Assembly: GCA_950295325.1 (NCBI GenBank)
Contig: OX485806.1
Coordinates: 12,708,001 to 12,772,000 of the forward strand
Direction of reading: 5' to 3'
DNA length: 64,000 bases
Origin: Polytrichum commune
Taxonomy: Eukaryota; Streptophyta; Polytrichopsida; Polytrichales; Polytrichaceae
Made by a program: the position numbers and the translations under genes. Positions 1 to 64,000 of this stretch are shown piece by piece. Below the pieces are notes generated by a model. The model worked only from the letters and a program-made list of their open reading frames with translations. It ran no database searches and had not been told where the DNA came from. Each line of letters starts with the position of its first letter. The first letter of the stretch is position 1.

Positions 1-46
1 TAGAACCAACTTTTAGGCTTAGCTAAAGTCAAGTGGGAAGGGGACA
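1..46. mobile_element. Right end of a TGCCCC-type TIR element, cut by the window edge
   Basis: These bases match the last part of the element at 56649-58761, just left of its solo LTR (shared text around the words ttaggcttagctaaagtc), and the right part of the copy at 27347-27861. The end reads ...GGGGACA and is followed by TAA at 47-49, as in the other copies. The left part lies outside the window. It seems to sit inside the element whose end follows at 50-184. The match is seen directly; assignment to a PIF/Harbinger-like group rests only on the 3-bp TAA/TTA flank. Confidence 0.6.
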
Positions 47-49
47 TAA

Positions 50-184
50 GTCATACCGTATTCTTCAGTGTGCATACTAACTACGCATGCTATTTGGATA
101 AATAAATAAGGACACTCTCGATAAAAACATCATAGCAATGCATAACTCCCACATGGTAACCCACACTAATTAGACAAAAAGGTG
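50..184. mobile_element. Right end of a CACT/TA-type TIR element
   Basis: The last ~50 bases (from about 134) repeat the right TIR of the element at 6320-7634: gcataactcc, then a block reading ggtaacccacactaattaga, then aaaggtg, with TA directly after at 185-186. Bases 60-120 also match internal bases near 6411-6475, so this is a fuller relative of that element. The left part is outside the window or interrupted by the element ending at 46. Confidence 0.65.
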
Positions 185-566
185 TAGACAAGGATCTAAA
201 CACTTATATAAGAAGCAACACTTATTACCATGCATGGAGTCAAAAGCCGGTCATCCCAACGTGTGGGAGCCTAGCCTCCAAGGTTATCGTCCACTTGGTG
301 GGCCCAATTGTCCAAAATGGCAAGCTACACTTTAAAACCCAAACATTAAGTTCCCAACGCAACTGGGTGGGGGGTGTGAAAGATTTGTGGGGATTTGGAA
401 GAGTGTGTGGTAAACATTGGAGGAGTGTGTTTGGACACTTGTCACCATGGGGTAGACGAGGTTTCTCACTTGGACCTAAGGTAGGCATTTGTTAGTTGGA
501 TACGTTTCTCTTTGAGGTGATTAGCCAATCCAAACCATGCCCTTAGCTAGTTGCCTCATGATTTCC

Positions 567-810
567 GGAGTTCATATGAATATCTGATTTGTCATCGAAG
601 TGAAGATTCTCGTGCTCGTTAAGTGGTCATGTAGGTCCCCCAAATCATATTGACTATGGAGCTCAGAATGATTATCATATTTTGAACATGTAGTCCAATG
701 TCTTTTAAACACATTTTTTTCTAGTATGCATTCTTAGATCCACACCTAATTACATACCATTCGAATATAGATGTCCATAGTATTGGTATGTTGGAATAGG
801 CACATCTACC
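567..810 (+). repeat. Dispersed repeat, partner at 36286-36530
   Basis: About 245 bases align in the same direction with 36286-36530. Both contain gaagattctcgtgctc, then a block with ttagatycrcacctaa, and end near the words caca/gcat-tcta. Divergence is clear but the order of blocks is kept. No ends or target duplication are visible and no protein is recognised. Confidence 0.6.
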
Positions 811-2063
811 TTAGAGTTAGATTATGTCCCCTTGGGAGGGGGGCCAAGATCTAATTGCTCAGCATGCATGTTCATTACAAGGTGAGTTTAAAAGGTTATG
901 CATGAAGACATTCTAACATGATCTTCAATCAAGTCAATCATCTTGGAGCATGCACCTAGGAGATCGAATGTATGGTTGATAGCTTATCGCAAATCTTATC
1001 ATTGGTTTGAGATTGAGTACAAATATGCAAGCAATCTAAGTTTCTTCATGCAAATCCTTGTTTATACACATGCAATGCATTAGTCTTTGTCTACATACTA
1101 TGTTATTTCATGTATGACACTTGTTTTTATGTGCAACACATGCTTCTTGGTTTGGTTCGCAAATGCAAGACCCAGGCATCGTTTGCCTTGCTTTGAACCA
1201 AGAAAATATGTCAAAGAGGCACCGGATGTTTATTCTGGTCCCTCTTTGAGAGACATTGTGGAAATCTATCTAGTGTGTGGGAGCCCCACTTCACCTCCAA
1301 GGGGGCATCCACTTGGCAAGTTGGCAAGTCCATGTCCATAGGCCTAATGTACACAATGAAATGCTAAATGTTAAAATGGAGTGAATGTTCACAACACTTT
1401 CCAAGGGGAGAAGGACACATGGGAAAGGAGGATGAAAACTAATTACTAATATAGAGCCCAAGATTTTTATTTTGAATGATCCCCTAATTCCGAATAAGAA
1501 ACCAACGTATAGGGGGTCGGGTGTTAATAATACCCCCTATATAGGTTGTATAGGGGATAATGAAAATCAGTGTGGTAACCGGCCTATGGGAGATCCACTG
1601 AAGGGCCCCGTGATCTTCAAAAATTGAAGATTATGAACACATACCCATTGACCTAGCATTTGAATATAGACTAAGTAAAGGTAAACCACTTGTGATGAGT
1701 GTTGTTGTTCGCTTGTACTTAAAGCAATGTTCAATTGTTTTGAATTTAGGGCCTTGCAATGGGACATTGTTGGGTCTAGCCCGGGAGATGAACACACATG
1801 TCATGCCCAACCGTTATTGTAATGATGCCCGGGTCCAAAAAGCTCTCTTGGGCCAGTATAGTTTAGGTCTATTGCGGCCCAACTTTCAACTCCTTTATAA
1901 GAGAACAAACTATCAATACCTTGAAATCTTTGATTAAATAGAATCTTAGCTTCAACTATTTCTATGCAAAGCTTTGTGTATTATAAGATGTTAGTTTGAT
2001 CACGGGACATAGAACGAGACTACTCCCCTCTACAACAATTAATGTCACCCAAATTACCATTGC

Positions 2064-2090
2064 TTTGTGTTTGTGTTTGTGTTTGTGTTT
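2064..2090. repeat. (TTTGTG)n microsatellite
   Basis: About 4.5 copies of a 6-base unit, uninterrupted. Confidence 0.9.
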
Positions 2091-2530
2091 GGTGTACAAC
2101 ATGTGAACATGGCTTGATCACGCACTCATTGCCGGGTGGCTAACTCAATTAGGTGTTTGCGAAGCAATGGAGAGTTGAAGGCTTCACTCGATGGGGAAAT
2201 CCTCCTTCCTATAATTGACTTGGGGAAGCCCAATGTTGGACACACACACTACAAAATATGTCAACCCGGAGGGTTTCAAGGAGCACATCCGGCGCCTCCC
2301 ATGCCTAGTTTGGCTCGAGGTGCCTTAATCTATCCTCATCCGTCACATGGAAGTGTCGGCCAACATGGAATATGTTGGGAACCCGTGAGTATAATAATGC
2401 GGGTCGCTTCCACGCACCCAATGAGGGGGCGCCACGTGTCATTCCAACCCGATGGAGCTCCCCCTCAACCGGCTTCATGACCCATGATTTGACCGCCCAA
2501 TTGGAGCCGTGGCCCAATTGGAGGGGCACC

Positions 2531-2607
2531 CAATTGCAAGGTTCCCTTTAATCGGTTAGCATTGGAGTAACCCGATTGCAAGGTTCCCTTTAATCGGCTA
2601 ACATGGA
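2531..2607 (+). repeat. Two tandem copies of a ~42-base unit
   Basis: The string attgcaaggttcccttta followed by atcggytaacat occurs twice, at about 2532 and 2574, with few differences. Confidence 0.8.
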
Positions 2608-2811
2608 ATGGCCCCACGGGGAAGGAATCATCACTGTGGGTGAATGGAAAACCCATCCATATGACAGGCCGCATGACTGAGAAGCCGCACTTTGAGCCCC
2701 ATGTTCCCCATCGGTTCCCAAGAATGCTCCCACGAATCATTTGACGGCCTTCGTAGCCTCGCCAACGTAGACCTAACTTACATATGGTGTGTGGCATTCA
2801 ACTCTCGTCCC

Positions 2812-2915
2812 GTGGGCCCTCAACGTATGACAATGGGATGTTTGAAAAGTTGTGCAGGGGTACTCAGATTCAAATTGAACTCCTAGGATCCCACTTTTAT
2901 ATTCTGAGGGCCCAC
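2812..2915. mobile_element. Short hairpin MITE with GTGGGCCCT ends
   Basis: The block starts GTGGGCCCT and ends AGGGCCCAC, giving inverted ends. Its interior (aaaagttgtg, then ggtactcagattcaaatt) matches the interior of the block at 31412-31516. Right-flank bases resembling gttgagtaatgttatgat also match between the two copies, so the full unit may be somewhat longer. No coding capacity. Superfamily unknown. Confidence 0.6.
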
Positions 2916-4371
2916 ATTGCTGCGTGATGTTTTGATATTGTTTGGCTTGTGTTTTGATGCTCTTCAACTTCTACCGATTAGATTTGCATAACAAAAGTCG
3001 TGTTGCATTAGCAAATCTGCGATGAAACATATACAAAAACCAAATTATACACATCCTCGATAAATTTTGTGGGGGCACGATGTGTGTTTTGAAACAAAAT
3101 GGAACCATGTACTTCATGAAGTTTATGAGAAGGGTTATACTATGCTTGTTCTCCTATAAGTCTATTACTACTATTAATTTTGTAGCACTTGTCTATGAAA
3201 TTCATAGGGTGGTGACAAAGTGATATGATTACTCAACATGTTGTCCAAGTCCTCGCAAACCCATGTGCTTTCAAACCTTGAAATTCGGGGAGATCGCATT
3301 CTTTTACGTTTCATAACCACGTGCGATAATGGGGTATTTAATGGGGGGATATTTATGCACCTCTCAATACTTTTCCCTTCCTATGTGTAGATGTAAAGCT
3401 ACTTTGACATATTTTTTAGAACCCTATATTTATTTGTTATTGTTTAGAGAGGCTTATTTTTGGCACAACATTTTTTTTGATAAATCATACAAAATCATTA
3501 CTTTGAATTGTGTCCATGAAGTGGTACTCACCTCCAAGGTGTTGTCGTTTACATGCCAAATCTTCAACCACCTCGTAGAGGACAGGTGTCGCAATCCTTG
3601 CTAGCACCCCTTAATCATCTTGACCATTCTTCAATTCTAGCAAGGGTCACGAGCGCTAACCCTTCGCATTCCACCATGTGAATGCTTAGCTCCCCATACC
3701 GCGAACCTCTTTAGCTCATAGGTGGGGGACCAACCTTCCTACATTTGCATTCGGGGCTCTCCCCTTAATCGGTAACCACTGACTAGATGTGAACTCCCAT
3801 CCATGGAAGTCCAATCTTTAGTTGATCATCGTGTTGCCGAAGCAATAATACAACAACCCATACCATATTAGGCAACTATACCCCCACGTTGGGCCAATGC
3901 CCGTGGAGGCCGTGTCATTCGGCCTCGGGTGGTTTGGTCGGCCATGCCGCCTCACCCATATAAGTCTCTAGGGCTTTTGGCAGGGCCCCTACCCCACCGT
4001 GAAGAAACTTTTTGTTTCTCTCCCAAGGGTTGGGACCAAGTAGACATTTTCCTTTAGCCGTTAGGGCTAGAAGCCCCCAACAGCTTCAAACCACCATAAC
4101 TTCTTTGTATGATCTTTGATGCTATCAAGCAACCACTATATCAACATCTAGTCTTTGCGTAGATGCCAATGGACCCCTCACTTGCCTCATTAAGGCAAGT
4201 ATTGAGGAAGTTATGGCTATTCAAACCTTGGCAATCATGTGCGCCACTCCCAAGTCACTATTGTCCTAGGGCGCTGTCCCTAGGAAGCGCCCCACTCAAA
4301 TTTTCATATCTCCTAGCTCACACCTCCGATTGAGGTGCTCTTGAGTATTCTCAAATCCAGACGCCATAAGC

Positions 4372-4387
4372 TAGATAGATAGATAGA
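4372..4387. repeat. (TAGA)4 microsatellite
   Basis: Four uninterrupted tetranucleotide units. Confidence 0.85.
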
Positions 4388-4898
4388 AACTCCGGTCCCT
4401 TTGAAGGGGCCAACGTGAATAAAGTGTCCGTTCGTAATGTCAATGACCCGATGCCCACCGCCATAAGCTACTTATAGCCCATTGCCAAACCCTTGTGACT
4501 CCTAGTCTCTGTGGGTTGGAGGCGTTCCCAACGCCTGGGGCCCTCACTCACACTAGGATCACTTGGGCCCTCTCACCAACGATGCCACAAATCCTGAGGT
4601 GTCATTCCGGGCCCCCCTTGTGCCCATGGTGTTTCAGGCATTCCTCATGGAGAAGTTCGGAACAACACGGATCGTGAAAACCTTATCATTTAGAGAATTT
4701 GACAAGATTTGGTGTGTGAAAGGCCTCATTGTTACTCATATCGGTTTAGTGGTTACTTGAAAAATTAGGCCTTGGATGGGCATTATTTCTTGAGTTCCCT
4801 TAGCTCCCGGTTTCTCCCAAGGTGTTTTATCAATTTTCCTTGCAATTGATTTGGTTTCAAATTGTGCGAATTTTTTTAATAAAAAAACACAGACAAAC

Positions 4899-4929
4899 AA
4901 AAAAGAAAAAGAAAAAGAAAAAGAAAAAA
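4899..4929. repeat. (GAAAAA)n microsatellite
   Basis: Roughly five hexamer units, A-rich on the plus strand. Confidence 0.85.
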
Positions 4930-4975
4930 CAGAAACTACAGTAGACCTTCTATGTATAGTATTAGTTTGGACATG

Positions 4976-5015
4976 CCCCCCCCCCATCCGTTGCACCTCT
5001 CTCTCTCTCTCTCTC
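4976..5015. repeat. C10 run followed by (CT)9
   Basis: A C homopolymer at 4976-4985 and a CT dinucleotide run at 4997-5015 with a short spacer. Confidence 0.85.
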
Positions 5016-6319
5016 ATATGACAATGACTCAAACCAAACAAATTCATACAAAATTGCTGATTTCACACAATGAATCCATTAGTACAGTCCGCAACTAGAT
5101 GAGAAGCAAGCACATGCTTGAAATTTTGGTGATATCATGATCTCCCCAATACAATCTCAAAGCACAGGGAAGGGATGGGATGGCACGCCCCTCATTCATG
5201 AGAACACACACACCACATTCAAATTAATTTCACAAAAAGCTACTAAGCTCAAATTTATACTAACATCTCAGTCATAATTCCTATTTTTTCTAGTATTGAC
5301 TGTTTTCAATACCTAAATACGAGTTCAAGTTACAATTACATGCATACATGTGAGATGTGAATGGAAAAAGTTGGGTTCTTATTCTTTTGACTTGGTAGAC
5401 TTCACCATAGATTTGTTTTCAATGAAAGCATGTGAAAATCATTGGATAGGAGGATGCTTGGTCAGGAATTCATTGGTCTACATAAGGTGCTTCTTAAGAT
5501 AAGTCAAGTCTTTGTTGATAAGTCATATATAAGCAGATGATAGTTTTTGGCCTGTACGTATATAACAAAGGTTTGGAAACACATCAACCAGTGTGTAGGG
5601 AGGATTTGGCATAATCGGTCAAACTCCTAGTGTTTCCAATAAATAAAAAGTAAAAAGTAACGCATGTAGCTAGCTAGGTACCGGCGTGACTGTGAGCCCA
5701 TTAGTTTGTTGTTGATCACGGTCATTCGTGATGCAGCATGAGGTGTGATGCCTCTTGTGAGGTGGGCTTGTTTAGTGTACAAATTATTCTAGTTCATTAA
5801 GATGGTAGAATAGGTGTTTGTTTGTTTTCAAGTTTCCTTTTGTTTAGGATAAGGTATGTGAGGTATGTGATGGCATTTTGGTGGATATTTTTCATGAGGG
5901 CTTTGAAGGTTGGTTATGGATATTTAGGTTGGTAAGTTTGTTAATGGAGTGTTTGTGTATGGCGCCTCTTACCCCAGCTGTAATAGTAATAAGGGGGTTG
6001 GTTTTCCATTCATTGGTTTGTATGGTGTCGATTAGAGGGTCATATTTAGTGTGTTTATGTGTGAGGGCTTGATTGGGGAATCTATCGTGGTAGTATGCGA
6101 GTTCGATGAATTGGGTTGTGAGTGTGGGGGAAGGTGTTATTGGGGTTTGTGTGTGGTTTGGGGCTCCAAGTCCTACCGGTTCCATGATGATATCTTTCAG
6201 TTTTTCTTTACTAATTTAGGGTATATTTTACATGTTCTTCTAAATAGATGGGTATTTTTTCATGAAGTCTTGAACTTCAACTAGTTATTTCTCATACTCA
6301 ACCGTTTCACCTGTAACTA

Positions 6320-7634
6320 CACTATTTTGTTTAATTAGTGTGGGTTACCATTTGGAGTTATGTGTTGCTATAAAATTTTACCAAAATTATCACTTGCCAC
6401 CAACTAAGTTATATCATATTCGTTAATGTGCGTACTAACTATTTATGTTATTTGGGTTAAAAAAATACACTCTCAATCGAATGTATCAACAATGAATGGA
6501 ATGAGATTGATTTTAGTGTCCAAGATGTTGAAAGGTTTATGGGACTAAAAGTGTCATTAAGGTGGTGTCAAATTAGCTAATTCCCTAGAGTGGTGTAGTG
6601 CGGTAGCCTTCATGAAGTAGGGCTAATTTCAACTTTGATGGTCCAATTGAAAGAAAGACTTGAGACTCTCTAATACTAATTATTGATTGAAACTTATCTC
6701 TAATGGAGTTATATAGGGGACACTCCAACACAAAGTGTGCTTCATTTTCAACTACATTATAAGAGCAAAAGTGGCATAATCTATTATCTCTATAAATAGG
6801 GATAGTTCACCACTATCTAGTTTCGATGGCAAGTCTTACGATTCGACATGTGGTAAGCAACAATGGTCTTGCATTGAGGTGGTGTCAATGGTTCCTTCAA
6901 GTACAATTAACATTTGTATTGGAGAAAATCCTTGAGGTTGAAGATAATCTAGTCTCTTCCCCAAGAGATGGAAAGAGTTTCACTCTTTAGCAAGAAAAGC
7001 CTCCTTGATATCATCAAATGTGATTTTTGATGTTCGATTGGCATGGGTATCTTGATGATATAGAACCCATGATGCCTTCTACATGGTTGCCGATTTGTGC
7101 TAGGTGTTAGCCCCTTGTTCAACATGGTGTTCGAAGAGTGATGTTGCTTGACTAACTAACTAAGAGGAGGGCAGGTGGGTAAGTTGTTGTTGAAAGCTCA
7201 AAGTTAGCTTTAAGAGCACATAATTCCATGGGAAGTTCTCCAAATTCAGTCAATAGAATACGATAGGTTGTCGACGAACGCACTTTGACATGAGGCATCA
7301 TATGTATCTCCATGCCCTTCTCAAAAACCTTCCAATGAGAGAGTTTTCCAAGTCACCTCCCCAAATTTCGGTGCCATATGTGAGGGTTGGAAGCACCAAA
7401 GCCTTGAATAAATGTGATTTGAGTTCCCAACATGTGACTGCAACAACTATTTTTCCCCTTAAGGTGCCCATCAAGACTTTCATACCTGTAATTCTTTGCC
7501 TTTTACTTGTTGGTTCAAAGTAGCCATGTGAGTAGATATCAATCCCAAGACATTTATATTCATGGGTTATCTTAATTCGGTCTTTGCAATGTGTAACTCC
7601 AAATGGTAACCCACACTAATTAGACAAAATAGTG
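6320..7634. mobile_element. CACT/TA-type TIR element (1315 bp) carrying a LINE fragment
   Basis: The left end (CACTATTTTGTTTAATTAG...) and the inverted right end (CACTATTTTGTCTAATTAG...) match at about 46 of 51 positions through a shared ...TTACCATTTGGAGTTA block. TA flanks both sides (6318-6319 and 7635-7636). The bases outside the element read ...cctgtaac and ctggtcggttctcc. A related, uninterrupted site at about 39325-39350 reads ...tgtaactaattgccggttctcc, which supports TA as the target. The TA target suggests a Tc1/mariner-like mechanism, but no transposase is present. The interior at 6585-7490 is a LINE remnant, either inserted later or captured. Confidence 0.8.
6585..7490 (-). pseudogene. 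Non-LTR retrotransposon (LINE) reverse-transcriptase C-terminal remnant
   Basis: The minus strand gives a 61-codon frame at 7298-7483 that includes LFKALVLPTLTYGTEIWGG. That is the typical stretch after the reverse-transcriptase palm in plant LINEs. Further along the same strand (about 6790-6590) a frame reads RLCHFCSYNVVENEAHF and then VLECPLYNSIRDKF. This is the C..C...E..HF..EC zinc-binding tail common to LINE ORF2 proteins, and it ends at a TAG at 6585. Several stops and shifts lie between. No endonuclease or catalytic FADD box is visible, so it is a 5'-truncated and decayed copy. It lies wholly between the TIRs of the 6320-7634 element. Motif reading is direct; family assignment is by known LINE architecture. 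Confidence 0.75.
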
Positions 7635-8091
7635 TACTGGTCGGTTCTCCCCATTCATTGAAGTCAACTTGAATACCTTTTTTTCCTTCCCATTTTTCTT
7701 TGGTCAATCTCATTAGTTTGACTTACATGTTATTGGCACACAGTTCTCATGAATTTTGGGTATATGGCATTTACTGTATAAATTTAAAAGATTTTGAGCA
7801 TAATTTATAAAGTAATGCAAGTTTCTGAGTGTACTATTTACATAAAACTTGTCTAATACCTGAACCAACATCAAACATTACGAAATTTTACATATTTTAT
7901 TCCATATATATTTTTACATTGGTAAAGAAGCAACAAAAACTTCCCCAGCAACGTATGTAGATATTACATGTTGAATTTAATATACCAACATTCAAGCCAT
8001 GTAGGACCTATCTATACCTCGTTTGTAGAGGTTTTAAATGCAACTATAATTTGTATTTTATGAATTTTAGAAATTTGAAGTTATGAAATTT
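7635..8091. other. AT-rich spacer, no gene seen
   Basis: No frame, tandem repeat or TIR was recognised here. Confidence 0.5.
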
Positions 8092-8222
8092 CATAACAAT
8101 GTTATATGGGATTGACAATATTCTAGGGAATATACTTGAATATATTCCATATTCAATTTGAATGTGGACAATATATAGGAATATTCCATGAAATACTACC
8201 AGTCTCACATAACACTATTATG
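8092..8222. mobile_element. Foldback MITE, copy 1
   Basis: The left arm (CATAACAATGTTATATGGGA) and the inverted right arm (CATAATAGTGTTATGTGAGA) pair along most of the element, so it can fold into one long hairpin. The interior repeats gaatat-rich blocks. The copy at 35781-35956 shares the gggattgacaatatt block and the arm plan. Confidence 0.7.
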
Positions 8223-8404
8223 GATATGAATAATGTTATGTTGAGAAACGAACTGTGATATTTATTATGCCGGGGTGAATCAAATAGAAAAGAAATCATT
8301 CTTTAGATGAAACCTGTAAGAATCAATGTTCAAGAAATTTTGGGCACAATCAGTGGAGATCCGAGCATTTCCAAGCCCAAGTGGCTACATGCTGAAATAT
8401 TAGG

Positions 8405-8460
8405 ATTTGCCTAAATTTTCAACGATTTGCCTATTGTATCGACAATTTGCCTAAAATTTC
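8405..8460 (+). repeat. Degenerate triplicate of an ATTTGCCTA-containing unit
   Basis: ATTTGCCTA occurs three times at ~20-28 base spacing, the first and third followed by aaattttcaa-like text. Confidence 0.6.
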
Positions 8461-8535
8461 AAACTTGAACCGGTAATGTCTCAAACTTAAATGGCTCATA
8501 TGTAACTATCTCCCCATTCATAGGTAGGTATATTA

Positions 8536-8867
8536 GGGCCACTTCACATACTAGTCAAGGGTTGTGACCACGTAAATGTGAGGGTCCTTGATTCTCATCC
8601 AAAGGCCCTACCACTGACATGGTCAACCAGAATTTGCCTAAGCTCTTAGAGGCGGGCTTGATGCAAATTTCAATAGACCATGAAACATTACATGTAGTTT
8701 GTCATGTAGGAATCCATGTACACTTTTCATCTTTGATAAAAGATTTTGGCCCTTAGGCCTTCACCTTCTAGTGTGAGGTGAACTTGGATGGTCTCGGCCT
8801 TTTTGACCAATGATAGATCTTAGAATGCAATGGCCACAAGCCTTCAATCTCATGTGTGAAGTGGCCC
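8536..8867. mobile_element. Tourist-like MITE, GGGCCACTTCACA subfamily
   Basis: The left end GGGCCACTTCACATACTAG and the right end (inverted GGGCCACTTCACACATGAG) are TIRs. TTA precedes the left end (8533-8535); the right flank reads TAT. Near-full copies with the same ends lie at 32121-32609 and 45837-46323; this one is shorter (332 bp). The frame at 8761-8949 falls in and beyond it and is not a gene. TTA target plus GGGCC ends fit PIF/Harbinger-type MITEs. Confidence 0.7.
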
Positions 8868-10147
8868 TATTAAGTTGACCAAAATTGGTGACCTCATGGG
8901 TCATGGCCTTGGTCACTTTGTTTGTTAGGGTCATTGTGCTTAAAGCCAAACCTACGATCTATGTAGTCAAGGCTCCTTTTTGCACACGTCACAATTAAAA
9001 TGAAAGGTGTTTAAAGTATGAAATTAATCTTACCCATTGAAAGAAAAGCGAAACTGAGTTAATGCGTGTGACATGGAAAGGAAAAATTAAAATTAAAATT
9101 AAAATCAACCTGTTAGAAGAAAAGTTCCTTCAATCACTACCCGTCAACCATATCCCATAACAATGGGCAGACAATGTTGTATCTTGTAATATACAAACCA
9201 CGCTTCGATATCACATTGACTTAGGACACATGGGTTAACATTTGCACCTATAAGTTTTCTACATGTTGTATTCGAACAAGTTTTCTTTGCAATCTCTTCA
9301 CTTACCCCTTGCCAATCAAATCCTATCTATGGGATTTTCACATCCACTGCATTCAGTGGTATTGACCAAGTAGAGCTTGGAGCGATTTGTGCATTGAGTG
9401 TTGTGTCATATGTGATTGTGTGTGTGTGTGTCTCTACACATGGGAAAATAGTTGGTGTGACTAGTAGCTTGTCACTTGTTGTGACTAAAGTATAATGTCG
9501 TGGTTTAGAGTAGTTGTTTAGGACAATTGTGATTCTAAATCATGCATGGGGGTTCCAATAAAGAAAACAATTGATTCTTTGCAAAGATAGATAAGGAAAT
9601 CTACATGTGTCTATATGAGTGTGAAGTTGTGTTGTTAGCAAAAACATGATTGTGTATGAGTTCATATTATGTCCAAAAGTAGAGGTTCACATAAAGATAC
9701 CAAGCTTATTACACATGAGCCCATCTTAATTGTTTGCTTATATCAAACTAGATTATCAAATCAACCTCGAGATGGCTTCAGGAAGTAATCAAAGGTTAGG
9801 TAGACTAAAGAGGATCCTCACCAACTCCCCATGACATCTTTATTTGATTCTCAAGGTTCATAGAGACACGAACCTTCTCAAGAGGGATATATTTAATTTA
9901 TTGCTTGTAGGGTATGTAAATTTTGAAGTTATTGACTATGTACATTTTAAAATATGAATGATTGACTTGTGATTAATATGTAAAGAATAAATGTATTTTT
10001 ATTATCTTACTTAGAAAAACAATACCCTATAGTTTTTTATAATGTTCTTTCAATTTGTGTTATTTTCCATGGAAGTTTTTTAGTTTTTATTTTCTTATAT
10101 TGTAACCAATCAAGGATGAGTTTGTACAAATTACATCATAGACTGGT
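8868..10147. other. Intergenic, no recognisable gene
   Basis: Holds an (AAAATT)n run near 9083-9105 and (TG)n at 9418-9432. No convincing frame. Confidence 0.5.
9418..9432. repeat. (TG)n microsatellite
   Basis: About seven TG units. Confidence 0.8.
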
Positions 10148-10460
10148 GTGAACAAGCCACTTTCAACAATGAACATTCACCTTCTGATGATGATTAATTG
10201 GAGTATAAAAGTTCAACAACTTGCACTCACAAGAGCTTGGGCACATACATATGAAATGAAGTTTAGATCATCTTGGAAGATTGGTAGAAATTGGCTCATG
10301 TATATGAGACCACATAGTGGGCCTACACATGGTTATAAGAAATACTCTGCATGTTAAGAATTTCGTGTAAACTCACCATGGGTTTTGGGAGCAAGTTGCA
10401 AAAGTATACAAAAATAATCCACACATGACCACGAGAAAAGCAATGATCACAAATCCACAG
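10148..10460 (+). pseudogene. Possible Myb/SANT-like fragment of a transposon-associated protein
   Basis: The plus frame from 10148 contains WSIKVQQLALTRAWAHT. A second frame from about 10380 contains GFWEQVAKVYKNNPHMTTRK. Together they recall the two ends of the Myb/SANT-type domain in proteins carried by PIF/Harbinger elements (W....LaL.rAW ... FW..v...y...). A stop and a frame change separate them and the middle of the domain is weak. The resemblance is by eye only. Small frames at 10637-10837 and 10771-10971 follow on the same strand but are not recognised. Confidence 0.25.
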
Positions 10461-11476
10461 TGACTAAATGGAAGGCTCTTCATTTTCCTCCAACTGGTTT
10501 GGTTTCTTTTACACGTCATGTATGTGCAAGTATGTGTGGGTAGCTTGAACGAAAGGTTTCTTGATTTACATGTTTTCAATGAATTTAATCTTTTCAATTC
10601 AAAGCATGATTCAAGCGATGAAGAAGTTTGTAAACTATGTCAAAGCAAAGGTTGGAGAGGTCGATCATAAAATTTAAATTCATGGCAGTTAAAGGTGATA
10701 CAAGTAGAGCCAAGTTGCTTGAGTTTGTAGAATCTTTGAGGCATGGCAATTTTGTAGGGTCATCAACGAAATGGCCACATCTCATGAAACTTTGGAAAAA
10801 AAATACTTGTCATTTCCTCAAGTATTGCAATTTGTGAAAGGAAATTTCCAAAACAAAATGCTATCAAGAGCCACTTGCGAGCTTCATTCAAGTTGGACAC
10901 TTTGGATGCTTGATGCGAGTATCATGATGCATGATAGAGTTGGAGAATATGGATTGGAGGATAATTTTTGAGTTATGGCTCAACATGAGAAATTGAAGAG
11001 TTCTTAGATTGGACTAAATATTGTAAGAAGTTCAAACTTCTACACATCTACGAAAACAAAATGATTTGATCTCGGTAATATTTTCTCAACCCAGCATTTG
11101 GAAAGTAGTTTTTGATGTTGTCCATGACATTGGAAGGCCAAACCTTCACATGAAATGAAGGTGTACCCGTCAAAATGGAGCACTGCATGTAGTATGGGCC
11201 TCATTAGTATTAAATAAATAACTATTTCCTAATTCACATGGGATGGTGCCATAGATAATATACTTCATCTTGTCCTGCACAAGTTGACTAAGTTTGACCC
11301 AAGTCCTTCTTCTTTGTTTTTTTTTTCTCTTTGAGTCACAAGTAGGGCAGAATTTGAGCAAACATTCTTTTGGATCTCAAAGGAGGGAGTCTTTAATGGG
11401 CTTCTAATCATCAGGCAGCATCTTGGTTACCTATCAGTGTTCACTTAATTCAACCTGATCAGGCATCAAATGTGTG
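10461..11476. other. Intergenic, unrecognised short plus-strand frames
   Basis: Frames of 66 codons at 10637 and 10771 overlap out of phase. They have protein-like composition but no motif I know. No TIR or LTR end was found. Confidence 0.4.
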
Positions 11477-11484
11477 AGTTGGGG
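11477..11484. repeat. Left 8-bp target duplication of the hAT element
   Basis: AGTTGGGG directly before the TIR, repeated exactly at 12954-12961 directly after the other TIR. Confidence 0.93.
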
Positions 11485-11506
11485 CAGGGCATAAAATTGA
11501 CACCCT

Positions 11507-11634
11507 GGGGGGTGTATTTTGCTTCCTAGAGTGTCCTAGGACACCCAAATCTCAAACAGGGTGTCCCCGAGGACACCCAAAAATCCTACAAGGGTGTCCT
11601 TTTTACACCCAAAAAAAATTCAGGGTGTCCCCTG
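11507..11634. repeat. Subterminal GGGTGTCC/GGACACCC array, left side
   Basis: Several copies of GGGTGTCC and its inverse, some as near-palindromes (for example gtgtcctaggacac and gggtgtccccgaggacaccc), packed just inside the left TIR. In other hAT elements such arrays bind the transposase; that role here is inferred. Confidence 0.85.
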
Positions 11635-11838
11635 TTCTTGTAGGGCCTATCAGCGTATATGTTTGACAAAGTTTTTGCAAGTTTTTCTTTTTTGACACGC
11701 AAAAACTTGCACCAAAAAAAAATGCACGTCAATTGACACGCACATTCTAGAAATTGACACGTACTGTGACTTGTGAAGAAAAAAATCACACGTCAATTGA
11801 CACACTAGAAATTGAAATGACATGTATTACTTGAGTAC

Positions 11839-11845
11839 TATAAAG
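11839..11845 (+). promoter_or_regulatory. TATA-like box upstream of the transposase frame
   Basis: TATAAAG lies 141 bases before the ATG at 11986, within the element. Position and sequence fit a TATA box, but there is no transcript evidence. Confidence 0.3.
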
Positions 11846-11985
11846 TGCAGCTCAAGTATTCGGAAAACATAACAGTAGGAGAACTTCCTACACTCACTCA
11901 CATACTTAAGTTCAACTTTGCTCTTGCAATTTCCTTTGTAACCGGGAGCTAGGACGGTGAATGGAGAGCGAGACTAACTAGGAAC

Positions 11986-12723
11986 ATGGTGTATGAATAT
12001 GAGGATTTTGGTGCGGATACCAAATTTGTGGCACAATTTTTGGACATTTCTAGAGGTGGTGAGATCCATTTTCAAGACTCTACAGGAGTGGTGCATTCAC
12101 ATATATTGCATTATGCACCATTGCCTCATGCAATTGAGTTTGGTGGTGATGGTACCCTCCATGGGTGCAAGGTGATTGCACAGGCATATGTGGTTAAGGT
12201 GATAGAATCATTGCAGCAACGATTTCTTGATTTGAAGCTCTTCAATGCAGTTAAGCTATTTAGCCCTGTCTGTTTTTCAACAGACTTGACACTTCTTCAT
12301 CGAAATGCTCGTTTATGGCTTCAGAGTTTCATTGACCACTTCTGCACTAATGGAGGGAATCTTTTTGATGAGCGTGGTTTAAAATCAGAGCTTCGAGGTT
12401 TTTTGGATACACTTCATATTTCATGTGGTGGTCTTAAAATGCACCAAGCTTGGATGGTTTATTCTTCCAATTTGGACTATGTTGGAAGATATCCTCATAT
12501 GACAAAGTTGTGGCAAGTTGTTCTTGTAATTCCTGCTAGTACAGCTTCTTGTGAGAGAGGATTTTCTACTCAAAATCATATTAAATCTACTTTACGGTGT
12601 AGTTTGGTATTAGAGACTTTGGAAGCACAAATGAGAGTTGCAATGGCAAAAATCCCCATAGAGGCCATTGACTTTGAACAAGTATGGGTAAAGTGGTGTG
12701 CTATGAAAGGCCGCCGCTTGTAG
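11986..12723 (+). CDS. hAT transposase, C-terminal portion with dimerisation domain
   Basis: This 245-residue frame ends with the hAT C-terminal dimerisation region. Residues ~175-215 read VVLVIPASTASCERGFSTQN followed by HIKSTLRCSLVLETLEAQMRV, matching the family signature (P.S.A.CER.FS....IK..LR..L....L..LM.V). Before it (residues ~85-120) is a segment with FNAVKLFSP, as in the ZNF862-like branch of hAT proteins. The N-terminal BED zinc finger and the first catalytic residues of the RNase H-like domain are absent, so it cannot be an active transposase alone. It could still dimerise with a full-length relative. The ATG at 11986 is the first in frame; an upstream exon cannot be excluded. The frame has no stop or shift, unlike every other transposon protein in the window. 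Confidence 0.88.
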   Translation: MVYEYEDFGADTKFVAQFLDISRGGEIHFQDSTGVVHSHILHYAPLPHAIEFGGDGTLHGCKVIAQAYVVKVIESLQQRFLDLKLFNAVKLFSPVCFSTDLTLLHRNARLWLQSFIDHFCTNGGNLFDERGLKSELRGFLDTLHISCGGLKMHQAWMVYSSNLDYVGRYPHMTKLWQVVLVIPASTASCERGFSTQNHIKSTLRCSLVLETLEAQMRVAMAKIPIEAIDFEQVWVKWCAMKGRRL

Positions 12724-12854
12724 GTTTGATTTGCATTGCAAGTTATGATATGTAGTGATTTTTTTGATTTTTAATTAAAATTTTGAAATGATATTATATA
12801 TTTTTCAAAATTGTACCTATTTTGACCAAAAAATTTTTTTAAGAGAAATTTATG

Positions 12855-12920
12855 AGGACACCCAAAAATTGGAGCAGGGTGTCCTTGGGACACCCAAAAT
12901 TTGGGACAGGGTGTCCCCTG
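12855..12920. repeat. Subterminal GGACACCC/GGGTGTCC array, right side
   Basis: Mirror counterpart of the left array: ggacaccc, gggtgtccttgggacaccc and gggtgtcccc in succession inside the right TIR. Confidence 0.85.
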
Positions 12921-12953
12921 GAAATTTGGCTAGGGTGTCAAATTTATGGCCTG

Positions 12954-12961
12954 AGTTGGGG
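12954..12961. repeat. Right 8-bp target duplication of the hAT element
   Basis: AGTTGGGG, identical to 11477-11484. Confidence 0.93.
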
Positions 12962-13030
12962 TATGGTGCTTTTGTTACAATTTTCAAAATCAAAATTAAA
13001 AAATTTATAAAACCAGACAGAGCAAAACTA

Positions 13031-13375
13031 CACTAAATAGTCCTATTACTGTGGGTGGAAAACTAGCGTGAGCCACACTAATCTTTTTAATTGAGGTAGA
13101 ATTAACGTGGGTCCAAGACCCTAGGTCTTCCCCTAAGTTTTCATAAAGACTTTCCGATCAACACATTGAATATTACTTGTGGGACAAAAATAGCACAAAA
13201 TAAAATGATCAACCACATTAATTTTTTAGGGGAACAATTATTGTGGCCTACACTAATCTTCTATTAGAAATTTAGTGTGGGTTGGAAATCGATGGTCCAA
13301 ATTATTCTCATTATGAGAATTAGCGTGTGCTCTTGAAATTTACTATGGCCCATAGTAATATAGGACTATTTAGTG
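13031..13375. mobile_element. CACT/TA-type MITE, 345 bp
   Basis: The left end CACTAAATAGTCCTATTACT and the inverted right end CACTAAATAGTCCTATATTA are nearly identical. TA flanks both sides (13029-13030 and 13376-13377). No coding capacity. It belongs with the other TA-flanked CAYT-ended elements of this window. Confidence 0.85.
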
Positions 13376-13632
13376 TACCAATCAAATCCCTGGATCATGT
13401 GAAGGGCCAATTTGAGAGGTTAAGAAACTAGGGCCAAACTTCCATGGGAGGTGAAAGAGGTTGCTAGTATAATGCACCTCACCGACACATCAAATTTTAA
13501 TGAACTCATCCTTCCAAGAGATGTTTAATTTTTAATATGTCTATATTCCATAAATTTCATCATATGACTCTTGTGAGCCATTCCTGCATGAATGGGTGAC
13601 ATTCCAAGCACTAAGACAAATTCTCTCAATGC

Positions 13633-14170
13633 TCATATCTTTTTTAGCAAAGACTCTTCTACATTCAATGCACCAAATGTGGCCAATGATAGCCCTCTCT
13701 GCATATCCCAAGCAAATTCCTCATGTTTGGAATTGATTTTGTATCTCCAACTATGACGTGCGCCCGGGGTGATGTTGTTGACAATTTCCTTCCTAGAACG
13801 CTCAGGGAGTTTGTGGACCTCCCCCAAAAGTTTTCATGTTTCTCTCGGGCTTTTACATTCCACCGAAATATGTTTAAGGGCATTGACAAGACCAAACTCG
13901 TGGTTTTTGCACTTCCCATCTACCCATATATATGCTCCAAGCCCCCACTGGGATGCTATCAACATTTAATTGCCAAAGGAAGGCTTGGATTTTCTTGGTC
14001 TTGGTTTCATTTGACATAAAAATGATTGCTTCATTTGTAAATCAAGTCCAAATTTGGAAGACTTTATTCCCCATGTCAATTGCTTTAAGCCCAATAGCAT
14101 AACCAAGTCGACGAGAAATTCAAAGAATGGACCTCCTTCAACTAGGTTGGTGTTTTCCCGTCCCATTCAA
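13633..14170 (-). pseudogene. LINE ORF2 C-terminal remnant (reverse-transcriptase zinc-binding region)
   Basis: On the minus strand one frame reads TKTKKIQAFLWQLNVDSIPVG then AWSIYMG. A second, shifted frame continues GKCKNHEFGLVNALKHISVEC KSPRET. This follows the order of the zf-RVT region of plant LINEs (K.kaFLW.l....lPvg..l..., then ...C....E...H.f.eC...), with one cysteine apparently lost. A tail frame, 13633-13827, runs to a TAA. At least two frameshifts are needed. It probably belongs to the same element as 15180-16850, with 14190-15160 inserted or rearranged between. Confidence 0.65.
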
Positions 14171-14189
14171 TGGGATCTCATCAAAGGTC

Positions 14190-15160
14190 TTTGTTAAGGC
14201 CAAGATACCACGTGTGTAGTGGTGTCTCCTCTAGAGATGGCCACGGACAAATCTTTGGCGGAGTTGATCATGGCTCTATCTGTAATTAACTTTGGCTCTA
14301 ACCACATTAAGGAGGGTAATATCATGGTTACCATCTCACTCCTTGAGGAAATGAGGGTCATTTTGGTTATGCTTGTACTCTTGACTAGAGTTGGAGGTCT
14401 AAAGGTGATGATTCTAGTCAAGGGTTGGTCGGTAGTAACTACTTAATTTTCTTGAGTTAGCGGGGAGGTGCTCCTAACATAGCAATTGTGGGGGATATTG
14501 TTGATGATGTTGTTGTGTTTGCCCTTGGTATTCCTAGCTCCAACCATTTTGACAAACCGTTGAATGCTCTTTCAATCTTGGTTACAGTCGTGCCAAAGGT
14601 CAGTAATAGCAAACACATGTATTTTGGACCATCCCGTTACCAAATTAGTGAGGTTTGTTTAGGGGTATAGGGCAAGGGTGCTAGTGGGGATTGATTTACA
14701 TATTGGTTGGCCCACGGGGGTGGTAGGGGAGGGGGTTGGGGTGAAGGTTTTTGGGTAAAGGCTAGAGTGGCGAGTTGGCAGGGGTCCACCTGGGGATGGT
14801 GGCAACAATATCCCATTGTGAAATTTTTTGGTGTTAGGTATTGTGGTGACATGCGGCTGCATGAGGTGGCATATGAGAATGGAAGGTGCCGTTATTGTGC
14901 AATGCAAGCCTTTTGGCTTCTGGTTTTGGAGGTGTTGTGCATATTGTGTTATCCTTTAGCGTTTGTTGTGATTGATGTTCTGTTGTGGGAAGGCTTTTCA
15001 TGTTTTTCATTTAATTTGTTTTCTTTGTAGAGTCTAGGGCAAAGTCATTTGGAGGTTTTTGCTAGTGTGGAGAGGCTTAAGCTTCTCATGGGCTTTCTCT
15101 TTTTGGTTAATAAAGTATATTTCTATGTACCTATTGACATGTGTTACATTTTTTTTTTTT
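14190..15160 (+). other. G+T-rich block between LINE pieces, possibly a second retroelement tail
   Basis: The plus strand is strongly G+T rich from about 14640 to 15040 and has a 107-codon frame (14707-15030) of low-complexity start (GGGRGGGWGEG) and no known domain. It ends with subjects typical of retroelement 3' ends: a gcttctcatgggctttctct stretch, then ggttaataaagtatatttc. This suggests the 3' end of a plus-strand retrotransposon inserted into the minus-strand LINE. That is inference; no poly-A tail or duplication was found. Confidence 0.35.
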
Positions 15161-15179
15161 TTGGAGGCAAGCAACTGTT

Positions 15180-16850
15180 ATATCAATCAAACACCCAACG
15201 TACTCACAAGATGAAAGTGTAGGGTTGGTCACAATCATTTACCCTTGTTGGTTTAAGATGTGGGATTTGAGTCAAGTTTGGTAGGAAGAGTGGGGGTTTT
15301 GAAATTAACCTTGACTCTATAATTGCTCACTTTGTTTTCCCCTAATCAAATGTATGAGAGCTTTAATCTTTTTAGTGGACCTAGAGTTGGGGACTCTAAC
15401 ATGAGGAGACATACCAAATAGAGGCAGGGAGAACTTGATTGGAAATAAGAACCATGCCAGCATAAAAGAAATTGTGTAATAAATCAAAAATTGAGCATTT
15501 ACAATGATGACCTCAAACCTAATTACAACAATGGTTTTGAAACCGATCATAAATCCAAGGTATCTAGTAAGGTGGTCCTTTTGAATTCATTCAATGTTGA
15601 TTTCATCACCGTAAATGAAGTCTCTAGGATTGTTGGCAACCTAGATAACCTTGGATTGATGAGGGCTCGTGATGCAAGTATAAAGTTGGAAAGAGGGTTT
15701 TGTAACAACTATGCGATTTAGTTTGGTGCCATGAAATCAAAGATTAGCGACATCCACAAACTCTAGATCCACAACCGTCCAAATGCCATTGGATAACTTG
15801 ATATCTTGAATACCATTATTCTCTTCAACAACATGACCGAGACAATCAACCACAAAATGATTTAGAAAGGGAGCTAAGGAACATCCTTGATTGAATGATC
15901 TAGTAAATTGGAAAACATCAATGTTTCTCAAGAAGTTGTGGGATGATGCAACCATGCTTTTAAGGTTTGTTTGCTTGCTCTAGAGTTGGCAACTCTCCTC
16001 TTGCCTACCACTTGATGAAGGTTTTTGAATTGTTCTAAGGTGTTGCACACCACTTTGTCCAATTCCCTACCCCCTATTGAGGGTTGGTGTTGCAAACATT
16101 CAATGAGTTTCTCTTCCATAGCAAGATCCTCAAGAAAGCTAATGTTAAACCTCAAGTGAGAATCCTCTTTTATTAGTTTGCACACCTCCTCTAACCAAAA
16201 GAATGACATGTTGGTGATTGAAGATAGAGATGTATTTCTCAAGAAACTGAATCTTTCCAACTAAATCCCTAACCTCAAGAATTGACATATATGTGTATTC
16301 TTTATGTGAAGTGAAGTGGATGTTCATTGATGCAAGCTCTTCATGAACTTTGGTGAGGAGGGCATGATCTTTTTTCCCTTTTTCCTTTTCTTTTTCTAGG
16401 TAATATGTCAAACTTGGAGATATGATCATATTCGAAAGCATCCTAACTTGCATCTTCTATATATATGCTCTTGTTATATCTATTTTAGCCACTTGATGGC
16501 TTTTTGTTTTGTTCTCCGGTGATGGTCTTTTCCTCTTGTTGGGTGGTACATTAGTCCAACCTTTTCACAATTGAGTGGTTGGAATGAACTCAAGATTCGT
16601 TGCAGAGTGGTTGCAAATATCTTTGAAATGCCTACCTTGCAATCGATGTTTGCATGACCCTAGTGGTGGCATTTAGCTTGTTGGAGCGTGTGACATGCAT
16701 CATGAGGGAATTGTTACCTTTGATAAGAAAGCACGTGCAAACAATGTGGGCTTCCCTAAGGTATTTGGCTTCAAAATCCACCCATACCACCTCCCCCAAG
16801 ATCTCGAACAAATGTGGGTAAGTATTTGAATTACATATCTTCAATCCATG
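15180..16850 (-). pseudogene. Degraded LINE: ORF1-like (DUF4283) and reverse-transcriptase pieces
   Basis: From right to left on the minus strand, about 16890-16632 reads VIWIPI, a stop, then KFHGLKICNSNTYPHLFEILGEVVWVD. This fits the DUF4283 region of plant L1 ORF1 proteins (pvWvrl..lp...w....L..Ig..lG..v.vD). The frame at 15737-15955 contains RSFNQGCSLAPFLNHFVVDCL, matching the reverse-transcriptase block GvRQGcPLaP.LF....d.l. Beyond it (about 15600-15400) a frame with LTRYLGFMIG and LAWFLFPIKFSL matches the fRYLGf.ig region. The endonuclease and the front of the reverse transcriptase (including the DLEKAYD-type block) are missing between about 16630 and 15960, where two frames (16145-16453, 15928-16260) are unrecognised. 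Multiple stops: not functional. Confidence 0.65.
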
Positions 16851-18304
16851 GAACTTAATCTAGATTGGGATCCAAATTACTTATGCCTTCAATGGATTGA
16901 AGTTAGGCTTCACATGGTTTGAGGCCATCAACCCACTAGAACTTGGAAATCTACTCCTTAGAACATTATTGAAGCATAACCAAAGAGATGTAGAGATAGT
17001 GAATGCAAGACTATGATGTTGGAGAAATTGAAAGCAACAACCTACAACACTTATTTAGTACAAGTTAAATCCAATGAAACGAAAGGAAAATAACCCTAGT
17101 TGCACAAGCTTTCAAAGTTCAAGCTTGGTGCCTACCAATTTACTAGACAAATAACTACATAAGCAATACGGCTAAAACTTCAAGTTGAAGTGGAAGTGCC
17201 TTCAAAGTTCAAGCGATGTGTGTATATATATATGTGTGTGCGGATATGTGTGTATGTACATATAATTGTATGTATATGTAATGAAATATATGTAATGAAT
17301 CACGTTCTATTTTTGACACTATTCAACAAACGTGGTTACAATATCAACCTTAGAGTAATTCAAGTTTGATAATGATGTGCATCCACACAACTATCCCCAC
17401 GTGGTTTCACTGTTTATTGGAATTTTGCATGACTTGTGTAGGTAAGTATGACATAAAACCCTACATGTTGGCACAGTATCATATATTTTTGTCTTTTTAA
17501 AAATAATACACATTTGGGTATCTATAACGAGGATTTTCACGTTCTTCGATCTTGATAGGATATGGATATTTGGTGGTGTTTGTGTTTTCAATATTGTTCA
17601 AGTTTGTATATTATGCAAGAATCTTCATATCTAGGTTAAATTTTCCTAGTATCAATATGGCTTGAAATGGTATCAACCCAAATAAGTTGGGTGCATAAAG
17701 ATTCTCTCACCTTGAGATACCCACCAAACGTAGTATAATTTGGTTATCCACATATAGGTTCTTTGATACCATGCATTTACGTATATACCAGTCCAACATT
17801 GGTTATCACCTCATGCAATTTGGCACTTCCAATGTTTCACTCGAGATGGACTTTGGAATTTGGGAGATGCCCATGGCCAATATAGGTTGGTTGAACATTT
17901 TAGAGCATAAACGACTCCATTTGGTAAAACTTTATAGCATGGAATAACTCCAAATAGTGAGTGATACTAGTTATCGTAAATGGAGTAGTGATGGATTACA
18001 ATGAGCTTTGTTATTTTAACCCCTAAAAGCTTGAAGTCTTGTGGTTTGGTCAAGTCTTGTAGATATACTGTAGTAGAAATGGTGTGCGTTGACCCTAACT
18101 CTCAGCCCAGTGTAGAATAAGATGGTCATAGACTAGAATAATTAATATTTAAAAAAAAATCCAACTTCACGTGAATCTTGATTTGATAGAGGTGAATCAA
18201 GGCACAGTTGCTCAAAAGTGAAGGGTAGAACGTCAACCCATTAATAGTCATAACAACATGATGATTTTGGGACTTGTTTGGGGGGTGGGGGTAGGTATTC
18301 ATTA
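16851..18304. other. Intergenic, degraded element end, no gene
   Basis: Bases 17217-17285 are TA/TG microsatellite-like. Bases 17905-17960 (gagcataaacgactccattt... aactccaaatag) match the subterminal region of the CACT/TA elements near 39437 and 40232, so this is a worn end of that family. Nothing coding was recognised. Confidence 0.5.
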
Positions 18305-18861
18305 GGACCGGTCTACACCATGCAAGATGGCCTTTTTTCATGGTTCGACTTTCTGGTCCAACTTTCATGATCCGATTTTTTGTGCAATTGGTTTACAAAG
18401 TCTTTGGGTCCCTCACTAGGTGTAAATCGAATGTGGACCAAGAGGAATGACCATGCACCAAAAAATCAACGTGCTGGTATTTTTTAATATATGTCCAAAA
18501 ATGACAATTTTGAAAAAAAAAATCCAAGTTTGACCATTCTCATATCTTCTCTTATTTTCATCTTCTTTTTTCCAACAAAAATTCCTTTTAAACAACATTT
18601 CTATGCCATGGGACCTTGCCCTTTTTTTTTTTTTTTCCTACCAAGGCACCTCTTTTGCCTCAACCACCTCAATACCCGTTGGACCATGTCAGTGGATAGT
18701 GTAGGCCTTAAAATATGTCTTTTGGGAACCTCAAACTCCATGGTCACTCTGGCACTTTTTCCTTGGTGTAAACCGAAGTGGTCCCGGGATGAGTTCAACA
18801 ACCAATCACAAATCTTACATGGCCCTGGGATGACTTCATGGTCTATGGTGTAAAAAAACCC
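18305..18861. mobile_element. Candidate Tourist-like element, GGGCC superfamily
   Basis: The left end GGACCGGTCTACACCATG and the inverted right end GGGTTTTTTTACACCATA share 12 of 18 bases. TTA flanks both sides (18302-18304 and 18862-18864). End type and target match the other GGGCC elements. The interior has a T17 run at about 18619-18636 and no gene; the frame at 18491-18853 spans homopolymers and is not credible. Confidence 0.5.
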
Positions 18862-18900
18862 TTAGTATGAGGGTGGGTGTGATGTGAGGCCCGTATAAAT

Positions 18901-19200
18901 ATATGGTGGGGGGATGGGGTGTGTGTGAGGTGGTCATGTTGAGATGGCATGTTTCAAGGGGGTTGTTGTAACTTTGTCCTTTATGAAGGGCCGAGGTCGA
19001 ACCTTGTGAGCACATGTGGCTAGTGGATGCATGGAAACACTACTCTCTATACATGGTGGGGGGATGGGGTGTGTGTGAGGTGGTCATGTTGAGATGGCAT
19101 GTTTCAAGGGGGTTGTTGTAACTTTGTCCTTTATGAAGGGCCGAGGTCGAACCTTGTGAGCACATGTGGCTAGTGGATGCATGGAAACACTACTCTCAAT
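18901..19200 (+). repeat. Tandem duplication of a 150-bp unit, near identical
   Basis: 18901-19050 and 19051-19200 are head-to-tail copies differing at only a few bases, all near the unit edges (atatgg/acatgg and ctctctat/ctctcaat). The unit includes ggatggggtgtgtgtgaggt. Its low divergence stands out among worn repeats and implies a recent event. Confidence 0.95.
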
Positions 19201-19794
19201 TATGAGCTTTGTCATGGGGTGGGCCCCTTGCCTAACACGGTATGTTGGCATTTTGTTAGTATGTACAAGAGAGATAGAGTTGGACACAAACTATGTGTAA
19301 CTCCAAGGTATAGCATAAGTAAACTTACATTAAAGAATTGATGCCAATAATGAAACCCTCTGTCATGACAATTGAACACGTGCTAACAAAAAAATAACCA
19401 TCATTATACATTATTATGATGAATGTTGAACATAATTTGGCCTCTAATTCTATCAAATCTAGAGCCCATTGAACATAATATTTATTTTTTTCTATGCGTT
19501 GAAGGGGAAGGTTGAGCCACAAGACGGAAGCCATAGTCTCGACATACATAGGGAGGCCTTGCGGGGGTGATGGACACGCTAAAAAAATCTTGGATCTTCC
19601 AAAAAAATATGCCAACATCAACAACATTATGGTATCACATTGTTGACACATGACAACATAAATGCCTTAATATTAATTGATTATTCCATAAGAATTCTCA
19701 AAATTACTTGGACAATATGCTTCAAGAAAAAAAATTACAAAACCAATCATATGAAGCATTTATAGAAGAAAAAACAAGCAAAACTCACTCACAG
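19201..19794. other. AT-rich region, small minus-strand frame
   Basis: A 108-codon minus frame (19325-19651) has no known motif. It may continue the coding remnant to its right, whose exon-like pieces lie on the same strand. Confidence 0.35.
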
Positions 19795-21489
19795 ATCATA
19801 TTGATGGCCTTATCATTAAGAATTGGAGAATCGTTTGAGTTTTCAAAATTGGTGTCTTTGGCAATAAATAAAGAAGATTGAATAATCAAAGGCTTCAAGA
19901 TGGAATCAAAAACATCTTTATCACCTTCCAAAGCCAAGAGGTGATGCTTTCATATGCGGCAAGCATGTTTGGAGGGTCATATTAAAGAGATAATACACAA
20001 TTATGAAGAGAATAATCAATGAGAGCATGTTAGTTGGTATTGAAATTATATTAGAAACAAATATCAAAGTAAAAACAAATCGATTTATCGTTGTAAATGC
20101 AGTGAGGTCTGCAACAACGCCTTTGGATTTTGACAAAGCATCAATCGAAACTTGAAAGGACAATGGATGGTTTTCTTGTGGGCCCCTCTAGGACGTGACA
20201 CCATCATTTCTCATAATTTGATAAGTAGCATTTGTGAAGTATAATAAAACGTTGTCATCCAAATTCGTACCATTCTCCAAAAGATCTTTATCGATATTCA
20301 TTTGAAAAAGCAAAGGCATGTGTTTTAATCCAAAAGTAATGCTAAAATATTCAAAAGCAAGAGCGTTGTGAATTTGATTGTCTACAAAACAAATGAAAAG
20401 AAAGTAAAATGAGGTACCAATCAAAATAAAGAAAAAATGTAAAGAAATCTTTTTGGGAGACTAACAGTTTTGTTTGGATTGGCCAGAAGAAGTGGGTTTA
20501 CACAAATCCAAGGTTCATGACCAACCTTGAAATTATAATTTTAAAAAATAAGATGAGAACTATTTTGAATCTTCAAAATAAAGTATCAACAGAGCAATAT
20601 CGTCATGAAGATATTGCATGCAAAATAAGATTAGAATAAGAAGAAATTTATCGGACTTTGTATTCCTAAAAGGTATTGGAAAATAATGTATTGAAACTTC
20701 AAGCACAAGAAGCCACTCCGGGATATGTGCAATAACAAAATCAACTACGGGTATTGCATTCTAAATACCCTGAAAGTAGAATGTGCGATTTCCAATAATC
20801 TAAGCAACATTAAATACAACCCATATAGATTCAATATATTGTTGAGCAACAAAGGTTAAAAAAAAATTTCCATTGATAATTCAATATATGGTTTGGAAAA
20901 ATCAGTAAGAAAAATACCTTTGTAAGAAATGCATTAATGTCATGAAAAAATTTAGGTGAAGTCTAGGTATTTTCTTTGTCATTCAAAATATTAAAAATTG
21001 GGTAACTAAAAATGAAGTCAAATGTATGTATGCTTATCAGAAATACATTATGTTATATACGGAACTTTAGTCATGGTTTTCAAATAGGAGAAGGGCTCCA
21101 ATATGATAGGAACATAATGATTGGTATTTGATAAAGTTGGAAGTTGAAGGACCTTATGCTTTTTGCGAGAAGGTTCATCATTTATGATGTTATTTTTTTT
21201 AGATTGTTGAGGTATTTGAATATATATTTTTTCCTCTTTCACTATAGGTCGAACAAATGTGAAATGAGAATCCAAGATGATTCTACAATTGAATTCAAAA
21301 TATAGATTTTCTTCTTTGGACATTCAAAAGGCCAACCGCATTCTTACCAATGGATCTCATACCAATGTTTGAATTTTTAGGAGTACACAACGAGTTTTTT
21401 GATTGGATATCCTTGAAACTATTAAAAAAAGAAAAAGAAAAGGTGGTGCTTTGTCCAAAACTTTGAACAACAAATAACACATGCTTCAA
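19795..21489 (-). pseudogene. Unidentified coding remnant, apparently split into exons
   Basis: Several protein-like pieces follow one another on the minus strand. 21489-21057 (two overlapping frames, one shift) includes KNNIINDEPSRKKHKVLQ and NTNHYVPIILEPFSYLK. 20424-20110 includes NALAFEYFSITFGLKHMPLLF and NGTNLDDNVLLYFTNATYQIM, then after one stop FQVSIDALSKSKGVVADLTA. About 19945-19800 includes LLALEGDKDVFDSILKPLI and ends at a GTGAGT that would serve as a splice donor. Very AT-rich stretches between the pieces look like introns. I do not recognise the protein. Acidic, coil-poor segments and one or two stops suggest a recently lost plant gene or an uncharacterised transposon protein. The exon reading is inference. 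Confidence 0.35.
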
Positions 21490-22162
21490 GTTTTTGTGAA
21501 AGAAAAATTAAAACCAAAATTGAAACAATTATAAAAATGATTAGAAAACATGAGTATTGAACATAAAACATAGAATATAATGCCCATACTTATAATTAAC
21601 CCGCCTCGTAGGTTGAAGTCCACTAGGCTACGTATAAAAAATCTAATTGTTTAAAATAACATCATCAACTTGAACATATTGGAAAACGTTGTTTCCTAGG
21701 AAGTCAACTTTCAAAACTCAATATAATCATCAAAAGTTGATAAAGGTACAATTCCATGTGGGCTCACCTTCATGTTTGTTCTTTTCATAATTGGTGGATT
21801 CATAAAGCATAATAGTTTTTTTAGTTAACTATTGCACCAAAAATGATGAAATAAAAGTAAAAAGATAGGAAAATACTTGATACAAAAATAATACTTATTT
21901 TTTTCAAAAATACTTATCTACAAAAAAAATCATACTTGATTCCAAAATATTGCTTTGTATAACCAAAGATCAAAAACCATATCAAAGATTCGCATCTTTG
22001 GGAATTTCAAAGCCATACAAAATGCAGTAGTAGAATTCCAAAATTCCAACCATTTAAGCTTTTTGTTGGGGATCCACTTTTGATGTAACCTACCGTTTAA
22101 CTTGAGCTACAAATCTAAACATGAAAAATGATTTGCAATTGAAATTTTTTTTGCATGGGCAG
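21490..22162. other. AT-rich spacer, no gene seen
   Basis: May hold intron or upstream sequence of the remnant to the left. No motif found. Confidence 0.4.
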
Positions 22163-23950
22163 TGTCAGCCCCAAACCTCCACCTTTGAGCGTCGTAATCC
22201 AGGTGGAAGTTCAAGGTAACATTTGGCTACTTGATGTGTTTAGCCTTTTGGCATTGAGTCCAAGTTATCTCAATGAAAAAACTTTATAAAACACACAACT
22301 TTGTTCAAGGACCACAAGGTCACAAGTATTTAGAAATACTATCCTTCTTTGCAGTCACCCCCAACACTTGACACAATTAACACTTACTCTTAGAATTTCA
22401 ACCCACAACCATGGATTGCCTAACTATCCTAAACTAATTTCTAATGGCCTTAAGGCAACACCAACAACACACTTGGCTTGCTTATGCCCATGTCTCTAAT
22501 TCTAGCACTAATTCACACCGCACCTGATTAACTAAGGCGTGAGTAGGCCGAGTAATTAAATTCCACCCCCAAGCCGAGGTTACTGAAGCACCGATCCCAT
22601 GTAGCTCACTGGTGAGGCTTCTGGCCTCGGATGACACAATGCTAGCTTGAAGTTGGCCTTTCCTTGCAACTTCCAGTGATGTCCTCAGCCAACCAGTGTT
22701 TGCCCAACTCACACACTAGTGCTAAATTTGAGTTTTGGCAGCAATAGGCTAGGAACTCCTTTGCCAATGCCTGCACAATATGCGTCAAAAAGATAGAGAT
22801 CCTCACTGTAGCGACTAATTACAGCTCCCTTGCACCAGTCGCTAGAAGAGTAGTTGTTTAACCAGGGTACTGAAGTTGGATTGACTGGCAGATGTTGCCT
22901 CACTTAGCCTCTGCAATTTCGGTAACTGCAGCTTGTGCGGCGATCGAGCAGCTCTCACTGCTTAGCCAGGTGGCAACCAGGAGGCAACACCCCCATCCTC
23001 CTCAGAGAACCAACGCTACCCATACCAACAGTGGCAATTCACTTAGCACTGAGTCACAACTGCAATTTTCCGAGATCCCTCAAATTCCCTGCTGGTCGAA
23101 TACCCACCTCGCACCTTAGCCTCTGAACCATTTACCAACTTCCCCGCTTCCTCCTCCGAATTTGGCAGTGAACGCACAACCAGGAAAAACCCAGGAGTAA
23201 ATGCCGAATTTCCCAGAGCTAAGGCAGCAGCTCTGCCGCTTGAGTTGAGTGATTTTTGCTCCTATATGTGAGCTCCTCTGAAGCTTCGACTTTGCTGCTT
23301 GGGCATGTTCTGTCACATTTTTGGCAGGGCTTTCATGCCCTGGCCATCTCGCTCCGCCTCCTCATGTTCGTCTTGTTATGCACACTCCTTTCCCCTCTGC
23401 CCTCGGTGGCAGATCATCCGGTGATGGCACCATTCCCCCTCACTCAGAAACTCTCTGCTAACCTTACTGCAATGTGAGCCAAGGATTACCGATTGCCCAA
23501 GGGCTCCGCCCATTCCAACAGCTCCTCCTCCTGGAGCTTGAAAGAGAGTGAATCCGAGGAGAGTCCAGCTGAGACAGGGGACCCCCTGTTCCAGATCCGG
23601 GATTCCCGAGTCTCACCCATCCGTGGGTAACGGCCTCATGCCCAAAACGAACCTCCTTTAAGCCCAAATGAACATTACTTGGCTTAATATAAACACTTAA
23701 ACCCCAGCCCTTAAGGCTTTCACCTTGAGGTTACAAGCTCACTTCCTAAACACCACCTATAATCTAATGCTGACTAATTCCAACAAATGCCTCGAACACA
23801 AAGTACCAACTAACCCCCTTACACTCAATTCAAATCAAAACGTAAAGCTTGCACTCTTTTTATGTTTTTTGTTGTTTCAACTCAAATTCAAATCCTAAGT
23901 ATGAATGACTTCTAATCCTAACACACATGTGGGCACACTAACTTGGGCCA
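22163..23950. mobile_element. Degenerate LTR related to the solo LTR at 57136-58753
   Basis: It begins TGTCAGCCCCAAACC, and the next ~45 bases align with the start of the 57136 LTR (both run on to a gcgtc.ta.tcc.ggtg block). Its last ~130 bases share ctctttttatgttttt and cacatgtgggcacac with the end of that LTR. The right boundary (about 23950) is approximate, and no 5-bp duplication was found. Bases 22480-23670 are distinctly GC-richer. The frames there (22482-22712, 23464-23667 and others) have no retrotransposon domain. No internal coding region is attached, so this looks like an old solo LTR. Confidence 0.55.
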
Positions 23951-24717
23951 TAGTTCATTTTACAAATCTCTATATTCATTTATGTTTTTGTTAAATTAAC
24001 AAAATATTTGTTCACTATTTGGTGGGATTTTTTCCTTATGCCACTCACTCGCTCTCAAACTCTGCTTATTGTAAAATACATTCATTCCCGTCTTCTTCTT
24101 CTACAACTCAACCAAATACTACTTCCATGATTTTCTTCCTCTTGCACTTGTGATGCTAAAATCTAAACGCTATACGACTCAAATTTTATCACGTTCATAT
24201 AAAGTTTGATGCATACCCCTACATATAAGTACTAAATTTTATCTACATCTTGGTTTATTGTATCGATTAAAATAATTAATTTAAATCATTATGACAACAT
24301 ACAAATTTCTTGTTATTTTAGTGAGCTACAACTCTTTCAATATTTTATTGGCTCAAAGATCCTAGTATGAGTGGCCAAAACGTGGGGGGTTGGTTGATCA
24401 AATCACACCCCAAGCAACCATAGAGCCATCAAATTTAATGGCTGAGGTTAGGGTTGAATGGGTATGTGTCTATATTTGTTTGATTTAACCTTTTTATTTT
24501 AAAGTTATTTCTACATCTAGATTTTGGGCATTTTTTCTTTTGCATTGTTTTGTTCATGTTGTAACCATGATCAATATTTTATGTATTATAATTATATTCC
24601 TAATCAAGTAAATTGAACCCCTTCTATCAATCCAAATAATAGTTCAATTAAATAGTTCAATGTCTCTTAATATTCCCTTACTTCCTCATGATTATCATTA
24701 GAATTTATTGATCCTTT
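23951..24717. other. AT-rich spacer, no gene seen
   Basis: No repeat or motif recognised. It could contain upstream sequence of the decayed gene at 24718-27304. Confidence 0.4.
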
Positions 24718-27304
24718 GTGTCCTTCACTTTGCCTCCTGAAGATCATGGTCATGTGAATGTCTTAGAGAATTTGCTTGTTTTAGGGTCCAAGCTTCAAAT
24801 AGGAACCATGTACATGAAGCAAGAAATGCATTATGTGGACGGTGATATCTCGAAAACAATCTTGCTACATAAAAACATGAGTAAAGATGGTCATTTTTGG
24901 ATTTTGGATCCAAGGTCATTTAGAGTCATAGGTATTTTTGATTCTCAAGTTCAAGCATCCACTGTTGTACTAACAAATAATTAATGCATATCCATGGTCA
25001 AATTACTTATCGTGGTCAACATCAAGAAAGAACCAAGTGATGATATTGTTCTTCTACTCTTGGATTTGGATGATGATGTTTGTCTTGTTGTTGATCTTTT
25101 TGATACAATGTCTTATCCTTTTAGAACTCCCACTCAACCTTTGATTTCATAAAATCCCTCACAAGACCACTATGCATGAAACTATCTCACCATGGATTTC
25201 TTTCTCCCTATCCATCTCTTCATTATTATTCATCTTCTTTAGGTTTGAGCATTATTGATGCATTGAAATTGACAAAGTCTAAGAGAAGGTTTAAGTATGA
25301 TTTTACCATAGTTTATTTTGACAACATAGATGTGTGTGCCGTGAAGCACTTGCGACCTTTTTTAATGGTGGTGTTTTATTTGTGTTACTGCGAATATCTA
25401 TGGGTGTTCCTAGTACATATGGCCATACTATGAATGACATGGATAATATGTATGATGGACATCCTTGGTGCATAATAAAAACGAAATATATTAAAAAAAA
25501 TTGGACTTTCTTTTAAGTGTTCTAATTGTGTTGGTCATTTGTAGTGTGTAAACAATTTTTTTCATTGATATGTATTGTAATGGAGGTGTCCCAACTACAC
25601 CAACTTGATTGGATTGACTCCTATTTCATTTTTGTGGGAGATGTTGCCCAAAAGAATTAAGATTGGAATGTAAGATATGTCATTCTACACTAGTATGTAT
25701 TGCGTTATGTCATGCTCTCATAATATATGTCCATTTCATATTCCCTAAGATACTGAGAATTTGTCTACATCTTGGTGTTCATAAACATCCTATGTCAAAT
25801 TATATATGTTGTGAGTCACTTGATATGGCTTTCCAACGTGTTGCCAATGTGGTCATGAAAACACCCATTGCCAAGAGCGTTGCTATAGTAATGGCAGCGA
25901 ACAAACAATTATTTGCATACTATCTTCTCAAATCTCCATCAAACAATGAAGAACATTTGGCAGATTTGTCCTTGGAGGTTGTCATGGATAAATTCATTGT
26001 TCTTGCTTCTCCAAATTGTCATAACTTTGTATCGGACTCCAAGCGTTTTATTCATAGTGGAATGAGCATGATAGATAGTATCGTAGCGCTTAATAACCAT
26101 TGGGGCTTCAAGTACGTCCATGATAGCATTTTTTTGACGCAGTCCAAAGATAAAGGATTTGTCTTTAAAATGTTAGTAGATCTTTCAAGGACTAGTGTGG
26201 ATCGTGTTAAGCATATGCATGTTGGAAGAGATATGAAGAATTTACGGACAATGTTTGACCACGTCAAATGTCCAAAGGACTGGACCACCCTAGCATGTCA
26301 TGTGTACAATAGCATGTATTGTAAGGTACTGACCATTATATATTGTGACATGCAGTCTGAAGATGGCGCAACTCAAACTCTCTTTTGGAAAACTTGAATT
26401 TTGATGGATAATGGAGTGTCGATTATAGGCAAGGGGATGGCCATATGAGTCTTATAAGTGCATCACCACTATGTATTATGCAATAACATCTAATTTGAGT
26501 ATCCATGGTAATTACAATCTACTGTATTTTGTGTAATGTTTGCATGATATAACTTTGCATGAACATGCAAAGACACAAACGTGTAACCTTGCAAAGACGG
26601 TGCACAAGAAGTGCCTCCAGCAATCCCTAAACAACATGATTTGTCTATACAAGTGATAGTGGTGGATTTGATATGGGCAATCATGTAAATTGCAAATTCT
26701 AGGTTGTACTTGAGAGGTGGTTCTATCGGTAAAGGCCTTAATTGTGTGTCCTTGATATTGAAGGTTGTTGCTAGGTGTGGAGATCCAAAGCTACTGGCAA
26801 ATACCATGAAGTCCTAGCTAGGGTGGAATATCTCAACACTAGGGATTGTGCTTTGGAGGGGTTTGAGTTTTTTGGATCTACTAAATCGAAGCTTAATATG
26901 CCATTAGATTTAATTGCAATTCACATTGATCTGACAAAGTGAACTACTCAATTCGTCACCCAAATACTAGGGTTGAAAGGGCATGCGTAAACGAGTCTTT
27001 GAAGTATGTAGAGCATGGTGTGACATATACCACATCGGTGTTAAAGATTGATTGTCCTTCTCCCCACTGGCACATTGCAAGATTGCCACCCAACTTTGCC
27101 AAAAGATGTTGGGCGATGCAAGCCAATCCCAAGACTTTGTACAATGCCAAAGTCAAAACTTGCAAACATGGCACCCTTGATTCTATGTACAAGGGGTTGG
27201 AGAAAGAGTATCACTCCACCAACAATGTGGAGTACAAATTTTGGTTTTTCCATGACGACTTGAAGTGTTGTGTAAATGGTCGTTTAGTATTTGAGTCATG
27301 CTAA
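24718..27304 (+). pseudogene. Decayed transposon-type gene of an uncharacterised plant family
   Basis: A run of plus-strand coding pieces. The 88-codon frame at 24718-24984 is followed by worn sequence with SLGLSIIDALKLTKSKRRFKY (25230-25290). A cysteine-bearing segment comes next (25500-25580), with KCSNCVGHL in a shifted frame. Then a 244-codon open frame (25663-26397) contains CKICHSTLVC, HLGVHKHPMSN, AIVMAANKQLFAYYLLKS, ASPNCHNFVSDSKRFIHSGM, MFDHVKCPKDWTTLACHVYN and IIYCDMQSEDGATQTLFW. After a shift, about 26645-26940 stays in one frame with point stops (LDIEGCC, then TGKYHEVLARVEYLNT, then KSKLNMPLDLIAIHIDL), and 26939-27304 ends the series. From memory, very similar text occurs in repeated proteins of mosses and other seed-free plants, thought transposase-like; I cannot check this. 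At least four frame breaks make it non-functional. A TGCCCC-type element begins 43 bases downstream. Confidence 0.55.
25663..26397 (+). pseudogene. Longest open segment of the decayed transposon-type gene
   Basis: This is the best-preserved part: 244 codons without a stop, ending ...LFWKT at a TGA that looks like a one-base slip, since the next frame continues as NFDG. The ordered Cys/His pairs near its start (CKIC, CIALCH) suggest a zinc-binding region. The later DHVK..DWTT..CHVY and CDMQSED blocks look like the conserved core of a nuclease-fold transposase, with acidic residues available for catalysis; that reading is inference. The start at 25663 is only where the frame opens, because coding similarity extends upstream in another frame. 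Confidence 0.5.
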
Positions 27305-27346
27305 GGTAGAAGTGGCTTAAGCCAGCATTTTGAGCTATTCAACTCA

Positions 27347-27861
27347 TGCCCCCTTTCCACCTAACTTTAGCAAATAACCAATGTCTTTCCTAAAAATCAA
27401 GTAAAGCTCTCTTGGATAAGGCGGAGGCACTGGCTATCTCAGTGCACCTACAAGAACTTGCTCTAGAGATTTTCAAGCAAGTTTTAATTAAATAGCTTTC
27501 ACACATGTTCATTGTTATCTACTGAGTAATAACATGTTGGATAGTTTTGTCCCATCCCCAAATGCCTTATTACTCATCTATCTTACCATCGGTTTTTGTT
27601 AATAGAGCTCCTCATGCCCTCATAGCTAAGACTAAAAGCAACTAACCATAAGGGCCAGAGCGATACTTTTAAAGGTCTTACATTCTTGCCTCATCTCTAA
27701 GTATCAATGAGAGAGTTGGTGCTTGAGGCTTAAAACCTCCTCTTTTAAACCATGTCACGTCCTTTGCCAACTAGGCTCAGAACTAGATGGCGTTGGTGGT
27801 GTGAAGGCCGTGTTTTTAGAATGAACTTTAGGCTAAGCCAAAGTGAGGTGGGAATTGGGCA
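27347..27861. mobile_element. TGCCCC-type TIR element, uninterrupted copy
   Basis: The left end TGCCCCCTTTCCACCTAACT pairs with the inverted right end TGCCCAATTCCCACCTCACT. It is flanked by TCA on the left and TTA on the right, a degraded 3-bp target. The interior aligns along its length with 56649-57135 (shared blocks include caataaccaawgtctttcct-like text, tagctttcacacatgttca and ccctcatagctaagac). 515 bp, no gene; the frame at 27752-27961 is part of it. Confidence 0.75.
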
Positions 27862-27984
27862 TTATTTGCAGCTCATCAATGGAGCTGCAAATTATAATAA
27901 TGCACTAGCCTTTTCAAGTAGTAAACACATGAGAGAGATTTTCATTTTGGATGCAATATGAATTCTTGAATGGGGGCTCCACTA

Positions 27985-28346
27985 CACTTAATATGATATT
28001 TAGTATCACCACTTCTAATTGTCTTGCTCAATACTAATTGTAAACCACGGTATAGTGTCACTAACACTAAATGTTAACCCAACATTATTTGTCATTCCCT
28101 TTTGGGGATTATTGAATTACAGTGTTGCAATTACTGTCAATTACCAAGTGATTTTCATCCAAATTTCAATCATCCATGACAATATTTCATCACAAGTTGA
28201 TGACTAAAGAAGGTAGAATTTTGGCCAAATGATGAACTCATCCAGCATTCATGAGAACATTTGTTCACTTATTCATAAGAAGTGTCATCCAAAAAGTTAC
28301 CAAAGTGATATAAAATACCATATGACACTAAATAACATATTTAGTG
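27985..28346. mobile_element. CACT/TA-type MITE, 362 bp, with an unoccupied MITE target
   Basis: The left end CACTTAATATGATATTTAGT and inverted right end CACTAAATATGTTATTTAGT are TIRs, with TA on both sides (27983-27984, 28347-28348). The element aligns in inverse orientation with 39488-40212 apart from the GGGCC element inserted in that copy. At 28035-28037 this copy has a single TAA exactly where the other copy is interrupted. Confidence 0.88.
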
Positions 28347-28348
28347 TA

Positions 28349-31300
28349 GCTTTCTAATGCCAACCGTAAATCATTGTGTGTGTGTTCACAATGGCATTGA
28401 CCTATTGCCACCTTTTCCACCCTATCCTAGCCCCTTTATGTACCTTTGCTCGCTTTAGCCCTAGGCATAAACCTCCCCTTGTCCCCTCTTGCCTAACCCC
28501 TACGAGGGCCCTAGTGCCGTTGTCCAAGGCCAAGGCTTTGCGGAACAACTCTCACCCGACGATCGTCGCTACATCAAATGAGCATACAGCAAGGTCAAAT
28601 ACCCTCTTGCCGCCCCATATGCTCAATCCTCTCACAACTAACATTGGAGCGTTATGTGTCATAGGGATTTGGCTCCGCATGTGCATTGGAGAACACCCAA
28701 TAAGTATGTTATTTATTCACTACGACATTGTTCAAACTTGGTGTCAAGAATGAGTTCTTAGGTGTGTGCTCTACTTGCCATGGAGTTGAGCCGGGGCCAC
28801 CCTCTTTGTTAGTCATTGACATGCTACACATTGTTTGGTTGACAATCCCTTGTTTTGGGAAATCTACTTGTTGAAAAGAATGCATGTCATCCACACCTTT
28901 TTCTGCATGGCCATGCAAAGCCGTTGCTCATACCTTGTAATAAAATTATGCAAGGTAATTCTACGCTTAAAGATATACGAATTTGGAATGATGCCTCTAC
29001 AACATTCATGCACAACAGAACACTCAACCATTCGTCATGGGTCACTATGTGCACACTTTACACCGCCTGCTTGCATGCAAAAACACCCCCATCCCCCCCA
29101 ATTGCAGCGAGCTTGGGGTTCAAAACTCATCACAATTCCATATTTGACTATGCTCATATCTATGTGCCTCACGTAACTCAAGTAAATTATCGTAAAAATG
29201 AGTCACAAGGTCCTCAAAGCATGTGGCCATAGTGACATGGCTGGGGTGAAACAACATGTACATTGGTTCCTTGGAGGCAAAGGTTTAGGCATCCAACAAG
29301 GAACGAGTGTGTGGGTTGGTTCACCCAAATCATAGTGACCTCGCCCAAGATTGGCATCACAACCATGGTCATTTTCGAGGCTTCTCTGCTAGCGGAGCCA
29401 AGGTCGGTTTCCCCTAAACTCAACCCACATGCCCCCATATGCCAACATTTGCTCCATCATGTGCATGTAACAACTTCATCCTCGGCCTCTCTACCACCAA
29501 TCCATTGTTGTCACTTTGACACATGGCCCCTCAATGGACGTTTTTGGGTCTACTACGATGACATCAATAAGAGGCAATTGTAGGGGCTGGTTTTGGTAGC
29601 GTTTTAAAAAATAAATGCCTCTTCCTTGGCAAGGTTGTAAATCAAGCATTGACCCACCTATATGCACCGCCCCTATTCCCCATGAGGATAGATGCATGGA
29701 TCCCATGTTATAGAGCAATATTGTAGGTATGCATGTGTAAACACATCGCTTTACAAACAAACAAAAAAGTTGAGCTTAAGGGCTCCCATTAAGGTAGAGG
29801 GTGCTTAAACCAACACTTAAAAGCAATTTAGCCTATTTCTTGGAGTCAATTTGGAGTAGTGGTATACTTGAAACTAGGATTCAAGTATATATGGGTTTAT
29901 GCATGAATTTGGGACAAATCCCAACCACCAATATGACATACACTAGATCGCAAAACTACACAAATATAGTTGGCAAACATAGAATTTCAACATTTGAAGT
30001 TGTGATTGTTATGTTATTGCTTCTACTATTGTCGTTTGATATTTTTGTCCCCAAAAGTGCACATCCCTTATTATTTTTGGACTTAATGTTAGTGATGATA
30101 ATTGGCTTAGACATAGTAGGAAAAAAAAATCAATTGCACATCACATGAATATACTACAAGTTTTGAAGTCAGGTACCCCTAGCTTCCTAATTTTGTCTCT
30201 AGACCAAAATAAATTCCCATAACAAATGGCTCCCAAAATTGTCGTGACACACGCCCAAAACCGTCCTTGTTTTTCACCTAAAATTGTCACCATCTTTTGT
30301 CAAACCACCCTTACACTAAAACCAAGACTCCACCCAATAAAACAATTGAAGACTTACAACTTTTACATGCAAAAACTTAGTAAATATATATAAATACCCA
30401 CCTTCAGTTTTGTCATGATAATTACCAATTCCAATCCCACCCAACCCCACATTCTCCCAATATCGCCCCACATTTCACCCAACTCCGTCCCCATCTTGCA
30501 CATGAGACATACAAACGTTTTAAGTTGCAATCCAAGTACACAATTAGGAGGTGTACATAGAGATTGGTTTTCGGTTAGGCCCATTGGAGACCCCGAAAAT
30601 CGGTCCCACAACCAAGCATGATCAAGCTTTTGGGTCCATGTTGAGCCCTTAAGCTTATCAATATTGGTAGGTTGGAAAACGGCATGCTTTCCAAGACATG
30701 TAAAATAATAACAAACACATTCACAAATGTCACATGTGAGTGTAATTTAATCTCTCCTTGTCATAAGATAAAGTATTAAAGAAAGTCTATCCACAAAATC
30801 TATCCATAAGTTTGAAAGAAATTGACATTTTAAACTTGGTACTTGAAGGCTTGTATGATTGAGACCCTTGGTCCTTTAACGGTTAAGTATGTCTAACTCA
30901 AAGTATGAGAAGCATGGAATGTTGAGTTTCAAAAGCAATAGTCCTTGTATAGTTGTCATGTGGTCCATTTGCATATCCAAGGATTTCAAAATCCCATCCT
31001 CAAAATCATTGTAAGCTAAGTACGTATTCAAATTGGTGCAACTTTCACAATAACCCTAAATTCACCGAAAAGAGCTTTGAATGTAGTGATCCGTACTCAA
31101 CTTTAGAATTTCTAGGTTTGTATGAATGATTATTTAACAAGTGATATTCTATACTCACAGATCACTGGAAGCTGCCACATGTGTGACATGCAAGCTTCAT
31201 GTACATGAAGCCACGAAGGTGTAACTAAAAATATACAATATATGTACTTAATCTTCATGCATACTTTTTCCCCCCCTTTAATAAGATATGTACATTTTGG

Positions 31301-31372
31301 TCACACGAGAAAGTGTTGTATTATCCGAATGTCGTACTCTCGGTAATATGATATTTTGGCCTCAAATGTCGT
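28349..31372. other. Intergenic, no recognisable gene
   Basis: Overlapping frames of up to 125 codons on both strands (28376-28753, 28855-29232, 29263-29583, 29801-30148) have no known motif and shadow one another. Bases 28380-29560 are C-richer on the plus strand. No element ends were found. Confidence 0.45.
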
Positions 31373-31890
31373 ACTATCATAACATTACTCAACATTTTAG
31401 TGCTTGTTTCAGTGGGCCCTTGGAAATATAAGAGTCGGACGTTCAAAAAGTTGTGTAGGGATACTCAAATTGTAACTAAGCTCCCAACGTCTGACTTTTA
31501 TAGTATGAGCGCCCACATCGTTGAGTAATGTTATGATCAAAATTTTACAAGAAATGGTCTATTTCACTGTGAAATGTCCTCCTGTATACACAACGAAAAT
31601 ACAGAATGGTACGAAAGAACATTTGTGTTGAAGAAATGTGCTCACAACATTCCTCAAAATTCCCGTGCATGTTTCAAAGTACTAATCACATATGGACCTT
31701 GAAATAAGCATGGATTCCACCATTTATGCACATTAATGACCTCTATTATATGACAATTCGGACCTTTAAAATGTCGTGTTATGAGCGTCATAGTCATGGT
31801 ATGGAGGTAAACCGACACTAAAAAAAGGTTGGTCAATGGGAAATGCGACATATATTTGAGGTGTCGTAATATAGAGGTTAATTAGACTGT
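31290..31890. mobile_element. Probable pogo/Tigger-like remnant, non-coding, interrupted by a hairpin MITE
   Basis: The motif TGTCGTA(T/A)TAT or close variants recurs at both edges (about 31330, 31367, 31760 and 31863). The right edge, inverted, reads TACAGTCTAATTAACCTCTA then TATTACGACACCTC. A CAGT start after TA and a ..CTC.ATATTACGACACC block are typical of pogo/Tigger TIRs. The same motif clusters at the ends of the remnant at 40447-41244. The left TIR is not clear. The hairpin repeat at 31376-31537 sits inside. Confidence 0.45.
31376..31537. mobile_element. Hairpin MITE with GTGGGC core, partner of 2812-2915
   Basis: Outer arms atcataacattactcaac (31376-31393) and their exact inverse (31520-31537) enclose inner arms GTGGGCCCTTGG.../...GCGCCCAC (31412-31516). 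The inner block shares about 100 bases with 2812-2915. The whole can fold into a long hairpin. Confidence 0.65.
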
Positions 31891-32120
31891 AGTATAAGTG
31901 TGGAGTCCAGGTCCATTGACTCCAATACCATTAGTCAGACCCAGATTCCAAAATGCACATGCTGACTTGGCAAAAGCCTTGTGATAATATTGGTTCGGTG
32001 AGAGCCAATGAGAACTCCAAGGTTCCCGTGATTTTATCGTTATTCGGTATTTTATTTTTTTTCTTCTCAAATCTTCAAAATTATGCCCAGCTAGGCTTGA
32101 TTTGGAGTAAAGCAGGCTTA

Positions 32121-32609
32121 GGGCCACTTCACACACGAGCCAAGAGCCGTGACCATGAAATTGTGAGAGCCCAAAAGAAAGTGTGTAAAGGCCATCCGAA
32201 GACACCTCCAAAATCATGTAGTGTGGTCACAAACCTTCAAGTGTAGCGTGAAGTCATATACGACTAGGTCCTCAACCAAATGTTATTTCAATGAATTTTC
32301 TATCCATGCGGGTCCTCACACATGATAAAGATAGAATAAATCAACGGTTGTGAGCGTTTGGAGTGCCATGGGCTCATGGTTTTGTGTTAGGCATACCTCC
32401 AAGAGGTGGTTTTTGGAAATAGTCCGAGTGACCATGAAACATGTACCATTGGATGCCATGTAGACTTTACATCCATCTTGCAGCCACATACTCCGTTGGT
32501 CCCTGGAGCGTAGTGTGAAGCGAACTAGGACCGGCTCCGCCTTTTCCACCGATGAGAATGCTTGAAGTGTAATGGTCACGGGCTCTCAGTCTCGTGTGTG
32601 AAGTGGCCC
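32121..32609. mobile_element. Tourist-like MITE, GGGCCACTTCACA subfamily, 489 bp
   Basis: The left end GGGCCACTTCACACACGAGC and the inverted right end GGGCCACTTCACACACGAGA are identical for 19 bases and continue with gagagcc.gtgacca similarity. TTA is duplicated at 32118-32120 and 32610-32612. It aligns throughout with 45837-46323. Frames inside (31882-32217, 32316-32579) are not genes. The end type and TTA target fit PIF/Harbinger-derived MITEs. Confidence 0.9.
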
Positions 32610-32718
32610 TTATGATCGCCAAGTGACTTGCTGTCTGTCTTTTGGATGGCTCCATTACTAGGCGGGTGAGTGGATGCAAAACTTACCTGGGAGAGAAGGG
32701 TGATTTTTTTGAAGATTA

Positions 32719-33064
32719 CATTCATTGTCCCAATTAGTAAGGGAGGGCTAATTAGTGCGTGTGGAAAATTAGTGAAAGTGATATTATAATTCTTCACACT
32801 ATGAAATTAGTGCCACCAAAGATCTAGGAAGCAATGTTTATCTCGACATTATTCATTGGAAGTATTATATATATATATTTTTTAACCACTCTACACACAC
32901 CTCAAAGCACGCACATGTTTTCTTGAAATGTATGGTAAATGAGCACGCATTCATGTATTTAGTATCACTTGGTCAAAATTCTAGCCCTCATTAATTTTGA
33001 GACTTGGCAAAATAGTGTGTGTTTTGGGAATTAGTACCACATACACTAATTGGGATAATCAATG
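32719..33064. mobile_element. CAYT/TA-type MITE, ATTATCCCAATTAG subfamily
   Basis: The left end CATTCATTGTCCCAATTAG and inverted right end CATTGATTATCCCAATTAG are TIRs, with TA at 32717-32718 and 33065-33066. The interior aligns with 59281-59661 (shared ggctaat, aaattagtgaargtgatatt-like text and gatctagraag). No gene. Confidence 0.75.
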
Positions 33065-33137
33065 TAGTGTAGAGTAAGAGGGTTGTTATTCAAAGAAAAA
33101 AAATTAACTCCTAGCTCGAGATTAGAGACTCTAAACT

Positions 33138-33145
33138 AGACCTCT
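33138..33145. repeat. Left 8-bp target duplication of CACGGG element A
   Basis: AGACCTCT, repeated exactly at 33643-33650. Confidence 0.9.
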
Positions 33146-33642
33146 CACGGGTAGATCACTTTAGTGTATTTTAAAAATGGCATGCGGCATAATATAAAGA
33201 GGATTAAAATTATTTGAAATAAAAATTATAAAGGAATTCCAAATAATGAAGGGGCCATTAAATGTAGACAATCCCATTATAAGTAAATTAGATGGACATA
33301 AAACGTGGGGCATTATTTTTGTAAAAATAATATAGGGGCTGAAGATAAGGATCCTAGAAGGTATGTTTAGTATGGTATGTAAATGGGTTTAGGACTCATG
33401 GGGATGGATGATAATTGGGATTTCTGTCTGTCCAAAATTACTTAAAAGGAATATAGAGTACAAAAAATTGTAGTGACTTGGACAATATAAGTAATGGAAG
33501 GGTGCAAACAAATGGGCCAATTTTGAAATTTAAGTAATTACAAGGAGGCTTTAATTCAACCCTCGAAGGTAAATAGCCCCAAAACAAAAAAAACCCCAAC
33601 CGCACGTGGTGCACAAAAATGCCTTAGAGTGATCTACCCGTG
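33146..33642. mobile_element. CACGGG-type TIR element A, 497 bp, hAT-like
   Basis: It begins CACGGGTAGATCACTTTAG and ends with the inverse of CACGGGTAGATCACTCTAAG. The exact 8-bp duplication AGACCTCT flanks it. Further in, a GCATGCGG/CCGCACGTG block matches element B at 43654. The interior is AT-rich and non-coding. An 8-bp target fits hAT, although CACGGG is not the usual CAGGG end, so this may be a distinct subgroup. Confidence 0.88.
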
Positions 33643-33650
33643 AGACCTCT

Positions 33651-34600
33651 TGAGTAGGTGTTAGGGGTCTATGTGTTGTCTACATAAACTCAATCATTGG
33701 GAAGGTGAAAGTGTTAAAGTGCGAAAGTGATGCACGGCTTTAATGTCTATAATACAAGATGATTTGACTTTGGTATTGGCATGAAAGTCGCTACATTAAA
33801 GTGGAATTACATCAACCTCCCGTGTCAAAAAAGGAAATGAATTACGGTCATGTGTGACAAAATTCATAATTTATTGAATGTAGTGTAGGCCATTGATATG
33901 AACCCAAATCTCCATATGTTTCCTTTCATTTATACCTATGTATGTTGTGATTGGAAGAATGTTGTTGATAAGTATATAAATTGTAGATTGGGTGCTTTTG
34001 TATTTGATCTAATCATAGTAATACGTGCCTTGAAACACCTTTGGACAATGTCTTGGAGGTGGTGTGTGTTTATTCATGTCATCGTTGTAGCCAACGTGGC
34101 GACCATTGTCATAAAAATAAATTAAAGTAAAATCCACTTCCGTGAATATAACTTGACGGAAGAGCCTACCCACGACTCTCAAAAAATGTAAGACTAGGCA
34201 ATAGTTGGTATATGGTGGGTATGTCAAGGTCATAGAGTCTTTTCACACTTGAGTTCTTTTCGGGTCAATAAAATATTAAACCATATTGATACTGGGTAAT
34301 TTTCTTATGTTTGGAAGTTCTTGCATAGTATAGAAGACCAGCTTGGAAGTCATGGCGTCTATGTAAACACATTCATCGTGAAGGGGATCCAATTAAAAAG
34401 TTGCCTACGAGATTAATGGTCAAATCATTTCCAATTGGACTCCCTACACTAACTCAAAGTCTCTGACTCTAATTATAGACGACCCTCATCTTTGAATAGT
34501 CAAATTGCATGTTATAATACAATACACTGTGTTTTCCCCTTCACAACGGTGAGTTTGCATCAACAACACGAATCCCTACACAAGCAAACCCGAATGGTAT
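33651..34600. other. Intergenic, dispersed repeat words, no gene
   Basis: Contains two copies of a recurring phrase (gtctacataaactca at about 33679 and a variant near 34364) also found at about 53427, 54698 and 62089. No coding or element ends recognised. Confidence 0.45.
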
Positions 34601-34873
34601 CGTAACCGGTTGGCCGCTTTGTTTCGCCGAGGTGGCACTACACGATTGGCTCTGAGCACACAGGTTTGCAGACGATAACCTCGACATCCCAGCCGGTTAT
34701 GATCTAAATCGGATATAGACAGATTACATAATCACTTAAAGCCGGTTATAAGCAATTTGAAACGAATATGAGAACTATTCTGACACGTGGCATTTTAAGG
34801 ATGCTCAAATTTCAACAGGTGACCCATTGTTTAGGTCACCTGCGCGGCTCAACAAAGCGGCCAACCGGTTACG
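34601..34873. repeat. Inverted repeat, 23-bp perfect arms
   Basis: CGTAACCGGTTGGCCGCTTT (plus GTT) at 34601-34623 is repeated exactly inverted at 34851-34873. The 227-base spacer is GC-richer than the surroundings, with AGCCGGTTAT words. No target duplication found. It abuts the hairpin at 34877-35003, and the two may be one compound element. Confidence 0.85.
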
Positions 34874-34876
34874 TCT

Positions 34877-35003
34877 GGTAATCGTTTTATTGGAACCGGT
34901 CATCAGTGCAGAACATGTTCTGTCCAGCTGGCTCGCCCTCACGGGCTCGCCACCTTGACAGAACCGGTTCTGCACCGATAACCTTTCCAATAAAACGATT
35001 ACC
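34877..35003. repeat. Long near-perfect hairpin, 127 bases
   Basis: The arms 34877-34932 and 34950-35003 pair along about 55 bases. GGTAATCGTTTTATTGGAA is exact, followed by GTGCAGAAC..GTTCTGTC after a few mismatches. The apex (ggctcgccctcacgggctcgcc) is itself palindromic. It could be a foldback MITE or a small-RNA precursor; sequence alone does not decide. Confidence 0.85.
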
Positions 35004-35780
35004 TAATACGAAAACAAAATTACTGTCAAATACCCATTCCCTACATGTATAAAAGAAAAAGGTGAAATCCTCATCATAGATACCCGAATGCTAGTTTTTA
35101 AAATAAAATAAAATAAAATAAAATACAGCCGGTGATATTAGACCAGCGTGACCGGTAGAATGTATATGCTTGTATAAAAGCTACTTCGGAAGAGAACCGG
35201 GGATGCCACACTTGTATAAAATATTAGATTATGCCTATTGGCTTGTCATAGACCCCATGTTGTAGATAAGTTCCTAAAATCTGGTTTACTACATAATTGG
35301 AACTTACCAATATTAAGGCATACATCTTACACACACACACACATATATATACACTTCAAGGATCATTTTTGCATCAAAATCCTATCTAATGAGATTGACT
35401 ATATTTGGAAACCTTTAATGCCTTCTAGGTAATATTATGATTGCTTTTGGCAACATGAGGTTTGTGGCCGGATTCAATGAACCCGTTGCCGAGAAACTCG
35501 AGAATTTTAATGACTCGGATTCGTAGACCCCACCGCCAAATACGCGTGTGATGCTCCAACGTCCGCATCATTCTCCACTATTTTGCAATTTTTATTTTTA
35601 TTTGATTTTAAGTAACTGGGTCTAATTTGGGAGAATAGTGATGAGGCTTTCATGCCTCATAGACAGCGGCACTGGGTGTGTTGAGTAAAGAGGGTCCATC
35701 ATGTTAACTTATGGTTTTGCATTTTAACATCCATTGAGGGGTAATAGTAAGAAATTGATACCTTGTAAGTTGAGTTCTAA
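35004..35780. other. Intergenic, microsatellites, no gene
   Basis: (AAAAT)n lies at about 35099-35124 and (CA)n at 35331-35343. A small hairpin (atgaggctttcatgcctcat) lies near 35642. Nothing coding was recognised. Confidence 0.5.
35099..35124. repeat. (AAAAT)5 microsatellite
   Basis: Five pentamer units following a TTTT run. Confidence 0.85.
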
Positions 35781-35956
35781 CATAACATTATTCTGATTCA
35801 TAATAATGTTTTGTGGGATTGACAATATTTCAAAGAATTCAAAGAATGCTTCCGGATATTGCCCACATTCAGTTTGAATATGGGGAATATCCGGGAATAT
35901 TCCCTTGAATATTGTCAATTCCATAAAACACTCTTATAGATCTTAATAATGTTATG
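35781..35956. mobile_element. Foldback MITE, copy 2
   Basis: The outer arms CATAACATTATT and their inverse AATAATGTTATG (35781 and 35945) enclose inner arms TGTTTTGTGGGATTGACAAT and inverted TGTTTTATGGAATTGACAAT. The same arm plan and interior text occur at 8092-8222. Confidence 0.75.
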
Positions 35957-36285
35957 TATTCATCCTAATTTAAGTTTACTAGACTATTTCGGGTCCCCAA
36001 CCCTGATTTAGAGCTTATTTTATTTTATTTATTTTAAACGCAAGGGCCCTACAATGAAATTCAATGTTTGTATGCTCACATGTTATGATTCCACCACCCT
36101 CCCCCTTCCTTCCTCCCCCAAACAGGGTAGGTCATGTGAACATTTACATGATCATTTAAGGTAGATGTGCCTTAGATGGATACTTTCCCCTCTACACCCA
36201 CTTCTTGTAGGATATGAAACTATACTCAATGCAAGATGAACAACAAATCCAATTTGTGCACATAGCCATTTGTCCTATCCTTTGT

Positions 36286-36530
36286 GGAGCTCATGTGAAT
36301 ATCTCAATCATTATTGAAGCGAAGATTCTCGTGCTCATCAAATCGTCATATAGGTTCCTCCTGGCATGTTGACTATTACACCTAGAACGGTTAGAATATT
36401 TCGACCACACAATCCACTTTCCCTTAAACACATGTCTTTGTGGTGCCAGTTCTTAGATTCGCACCTAACCACACACCACTCAAACATAGGTGCCCATATT
36501 ATCGTTGTGTTAGATTTAGGCATGTCTAAC
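36286..36530 (+). repeat. Dispersed repeat, partner of 567-810
   Basis: Same-direction alignment with 567-810. A 106-codon plus frame (36366-36686) and a 61-codon minus frame overlap it. Neither is recognised, and the partner copy has no equivalent frame, so coding is unlikely. Confidence 0.6.
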
Positions 36531-39096
36531 TCACCTTATTATTCGCAAGGAACTGATCTCTTCTTGAGTTGTGGCATCAAGAGGGGTCAAACCTTATCTA
36601 GAATGTCGAAGACAAGACAATTCACAATAAATCTCGTGTCCTCGGATAAGGTTCTTCTTCACTTATTCTCTAATAATTTGGCATAGTTCCACTACCATCG
36701 ATCATTCATCAACGGGGGAATCTTCAATTCAAACATCAGAATGTCTTGTCCATATAAACCCACTCATAAATTTGCAGGATGCCCAGGTTCTGGTGTTGAG
36801 AAAATCTAGGGGAAACGAAGGGTGAGGGAGGGAGGGAGGGAGATCGAGAGATTCATTCAAAGGCCAAATAAATCATCCTTCGAAACTCGACCTTGTATGC
36901 AAGGCAATGGTGGGTGGGTGGGTGGGATCTCTCATCCCCTTCTCATCATACTCTCCAATGAAGTTACAAATGAACCGGTTGAAGTTCAAGACTTGACGAA
37001 AATTAATTACCCATCGTTCTAAGGGATTCGGAGAATATAACCCACAAGTTAGTAAAGGAAATCCCGAAAGATGCCAACATGGAACCGACTGGACTTGGAA
37101 ACACTAGGATCTCCACCGACTATGCCCGAAAACCTAACCCACATACCGATATCCTTAACAATATCTGCTTGTGTATCAATTAAGTTGAATGTATTGGTAT
37201 GTGTGTTACTGCCACGGATTCTAGGTAATCGGAGTTTCGGTTATGTGAGTACCGACAAACAGAAAATGGGTGATATTGAAAAACCGGCTTACTTATCAAT
37301 GTCCAAGTTTTTGGTTGGTTGGTTGGTTGGTTGTCATTACAATGAAGAGGAAATTAGTCGGCACTTGAAAAATAGTATAGGATATTGGCTGGTTCAAAAT
37401 AACAACAACAAGTTTGCAACCGGTCAAATCCTGAAAAAACCGGTAGAAGTTGTGAAGGGACGGTTGAGCTCAAAAATCTCCCGAACCTTGATCTCATGGT
37501 AATGCTCAGAACCCCGATGCCTCAACTATGATCAATGAATCCTTGGCGTTCTATAGGAACACAATTTTTTTCTTCTCTTTGGCCAACATTCCTCGTGGAA
37601 AAGCACCGAAGCTTTCGTAGAATTTGACACATTAGTACAATAGTATATTGTTGCATGTGATCAAAGTGTGCAGAGCCTACCTCCTCACAGGCACCATGTC
37701 ATCCCCAAACAAAGTGTTAGTTTCTGAGAATGTTGTATGCCATATGTTCTAAACAAGGGTTTGGTTGTGATTCATGTCACACACTCATTTTGCTTATCAA
37801 GTATTAAAAACAACGATGCTCATTAGATTAACATGTGACCAGTCAAACATGTTCCCTTGCTATGTTGTAGTATTAAGCAAGGTAAGTTTCCATGAACCCT
37901 AAATTTTTTATTTGAGGTTGGTGGAATTTTTACCTTTAATTGCATAGGTACTTGGACCATGTAAGTATGCTTTGATATGGCCAATACATGGTAGTTTAAA
38001 TATCTATCGTATGGGGTAGATTTTTGTCATTGGCATTCATTGGATTCTTGAGAGGATTAGAGATGCTAGGTAAATCATGGATAGAGTTTTGCTTTCATGT
38101 CGCTAGGCAAATGGCATGAACAAAAGTAAAGAAAGAAAGTAGTCATTTTTAGGGTTTGCAAACCTTCATAATTGTTCGAAGGCATGAATATGTTTAATTC
38201 ATTGCATACATTCCTTAGAGAGAGGCTCCATTTGAGGAGGTAACTTTAGGAGAAGTCCAAGACATAGTGAGTGAAATCTTAACCACAACAATATTTCAAG
38301 CAACTCGTGCAAGCAAGGGGGGGGGGGAATCTATAATGAAGTGAGGGTAGAATATGGATCCAAAATAATCATTGTTTTCCGAGATCCAATATCAAGTTGG
38401 GAGAGAGCCAAGAAAGAGTTATGTTGCAGTCCCTCATCATGCTGCACTTTCACTTTACACTAAGCTCAAGGGCCCATCAATTGTAAACTTGGATCTCTAT
38501 TTCCCACGGTACAACCTTTGGATGGTTTTCAAGCGCCCTTGGGCTTACATGGCCACGGCTCCTGATACGTGTGTAAAGCAACCCTACTTGGTGTGTGGAG
38601 AGAGGGAAGTATCACATACAAACGTACCTCTCCTCCATCCAACATAAAATCTCATCCCCCTACAAATTTGTTGCCGATTCATCTCTGTTGACCTCGAGTA
38701 CATTAATTCATGGTCTTTGAAAACTAGTTCCAATGTCAAATCAACCTAGAAAAGTAACCTCCGAGCTGCATACTATTCCAGGGCTTTTATGTTGAATGAA
38801 TGAGCGGTACTCGCTCTCGTATACGATCGATCTTTCTCTCTCTTTCTCTCTCTCACTCACGGTAAGCTCCAGTTGCCATTGTGGTGATGGGGGGGGGGCA
38901 AGAAAACATTGCCAATCAATCAATCAATCAATCAATTGGCAATGGTGGCCAGGACCCCATGAGCCGGTTCAATTGCTAGCGCCACTAGGTAATGTGTCCT
39001 TTGCCAAACAGACAAAGCCTCTAGGGATTGTCTCCTTTTAGTGCATGCCCTGCCTGCCATTCAAGCAGTTGCTTGTGCTCCAATCCAGGCTTAGTA
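36531..39096. other. Intergenic, repeats and simple sequence, no gene
   Basis: Bases 36960-37130 share blocks with 51655-51850 (accggt.gaagttc; gactggacttggaaacact). The 143-codon plus frame at 37071-37502 begins inside that repeat and has no known domain. Simple repeats: (GGGA)n at 36826-36841, (GGGT)n at about 36910-36928, (TTGG)n at about 37313-37332, a G run at about 38319-38328 and CT-rich sequence at 38831-38853. Confidence 0.45.
38908..38944. repeat. (CAAT)5 microsatellite inside a 10-bp inverted repeat
   Basis: CATTGCCAAT at 38908-38917 is inverted exactly as ATTGGCAATG at 38935-38944, with CAAT repeats between them. Confidence 0.85.
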
Positions 39097-39487
39097 CACT
39101 GATTATCCCAATTAGTGCACGTTACTAGCAGTGATGGGGGAGATTTTAGGGCATACTCGGTTGAGATCCTAGTGTTTGCAACTCCAACCGGTTACATGTT
39201 GACGACATCCTCCGGTTTTCGTTTATTGAATTGGGGTATATTTGTATAGATTCCTCTAAAATGATCGGTAATTTTCTTGCAGTTTTGAGCTTCAACTGCT
39301 TATTCCTCAAACTAATTCAACTGGTTCATTTGTAACTAATTGCCGGTTCTCCCTGATCATTGGTTACTAGTCGGATTTACGTAGTGCAATAACATTTGAT
39401 TCTTACTGACACAAGCTCAATTGGTTGTTCGGACATCATAGAGCATAAATAACTTTGCTTGGTAGAATATTACGTTCTCAATAACCA

Positions 39488-40212
39488 CACTAAATGTGAT
39501 AATTTATTGTCCTATGGTATTTAATGTCACTATGGTGACGTTTCGGATGACACTTCTTGTGAACGATTTTACGAATACGGTCATGGATGATGGATGAGTA
39601 CATCCATCGGCCAAAACCCTACCTTCTCGTGCGAGCAACTTGTGATGAACTATCGTCGTGAGAATTTGGGTGAAAAACCACTCGGTAAGTGACAGTAATT
39701 GCAACACTGGAAATCTATAATCCCCCTTAAACAATTTTCAAGGAATGACAAGTAATGTTGGGTTAACATTGAGTGTTGATGACGCTATACGGCGGTTTAC
39801 AATTAGGGCCGGTTTACACTACGGTGGAGAAGGCCTCCGGTCGGTCAAGAATGCTTGGCCAAGACATGGTTATATGAGGCAAATGGTGGATGTGCCGGAG
39901 AAGAATTAAAGGCAATAAAATATTTTTATTGAGTTGGGCTTCTCCGGCCTCAAGAGGCCGGAGAAGCCCAACTCCAAAAAGTGCCGCCATGTAGGCGGCC
40001 ATGTCATTTTATCATCCATGAGAAAGGTTCACCACCATTGTTTTCTTCACCTAGTGTAAACACCCACCGGTCAAGAGTTGCATTTTCAACCAATCACAAT
40101 TGAGAAACGCCCTTGTTTTCATGACCGGTGGACTTCTCCACCGTAGTGTAAACCGGCCCTTAGTATCGAGCAAGACAATTAGAATTGGTGACAAGAAATA
40201 TCGTGTTTAGTG
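39488..40212. mobile_element. Middle CACT/TA-type MITE, interrupted
   Basis: It aligns inverted with the uninterrupted 27985-28346 copy along its length, once 39806-40159 and one TTA are removed (about 368 bp remain). The right end is followed by TA (40213-40214); the left flank reads CA. Confidence 0.85.
39806..40159. mobile_element. Innermost Tourist-like MITE, GGGCCGGTTTACAC type, 354 bp
   Basis: The left end GGGCCGGTTTACACTACGG and the inverted right end agree exactly for 27 bases. TTA is duplicated at 39803-39805 and 40160-40162. The homologous site at 28035-28037 has only one copy of the triplet, so insertion and target are shown directly. Perfect TIRs and duplication make it the youngest layer of the nest. 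No coding capacity; a PIF/Harbinger transposase supplied elsewhere would be needed. Confidence 0.95.
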
Positions 40213-40446
40213 TAGTTATAGCAGTGCGTAACTCCAAATAGAAACACACACTAATTGGGATAACTAGTGCAGCAATAGTAGCTGTAATATGTTAAGTCCA
40301 CATGACATGAGTCCAATGTTTTGGGGGCGGTCGAGGGCCAGCTTGCTGCTTGCAGGCATGGCCACATTCTTCCATGTCCACAGCCCTCTCCCAATTAGAC
40401 TTGGCCGCAATGTTTGGCCACCTCCCAAAAACAAAACCCTAAAGTA

Positions 40447-41244
40447 CTGTTCTCCTTCTTTAGTATGACACTTTTGGGAAACACAAAAATAGTCGTATTA
40501 TCGAGGTGTCGCTCCTCATTAATATGCAAAATGGCGTAAAGTTGTTGTGTTATCGAGTGAACACGAAAACTTAAGTAAATTGAGCTATGTATATATATAT
40601 ACGACGAGTTTAAGCAATATAGATGGTATGATATAATAACTTATAACTCCAAACAAATACAAATATTCTGAAGAACTCTTGAAATAGGAGTCCAACGATT
40701 TCTGGTGTTACCTACCCAAGTTAGCAACCGTCATCGTATCTAAATTCCCTACTAACTTTTTAAAACTAATAATTTCATCAACACCAAAATATAAAGAGTT
40801 CTTTTATGAGAAACTAGACAACAATGATGCATGATGTTTAGCATCACTAAGCTTAACTGTAGGTGGAGCAACATCATCCACATCTAATGAATCTAGATCA
40901 ACATTAAGAACAAAGTCTTGTGCAGAATCGGTCCCCAAAACATCATCCACCAACTCATCAATCTTCAATTCTAACTCTAACCCTAACCATGTCCATTCTA
41001 CACTAGTAACCCAAATTCTCATTAAGTTTCCAAGTAGAGAATGGATGTATTTTAGATGTACTTAACATAGATGAAAGGGATTTTAGCATTAACTACCTCT
41101 TTAATATGACAAAACGGAGATTCTAAATGTCGCATTATCGAATGACGTAGTCGTATAAAAGAGGGAGTTTTGGACTAAAAAGTTGGATCGCGCAAAAATG
41201 TGTCGTAATATTGAGGGTGTCGTATAAACGATGTTTTTCCCCTG
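40447..41244. mobile_element. pogo/Tigger-like element remnant
   Basis: The right edge, inverted, reads CAGGGGAAAAACATCG then TTTATACGACACCCTC. The left edge has tttagtatgacacttttgg and then gtcgtattatcgaggtgtcg. ...TATTACGACACC.. with ACCTCGATAATACGAC words is typical of pogo/Tigger ends in plants (from memory). Between the edges is the C-terminal tail of a Tigger-type transposase on the minus strand. The exact ends are approximate; TA precedes the left edge. Confidence 0.55.
40655..41022 (-). pseudogene. C-terminal tail of a pogo/Tigger-type transposase
   Basis: The minus frame 41022-40804 has an acidic segment (IDELVDDVLGTDSAQDFVLN, then VDLDSLDVDDVAPP) and KLSDAKHHASLLSSF. After one TGA the same frame reads KNSLYFGVDEIISFKKLVGN then LDTMTVANLGR, and after another stop HQKSLDSYFKSSS. 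This order (AKHHA.LLS.F...NS.YFGv.EIIsF.KLvgNLd.mtv.NlgRqHQ.SLDsYF) is what I recall from the C-terminus of Tigger-like proteins in seed-free plants. The DDE catalytic core and the DNA-binding half are absent. Two in-frame stops make it non-functional. Recollection of the family is unverified. Confidence 0.55.
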
Positions 41245-43645
41245 CATATAGAAGGAAAAATCGCGGTGAAATCAGTGTAAGGACTTGATGTTTTCCAGAT
41301 ACTGGTAATCGACACTGATATGTATGTGCGATTGGGTTGGCACACACTATTTTATCAACCATTCACGATAGTTTGGAGGTTTATTATAAGACTCACCATC
41401 AATTTTATTCGTTATGATTGTTATACGAATACGTAAAGAAACTTATAGTTTTTGTACTTTGATTTCGATCCAAGGTTTTTTGCATCGGTGAAGAGGCAGA
41501 CGATTCGCAAAGGCAACCGGATTGCACATATCAGTGTACGTCTACTTGGAAGTGCACATCTAGAATATAAGTATGTAAACTTATGGGTGCATATCCAAGT
41601 TTGAATATGTCCATGTTTGAAAGTCAACACGTGTAGGTCACCTTTGAGTTCTGCTTCGAGAGTTCATAAGGGATTCACTAAAACTCCAAATGTTGCAATG
41701 TCAATTTGTATGTTTTTTATTTGGAGTTGCAGCGTGTTCATAGAAATTTTATCTTGTCATCAGACCTCTAGATATCTCAAAGTGCTCAAAGTCCACAATA
41801 GGTGCATTCAAAGTATCAAGACTCAAAACCAAGGGCCTCAACTAGTATTTAGGTAATTCCAGACTTTTGATGAGTTTTGGAAATAAGCAAGCGATTTATG
41901 GAAATATGAACACTTGTGTTACAAGTGTTGTTATTTGTGTTCACCATGTAGTTATTATGTAGTTGATTGTATATTGAAAGAATGTGGACATGATGTGCGT
42001 AAGCATTTGGCATCATAGTGGAGATATTAAACCAAACATTTGGCGTAATTTAGACCACGATTGGTCAAATCCTATGAAATTACTTAAATACTAGTTTCCA
42101 AGGGGAGCTAAGAAATGGACACCGGTCACTGGATCTATATTCTTTTATGTGACTAGAACCTACTCTCTAACATACTAAAATGAAGATCTTGTAATTTTGC
42201 AATGTGAGCCAATTCATGATCCCAAATAGCTTGATGGAATCATAATTAGGCCATTGCACATGGTTGAGCATTAGGTCATTCCTTTTTCTCCATGTAGATA
42301 AGTTTTTTGGATTGGGTTGTTCAACAAAACCACATAGGGAAGACTAAACAAATGCCGGATTGAAATCTAAGTATCACTATTACCCACTACCATAGTTTCT
42401 TCCTTCATTTTAGTTTGCTTTAATTACACTTTGCGTGGGTATTCGGTTCATTAATTTTGACAAAAAAATCATATGTTGATCTATAATACCCCTTTTGTAA
42501 TAGAAATTTAACTGGGATAATTCCTAGAGACCATCATAGGTTGTCGAGCTCAATTCTTTTATTATATGCCATCATGGAATTACAAGATTAATTGATCCTG
42601 GTGAAGTTACTTGAGAAAAGTGTAAAAAACAATGGCCAACTCACCTGGGCCATCAACCACTTAGTGGCTTGTAGCACGTCACCTTATCCTTGCTACATGA
42701 CAAGTCATCAATCCAAGTGCTTCATCACTTTGACTCTTCAATAGACCATGAATCATGTAACCTTCAAGCCTTTTCTACAAATGAGTTCTCTTCCTATGGC
42801 CCTTTTAGGCTCTTTTTTATGCAACGATTGGTGATGGATTCCATTGATTATTGGACAATCCCGATCACCAACAGTTACTCCCTATTTCATGAGTCACACC
42901 ATGGCCTCTGGTCTTTGTTTCTTCACCTTCAACAACCTATCTTATTGGTGTTGGGTAGTGCTTTGTCTCTCACAAATCTCATATTTTCATGCCCTAGTTC
43001 TTCTCCACAAAGATTATGGCTTTGACAAGTATCTCTTAATGGATTCAACTACTTTCTACCCGAGAGTCTGACACTTTGAAGAATCCAATTTGTTTAGAAC
43101 AACTTGCAATAGTCAAATTGCTTTGTGCATTCTTTACTTAAGGACTAAGTTCATGAATTCCAATGTTTTTCACCTAGATTACTCACTTGTAGACTATGGA
43201 TGCAATGAATTATGAGTGTGTCACTTTGTTCTAGGCAATAGCCTTTTACTTACTTATGGTTCATTCCTCATGACTTCTCACCCTGTGGAATTTGACTTAG
43301 GCTAGTGCATTGCTATGCTTTCGATATTGAATACATGTTTTATTAAGAAGATGGTCATCATTTAAATGAGAAACTTGACCATGGATAAATCCTGTGTGCA
43401 ATAGACAATTGGTCACTTCCCAATTCTACAAATTAGGAGCTATGGTGATTCTCTAAAAGGCTTCACACCATGTAATTCCAATTTAGATTATGGCCGTGAC
43501 AAACTTCTCCACTTAAACACTTCACCCTATTCTCAAGGGTCGAGCTAATGTCCTTGCCAACACTCAAGACAAACTGCCATACTTAACAATATTTCACAAG
43601 ACGTTACTTTATGAACCAAGGGCTTCCCACTCTGGAATTCTCATC
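41245..43645. other. Intergenic, no recognisable gene
   Basis: Small frames (41617-41856 plus, 42690-43025 plus) show no known motif. From 42590 the text is CT-rich with many short words but no boundaries. Nothing coding is supported. Confidence 0.45.
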
Positions 43646-43653
43646 GACTATGG
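43646..43653. repeat. Left 8-bp target duplication of CACGGG element B
   Basis: GACTATGG, repeated exactly at 44062-44069. Confidence 0.9.
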
Positions 43654-44061
43654 CACGGGTAGATCACTCCATTGTCAAGTTGAACACCACGTGCGACCAA
43701 AAACAATCTTCTTTTGGTAAGTTGTACCACCAAAATGGGTCAAAATTTTATCAAATTTTTTTCATGAGTAGATATACACAGTACCTATGACATAGTCAAA
43801 AGTGGTAACTAAATTTGATGATTTGTTTTTTTCATAAAACATATCATTTCTAACTAGAATGACACATAATTGAACTAAAACAATTACTAAAAAAAAAAGA
43901 TGACTAAAAATTTCAAAAAAGTATACAAAAGATACTATCAATGGTTATGTATATGTAGAAAAAATATCATAAATTTTAAAATTATATATGGCATGTAATA
44001 TAGGGGTAGCAAACTTTGTCCGCACGTGGTGTCAACTTGACAATGAAGTGACCTCCCCGTG
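43654..44061. mobile_element. CACGGG-type TIR element B, 408 bp, hAT-like
   Basis: The left arm (CACGGGTAGATCACTCCATT, then GTCAAGTTGAACACCACGTG) and the inverted right arm (CACGGGGAGGTCACTTCATT, then GTCAAGTTGACACCACGTG) match over about 43 bases with three substitutions and one indel. The exact 8-bp duplication GACTATGG flanks it. The AT-rich interior has no frame. It shares CACGGGTAGATCACT and the CACGTGCGG block with element A at 33146. Confidence 0.92.
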
Positions 44062-44069
44062 GACTATGG

Positions 44070-45836
44070 TGATGCTCAATTTTTTTTAAACACTCAATTC
44101 GCTCTCTTCCCGAGAGCTTAGTCAATAGATTTCAACCATCACATTAAACCAATACAATTGAATATTGTCTTTTAAAAAATCATACGACATAAGCAAAGGT
44201 TTCACACCGTCTTGTTGCACTTAGACTATGGCCCTTAGCCAAATTTCACAATTTTAGGAGAACTTTCACTCTCTTCTTCAAGAATGAGAATAACGGATCA
44301 CACAACTATGGAGCAAAGTGTCACCACCATCTCTAACTCATCACAAGACATCTCAGAAACAAGGGCTTTACACCCAATATTGAACATGAGACAATTGTCT
44401 TACTCAAGCTTCAAGAAATCCACTCTCTACCAAGAGGGATGCTAATTTTTTGTACAAATACTTGAGTATATAAAACAAATTGCTACCTTTGACTATGACC
44501 TTTAGGGTTAAGTGGGAGAGGGGAGCAAGGTGCTCGACCCCCATGAATTGTGATTGTCCATAGCTAGAAACTCAATAGGATTCTAATTTCCCACATGTCT
44601 AAAGCCTCTTCACTCAAACACCTCCTAATCCTTGCCAATGGTCGGAATGTCCACTTTAGCTTTACTAACTCTCTTTTGGCTTAGTAATCACTAATATCAT
44701 TGTTTTTTTCACTAATTCAAGAACCAAAATGAAGATTTGAGCTCAAAAATCATCAAACTTCAAGATTTGAGCTAATCCAACCAAAAGCTTTGAATTACAC
44801 TTTATACACATAGCTCACATGTTGGTGTTAGGTCACCTACCGACATAACTTTGGACCCTAAATGATTATTGCATATGCAATTCAAATGATGCATACTTTA
44901 GTGCGCTGAAATTGCCTTTAAGTTAATTGCTAATGAGAAACATCCAAAACTTTGTCAATCTAATACTAGTGTATACCAAAGCTCTCTAGTAGCTTGAGCA
45001 CCTTTTGCCTATTAATTAGTTAAAGTGTGAAAGTAAGTTAGGTAGCCCAAAATATTATATTACAAAATTGGGCACATTCAAAAAGTAATTTAAAATAAGT
45101 TAGACATTCATTCCCCTTTGCTTGTCTCGTTCCCATTTTTACGGTAGTGTGTTAGCATGACTTGTGGAGCAAATTCATGCTTGTATTGCTTTTAGACCAT
45201 GAGTGAGATTGATACCGCGTGAAGACACTGTTAAAGTTATTTGATGCTACTTTGTTGGATTCCAGTGAATGTCACTTGCATTATTGTGACTTTAGACAAT
45301 GTTTAAATATTATTTCTTTCTTTTGGACACTCAAAGAACTTTATTTCCCATAAATTTAGGCACCTTAAAAATTTATTACTATTTGCCCAAGCTGCTAGAA
45401 AACTATGGTACATGCAACACTTAAAGTGAAGGTTTTAGCACCATCTACCTTGGGAAGCAAATGCCATCCAATCATGACTAGCCAACACCTTGTACTCCGA
45501 GTCTTTTATTATTATATGTATCATTTGGGATGGGTACATAACCCACTTACCTTACTAATTACTCAAATCTCACATCTTATGGACAACGTTAAGGCACTCG
45601 TCAAGCTCTAAAGTGAAATATTTTGAATGTGATTCCATGAGTTTTTAGGGATGTGATTTCAATCCATGCAGCTACAACCATTTTTCCTGTACTCAATGAC
45701 ACACATCCTTGGAAATCCAATAGCTGGGTTTTAAATTACAAGTTTAGAAAAGAAAAAAGCACCACCCACAGAAGTCTCATATTGTGAGGTTTGTAGAATT
45801 TAGAAGTGTACATAAACAAGGAGTTGTTGAGACTGA
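44070..45836. other. Intergenic, no recognisable gene
   Basis: No frame of interest except a 68-codon plus frame at 45405-45611 without motif. No element ends found. Confidence 0.45.
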
Positions 45837-46323
45837 GGACCACTTCACACACGAGCCAAGAGCCATGACCATGAAATTGTGAGAGCCCAAAAGAGATTGT
45901 CCAAAGGCCATCCCAAGACACCTCCAAAATCTTGTAGTCTGGTCATGGATCCTCAAGCGTAGTGTGAAGTCATATGTGACCGGGCCCTCAACCAAATGAT
46001 ATTTCAAGGAGTTTCTATTCATGGGGGTCTTCACACATGATAAAATAGAATAAATCAATGGTTGTGAGCGTTCGGAGTGCCACGGTCTCCCGGTTTTGTG
46101 TTAGGCCTACCTCCAAGAGGTGGTTTTTGAAAACAATCCAAGTGACCATCAAACATGATCCATTCAATGCCACGTAGACTTTACATCCATCTTGCATTCA
46201 CATACTCTGTTGGTCCCTCACGTGTAGTGTGAAGTGAACTTGGACCGGGCTCTGCTTTTCCACCAATGAGAGTGCTTGAAGTGTAATGGTCACGGGCTCT
46301 CAGTCTCGTGTGTGATGTGGCCT
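45837..46323. mobile_element. Tourist-like MITE, GGGCCACTTCACA subfamily, third copy
   Basis: Aligns end to end with 32121-32609. The left end reads GGACCACTTCACACACGAGC and the inverted right end AGGCCACATCACACACGAG. TGA flanks both sides (45834-45836 and 46324-46326), a variant of the TTA target. No gene. Confidence 0.8.
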
Positions 46324-46326
46324 TGA

Positions 46327-48950
46327 GTTTGTTAGAAATTGGTGCATTGGTGGGGTGTTTGTTTGGGGGACTCCCAATCATCTTTATTGGAAGCCATCCC
46401 TCCCCCCTCCGCCCCAAACGTTAACCTTAATGGCTCCCAAATTTGTGACCTAGACTAGGTTGCTTGTGGCACCTTTAATTTTGATATTTTATTATGATTC
46501 TCCCAACAAACTCAAAAAAAAATTCTTATATAAAAATTTCCACAAAGACTTTTGACGACTGCAACTACCATGGTATATAAGTGTGTCACATTAAAAATGT
46601 GAATATTTAAAATCAAATCAAATCTAGAAACAAGTGAGCGATTCATGTTACAAGAATCGTGGATATTAGATAACCATGCCTATGCATATTTGAATCATCA
46701 TTTTCATTGTCCTCCATGAACTTATTTTTTGGTGTCAAATATCATGAACCTACTAGCAAACAAGTGGATAATAGCACTATAACATCAAGATTGGCTTGTG
46801 AGTAAACAAAAACAGGTAGATATTGTATAATGCCATACTAACCCATAAATGCCTCGGGATGAATCTAGCTCAGATGAGAGATGTCTTATAGAACATGATT
46901 TGGAGACACATTGTTTGGAGTTGATATACAAGACACCATTATAAAGGCTATAGTTTAGACGACATCCATACAATTAAGATAACGAACATTGTCCTCGATC
47001 TCCATCAAATCAATTCAAAAACAATTTCATTAAAAAATAAAAAATAACAAATAAAGTCCTAATATATCTATAAATAACTTGAACTTTGATTTGGTTGGCT
47101 ACAATATATGCTTCCTAACTTGGTGGGAAACTAAAGTACCAATGTCACTTGCCCTTATTACTTTCCTTAATAGTTATTTTTGTAACAAAAGAAACATTAT
47201 AAGGTGGTGACCATTTGAAGGTCCTTAAACAGTTTTGTTGGTAATAGGTCAATGCAATTGGTTTGTTTGGATTTATGTTAAACTTTAGTAGTACCAGCTG
47301 AAAGGAAAGAGAAAGACATAAAAAGGATTTTCAATATATATATATATTTTTTTATATTTTTTTTAAATTTCTGAAAAATGATGGCAATCAATTTTTGATT
47401 TCTTGAGAATTTAATGAAGGTTAATTTCAAGATGACTTTGATAAAGTAATGACTAAATTTGACTCTTCATTTGCGTCAAGAAAAATAGCATGTATGGAGT
47501 TGTATGTCACAACTTGGGCTTTGTGGCATCTAGGTGAAGTTATGGACTAGGAAGTTATTGATTCTTTTAGGTTGAGGGCGGATTGATGCAAACTAAGGTA
47601 GATGGTGTTAAAACCAACATTTTGAAATCTTTCACAATTACTACATATTCATTTGAGGACTATTCATTACCTTGGCATCATATCTATTTGTTGGTTTTAG
47701 GTCATCTACAAATAAAAAGTTGAACCCTTATAACTTAACTTGCATAAGGAATTTAAATAAGACATATTTTATGTAGTGCAATGGAATCCTTTGTCAATTG
47801 TTCACAATAATTTTTCAAATTTTACATATATATATAACAATCATATCTACGATTGTTTACTAAAGTGACAGTTTTAGCACTCTTGTAGTTAGGTTTTTCC
47901 TATGATTGAAATAAACCAAAACCCATGGTACAAACTCTCAAGAAGGCTTTACTAGTGTTTATTACATGCATTTGTCACATTATAGTTCATTAATCATACA
48001 ACAGAGTTGCTCTATCATCTTTTTTTTCTCCTTTCTCTCAAGGTTTCCTCACAATATTTCTCATTTAGTATTGGATGTGCGTTAGTGTGTTGTAAGTTTC
48101 CATGTCGTCATGAGATTGTAGAATAATAGTCTTTTGAGAACAATAGTCTTTGAGTATCACAATTGTCTTGGTTACCATTGGCTAGTGCATCTTCAAATCA
48201 CAATAATACTTTCATTATTTGATCAATGTTAATTCCAATACAAGACAAAAAATTATTTCTTAATTCCAAGATTTAATCATTACTCACAACATATGCAACT
48301 AACAACGATTATCAGGGTCAAGCTATAGTCTTGATTGCCCTACACAACCTGCAACAACAACAAGGGTAACACACAAGACAATAATTGATCTTATTAACTT
48401 GCGCTTCATATTCAAATATCAAGTTCTCTAGACTATACATCAATATAAATTTTCTAATTAAGTCTAGGACAACTTATGCCTAAATCTCCTCGATAATCCA
48501 AAGTTCATCCCAACTCAAATATATTTAAGCAATCTTAATTTCTTGAAACTACCACTAATCAATTGCTCAGAGGTGTTTTCTCATTACTCTCAATCGATCG
48601 GGGTTTCTCTCATCCAACAAACTCGACGGATTTTACTTCTACCAGCCTATAATGTTTATTTTAACCATAATCACACTCAAAATCACACTCGGTTGCACAA
48701 TTTACTCTGGCTCCTTCCTTCCTTCTTTTCTCATTGCTTTTCACTAGTTTAAACCATTGTCAATAGCTTCCTTCTCGGATTGACCCTTGACCCTTTGGCT
48801 ACCTCTCACGACTGTTGCCTTTCACATGACTTAGCTCCTCAAGTGGCTTCCTTCCCAGACAACCTTTGGACTCTCTGTGCCACCCTCTCTCAGGGTTGCT
48901 CAATAGTACCATTTAACTATGATCTTCAGTTATCTTTTGACTCATCGGAC

Positions 48951-48981
<31 letters not shown>

Positions 48982-51600
48982 TCAAAATCATTCCTCTCAA
49001 GGCGCTAACAGATGATAGTTTCACTATGGTCCCTTCTTGCGTAGAGGTTGTTTTATCACTCCATGCGCTAATGGTCTTATCTCTCTCTAATTGGGTTCAC
49101 CCTCCCTATTCTCTCGCTCTCAGGTGCCAAACTTCGAAAGGGTATTTTCACTTGAATGATTGTTACACAATGTTCAATCTTCTTCCGACTATAGTCTTTC
49201 ACTCCTAAATTCCTTCTATGATTCATTATGCATGTCCATTATTCCATCTCTCACACTTCCATTGTTTGCTTCTCTAACGGATTTGTAATCAATTTCCCTT
49301 AGAGGTTAATCATGTTTCTATCAATCTCTCGTTGCTCTTATCAATTCTTCAACCTACATTTTAACAATTTTGACTCACTCAATTCCTCTCACAACTCCGG
49401 ACTTAGTCAAATGCAATCACAACAATGGGCCATGGTTTTCTAATCTTACACTCATGCAATCAAAATATAAAATAGTTCGACCACACTCGGCCATTCAATA
49501 GAACTCATAATTCAACATAACAATGTATTGCAATAGAATCTTGTAATTCCACAATCACTACGGTGATTACTCAAATTAAGCAGAAGATAGTTTAACTATG
49601 ACCTCACCCACTCTCGCTACTGAGGGAGACAAAACTGCTTGGTTACCCTTCATCGCCGCTGGTGTCCCCAAACTTACCTTGTTTATTGTACTTTACATTG
49701 CCACCTCGTGTCATCATATCCCCCCCTCCCAACTTCTCAGTTGGGATGCAAATTCTTTCATATTTCAAGAATATACAGACCATACAAAAATGATTAGATT
49801 TTGTGTCAATTTGATGAACAATGATGTTTCAAGGTGCACTTAATGCTTGTAGAAGGTCACTAAGACCTAAGTTAGGAGGCCTACATGTTAATTGCTTCAG
49901 TTGTTCCCTTGCCTTCACTAGGGCCAACCGATGATTGCCCTCCTATTGTTGGTTAGAGCATTCATGTGCCAAGGGGTTGGCTTTCCGACTAGACCCTCAA
50001 CAAATGAGGTTCCATTTAACCATCACTTGCCCCTAATGTTAGGGAAGTTGGTGACCTTTGTGTTCATTCCCTTGACTATGATCCCCTATGTAACCTCCAT
50101 GGTTTGTATAAAGGCCCAATCACACTTAGCTGCAAAAATGTTTGGCAGACCAACTAAGGGTGAAGATGGGTAAGTTGTTTTGATCGACTTGTACTCCAAA
50201 TATAGATAAAATCTCTATTTCACCTCAAGTTGCAAATTGGCAATCAATAACCTACATGCCGGTCATTCTAGGTTCATCAACTACACGTTTTACACCTATT
50301 GTTGTGGTCTACTGTAACTTTGACATGCCACAATAATTTTGGTAGATATCACTTTTCCTAATGTACACCATTTTTGAGTCCACTATATCATAGGTTCAAA
50401 ACAAAAAACACGAAATTAGTTTTTTTTACATGAACATGGTAAATTGTGGGTTGTAAAATATAATATCATCATAATATGTTTATAATACCAATATATATGT
50501 TAAAAATTTGAAATAAAATATTTTATTGTCTTACAAGCTACCCTAATTTTTGATCCACACACAAAATATGATGGACCTCAATATTTTCTACCCATAAATA
50601 ATACGTGTAAATTGGAGTAGCAATCAACCGAAGCCTTATACCATGAGAATCAAGCCAATAACATATTAAACCCTCGCAAATAATAGCTTGTTTTACCCTT
50701 GATTGAACCGACAAATATATGACAATATATAAAACCAAGCTAAACCCTAAACCAACGCCTACATGTTGAACATTGATTTAATTTTATCATACAACAACTA
50801 GACTAATTTGGGGTTTCTAGTGTTATTTCCACAATCAAATACTTTGGAAAACAATCATTTACAAGCTACAAAGTTACACTTTGCATAATCACCTTCATAA
50901 TGGACGAGTTTACATAGACATCTGAAATCCTTGGCCTTCATCCTTTGGGCAATGAATGGGGAGAATTGACCGCTAAATTACATATGAATTGGTTGAGTTT
51001 GAGAAACAATAGGTTCAAGTTCAAAACTTTAGGAAAATAGTTGAACATTTTAGATGCCACCGTCCTCAAAAACCGGGAGCTAATAATAAAGTTGTCGCTT
51101 CATTAAACTGGAAGTTGGGGATGGGGGTTTGCATCCCCACTAGACTACGAGCTCTTGAAAAATGATAGGGGGAAAACACGGCCATCATTTTGGGAGCATA
51201 CAAGAACGCAACATCGGGTCTTTGATGTTTATAATTAATATTTTGTATTGTTGTAAAGCAATCAACTTTGAGGTAGGGTGTCACTACATCAACGAAAACG
51301 ATGGCTCACTTGCACATGCAGTATGACCGCAAGTTTCAAAACATATAAGATAGTTTCACCTCTCCAGTCCGAGATGGCGTTTTTATGAAAACCTCCGGTT
51401 TTGGGCGTGTGTGGCCGGCCTCCACTTGACTGGAGTGAAACAAGGATGAACTAGCAACAAAGCTATAAGTGGTTTTTTTTACCACACCCGACCCCACGTG
51501 CAGGTAGGTGCCAGAGAGAAAAATGAAAGCCTCGTCCTTCCCCATGAAAATGCACACATAATGAGGAGCCTCAAGCTTGTCAATCATTGAGTTTCACTCC
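46327..51600. other. Intergenic, no recognisable gene
   Basis: AT-rich with scattered CT-rich tracts. The 142-codon plus frame at 48780-49208 crosses a (CT)13 run and has a repetitive SLSLSL stretch, so coding is not credible. Bases 50790-50850 share a phrase (actagactaattyggggt) with about 53524. No element ends found. Confidence 0.45.
48951..48977. repeat. (CT)13 microsatellite
   Basis: Uninterrupted CT dinucleotides. Confidence 0.9.
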
Positions 51601-51654
51601 ATCATCAACTTGGAGAAGGGTAAAATTTGACTGGCATTCGCGTGCGTCCAAGGC

Positions 51655-51900
51655 CAAGACCGGGTTTGAGAAATAACCGGTCGAAGTTCTTCAAAGACTG
51701 CAAGAAAATTACCGATCACAACATTACTAAATGGGAAGAAAAAAAAAAAAAAAAAAAAAAAAAAAACGGAAAGATGACCACAACATTATGCAACCGGTTG
51801 GACTTGGAAACACTGGGGAATTTGACCGATTACGCCCAAGAATCTCCCCGGGCCAAGGTTTCAAGGATTGGCATTGACCTAACTAACCATGACTCTATCA
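51655..51900 (+). repeat. Dispersed repeat with an A28 tract, partner at 36960-37130
   Basis: Shares accggt.gaagttc and ggacttggaaacact blocks with 36960-37130. A run of 28 A at 51739-51766 lies between the blocks. The 129-codon frame at 51627-52016 reads through the A tract as poly-lysine and is not a credible gene. Confidence 0.5.
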
Positions 51901-52204
51901 ACCTCATCATCACCACCATCCCTTCAAGCGGGCAAGGGTCACACAGGCCAGGCAAGGCAAGGCAGCACTTGAAGGCCACCCTTCCTGCCGCTGCTGCTGC
52001 GACTGAGGCCGCATGAGTATGCTAGATAAGTTATGTCGTTCATTATTTTAATGTTCTTTGTGCCTGGGTTTGCTCCTGACTTCCAAACTCGATCATGGCA
52101 CAAATTGGAACTGGTACAGACAAACCGCTTCCCTTGTTTCCAGGGACGCATTTGGAATCAGTGATTTGGGTTAAAAACGAGTCGATGAGATGATGTTCCT
52201 CAGT

Positions 52205-52205
52205 G

Positions 52206-52248
<43 letters not shown>
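52205..52248. repeat. Compound (TA)n(TG)n microsatellite
   Basis: TA units turn into about 15 TG units without interruption. Confidence 0.9.
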
Positions 52249-52250
<2 letters not shown>

Positions 52251-55200
52251 GGTGGTGTTGGTGAAGGCGAGGCTCAAGTGGCTTAGACACCCACCTTTTT
52301 GAGCTGGACCCCACCGCCGTTACCGAGGTGAAGGGGGTCTAGTAAAAGTCTGGGGGGGTCTTGTAGATTATGTGGTTACTCTATTTTGAGTGGGTCTCTC
52401 TAGACTGATGTGGGGTTTCTGATGATGCTAGTTATATGGTCGAGTTTCTTATGAACGACAAACTATGCACTATTGTATACTGGGTTGCGTTTTCGACTTG
52501 GGTGATATTGGTGGGTGGGGGGCCCAGTTCAAAGAGGTGGGTGTCTAACGTTGGTTGGCTCAAGCAAGGTATGTTGCGTGGCACTTACACCTTTTTTCGT
52601 TCCATCGGTGTGGATTGCCATTTGGAGTTGCGTAAGGTTTGAGGGTGTTGGTTTGGTTGCTTTCCTTAACCGGACACTTGTATGTGATTGATGTGTGATT
52701 AGGTGAGGATGAAAGAACAAACACCGTAAAGACACATGTTTGAAAGAGTTTTGACTACATCCTCAATTTTTTTTTATTAACAACTCTACACTTGATTGTG
52801 AGCATAATTGGAAGGACCTATGTATTCAATCAAGTACTCAACAAATATGTATTTTTGATAGCCATGACCATATAAAACAAGGTCTAATTTCCAAAATTGA
52901 GTCTTGCTTATACTTCAATGTGGATTTGCTAATGCAACACAACTTTCGTTGTGTAATTCTAATCAATAGAAGGTGGAGAATGTGAAAAACATTCACATGC
53001 CTTATTAGGTGATTGTTGGTTGACCATGAAGGAGATTCATCGAACGGCTATTATAGGTTTCAACTACCTACTAAATGATCTCATAGATCCTCCCAATTGT
53101 ATTAACTATTTAATCTAATATGATGTCTATATCTTTGAGCACGTAGTCCAATCTCATTGTTCCACGTGTCCTTTTTCTTGTCCATTCCTAAGTACGAGCC
53201 TTGCAACATGGCACTTATGAGTTATAGGTATCCAAGTAGACTTGCCACATTAGGCCCACATACCTCAATACATCCAACTCATCCCCTTCGAAACTCATGT
53301 TCGTATGGGAATCTCAGAAATTGTGAACATGGTTTCACCAAACTCAACATTCATTTCACATAGGAACTACTTGCTATCTACAGTTGAGGCAAACCAATAG
53401 TGAACAACTTCAGATTCGTGGGCTTATGTGAATTCATCCATTGTGGATGAAGGGGCTCTAGTAAAAAATGAAAAAGAAAAATCCCCTATAAGATTGAGGT
53501 CCAATTCGTTTCAATTTAGCACCACTAGACTAATTCGGGGTCTTTGACGATATTTCTAGAGTGAAGTATTTTATGAACAATCATGTACATGTTATGATAT
53601 AATTCACCTTCGCATTTTCACTTTTGTAATATACACCACAAATTCTTGGTAGCCATGGTGAATGGACATATATATATATATATAGCATGAAAGACATTCA
53701 CCACCCAGCATGCTCAGTGACTTGTGATAAGGCCACCTAAAATTTGTCCCCTAAGTTAACTCCCTCATTTTCTCAGGCTAGTCATTGGTTTTTTTATATA
53801 TTTGATTCCCTTAAAGTAGTTCTAACCACGTATGAATCAACTTGAACATTGTTACATTAAGAGTGACATAACATTTATCCAGTTGAACAAGCCTACAAGA
53901 TTGTTTATGAACAATGCCATTGTGATCCTCCATTGTGCAAATTTAGCTTGAATCACAATTACTATGCTTGCGTTAATATACCGGAATATTGTCTTTTTCA
54001 GTATTGTTGATCCCACCCACCCACTCTCAATGAGCGGTTAATAACATTTAAAAATAAATAAAAATTAACATGTCTTCTCATCATCATGTTTTACATAAAG
54101 AAAAACATGTATAATTATGTAATGTTCACATGCTGCAAGAAGGGAGTTGCAAGCCACTTGGAAGGATCTTTAGCAAATTCTTTGCTAGAGTAGATTCTTA
54201 TGTTGAAGATCCATATATAAAAGAATATATTGAGCACCGAGATAATTGCCTTTCTACTACAGTAGTAGTGATGACTTACTAGTAGCAACAATCTAGGAGA
54301 CCGGTTGTCCCATAGGAGACATCCACTCATTTTGAAATCGAGTTTCCCCTTCGCTAGTTTTATTGAGTAAAGCTATTATTTCTAGAATGGAACATGCTTA
54401 TTGTGTAGAATAATGTTATGGAATGTAAAAATTTGTTGAGTTAATCTCAAAACTCTACCCCAAAGAGGTTGTTAGGCACGCTCTATTGACAATTTTGTAA
54501 GGTGCAACACCTTAAAATTTGTGATTAAAGTTGAAAACGACATCTCTTCCTAGAAAACCTAGGGACTGTTTTTTGGAAAAAGGTCCTCATGTCAAACCCA
54601 AAATGATTCTAACCCACCTTGACCACCTAACTTTGCTTCCAAATGTATGTGGTATCCACGTGACCAACAAGGCTCGGGCTTCAATGTGGTGTCTTATGTA
54701 AACTCATTCATCGTGGATGAAGGGGTCACATTAAATACACGCTATGACACCCCCTTGGCATTATAAGGTCGAGGCCCATTTCATTTCAACTAGACTACTC
54801 CTACAATACTAAATTGGATGATTGTTGCTATTTTCATTCTTGAATAGATTCTATAACTAGAATTGTTTGAGGAATTGGATGTGCCCGCAACAGGGCCACA
54901 CACCTTAATCAAGAGCCAATTACGATAGAATTTTCACAAACTTACTACCCATGCATTTAGAATAGTCATGCAATATCCAATATGTCATTTGGTGGTCCCT
55001 ACCAATTCACCCATATTGTCTTGAGAGAGAATGACACTACATTTTTGCTTTTGTAACGTGTGATCATTTCAAGCTTTAAATGGGTCACAAATCACATCTA
55101 CATTTGGATCACATAGCCCAATCTCATGGTGACATGTGTCCATCTTTTTTTGTCCCTTCATGACTAGAAACCTTGCGGTATACCATCAAACATTAGTGTC

Positions 55201-55360
55201 CAATCAAAGAGAGGCACCACATAAGGCCCACCACATACCTTTTAAGCCTAAATTGGAGTCCATGATGGCAATTCCGGTAATTCTACATAGCATGGTTAGT
55301 TCTAAATAGTTGTAGGGACTTGACAATGCTTAAATTTCCTTTCTTTGTAAATCATCGACG
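52249..55360. other. Intergenic with related blocks of a dispersed repeat, no gene
   Basis: Bases about 53130-53270 and 55090-55240 align in the same direction (shared ccaatctcat.gt, gtgtcc.t, ttgtccmttc). A second pair of blocks (about 53427-53540 and 54698-54800) shares ttatgtraaytcattcat-like text, gtggatgaagggg and actagacta. These look like two worn copies of one repeat about 1.3-2 kb apart. No protein recognised. Confidence 0.45.
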
Positions 55361-55367
55361 AGCCAAT

Positions 55368-55930
55368 CACTACAAGAAAAGGAAGAGGAGGGGAAATGAC
55401 AAGACTTGTGTTACCACATATCATTCATTGTTTGTGTTGTTTGCGTCGAAGTGGTGTTGACAACACCGCAAAATGGTATTCAAAAGAGCATGCCCCTATA
55501 AGGAGCCTTGTCATTTGGGTAGGTGTCATAGAGCCCGCCCCTTTTTCCCCTTGTGGTAAATGGCTGCCGTGTGCGAAAATAATTTGAGAAGGGACATGAT
55601 CATGATGAAAAGGGGGCTTCCACTCATACATTTTTGGAGGGGCTCTCTCTACTCATCATGGAACCCATGGTCTCCAACCCTCTTTTCGACCCCTTTAGTG
55701 GCCCGTGTATGCATGTTGCGTCGTACATCAAGCAATCGTCCCCCTTGTCGTTATCTTCTCTTAGACACCCTTGCCTTGCCCTTGCCCCCCTTTCCATGGA
55801 TGATTTTGGCCCCAGTCATGTCTCCAAGAGAACGTTGACTCAACTCTCTCCTCTCCTCCTAGTGCACATATATTTTGTGTGTGTTGGGCTTCCATTTTCA
55901 TGTTGATGACGCCGTCTCACCTTCTCGAGT
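55368..55930 (+). mobile_element. Possible end of a CACTA element
   Basis: CACTACAAGAAAA at 55368-55380 equals the classic CACTA (En/Spm) terminal sequence. A gtgttgacaacac palindrome follows at about 55453. No opposite end (TTTTCTTGTAGTG) was found to the right in this window, so only one end is supported and chance is possible. Overlapping frames at 55396-55906 have no transposase motif. Confidence 0.3.
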
Positions 55931-56137
55931 GTTGATGTATTCGGCCAACACGCCTCCTTAGATTTATTGCTCTAGTAGTAGCAGTAGGAGTAGTAGTATA
56001 TATGCTGATCTAATGACCGACTCCGACCGGAATCCGGGTGTATAATGCACTTTCAACTTTCCTCCATTCAAAGATCGGCGAGTCTTTTACCATGTGCATT
56101 TGAAATGGAGTGACAATGAATGGGGTGGTAATAATAA

Positions 56138-56510
56138 GGGCCGGTTCACATGGGGTCCCGAGTCCCAACATGGATGCAAAGTCCCGGCTTTTGAGCCTCA
56201 AGAAACCATTAAAATATGGTGGATTATCATTTAAAGTCGAGTCTTGATTATTGTATGCAAAAATATTCACAGGGATTGTTGGGTTGAGAGTTGAGTCTAA
56301 CTTTTTGCTCAACCTGACTCTCAACACAAATCCCAAACATTGCCTTTAAAAAGTGTTGTCATGTAGGTACCCATGTCATAGTGGGGACTTAGGACTTGGA
56401 ACCATGTGTGGTGTGGTGAGTTCCCAACATTGCCATGCTTTCAACGGACGAGATTGCACGGATTGACCTTGAGTTACTTGGGAGACTTGAGATGACGTGT
56501 GAACCAACCC
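56138..56510. mobile_element. Tourist-like MITE, GGGCCGGTTCACA type, 373 bp
   Basis: The left end GGGCCGGTTCACATG and inverted right end GGGTTGGTTCACACG are TIRs. TAA flanks both sides (56135-56137 and 56511-56513). No gene; the frames at 56010-56336 and 56376-56558 only overlap it. Confidence 0.82.
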
Positions 56511-57135
56511 TAAGGTGAGAGTATGAAATCTGCATGTTTTGGCCAAACGGTCATACATGGGGAGCTACATCTTTCCATAACATCCACTCACTGGATTTGA
56601 GTGTTGGAAATTGCAGTAGGTTAGCAAAACATAACATTGGTAAGCTAATGCCCCCTCCCCACCTGATTTTACCAAATAACCAAAGTCTTTCCTAAAACCG
56701 GGTAAAACTCCCTTGGTTATAGGGGAGGCATCCATCTATAACAATGCACCTACAAGAACTTGCTTCTGGATGTTTTTGAGTAGCTTTTAGTTAAGTAGCT
56801 TTCACACATGTTCATGGTTTTATCTACCAAGCAATGAATGTTGTATAGTTTTGTCTATCTTACCATCAGTTGTTGTTAATGGAGCTCCTTGTGCCCTCAT
56901 AGCTAAGACTAAAAAGCAACCAATCACAAGGGTGGGAGGCGACACTTTTAAAGGTCGTATTCTTGCCTCATGTCTAGGTACCGATGGGAGGGTCGGTGTT
57001 TGAGGCTTAAAACCTCCACTTTTAAACCATGTCACATCATTTGCCAACTAGGCTTGGCACTAGATAATGTCGATGGTGTGAATGCCATGTTTTAGAACCA
57101 ACTTTTAGGCTTAGCTAAAGTCAGGTGGGGAGGGG

Positions 57136-58753
57136 TGTGAGGCCAAACCCACCACCCTTAAGCGTCCTAGTCCGGGTGATGGCTTTGTGAGTCACATGTG
57201 TAGCACCAAATTCACAATAGTATGGTAGGTACCCTTCATATTAATGAACATCCCATGGCTCAAAATTGTGATACTTTATTACTGCTTGTTTCTTGAACAA
57301 GTGGGGCATTAGCCTCCTCGAGGGTCCACCCTGCACCTTTGGCCACACATGCCATTAAAGATATGCCTCTAGCACCCTTAATCTTCACTCCCCTTGCCTT
57401 CCCCTTGTTAGGATCATTCATCTTCTCTATTCTTGTAAATGTAAGTTATTTTGACCAAGAGGATGCAAGTGTTTAAAAACATTGTTCTCAATAATCAATC
57501 TCAATTACACTTACTTGTGGAGCAACACCTAAAACTATCTAGTCTAATAAGTCCAACACCCACACATGTACCACGTCATCAAAGGTAGTATGACGTGGCC
57601 GTCATTTAATCTTGGTGATACCACCCAAAATTAAGCCAAACTTTAGGCCACTAACTAGTCTCCGCTAAACCAATCCCAGTTAGTAGTAGCTCTCGGCCAC
57701 GGTCCAGAGTTAGCCTCCAGCGCTCCCAAGTTCAAACTAGTCCCTCGGCCATGGTCCAAAGTTAGCCTCCAGCGCTACCAAGTTCAAACCAGTCCCTCTG
57801 CCACGGTCCAGAGTTAGCCTCCAGCGCTACCAAGTTCAAACCAGTCCCTTGGCCACAGTCCAGAGTTAGCCTCCAGCACTACCAAGTTCAAACCAGCCCT
57901 CGGCCACGGTCCATAGTTAGCCTCCAGCGCTACCAAGTTCAAACCAGCCCTTCGGCCACAGTCCAGAGTTAGCCCCAACGCTCCAAGTAGGCTTAAGCCT
58001 AATTAATCAACCCTACCCAACTCTTAATCAGGCTTTTTGCCTAAGTGCCGACTTGTGAGCTCTTGGCCACCCTAAGCTAACCTTCTAAGCAACTAACTAC
58101 ACACATTAATCACATCAAATTCCCTAATGGTCCAAGCTAGTCCTAACATTCTAATTCCACTAACTTCTACCTAATTCCACATATGACATTAAACTCTAAG
58201 AGCTTCCTCCGCTTGAGAGGTGTAAGAGAGAGAGCTTAACTACTTAGCTTCACTAAACTAATAACCCACACACGTGGCTCAAGCTCTTAAGAGCTTGCTC
58301 CCTTGAGAGCGCTTGATGGAGAGAGAGGAAAATGAGAGAGAAAACACCTTAAGTAGCAAAGAGGGAGAGAGGGAGAGAGGGAGAGAGAGGTGAGGATAGG
58401 GTGAGAGGATTAGCACCTCCAATCACAATCCCTTAACCTTCACCTCCAAAGTAGGGACTAATCCCCATCCACCAAGCTTCCTTCTTCCTAAACTAACAAG
58501 GTGGATCCAAAAGTGGGCATTTAACCCGTGGAGCTCACCTTGCTTCACCTTACCCCCTACTCACATTATCAAGGCATACTCTTATTGAAATCAACCTTGA
58601 AATAATTACACAACACCACCTAATGCCTAAAGTTAAATCCACACCACACTTCACTCTTTTTATGTTTTGTGAATAATCATAACTCATCAAAGTCAAACTA
58701 AAATTGGTTCCGAAGAGTTAATCACCACATGTGGGCACAATTTTGGGCTCACA
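57136..58753. mobile_element. Solo LTR, 1618 bp, with 5-bp duplication AGGGG
   Basis: It starts TGTGAGGCCAAACC and ends TTTTGGGCTCACA, giving the TG...CA ends and short inverted termini of an LTR. The exact 5-bp duplication AGGGG flanks it (57131-57135 and 58754-58758). No internal region, primer-binding site or polyprotein is attached, so it is a solo LTR left by recombination. It carries a 52-bp minisatellite (57692-57988) and GAGA-rich tracts (about 58318-58390). A diverged relative is at 22163-23950. Gypsy or Copia type cannot be told from an LTR alone. Confidence 0.88.
57692..57988 (+). repeat. 52-bp minisatellite, about 5.7 copies
   Basis: The units begin ctcggccacggtcc and run through agagttagcctccagcgctac then aagttcaaacc. 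Starts at 57692, 57744, 57796, 57848, 57899 and about 57950. Copies differ at a few sites. It lies within the solo LTR. Confidence 0.95.
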
Positions 58754-58911
58754 AGGGGGCATAATGCACAATTGTGAGCCATCTCCAGGTAATATCTGAG
58801 CAAATTTGAGAATTTGGAAGTGGAAGTAACATGATCTTGTTTTTAGGTTATATAGGGGTTCCTCAACCTAATTTTTGCTCCCCCTTACGTATGAGATGAC
58901 CCTAAACTACC

Positions 58912-59023
58912 GGGTGATAGTGGAGGGGCATCCATTTCCAAATGGAGTGGTTGGTGGTTCGATTCCCCGCTGTGAAATATTCTCTCTACTTGATGGGGAA
59001 AAACAAAACAAAACAAAACAAAA
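58912..59023 (+). mobile_element. Candidate tRNA-derived SINE
   Basis: GGTTCGATTCC at 58956-58966 is an exact RNA polymerase III B box. Some 40 bases upstream, TGATAGTGGAGGGGC is A-box-like. Between them tccatttccaaatgga could form an anticodon-type hairpin, but with a 6-base loop, so this is not a proper tRNA. The unit ends with (AAAAC)4, the sort of simple A-rich tail seen on SINEs. No target duplication was identified. Confidence 0.4.
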
Positions 59024-59149
59024 ATTAATAAAATTGGTAGGTAGGTAGTAAACCCCACCCTACACCAAGTGGATTCTTGAGCAGGGTAAGGCCAATGGGC
59101 TCAAATTCACGTTGGGTTGCCCGAGGTTGGTTATTTATTTATTAGTTAG

Positions 59150-59165
59150 TTCCCCCCCCCCCCCC
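59150..59165. repeat. Poly-C tract
   Basis: About 14-15 consecutive C. Confidence 0.85.
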
Positions 59166-59280
59166 TCAAATAAGGCCAACCAGAGTGGCTTTCAAGGCAT
59201 GCAACGCCATTGTAATAGGTATTATTCTACTTAAAACAAAACAAGGCAGAAGTCTAGCCTGACAAAAACCAATCTTACTA

Positions 59281-59661
59281 CAATGATTATCCCAATTAGT
59301 GAGGGGGGCTAATATTGAGTGCGAGAAATTAGTGAAGGTGATACTAATTTCTTTACGCTGCAAAATTAGTGTCAACAAAGGATCTAGAAAGTATTGTTCA
59401 TCCCGATATTATTCACTGAAAATTACTATTCTTAACAACACTATTCATCTTGGGCATTGTTTACTTGCATATAATATTTGTATCGCTCTACATGCACCTT
59501 AGAGCACAAACTTATTTTCTTGAAGTGTGTGGTAATTGAGCATGTATTCATGAATTTAGTATCACACAATTAAAAAGCAACCTCTCACAAATTTTGTAAC
59601 TGGGAAAAGTAGTGCATGTTTTGAGAATTAGCACCACACACATTAATTAAGATAATAAGTG
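59281..59661. mobile_element. CAYT/TA-type MITE, ATTATCCCAATTAG subfamily, 381 bp
   Basis: The left end CAATGATTATCCCAATTAG and inverted right end CACTTATTATCTTAATTAA are TIRs. TA flanks both sides (59279-59280 and 59662-59663). Aligns with 32719-33064. Confidence 0.78.
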
Positions 59662-60734
59662 TAGTTGCCATATAATATGATCACTCTGATAATCAATGTA
59701 ATCACTGGTTGGGGTAGTCGTAGTCTTGACTCCCCTTGTTGTTGTTGTTGTTCCAAATTTGATGTGGTGGGTGTGCTACACTTGGCTGTCACCGAAGTGC
59801 GGTGAGAGATTGTCACCATGGATATTCTAAACGCTGAAGGGTCACTGAAGTAAACTACTACGCCATTTATGGTATTTAGTGTCACGTGCACCATTTGCAA
59901 ATGGCCTAAACTAGATGTCTAGAGAGTTTCAAAGTGTCACGTCTGTTAATTGCCAATATGATTCTATATATCAACAAAAATAACTTTTTGAAATAAAGAC
60001 ATATTTACATTGTGATGGTTACATAGTTGTTTTTATAGTCTACCTAGACTTCACAACCATAGTGAATACTACCATATCTCCCTTTCATAAAGAAGACAAC
60101 AAACAACAATGGCTTAGTTGAATTGCGTTTAATATCCGATGAGTTGTCCAATAATTTGAACGCATTGAATTCTTAATGTTCAAAATGCTCTCATGTTTTC
60201 TCCAAATGATAAGAAGCAAGTGTTGCTTGTCTTGTACCCAGAAACTTCCCAATACCCTCTACTCGTCTTATTCCACCGAGGCAATTGACCACTACAAACA
60301 ACACCTCTCTCTCTCTCCACCCCAAAAATATATTAGATGAGCATTGTTGTGAGGGGCTTTTATTCTTTACTAGAATCTTGCCCAATTGAATCAAAGTTGA
60401 AAACCTAACGTGCTTCAACATTCAACAACTTTTGAATGGGCTAAGATCAATTTTCTCAAAAATGGGTGCAATGTGATCATTTAAATATTTGCTTGAAAGA
60501 AGGGTGAAAACCTTCAAGAAATTGACGATGTTGTCTTATAGGGTTTGAAGTTATTGAGTGCCTTGTGTGTGTTGGGGGGGGGGGTTGCCAATATTGTTTT
60601 AACACTTCAAGTATATGAGTACAAGGCAATGTCATGGACCCTCCCACATACCTTTATAAGGCTGACCAAAACATGAAGACCCTTTTCACGACTAGCATCA
60701 TTTTTTTGTGTGATAATCATGCCTTTATACTAGT

Positions 60735-60735
60735 G

Positions 60736-60807
<72 letters not shown>

Positions 60808-60808
60808 T
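60735..60808. repeat. Compound (TA)n(TG)n(GA)n microsatellite
   Basis: Three dinucleotide tracts follow directly: TA, about 14 TG, then about 13 GA. Confidence 0.92.
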
Positions 60809-62294
60809 GATTATTTAATATAGTGCATAAATGTTGCTTGAGAATATTGGAGCTAGAGCTTTGTGTGCATGTTGTTGAAAGGGAGGGGGGGGGGGCGGGT
60901 CCACTAGAAAATGTGGTGTTGATATATATATATAAGGTTGTCGTGTATGATTTGAAGTAATTTTTTTTTGGAGAACTTTAGAATATTGAATTTTCACTAT
61001 GAGAGCACTAAATATAAATCAAGAATAGTTATTAACTATGTGAAATGTTTCATGAATGCATTTCTCCATAGCCCCCTTGAACTAACCCTTTATCATAGAT
61101 GATTCACATCTCCACAAGGGAGTTAACCCCCGCCCACCAACAAAAGAAAAGGAACGAAAGAAAGAACACATGAACACACACACACACAAGATTGTCATGT
61201 GAGAGCTTCACTTTCCATAACCTACTAAACTAGGGTTTTTGTGTTGTCTTTAAATTGTTTTCTTGGATGATAATCGCTAATTCGCACATAGCATCAAAAA
61301 TTTTGTTTACCTAAATTTAATCTTTGCAATTGTTTGGAGGTGACAACCATAATAAGTTTTCGCAACATGTACACAAGTGTGTGGCATGGACGAATGTGAA
61401 GCTACATTCTCTACAAAGGTTTTACTATTGATTATTGGGTACTACGTGTTGCATATCAATTACATCTTCTTCTATGATTTATGGGTGGTGGATTTTGTAT
61501 CATTGTTTGGACAAAGTACCTCTTGCTACTATAATATGTGTTGTAAGAAGTTTTGAGTTTGCTACACAAAAACCATGTTCCAATAATGTCCTACTCACCC
61601 ATACTAAGGTTGCGCACTGCATATTTATAGGTGTGGATTAGTTGAGAGAATAGAAAGCGCCCCACACTTAATGAGAATGAGAATGTGTGACCGATTGCTT
61701 CGTCAAATTACACCCCAAATTGGTGACATGAGTTTAGAGATGACTTTAATGGCAACATGTGGGAATACCATGCCAAACCTCAAAGCTTCCCCTTCTCAAG
61801 CAACACACTGCCATGTAGACCATTCATGCAATACATGGGGGTACTCTTTAATGACAAAGGAGTTTTAGTCATGCAAGTGCCAAGAACACACTTCAATGTT
61901 TTTTTATTTAATTTTAGTTTCCCCTTGTTATTACTCAAGATGGACGCCCATGTCTTTTACCTTAGGAAAGAACTTTGTGGAGGCGATCCCGAGACTTTGG
62001 GGCCAAGCTAACTCCCGCCTCATGTTGTCCCTCAAAATCCGCTCGAACCTTTTACTAACACACACATGGCTAGGGATTTGTGGTGTCTACATAAACTCAT
62101 CCATTGGGTACGTGAGTCCTATCATTGCATGTAATTGAATACTTTAACATGGTTTAATCCATAAATAGTACAAGAAAAAGAAACTCCAAAGTAATGTAAC
62201 GAAGTCTAGCTTGAATGAATCGGCCCTCAACCTTGTAGAAGACTTGTTCCGACTAGAAACCCTTCATCCACGACGGATACCACAAATCGACCAA

Positions 62295-62311
62295 CCCCCC
62301 CCCCCCCCCCC
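62295..62311. repeat. Poly-C tract, about 17
   Basis: Uninterrupted C homopolymer. Confidence 0.88.
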
Positions 62312-62568
62312 AATGTACCATATACATACTCTATATATAAGATGCATCACATTTAATACAGACAATGATGATGACGATGATGTACTGCATACCCGACTGT
62401 GTAATGTATTTACTATTTTATCACACTTGTTCGTATGTACATGCATAGCCGCTACTAGAGAATGAATGTCTACCCACCATCAAGCACAGAGTCAACCAAA
62501 GATCCAAGGCACGCCCATAAATATACAGGAGAGCTAGACATACCCATTCGGGAAGCCAGTTATATACA

Positions 62569-62576
62569 TACATACA
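62569..62576. repeat. Left 8-bp target duplication of second hAT element
   Basis: TACATACA, repeated exactly at 63720-63727. The surrounding CA/TA repeats lower its weight slightly. Confidence 0.85.
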
Positions 62577-62603
62577 CAGGGCTGTTTTTTCACAAAGTTT
62601 TTA

Positions 62604-62751
62604 CCCGTCCACGTCCCAAAACCTCGAATTGAAAGGCAAAAAAAATTGCAACCCGTCCCAAAACCGGTAATTTCAAAACCAACCCGTCCATGGAAAGGTT
62701 GAAGAAAAAACAACCCGTCCCAAAACCGGTAATTTCTAAACCAACCCGTCC
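62604..62751 (+). repeat. Subterminal CCCGTCC array, left side
   Basis: CCCGTCC at 62604, 62652, 62683, 62714 and 62745, spaced about 31 bases for the last four, alternating CCCGTCCCAAAACCGG and CCCGTCCATG forms. Likely transposase-binding sites by analogy with other hAT elements. Confidence 0.88.
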
Positions 62752-63287
62752 ATGAAAAGGTTAAAGGAAAAAACAAATCGATAAAGATAACCCAAAAGAT
62801 GTCGGCATGTGATTGGTGCACTTGCCACTTGGAAACAATAGTATCTTACTATCTTCGTTCATTTCTGTTTTTTCTATTATAATTACCAATTTGTCAGCCT
62901 GCCACTGCCCCATTTTGTATGTTTGTCCACAGACTAGTTCAGAGAAACTGAACTAGACTCAGTCACTCAAACTCAACCGGTTCATTTGAAACTAACTCGA
63001 ATTCAAGAAGTTGAAGAGTGCCGCTCGAACAATCTTCTCCTGCAATCTTGAACTTCAACAGGTGTTTTCTCAAACTCAACCGGTTCATTTGACGACTGCA
63101 ATCAAGTTATCTCTCACCGGTCTCTCAGTTGCTTTAGCTTTCAGTTGCATATGTTCGATTCATTAGCATCCTAAATCTTGAGAGTCTTATTCCTCTCTTT
63201 TGTTGTGGGTTGAGTGCAGATTCGAGGGCTGTGCAAGAAATTTCTGTCAATTCGAGTTAAACCCTAGCAAATTGCAGGGTTGAGCTT

Positions 63288-63411
63288 GTAAGTTGTTGGG
63301 TCAATGTATGAGTAGATATTTGAGCCTTACATGTGCCTAAGATGGTGGAAGCGTTGTCTTTGCAAGGATAGTGCAAGCGTTGTCTATTTATTAGTTGGAT
63401 TGATTTTGCAG
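63288..63411 (+). other. Possible captured intron of a gene leader
   Basis: GTAAGT at 63288-63293 and TTTTGCAG ending at 63411 would bound a 124-base intron in transposon cargo. An upstream aaaccctag (about 63259) is common in plant leader sequences. Splice reading is inference; no frame supports it. Confidence 0.3.
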
Positions 63412-63592
63412 GTTCAAGTCTCAAGCCCCATCACGATTCCGATGAAGAAATTGTGACACTTTCAAGTCCGATGTTCCATTATGGTATTAGTGGTTTGATT
63501 GCATTTTGCTTATATTCACATGTCATATATGACATAACGTAATTGATATTTGTACCATTTTCTTTTTAATTAAAAAAATGTTATTTTTAGAA

Positions 63593-63650
63593 CCCGTCCA
63601 AAGTGAATTTGACACGTCCCAAAACCGGTTCATTTTCTAAGAACCCGTCC
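63593..63650 (+). repeat. Subterminal CCCGTCC array, right side
   Basis: CCCGTCC at 63593 and 63644 with an ACGTCCCAAAACCGGTT variant between, in the same orientation as the left array. Confidence 0.8.
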
Positions 63651-63719
63651 ACTCGAAATGTTTTTTTATTATGAACATGTCCCTAGACATGTTAGGGACC
63701 TTGTGAAAAAACACCCCTG

Positions 63720-63727
63720 TACATACA
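63720..63727. repeat. Right 8-bp target duplication of second hAT element
   Basis: TACATACA, identical to 62569-62576. Confidence 0.85.
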
Positions 63728-63955
63728 CACACACACATACATAGCCCTCCTTGCATTGCAGCCATGCATACATGGACAGATCCCAACATTGATAGAGTCC
63801 TCGTGCGCACACAGGCAGGCGAGGGGTGGCAAATGAATGCCAGGACAAGCTCGCATCATTGCAGATGTTGTTGGAGCTTGTAACTTAACTTATTAACCTC
63901 TGCCCAGGCGCTGCATGCCTGCTTGCTCTGCATTTTGGGTGCCTGCTCCCGTTGT

Positions 63956-63982
63956 CGGACCGACCGACCGACTGACTGACCG
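63956..63982. repeat. (GACC)n/(GACT)n short tandem repeat
   Basis: Tetranucleotide units near the right window edge. Confidence 0.75.
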
Positions 63983-64000
63983 CATGCATCTCCATTCCAT

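Follow-up and report, generated by a model that had tools for sequence, protein, structure and literature searches.

The element at 11485-12953 of the window (the whole 64,000-nt stretch of Polytrichum commune DNA analysed here) is, at a probability of about 0.93, a non-autonomous, internally deleted hAT derivative of the Ds-del-like kind, whose 245-codon open reading frame is a passive remnant. It is an ordinary element, correctly read, and no new mechanism is involved. A frame that is tidy, open and matched by a domain can thus still be a passive remnant, for which youth, geometry and one microhomology deletion are enough. With its 41 junction clusters and just two long copies detected, each of them broken, the family forms a clear hAT deletion-derivative series, useful for the study of how such deletions form.

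Structure of the window element

The element is 1469 bp long and lies between two AGTTGGGG duplications (TSDs). Its features are the following:

11477-11484, no strand: left TSD AGTTGGGG, identical to the right TSD (sequence comparison)
11485-11506, + strand: left 22-bp TIR, exact in 88 of 114 copies
11538-11632, no strand: left subterminal GGACACCC / GGGTGTCC repeats (repeat comparison)
11839-11844, + strand: TATAAA, presumed promoter element of the parental transposase gene (sequence reading)
11961-11981, + strand: short upstream ORF, ATG to TAG, 7 triplets (sequence reading)
11986-12723, + strand: 245-codon C-terminal hAT transposase remnant (ORF listing, domain search)
11987-11989, no strand: deletion junction with TGG microhomology, from left arm to C-terminal coding part (copy alignment)
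12478-12633, + strand: Dimer_Tnp_hAT match, residues 165-216 (Pfam search)
12553-12555, + strand: E190 codon, aligned to Hermes residue 572 (alignment)
12856-12940, no strand: right subterminal GGACACCC/GGGTGTCC repeats (repeat comparison)
12932-12953, - strand: right 22-bp TIR, exact in 98 of 114 copies
12954-12961, no strand: right TSD, 8/8 identical to the left TSD

A sequence-only reading had reported the 8-bp duplication, TIRs matching at 20 of 22 positions, a TATA-like box and an unbroken 245-codon frame with a C-terminal signature, and each of these is confirmed here, the signature as a Dimer_Tnp_hAT match at E 2.5e-8. The 8-bp TSD, short CAGGG-like TIRs and a CERxFS C-terminal region mark the element as a hAT; TIRs that start in this way are typical of the superfamily. 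A complete DDE transposase is absent from the element, its N-terminal two thirds being gone here and retained in the long copies; non-autonomous hAT members lack a complete transposase by definition, and the absence is hence no bar to hAT membership.

The TATAAA is kept in 46 of the 114 copies. There is one upstream ATG, and the short upstream ORF ends 4 nt before the main ATG (11986). The shortest left arm in the family (145 bp) nearly covers the left subterminal repeats. Elsewhere in the window, a 259-codon opening (25618-26397, + strand) gave no Pfam match at E 0.1.

Copies, ends and age of the family

The assembly searched comprises 408 Mb in 64 contigs. Allowing up to two mismatches, the left-TIR pattern gave 115 + 115 genome matches, right ends included, which exceeds chance since the reversed pattern gave 0 + 0 matches over the whole genome at the same threshold; the right-TIR pattern with at most one mismatch gave 53 + 69. 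From 119 fetched loci and the window we recovered at least 114 complete copies with both ends, a lower bound since fetching took the TIR matches listed rather than every copy. Seven of the 119 loci held no two-ended element, among them the long copy on contig C5 (L104, L105), and one of two copies at L078, without a left end, was not counted. Matches on contigs C24 and C54, with identities and spans equal to those of C3 and C1 copies, were left out. The TSDs are 8/8 identical in 101 of the 114 copies; a score of 1/8 at L084 looks like a one-base mis-anchored end and was kept unchanged.

We considered the 20/22 TIR identity as a clock and rejected it: the left/right difference at TIR positions 5 and 12 is identical in 113 of the 114 copies, so that both mismatches are family-wide and no measure of age. 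With 21 noisy columns excluded, the right arm of the window copy is 0.63% divergent from the family majority (rank 22 of 114; median 0.87%). At plant substitution rates of 7e-9 to 1.3e-8 per site per year, this divergence would put the age of the window copy at about 0.5 to 0.9 million years. The earlier description of the copy as recent therefore holds, but does not set it apart, as the whole family is recent.

Two pairs of copies have unusual arrangements. L059 (C2:60929519-60930858) and L075 (C2:60909595-60911243) are inverted copies about 18 kb apart, whose duplication halves are swapped (CTTGGGTT/GTGTTGTC and GTGTTGTC/CTTGGGTT), which is the mark of inversion by recombination between both copies. 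L078 (C1:35477950-35481400) consists of two copies of the deletion class that we denote group A, head to head with less than 30 bp between the matches; the match of its minus copy starts at element position 41.

Long copies and the missing N-terminal part

The deleted part was sought with a 413-residue query from the N-terminal side of the long copy on contig C2. Among the best 101 of 556 candidates, which were scored, the full query was matched at 90% identity or more in two places, C2 itself and C5:33420227 (93%), with at least five further partial matches at 89-95%. The genome-wide TIR search and N-terminal count suggested by the sequence-only reading thus yield at least 114 copies, with the full N-terminal part at two places among the matches listed. 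Related genome-search counts are likewise lower bounds (150 of 1572 and 40 of 1045 candidates scored).

The C5 copy carries a zf-C17orf113 finger (E 1e-9). Its left arm is collinear with positions 1-505 of the window element at 96% identity, the coding part then follows, and collinearity resumes from element position 503 about 4.9 kb further on. The copy is interrupted by an insertion near element position 561; the remainder lies about 16 kb away and contains one stop. The long C2 copy, of 3946 bp, has two in-frame stops. Among the matches listed (101 of 556 candidates scored) we saw no uninterrupted long copy. The long form of the family is a zf-C17orf113 finger with a transposase of about 750 codons.

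Deletion junctions across the family

Mapping 113 derivatives (L001 is excluded from junction counts, and included in the 114 copies and in the 107 frames considered below) gave 49 raw junctions, which merge within 8 bp into 41 clusters, 27 of them single-copy. The right breakpoint lies inside the coding part in 39 of the 41. Left arms measure 145 to 743 bp and right arms 217 to 2636 bp. On the joint coordinates of the long copy, 3877 bp separate the start codon from the left end and 230 bp the stop from the right end. C-terminal codons survive largely because of this geometry: where a deletion spares a few hundred bp on either side, the N-terminal part is gone and C-terminal codons remain.

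Geometry does not explain everything. Right arms exceed left arms (medians 798 versus 326 bp over the 49 raw junctions, p 1.4e-8, the junctions being not all independent), and the E190 codon is kept in 106 of the 113 derivatives. C-terminal retention is above the symmetric-deletion expectation, which counts against the passive-remnant account and is not fully explained; a right-end cis requirement or shared junction ancestry could be the cause of this excess. The motif is dispensable in the moving copy itself, since the 9 of 114 copies that lack all or part of it also have TSDs.

The right-arm tree is nearly star-like and does not separate the deletion classes. Premature stops recur across classes, the stop at codon 137 occurring in 5 copies, and different classes also have in common the loss of some 22 bp from the right subterminal repeats. 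This pattern suggests exchange between copies, recurrent mutation or repeated junction formation.

In a 2290-bp derivative, L077 (C1:37123175-37125464), the coding start and finger region are joined in frame to the C-terminal motif, with one in-frame stop inside the finger region. In its layout this copy resembles a KP-type derivative more closely than the window copy does.

The junction of the window copy and its ATG

In group A, left-arm position 642 is joined to the coding part just before codons VYEYE. Relative to the long C5 copy, group A lacks about 4.8 kb and the window copy about 4.9 kb. The window copy and L002 (C3:4783411) share the group A right breakpoint and lack a further ~135 bp between two TGG triplets. 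It is through this additional loss that the window copy gained an in-frame leader ATG: the junction fuses the leader AACATGG to the coding frame, giving the leader plus the last 244 codons, whereas in group A the equivalent ATG runs into a stop (shown for L073). L002, which alone shares this junction, is cut short by a stop at codon 137. The right arms of the two copies do not group in the tree; the shared junction possibly reflects one event followed by transposition, or two deletions at one microhomology.

In 8 of the 114 copies (L075, the window copy, L049, L087, L026, L098, L077 and L009) a frame that starts with ATG and exceeds 100 codons runs over the motif. In the largest classes, with right breakpoints near 5425 and 5408, the motif frame mostly has 94 codons from an internal methionine. 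A TATA-like box together with an ATG-started frame of at least 245 codons over the motif occurs among the 114 copies only in the window (245) and L075 (288), and the L075 frame ends in altered residues.

We propose the following origin. A long hAT copy would have lost its internal part, producing a right breakpoint of the group A type, and a further ~135 bp would then, presumably in this order, have been lost at the TGG microhomology. The element now measures 1469 bp and consists of TIRs, subterminal repeats and a 5' leader that continues in frame into the last 244 codons. The copy would have moved by borrowing the transposase of a long copy through its own ends, with the reading frame carried along as a passive leftover that shows no sign of being maintained for a function. 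That the frame is still open follows from the youth of the copy and from the position of its coding end, which adjoins the right terminus.

What the fragment encodes

Set against the relative L120, the window frame covers roughly the final third of the transposase. Dimer_Tnp_hAT is the one Pfam family that it matches, over residues 165-216 and with 34.1 bits where the cut-off is 21.4. Hermes E572 is the residue of interest here, which we take to be the catalytic glutamate, third acid of the DDE triad. Residues 167-213 of the frame line up with Hermes 549-595 (chain 8edg), ranges of equal length, and the printed alignment, to 6dww, is gap-free, which places E190 at Hermes 572. Sequence alone gives E 0.58-0.75 for Hermes, a weak match that an unrelated aldolase outscored. 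E190 is invariant in all 15 aligned sequences, the window included.

In PMC4890040, the DDE triad of Tgf2 is given as D228, D295 and E648 and its dimerisation domain as residues 153-213. We infer from a mutagenesis primer quoted in that source that the motifs match and that E190 corresponds to Tgf2 E648. The frame thus appears to carry the final stretch of the catalytic fold, third catalytic acid included, and not a free-standing dimerisation domain. The sequence-only reading had taken the copy to keep only the dimerisation half of its transposase, without catalytic parts. The N-terminal truncation and the fairly recent origin stand; the claimed lack of catalytic parts conflicts with E190, and the dimerisation residues known from Tgf2 belong to the portion that is lost.

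L120 has an uninterrupted 760-codon frame (mean pLDDT 63.2), whose model matches Hermes 4d1q over 196-727 (Z 21.1, rmsd 4.2, 401 residues) and retroviral integrase cores at Z about 8 to 9, the short chains being spread over 258-731, as an RNase-H fold split around an insertion would give. The isolated window fragment reached a mean pLDDT of 53.5, and a structure search with the model of this fragment found nothing at or below E 0.001. With a same-size alignment for L120, 16 of 17 ten-residue blocks over 511-680 average 83-94, and pLDDT around the motif (681-740) is 52-77, little above the fragment. The isolated fragment is thus modelled poorly, and the comparison is suggestive only, as the fragment and L120 are different proteins.

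At 7 of the 15 loci of relatives the best match to the family TIRs had 6/22 mismatches, in stretches that need not reach the element ends. One relative, L133 (C1:69973272-69973991, about 49% identical), likewise has a C-terminal frame that begins with ATG and spans 245 codons, inside an opening of 278, with no adjoining N-terminal match among the matches listed (101 of 556 candidates scored); the C-terminal-frame pattern may recur in a second family.

Selection on the frame

Single-copy changes in the frame comprise 115 nonsynonymous (N), 43 synonymous (S) and 6 stop changes, against 124.6, 43.4 and 9.2 expected from the mutation spectrum of the same arm, for a normalised N/S of 0.93 (bootstrap 0.68-1.34). 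Extending the count to changes present in up to three copies gives an N/S of 0.98 and 13 stops, where 13.9 are expected. The frame is shifted by 16 of the 24 distinct coding indels. The frame is broken in 45 and open in 62 of 107 copies, the 7 of 114 with little or no coding part being excluded. Two observations count against the passive-remnant account: single-copy stops are below expectation (6 versus 9.2), and the coding part has slightly fewer single-copy changes per site than adjoining sequence has (0.0026 against 0.0033). Within error the frame evolves neutrally, a family-wide result that cannot speak for one young copy.

The open frame as a sign of use was accordingly rejected, given the neutral substitution pattern. 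The dN/dS comparison that the sequence-only reading had advised does not bear out constraint. That reading had named as its refutation a frame broken in every other copy, with a neutral pattern and no transcript; the pattern is indeed neutral, and 62 of 107 frames are open, as a divergence of about 1% would allow.

Comparison with known systems and alternative explanations

As described in PMC3260210, maize Ds-del elements are internal deletions of Ac, and maize B73 holds 903 elements with Ac/Ds ends, three of which resemble Ac, all with small rearrangements, the others being much shorter. The likeness to the Polytrichum family is close: both are hAT with an 8-bp TSD and shared termini, both show internal deletion of a long transposase copy, and both have few long copies among many shorter ones. 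The window element has the Ds-del feature itself, having lost the interior of a longer element whose ends it shares. The Polytrichum family differs in belonging to another hAT branch (zf-C17orf113 finger), and mobilisation in trans is presumed here. By structure the window element is best placed with Ds-del-type deletion derivatives, again with mobilisation in trans presumed. Hermes (PDB 4d1q, 8edg) and Tgf2 (PMC4890040) share the CERxFS-type motif with the third catalytic acid, and differ in that roughly the final third of the transposase is all that the window copy retains.

KP, the apt precedent for a repressor role, is a P-element derivative whose truncated transposase retains the N-terminal DNA-binding part. 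In the window copy the DNA-binding part is absent, the only match being Dimer_Tnp_hAT, and the family-wide test gave no selected frame. According to PMC5427502 and PMC6917496, KP and Har-P of Drosophila are, like the family here, short derivatives amplified from a long element, which is a P element and not a hAT.

The alternative that survives best, very improbable as it is, is repression by titration, in which the numerous ends of the derivatives would compete for transposase with no protein involved. The at least 114 complete copies with conserved ends agree with this, and titration by P-element deletion derivatives is described in PMC5427502; yet such an effect would follow from copy number and not from the window copy, and among the matches listed there was no uninterrupted long copy to titrate.

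Slightly less probable still is a KP-like mechanism, in which the 245-residue protein would be produced and would repress related hAT transposases through dimerisation. The window copy does have an open, ATG-started frame behind a TATA-like box, and PMC5427502 describes KP as a repressor of P activity, but the window copy is without the N-terminal parts, no selection was seen, and both the zf-C17orf113 finger and the N-terminal dimerisation part known from Tgf2 fall in the deleted portion. The only other copy with the junction, L002, is broken, and the poor fragment model relative to L120 is suggestive in the same direction. The idea of a truncated-transposase repressor, raised in the sequence-only reading, gains nothing from an N/S of 0.93, 45 of 107 broken frames and ATG-started frames in just 8 of 114 copies; it appears unsupported, as nothing beyond the open frame and the TATA-like box speaks for it. 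We consider it just as improbable that a chance microhomology deletion made the window copy the sole uninterrupted fusion of leader ATG and whole C-terminal part (1 of 114 complete copies), whose fragment would poison the assembly of its relatives' transposase too recently for a selection signal.
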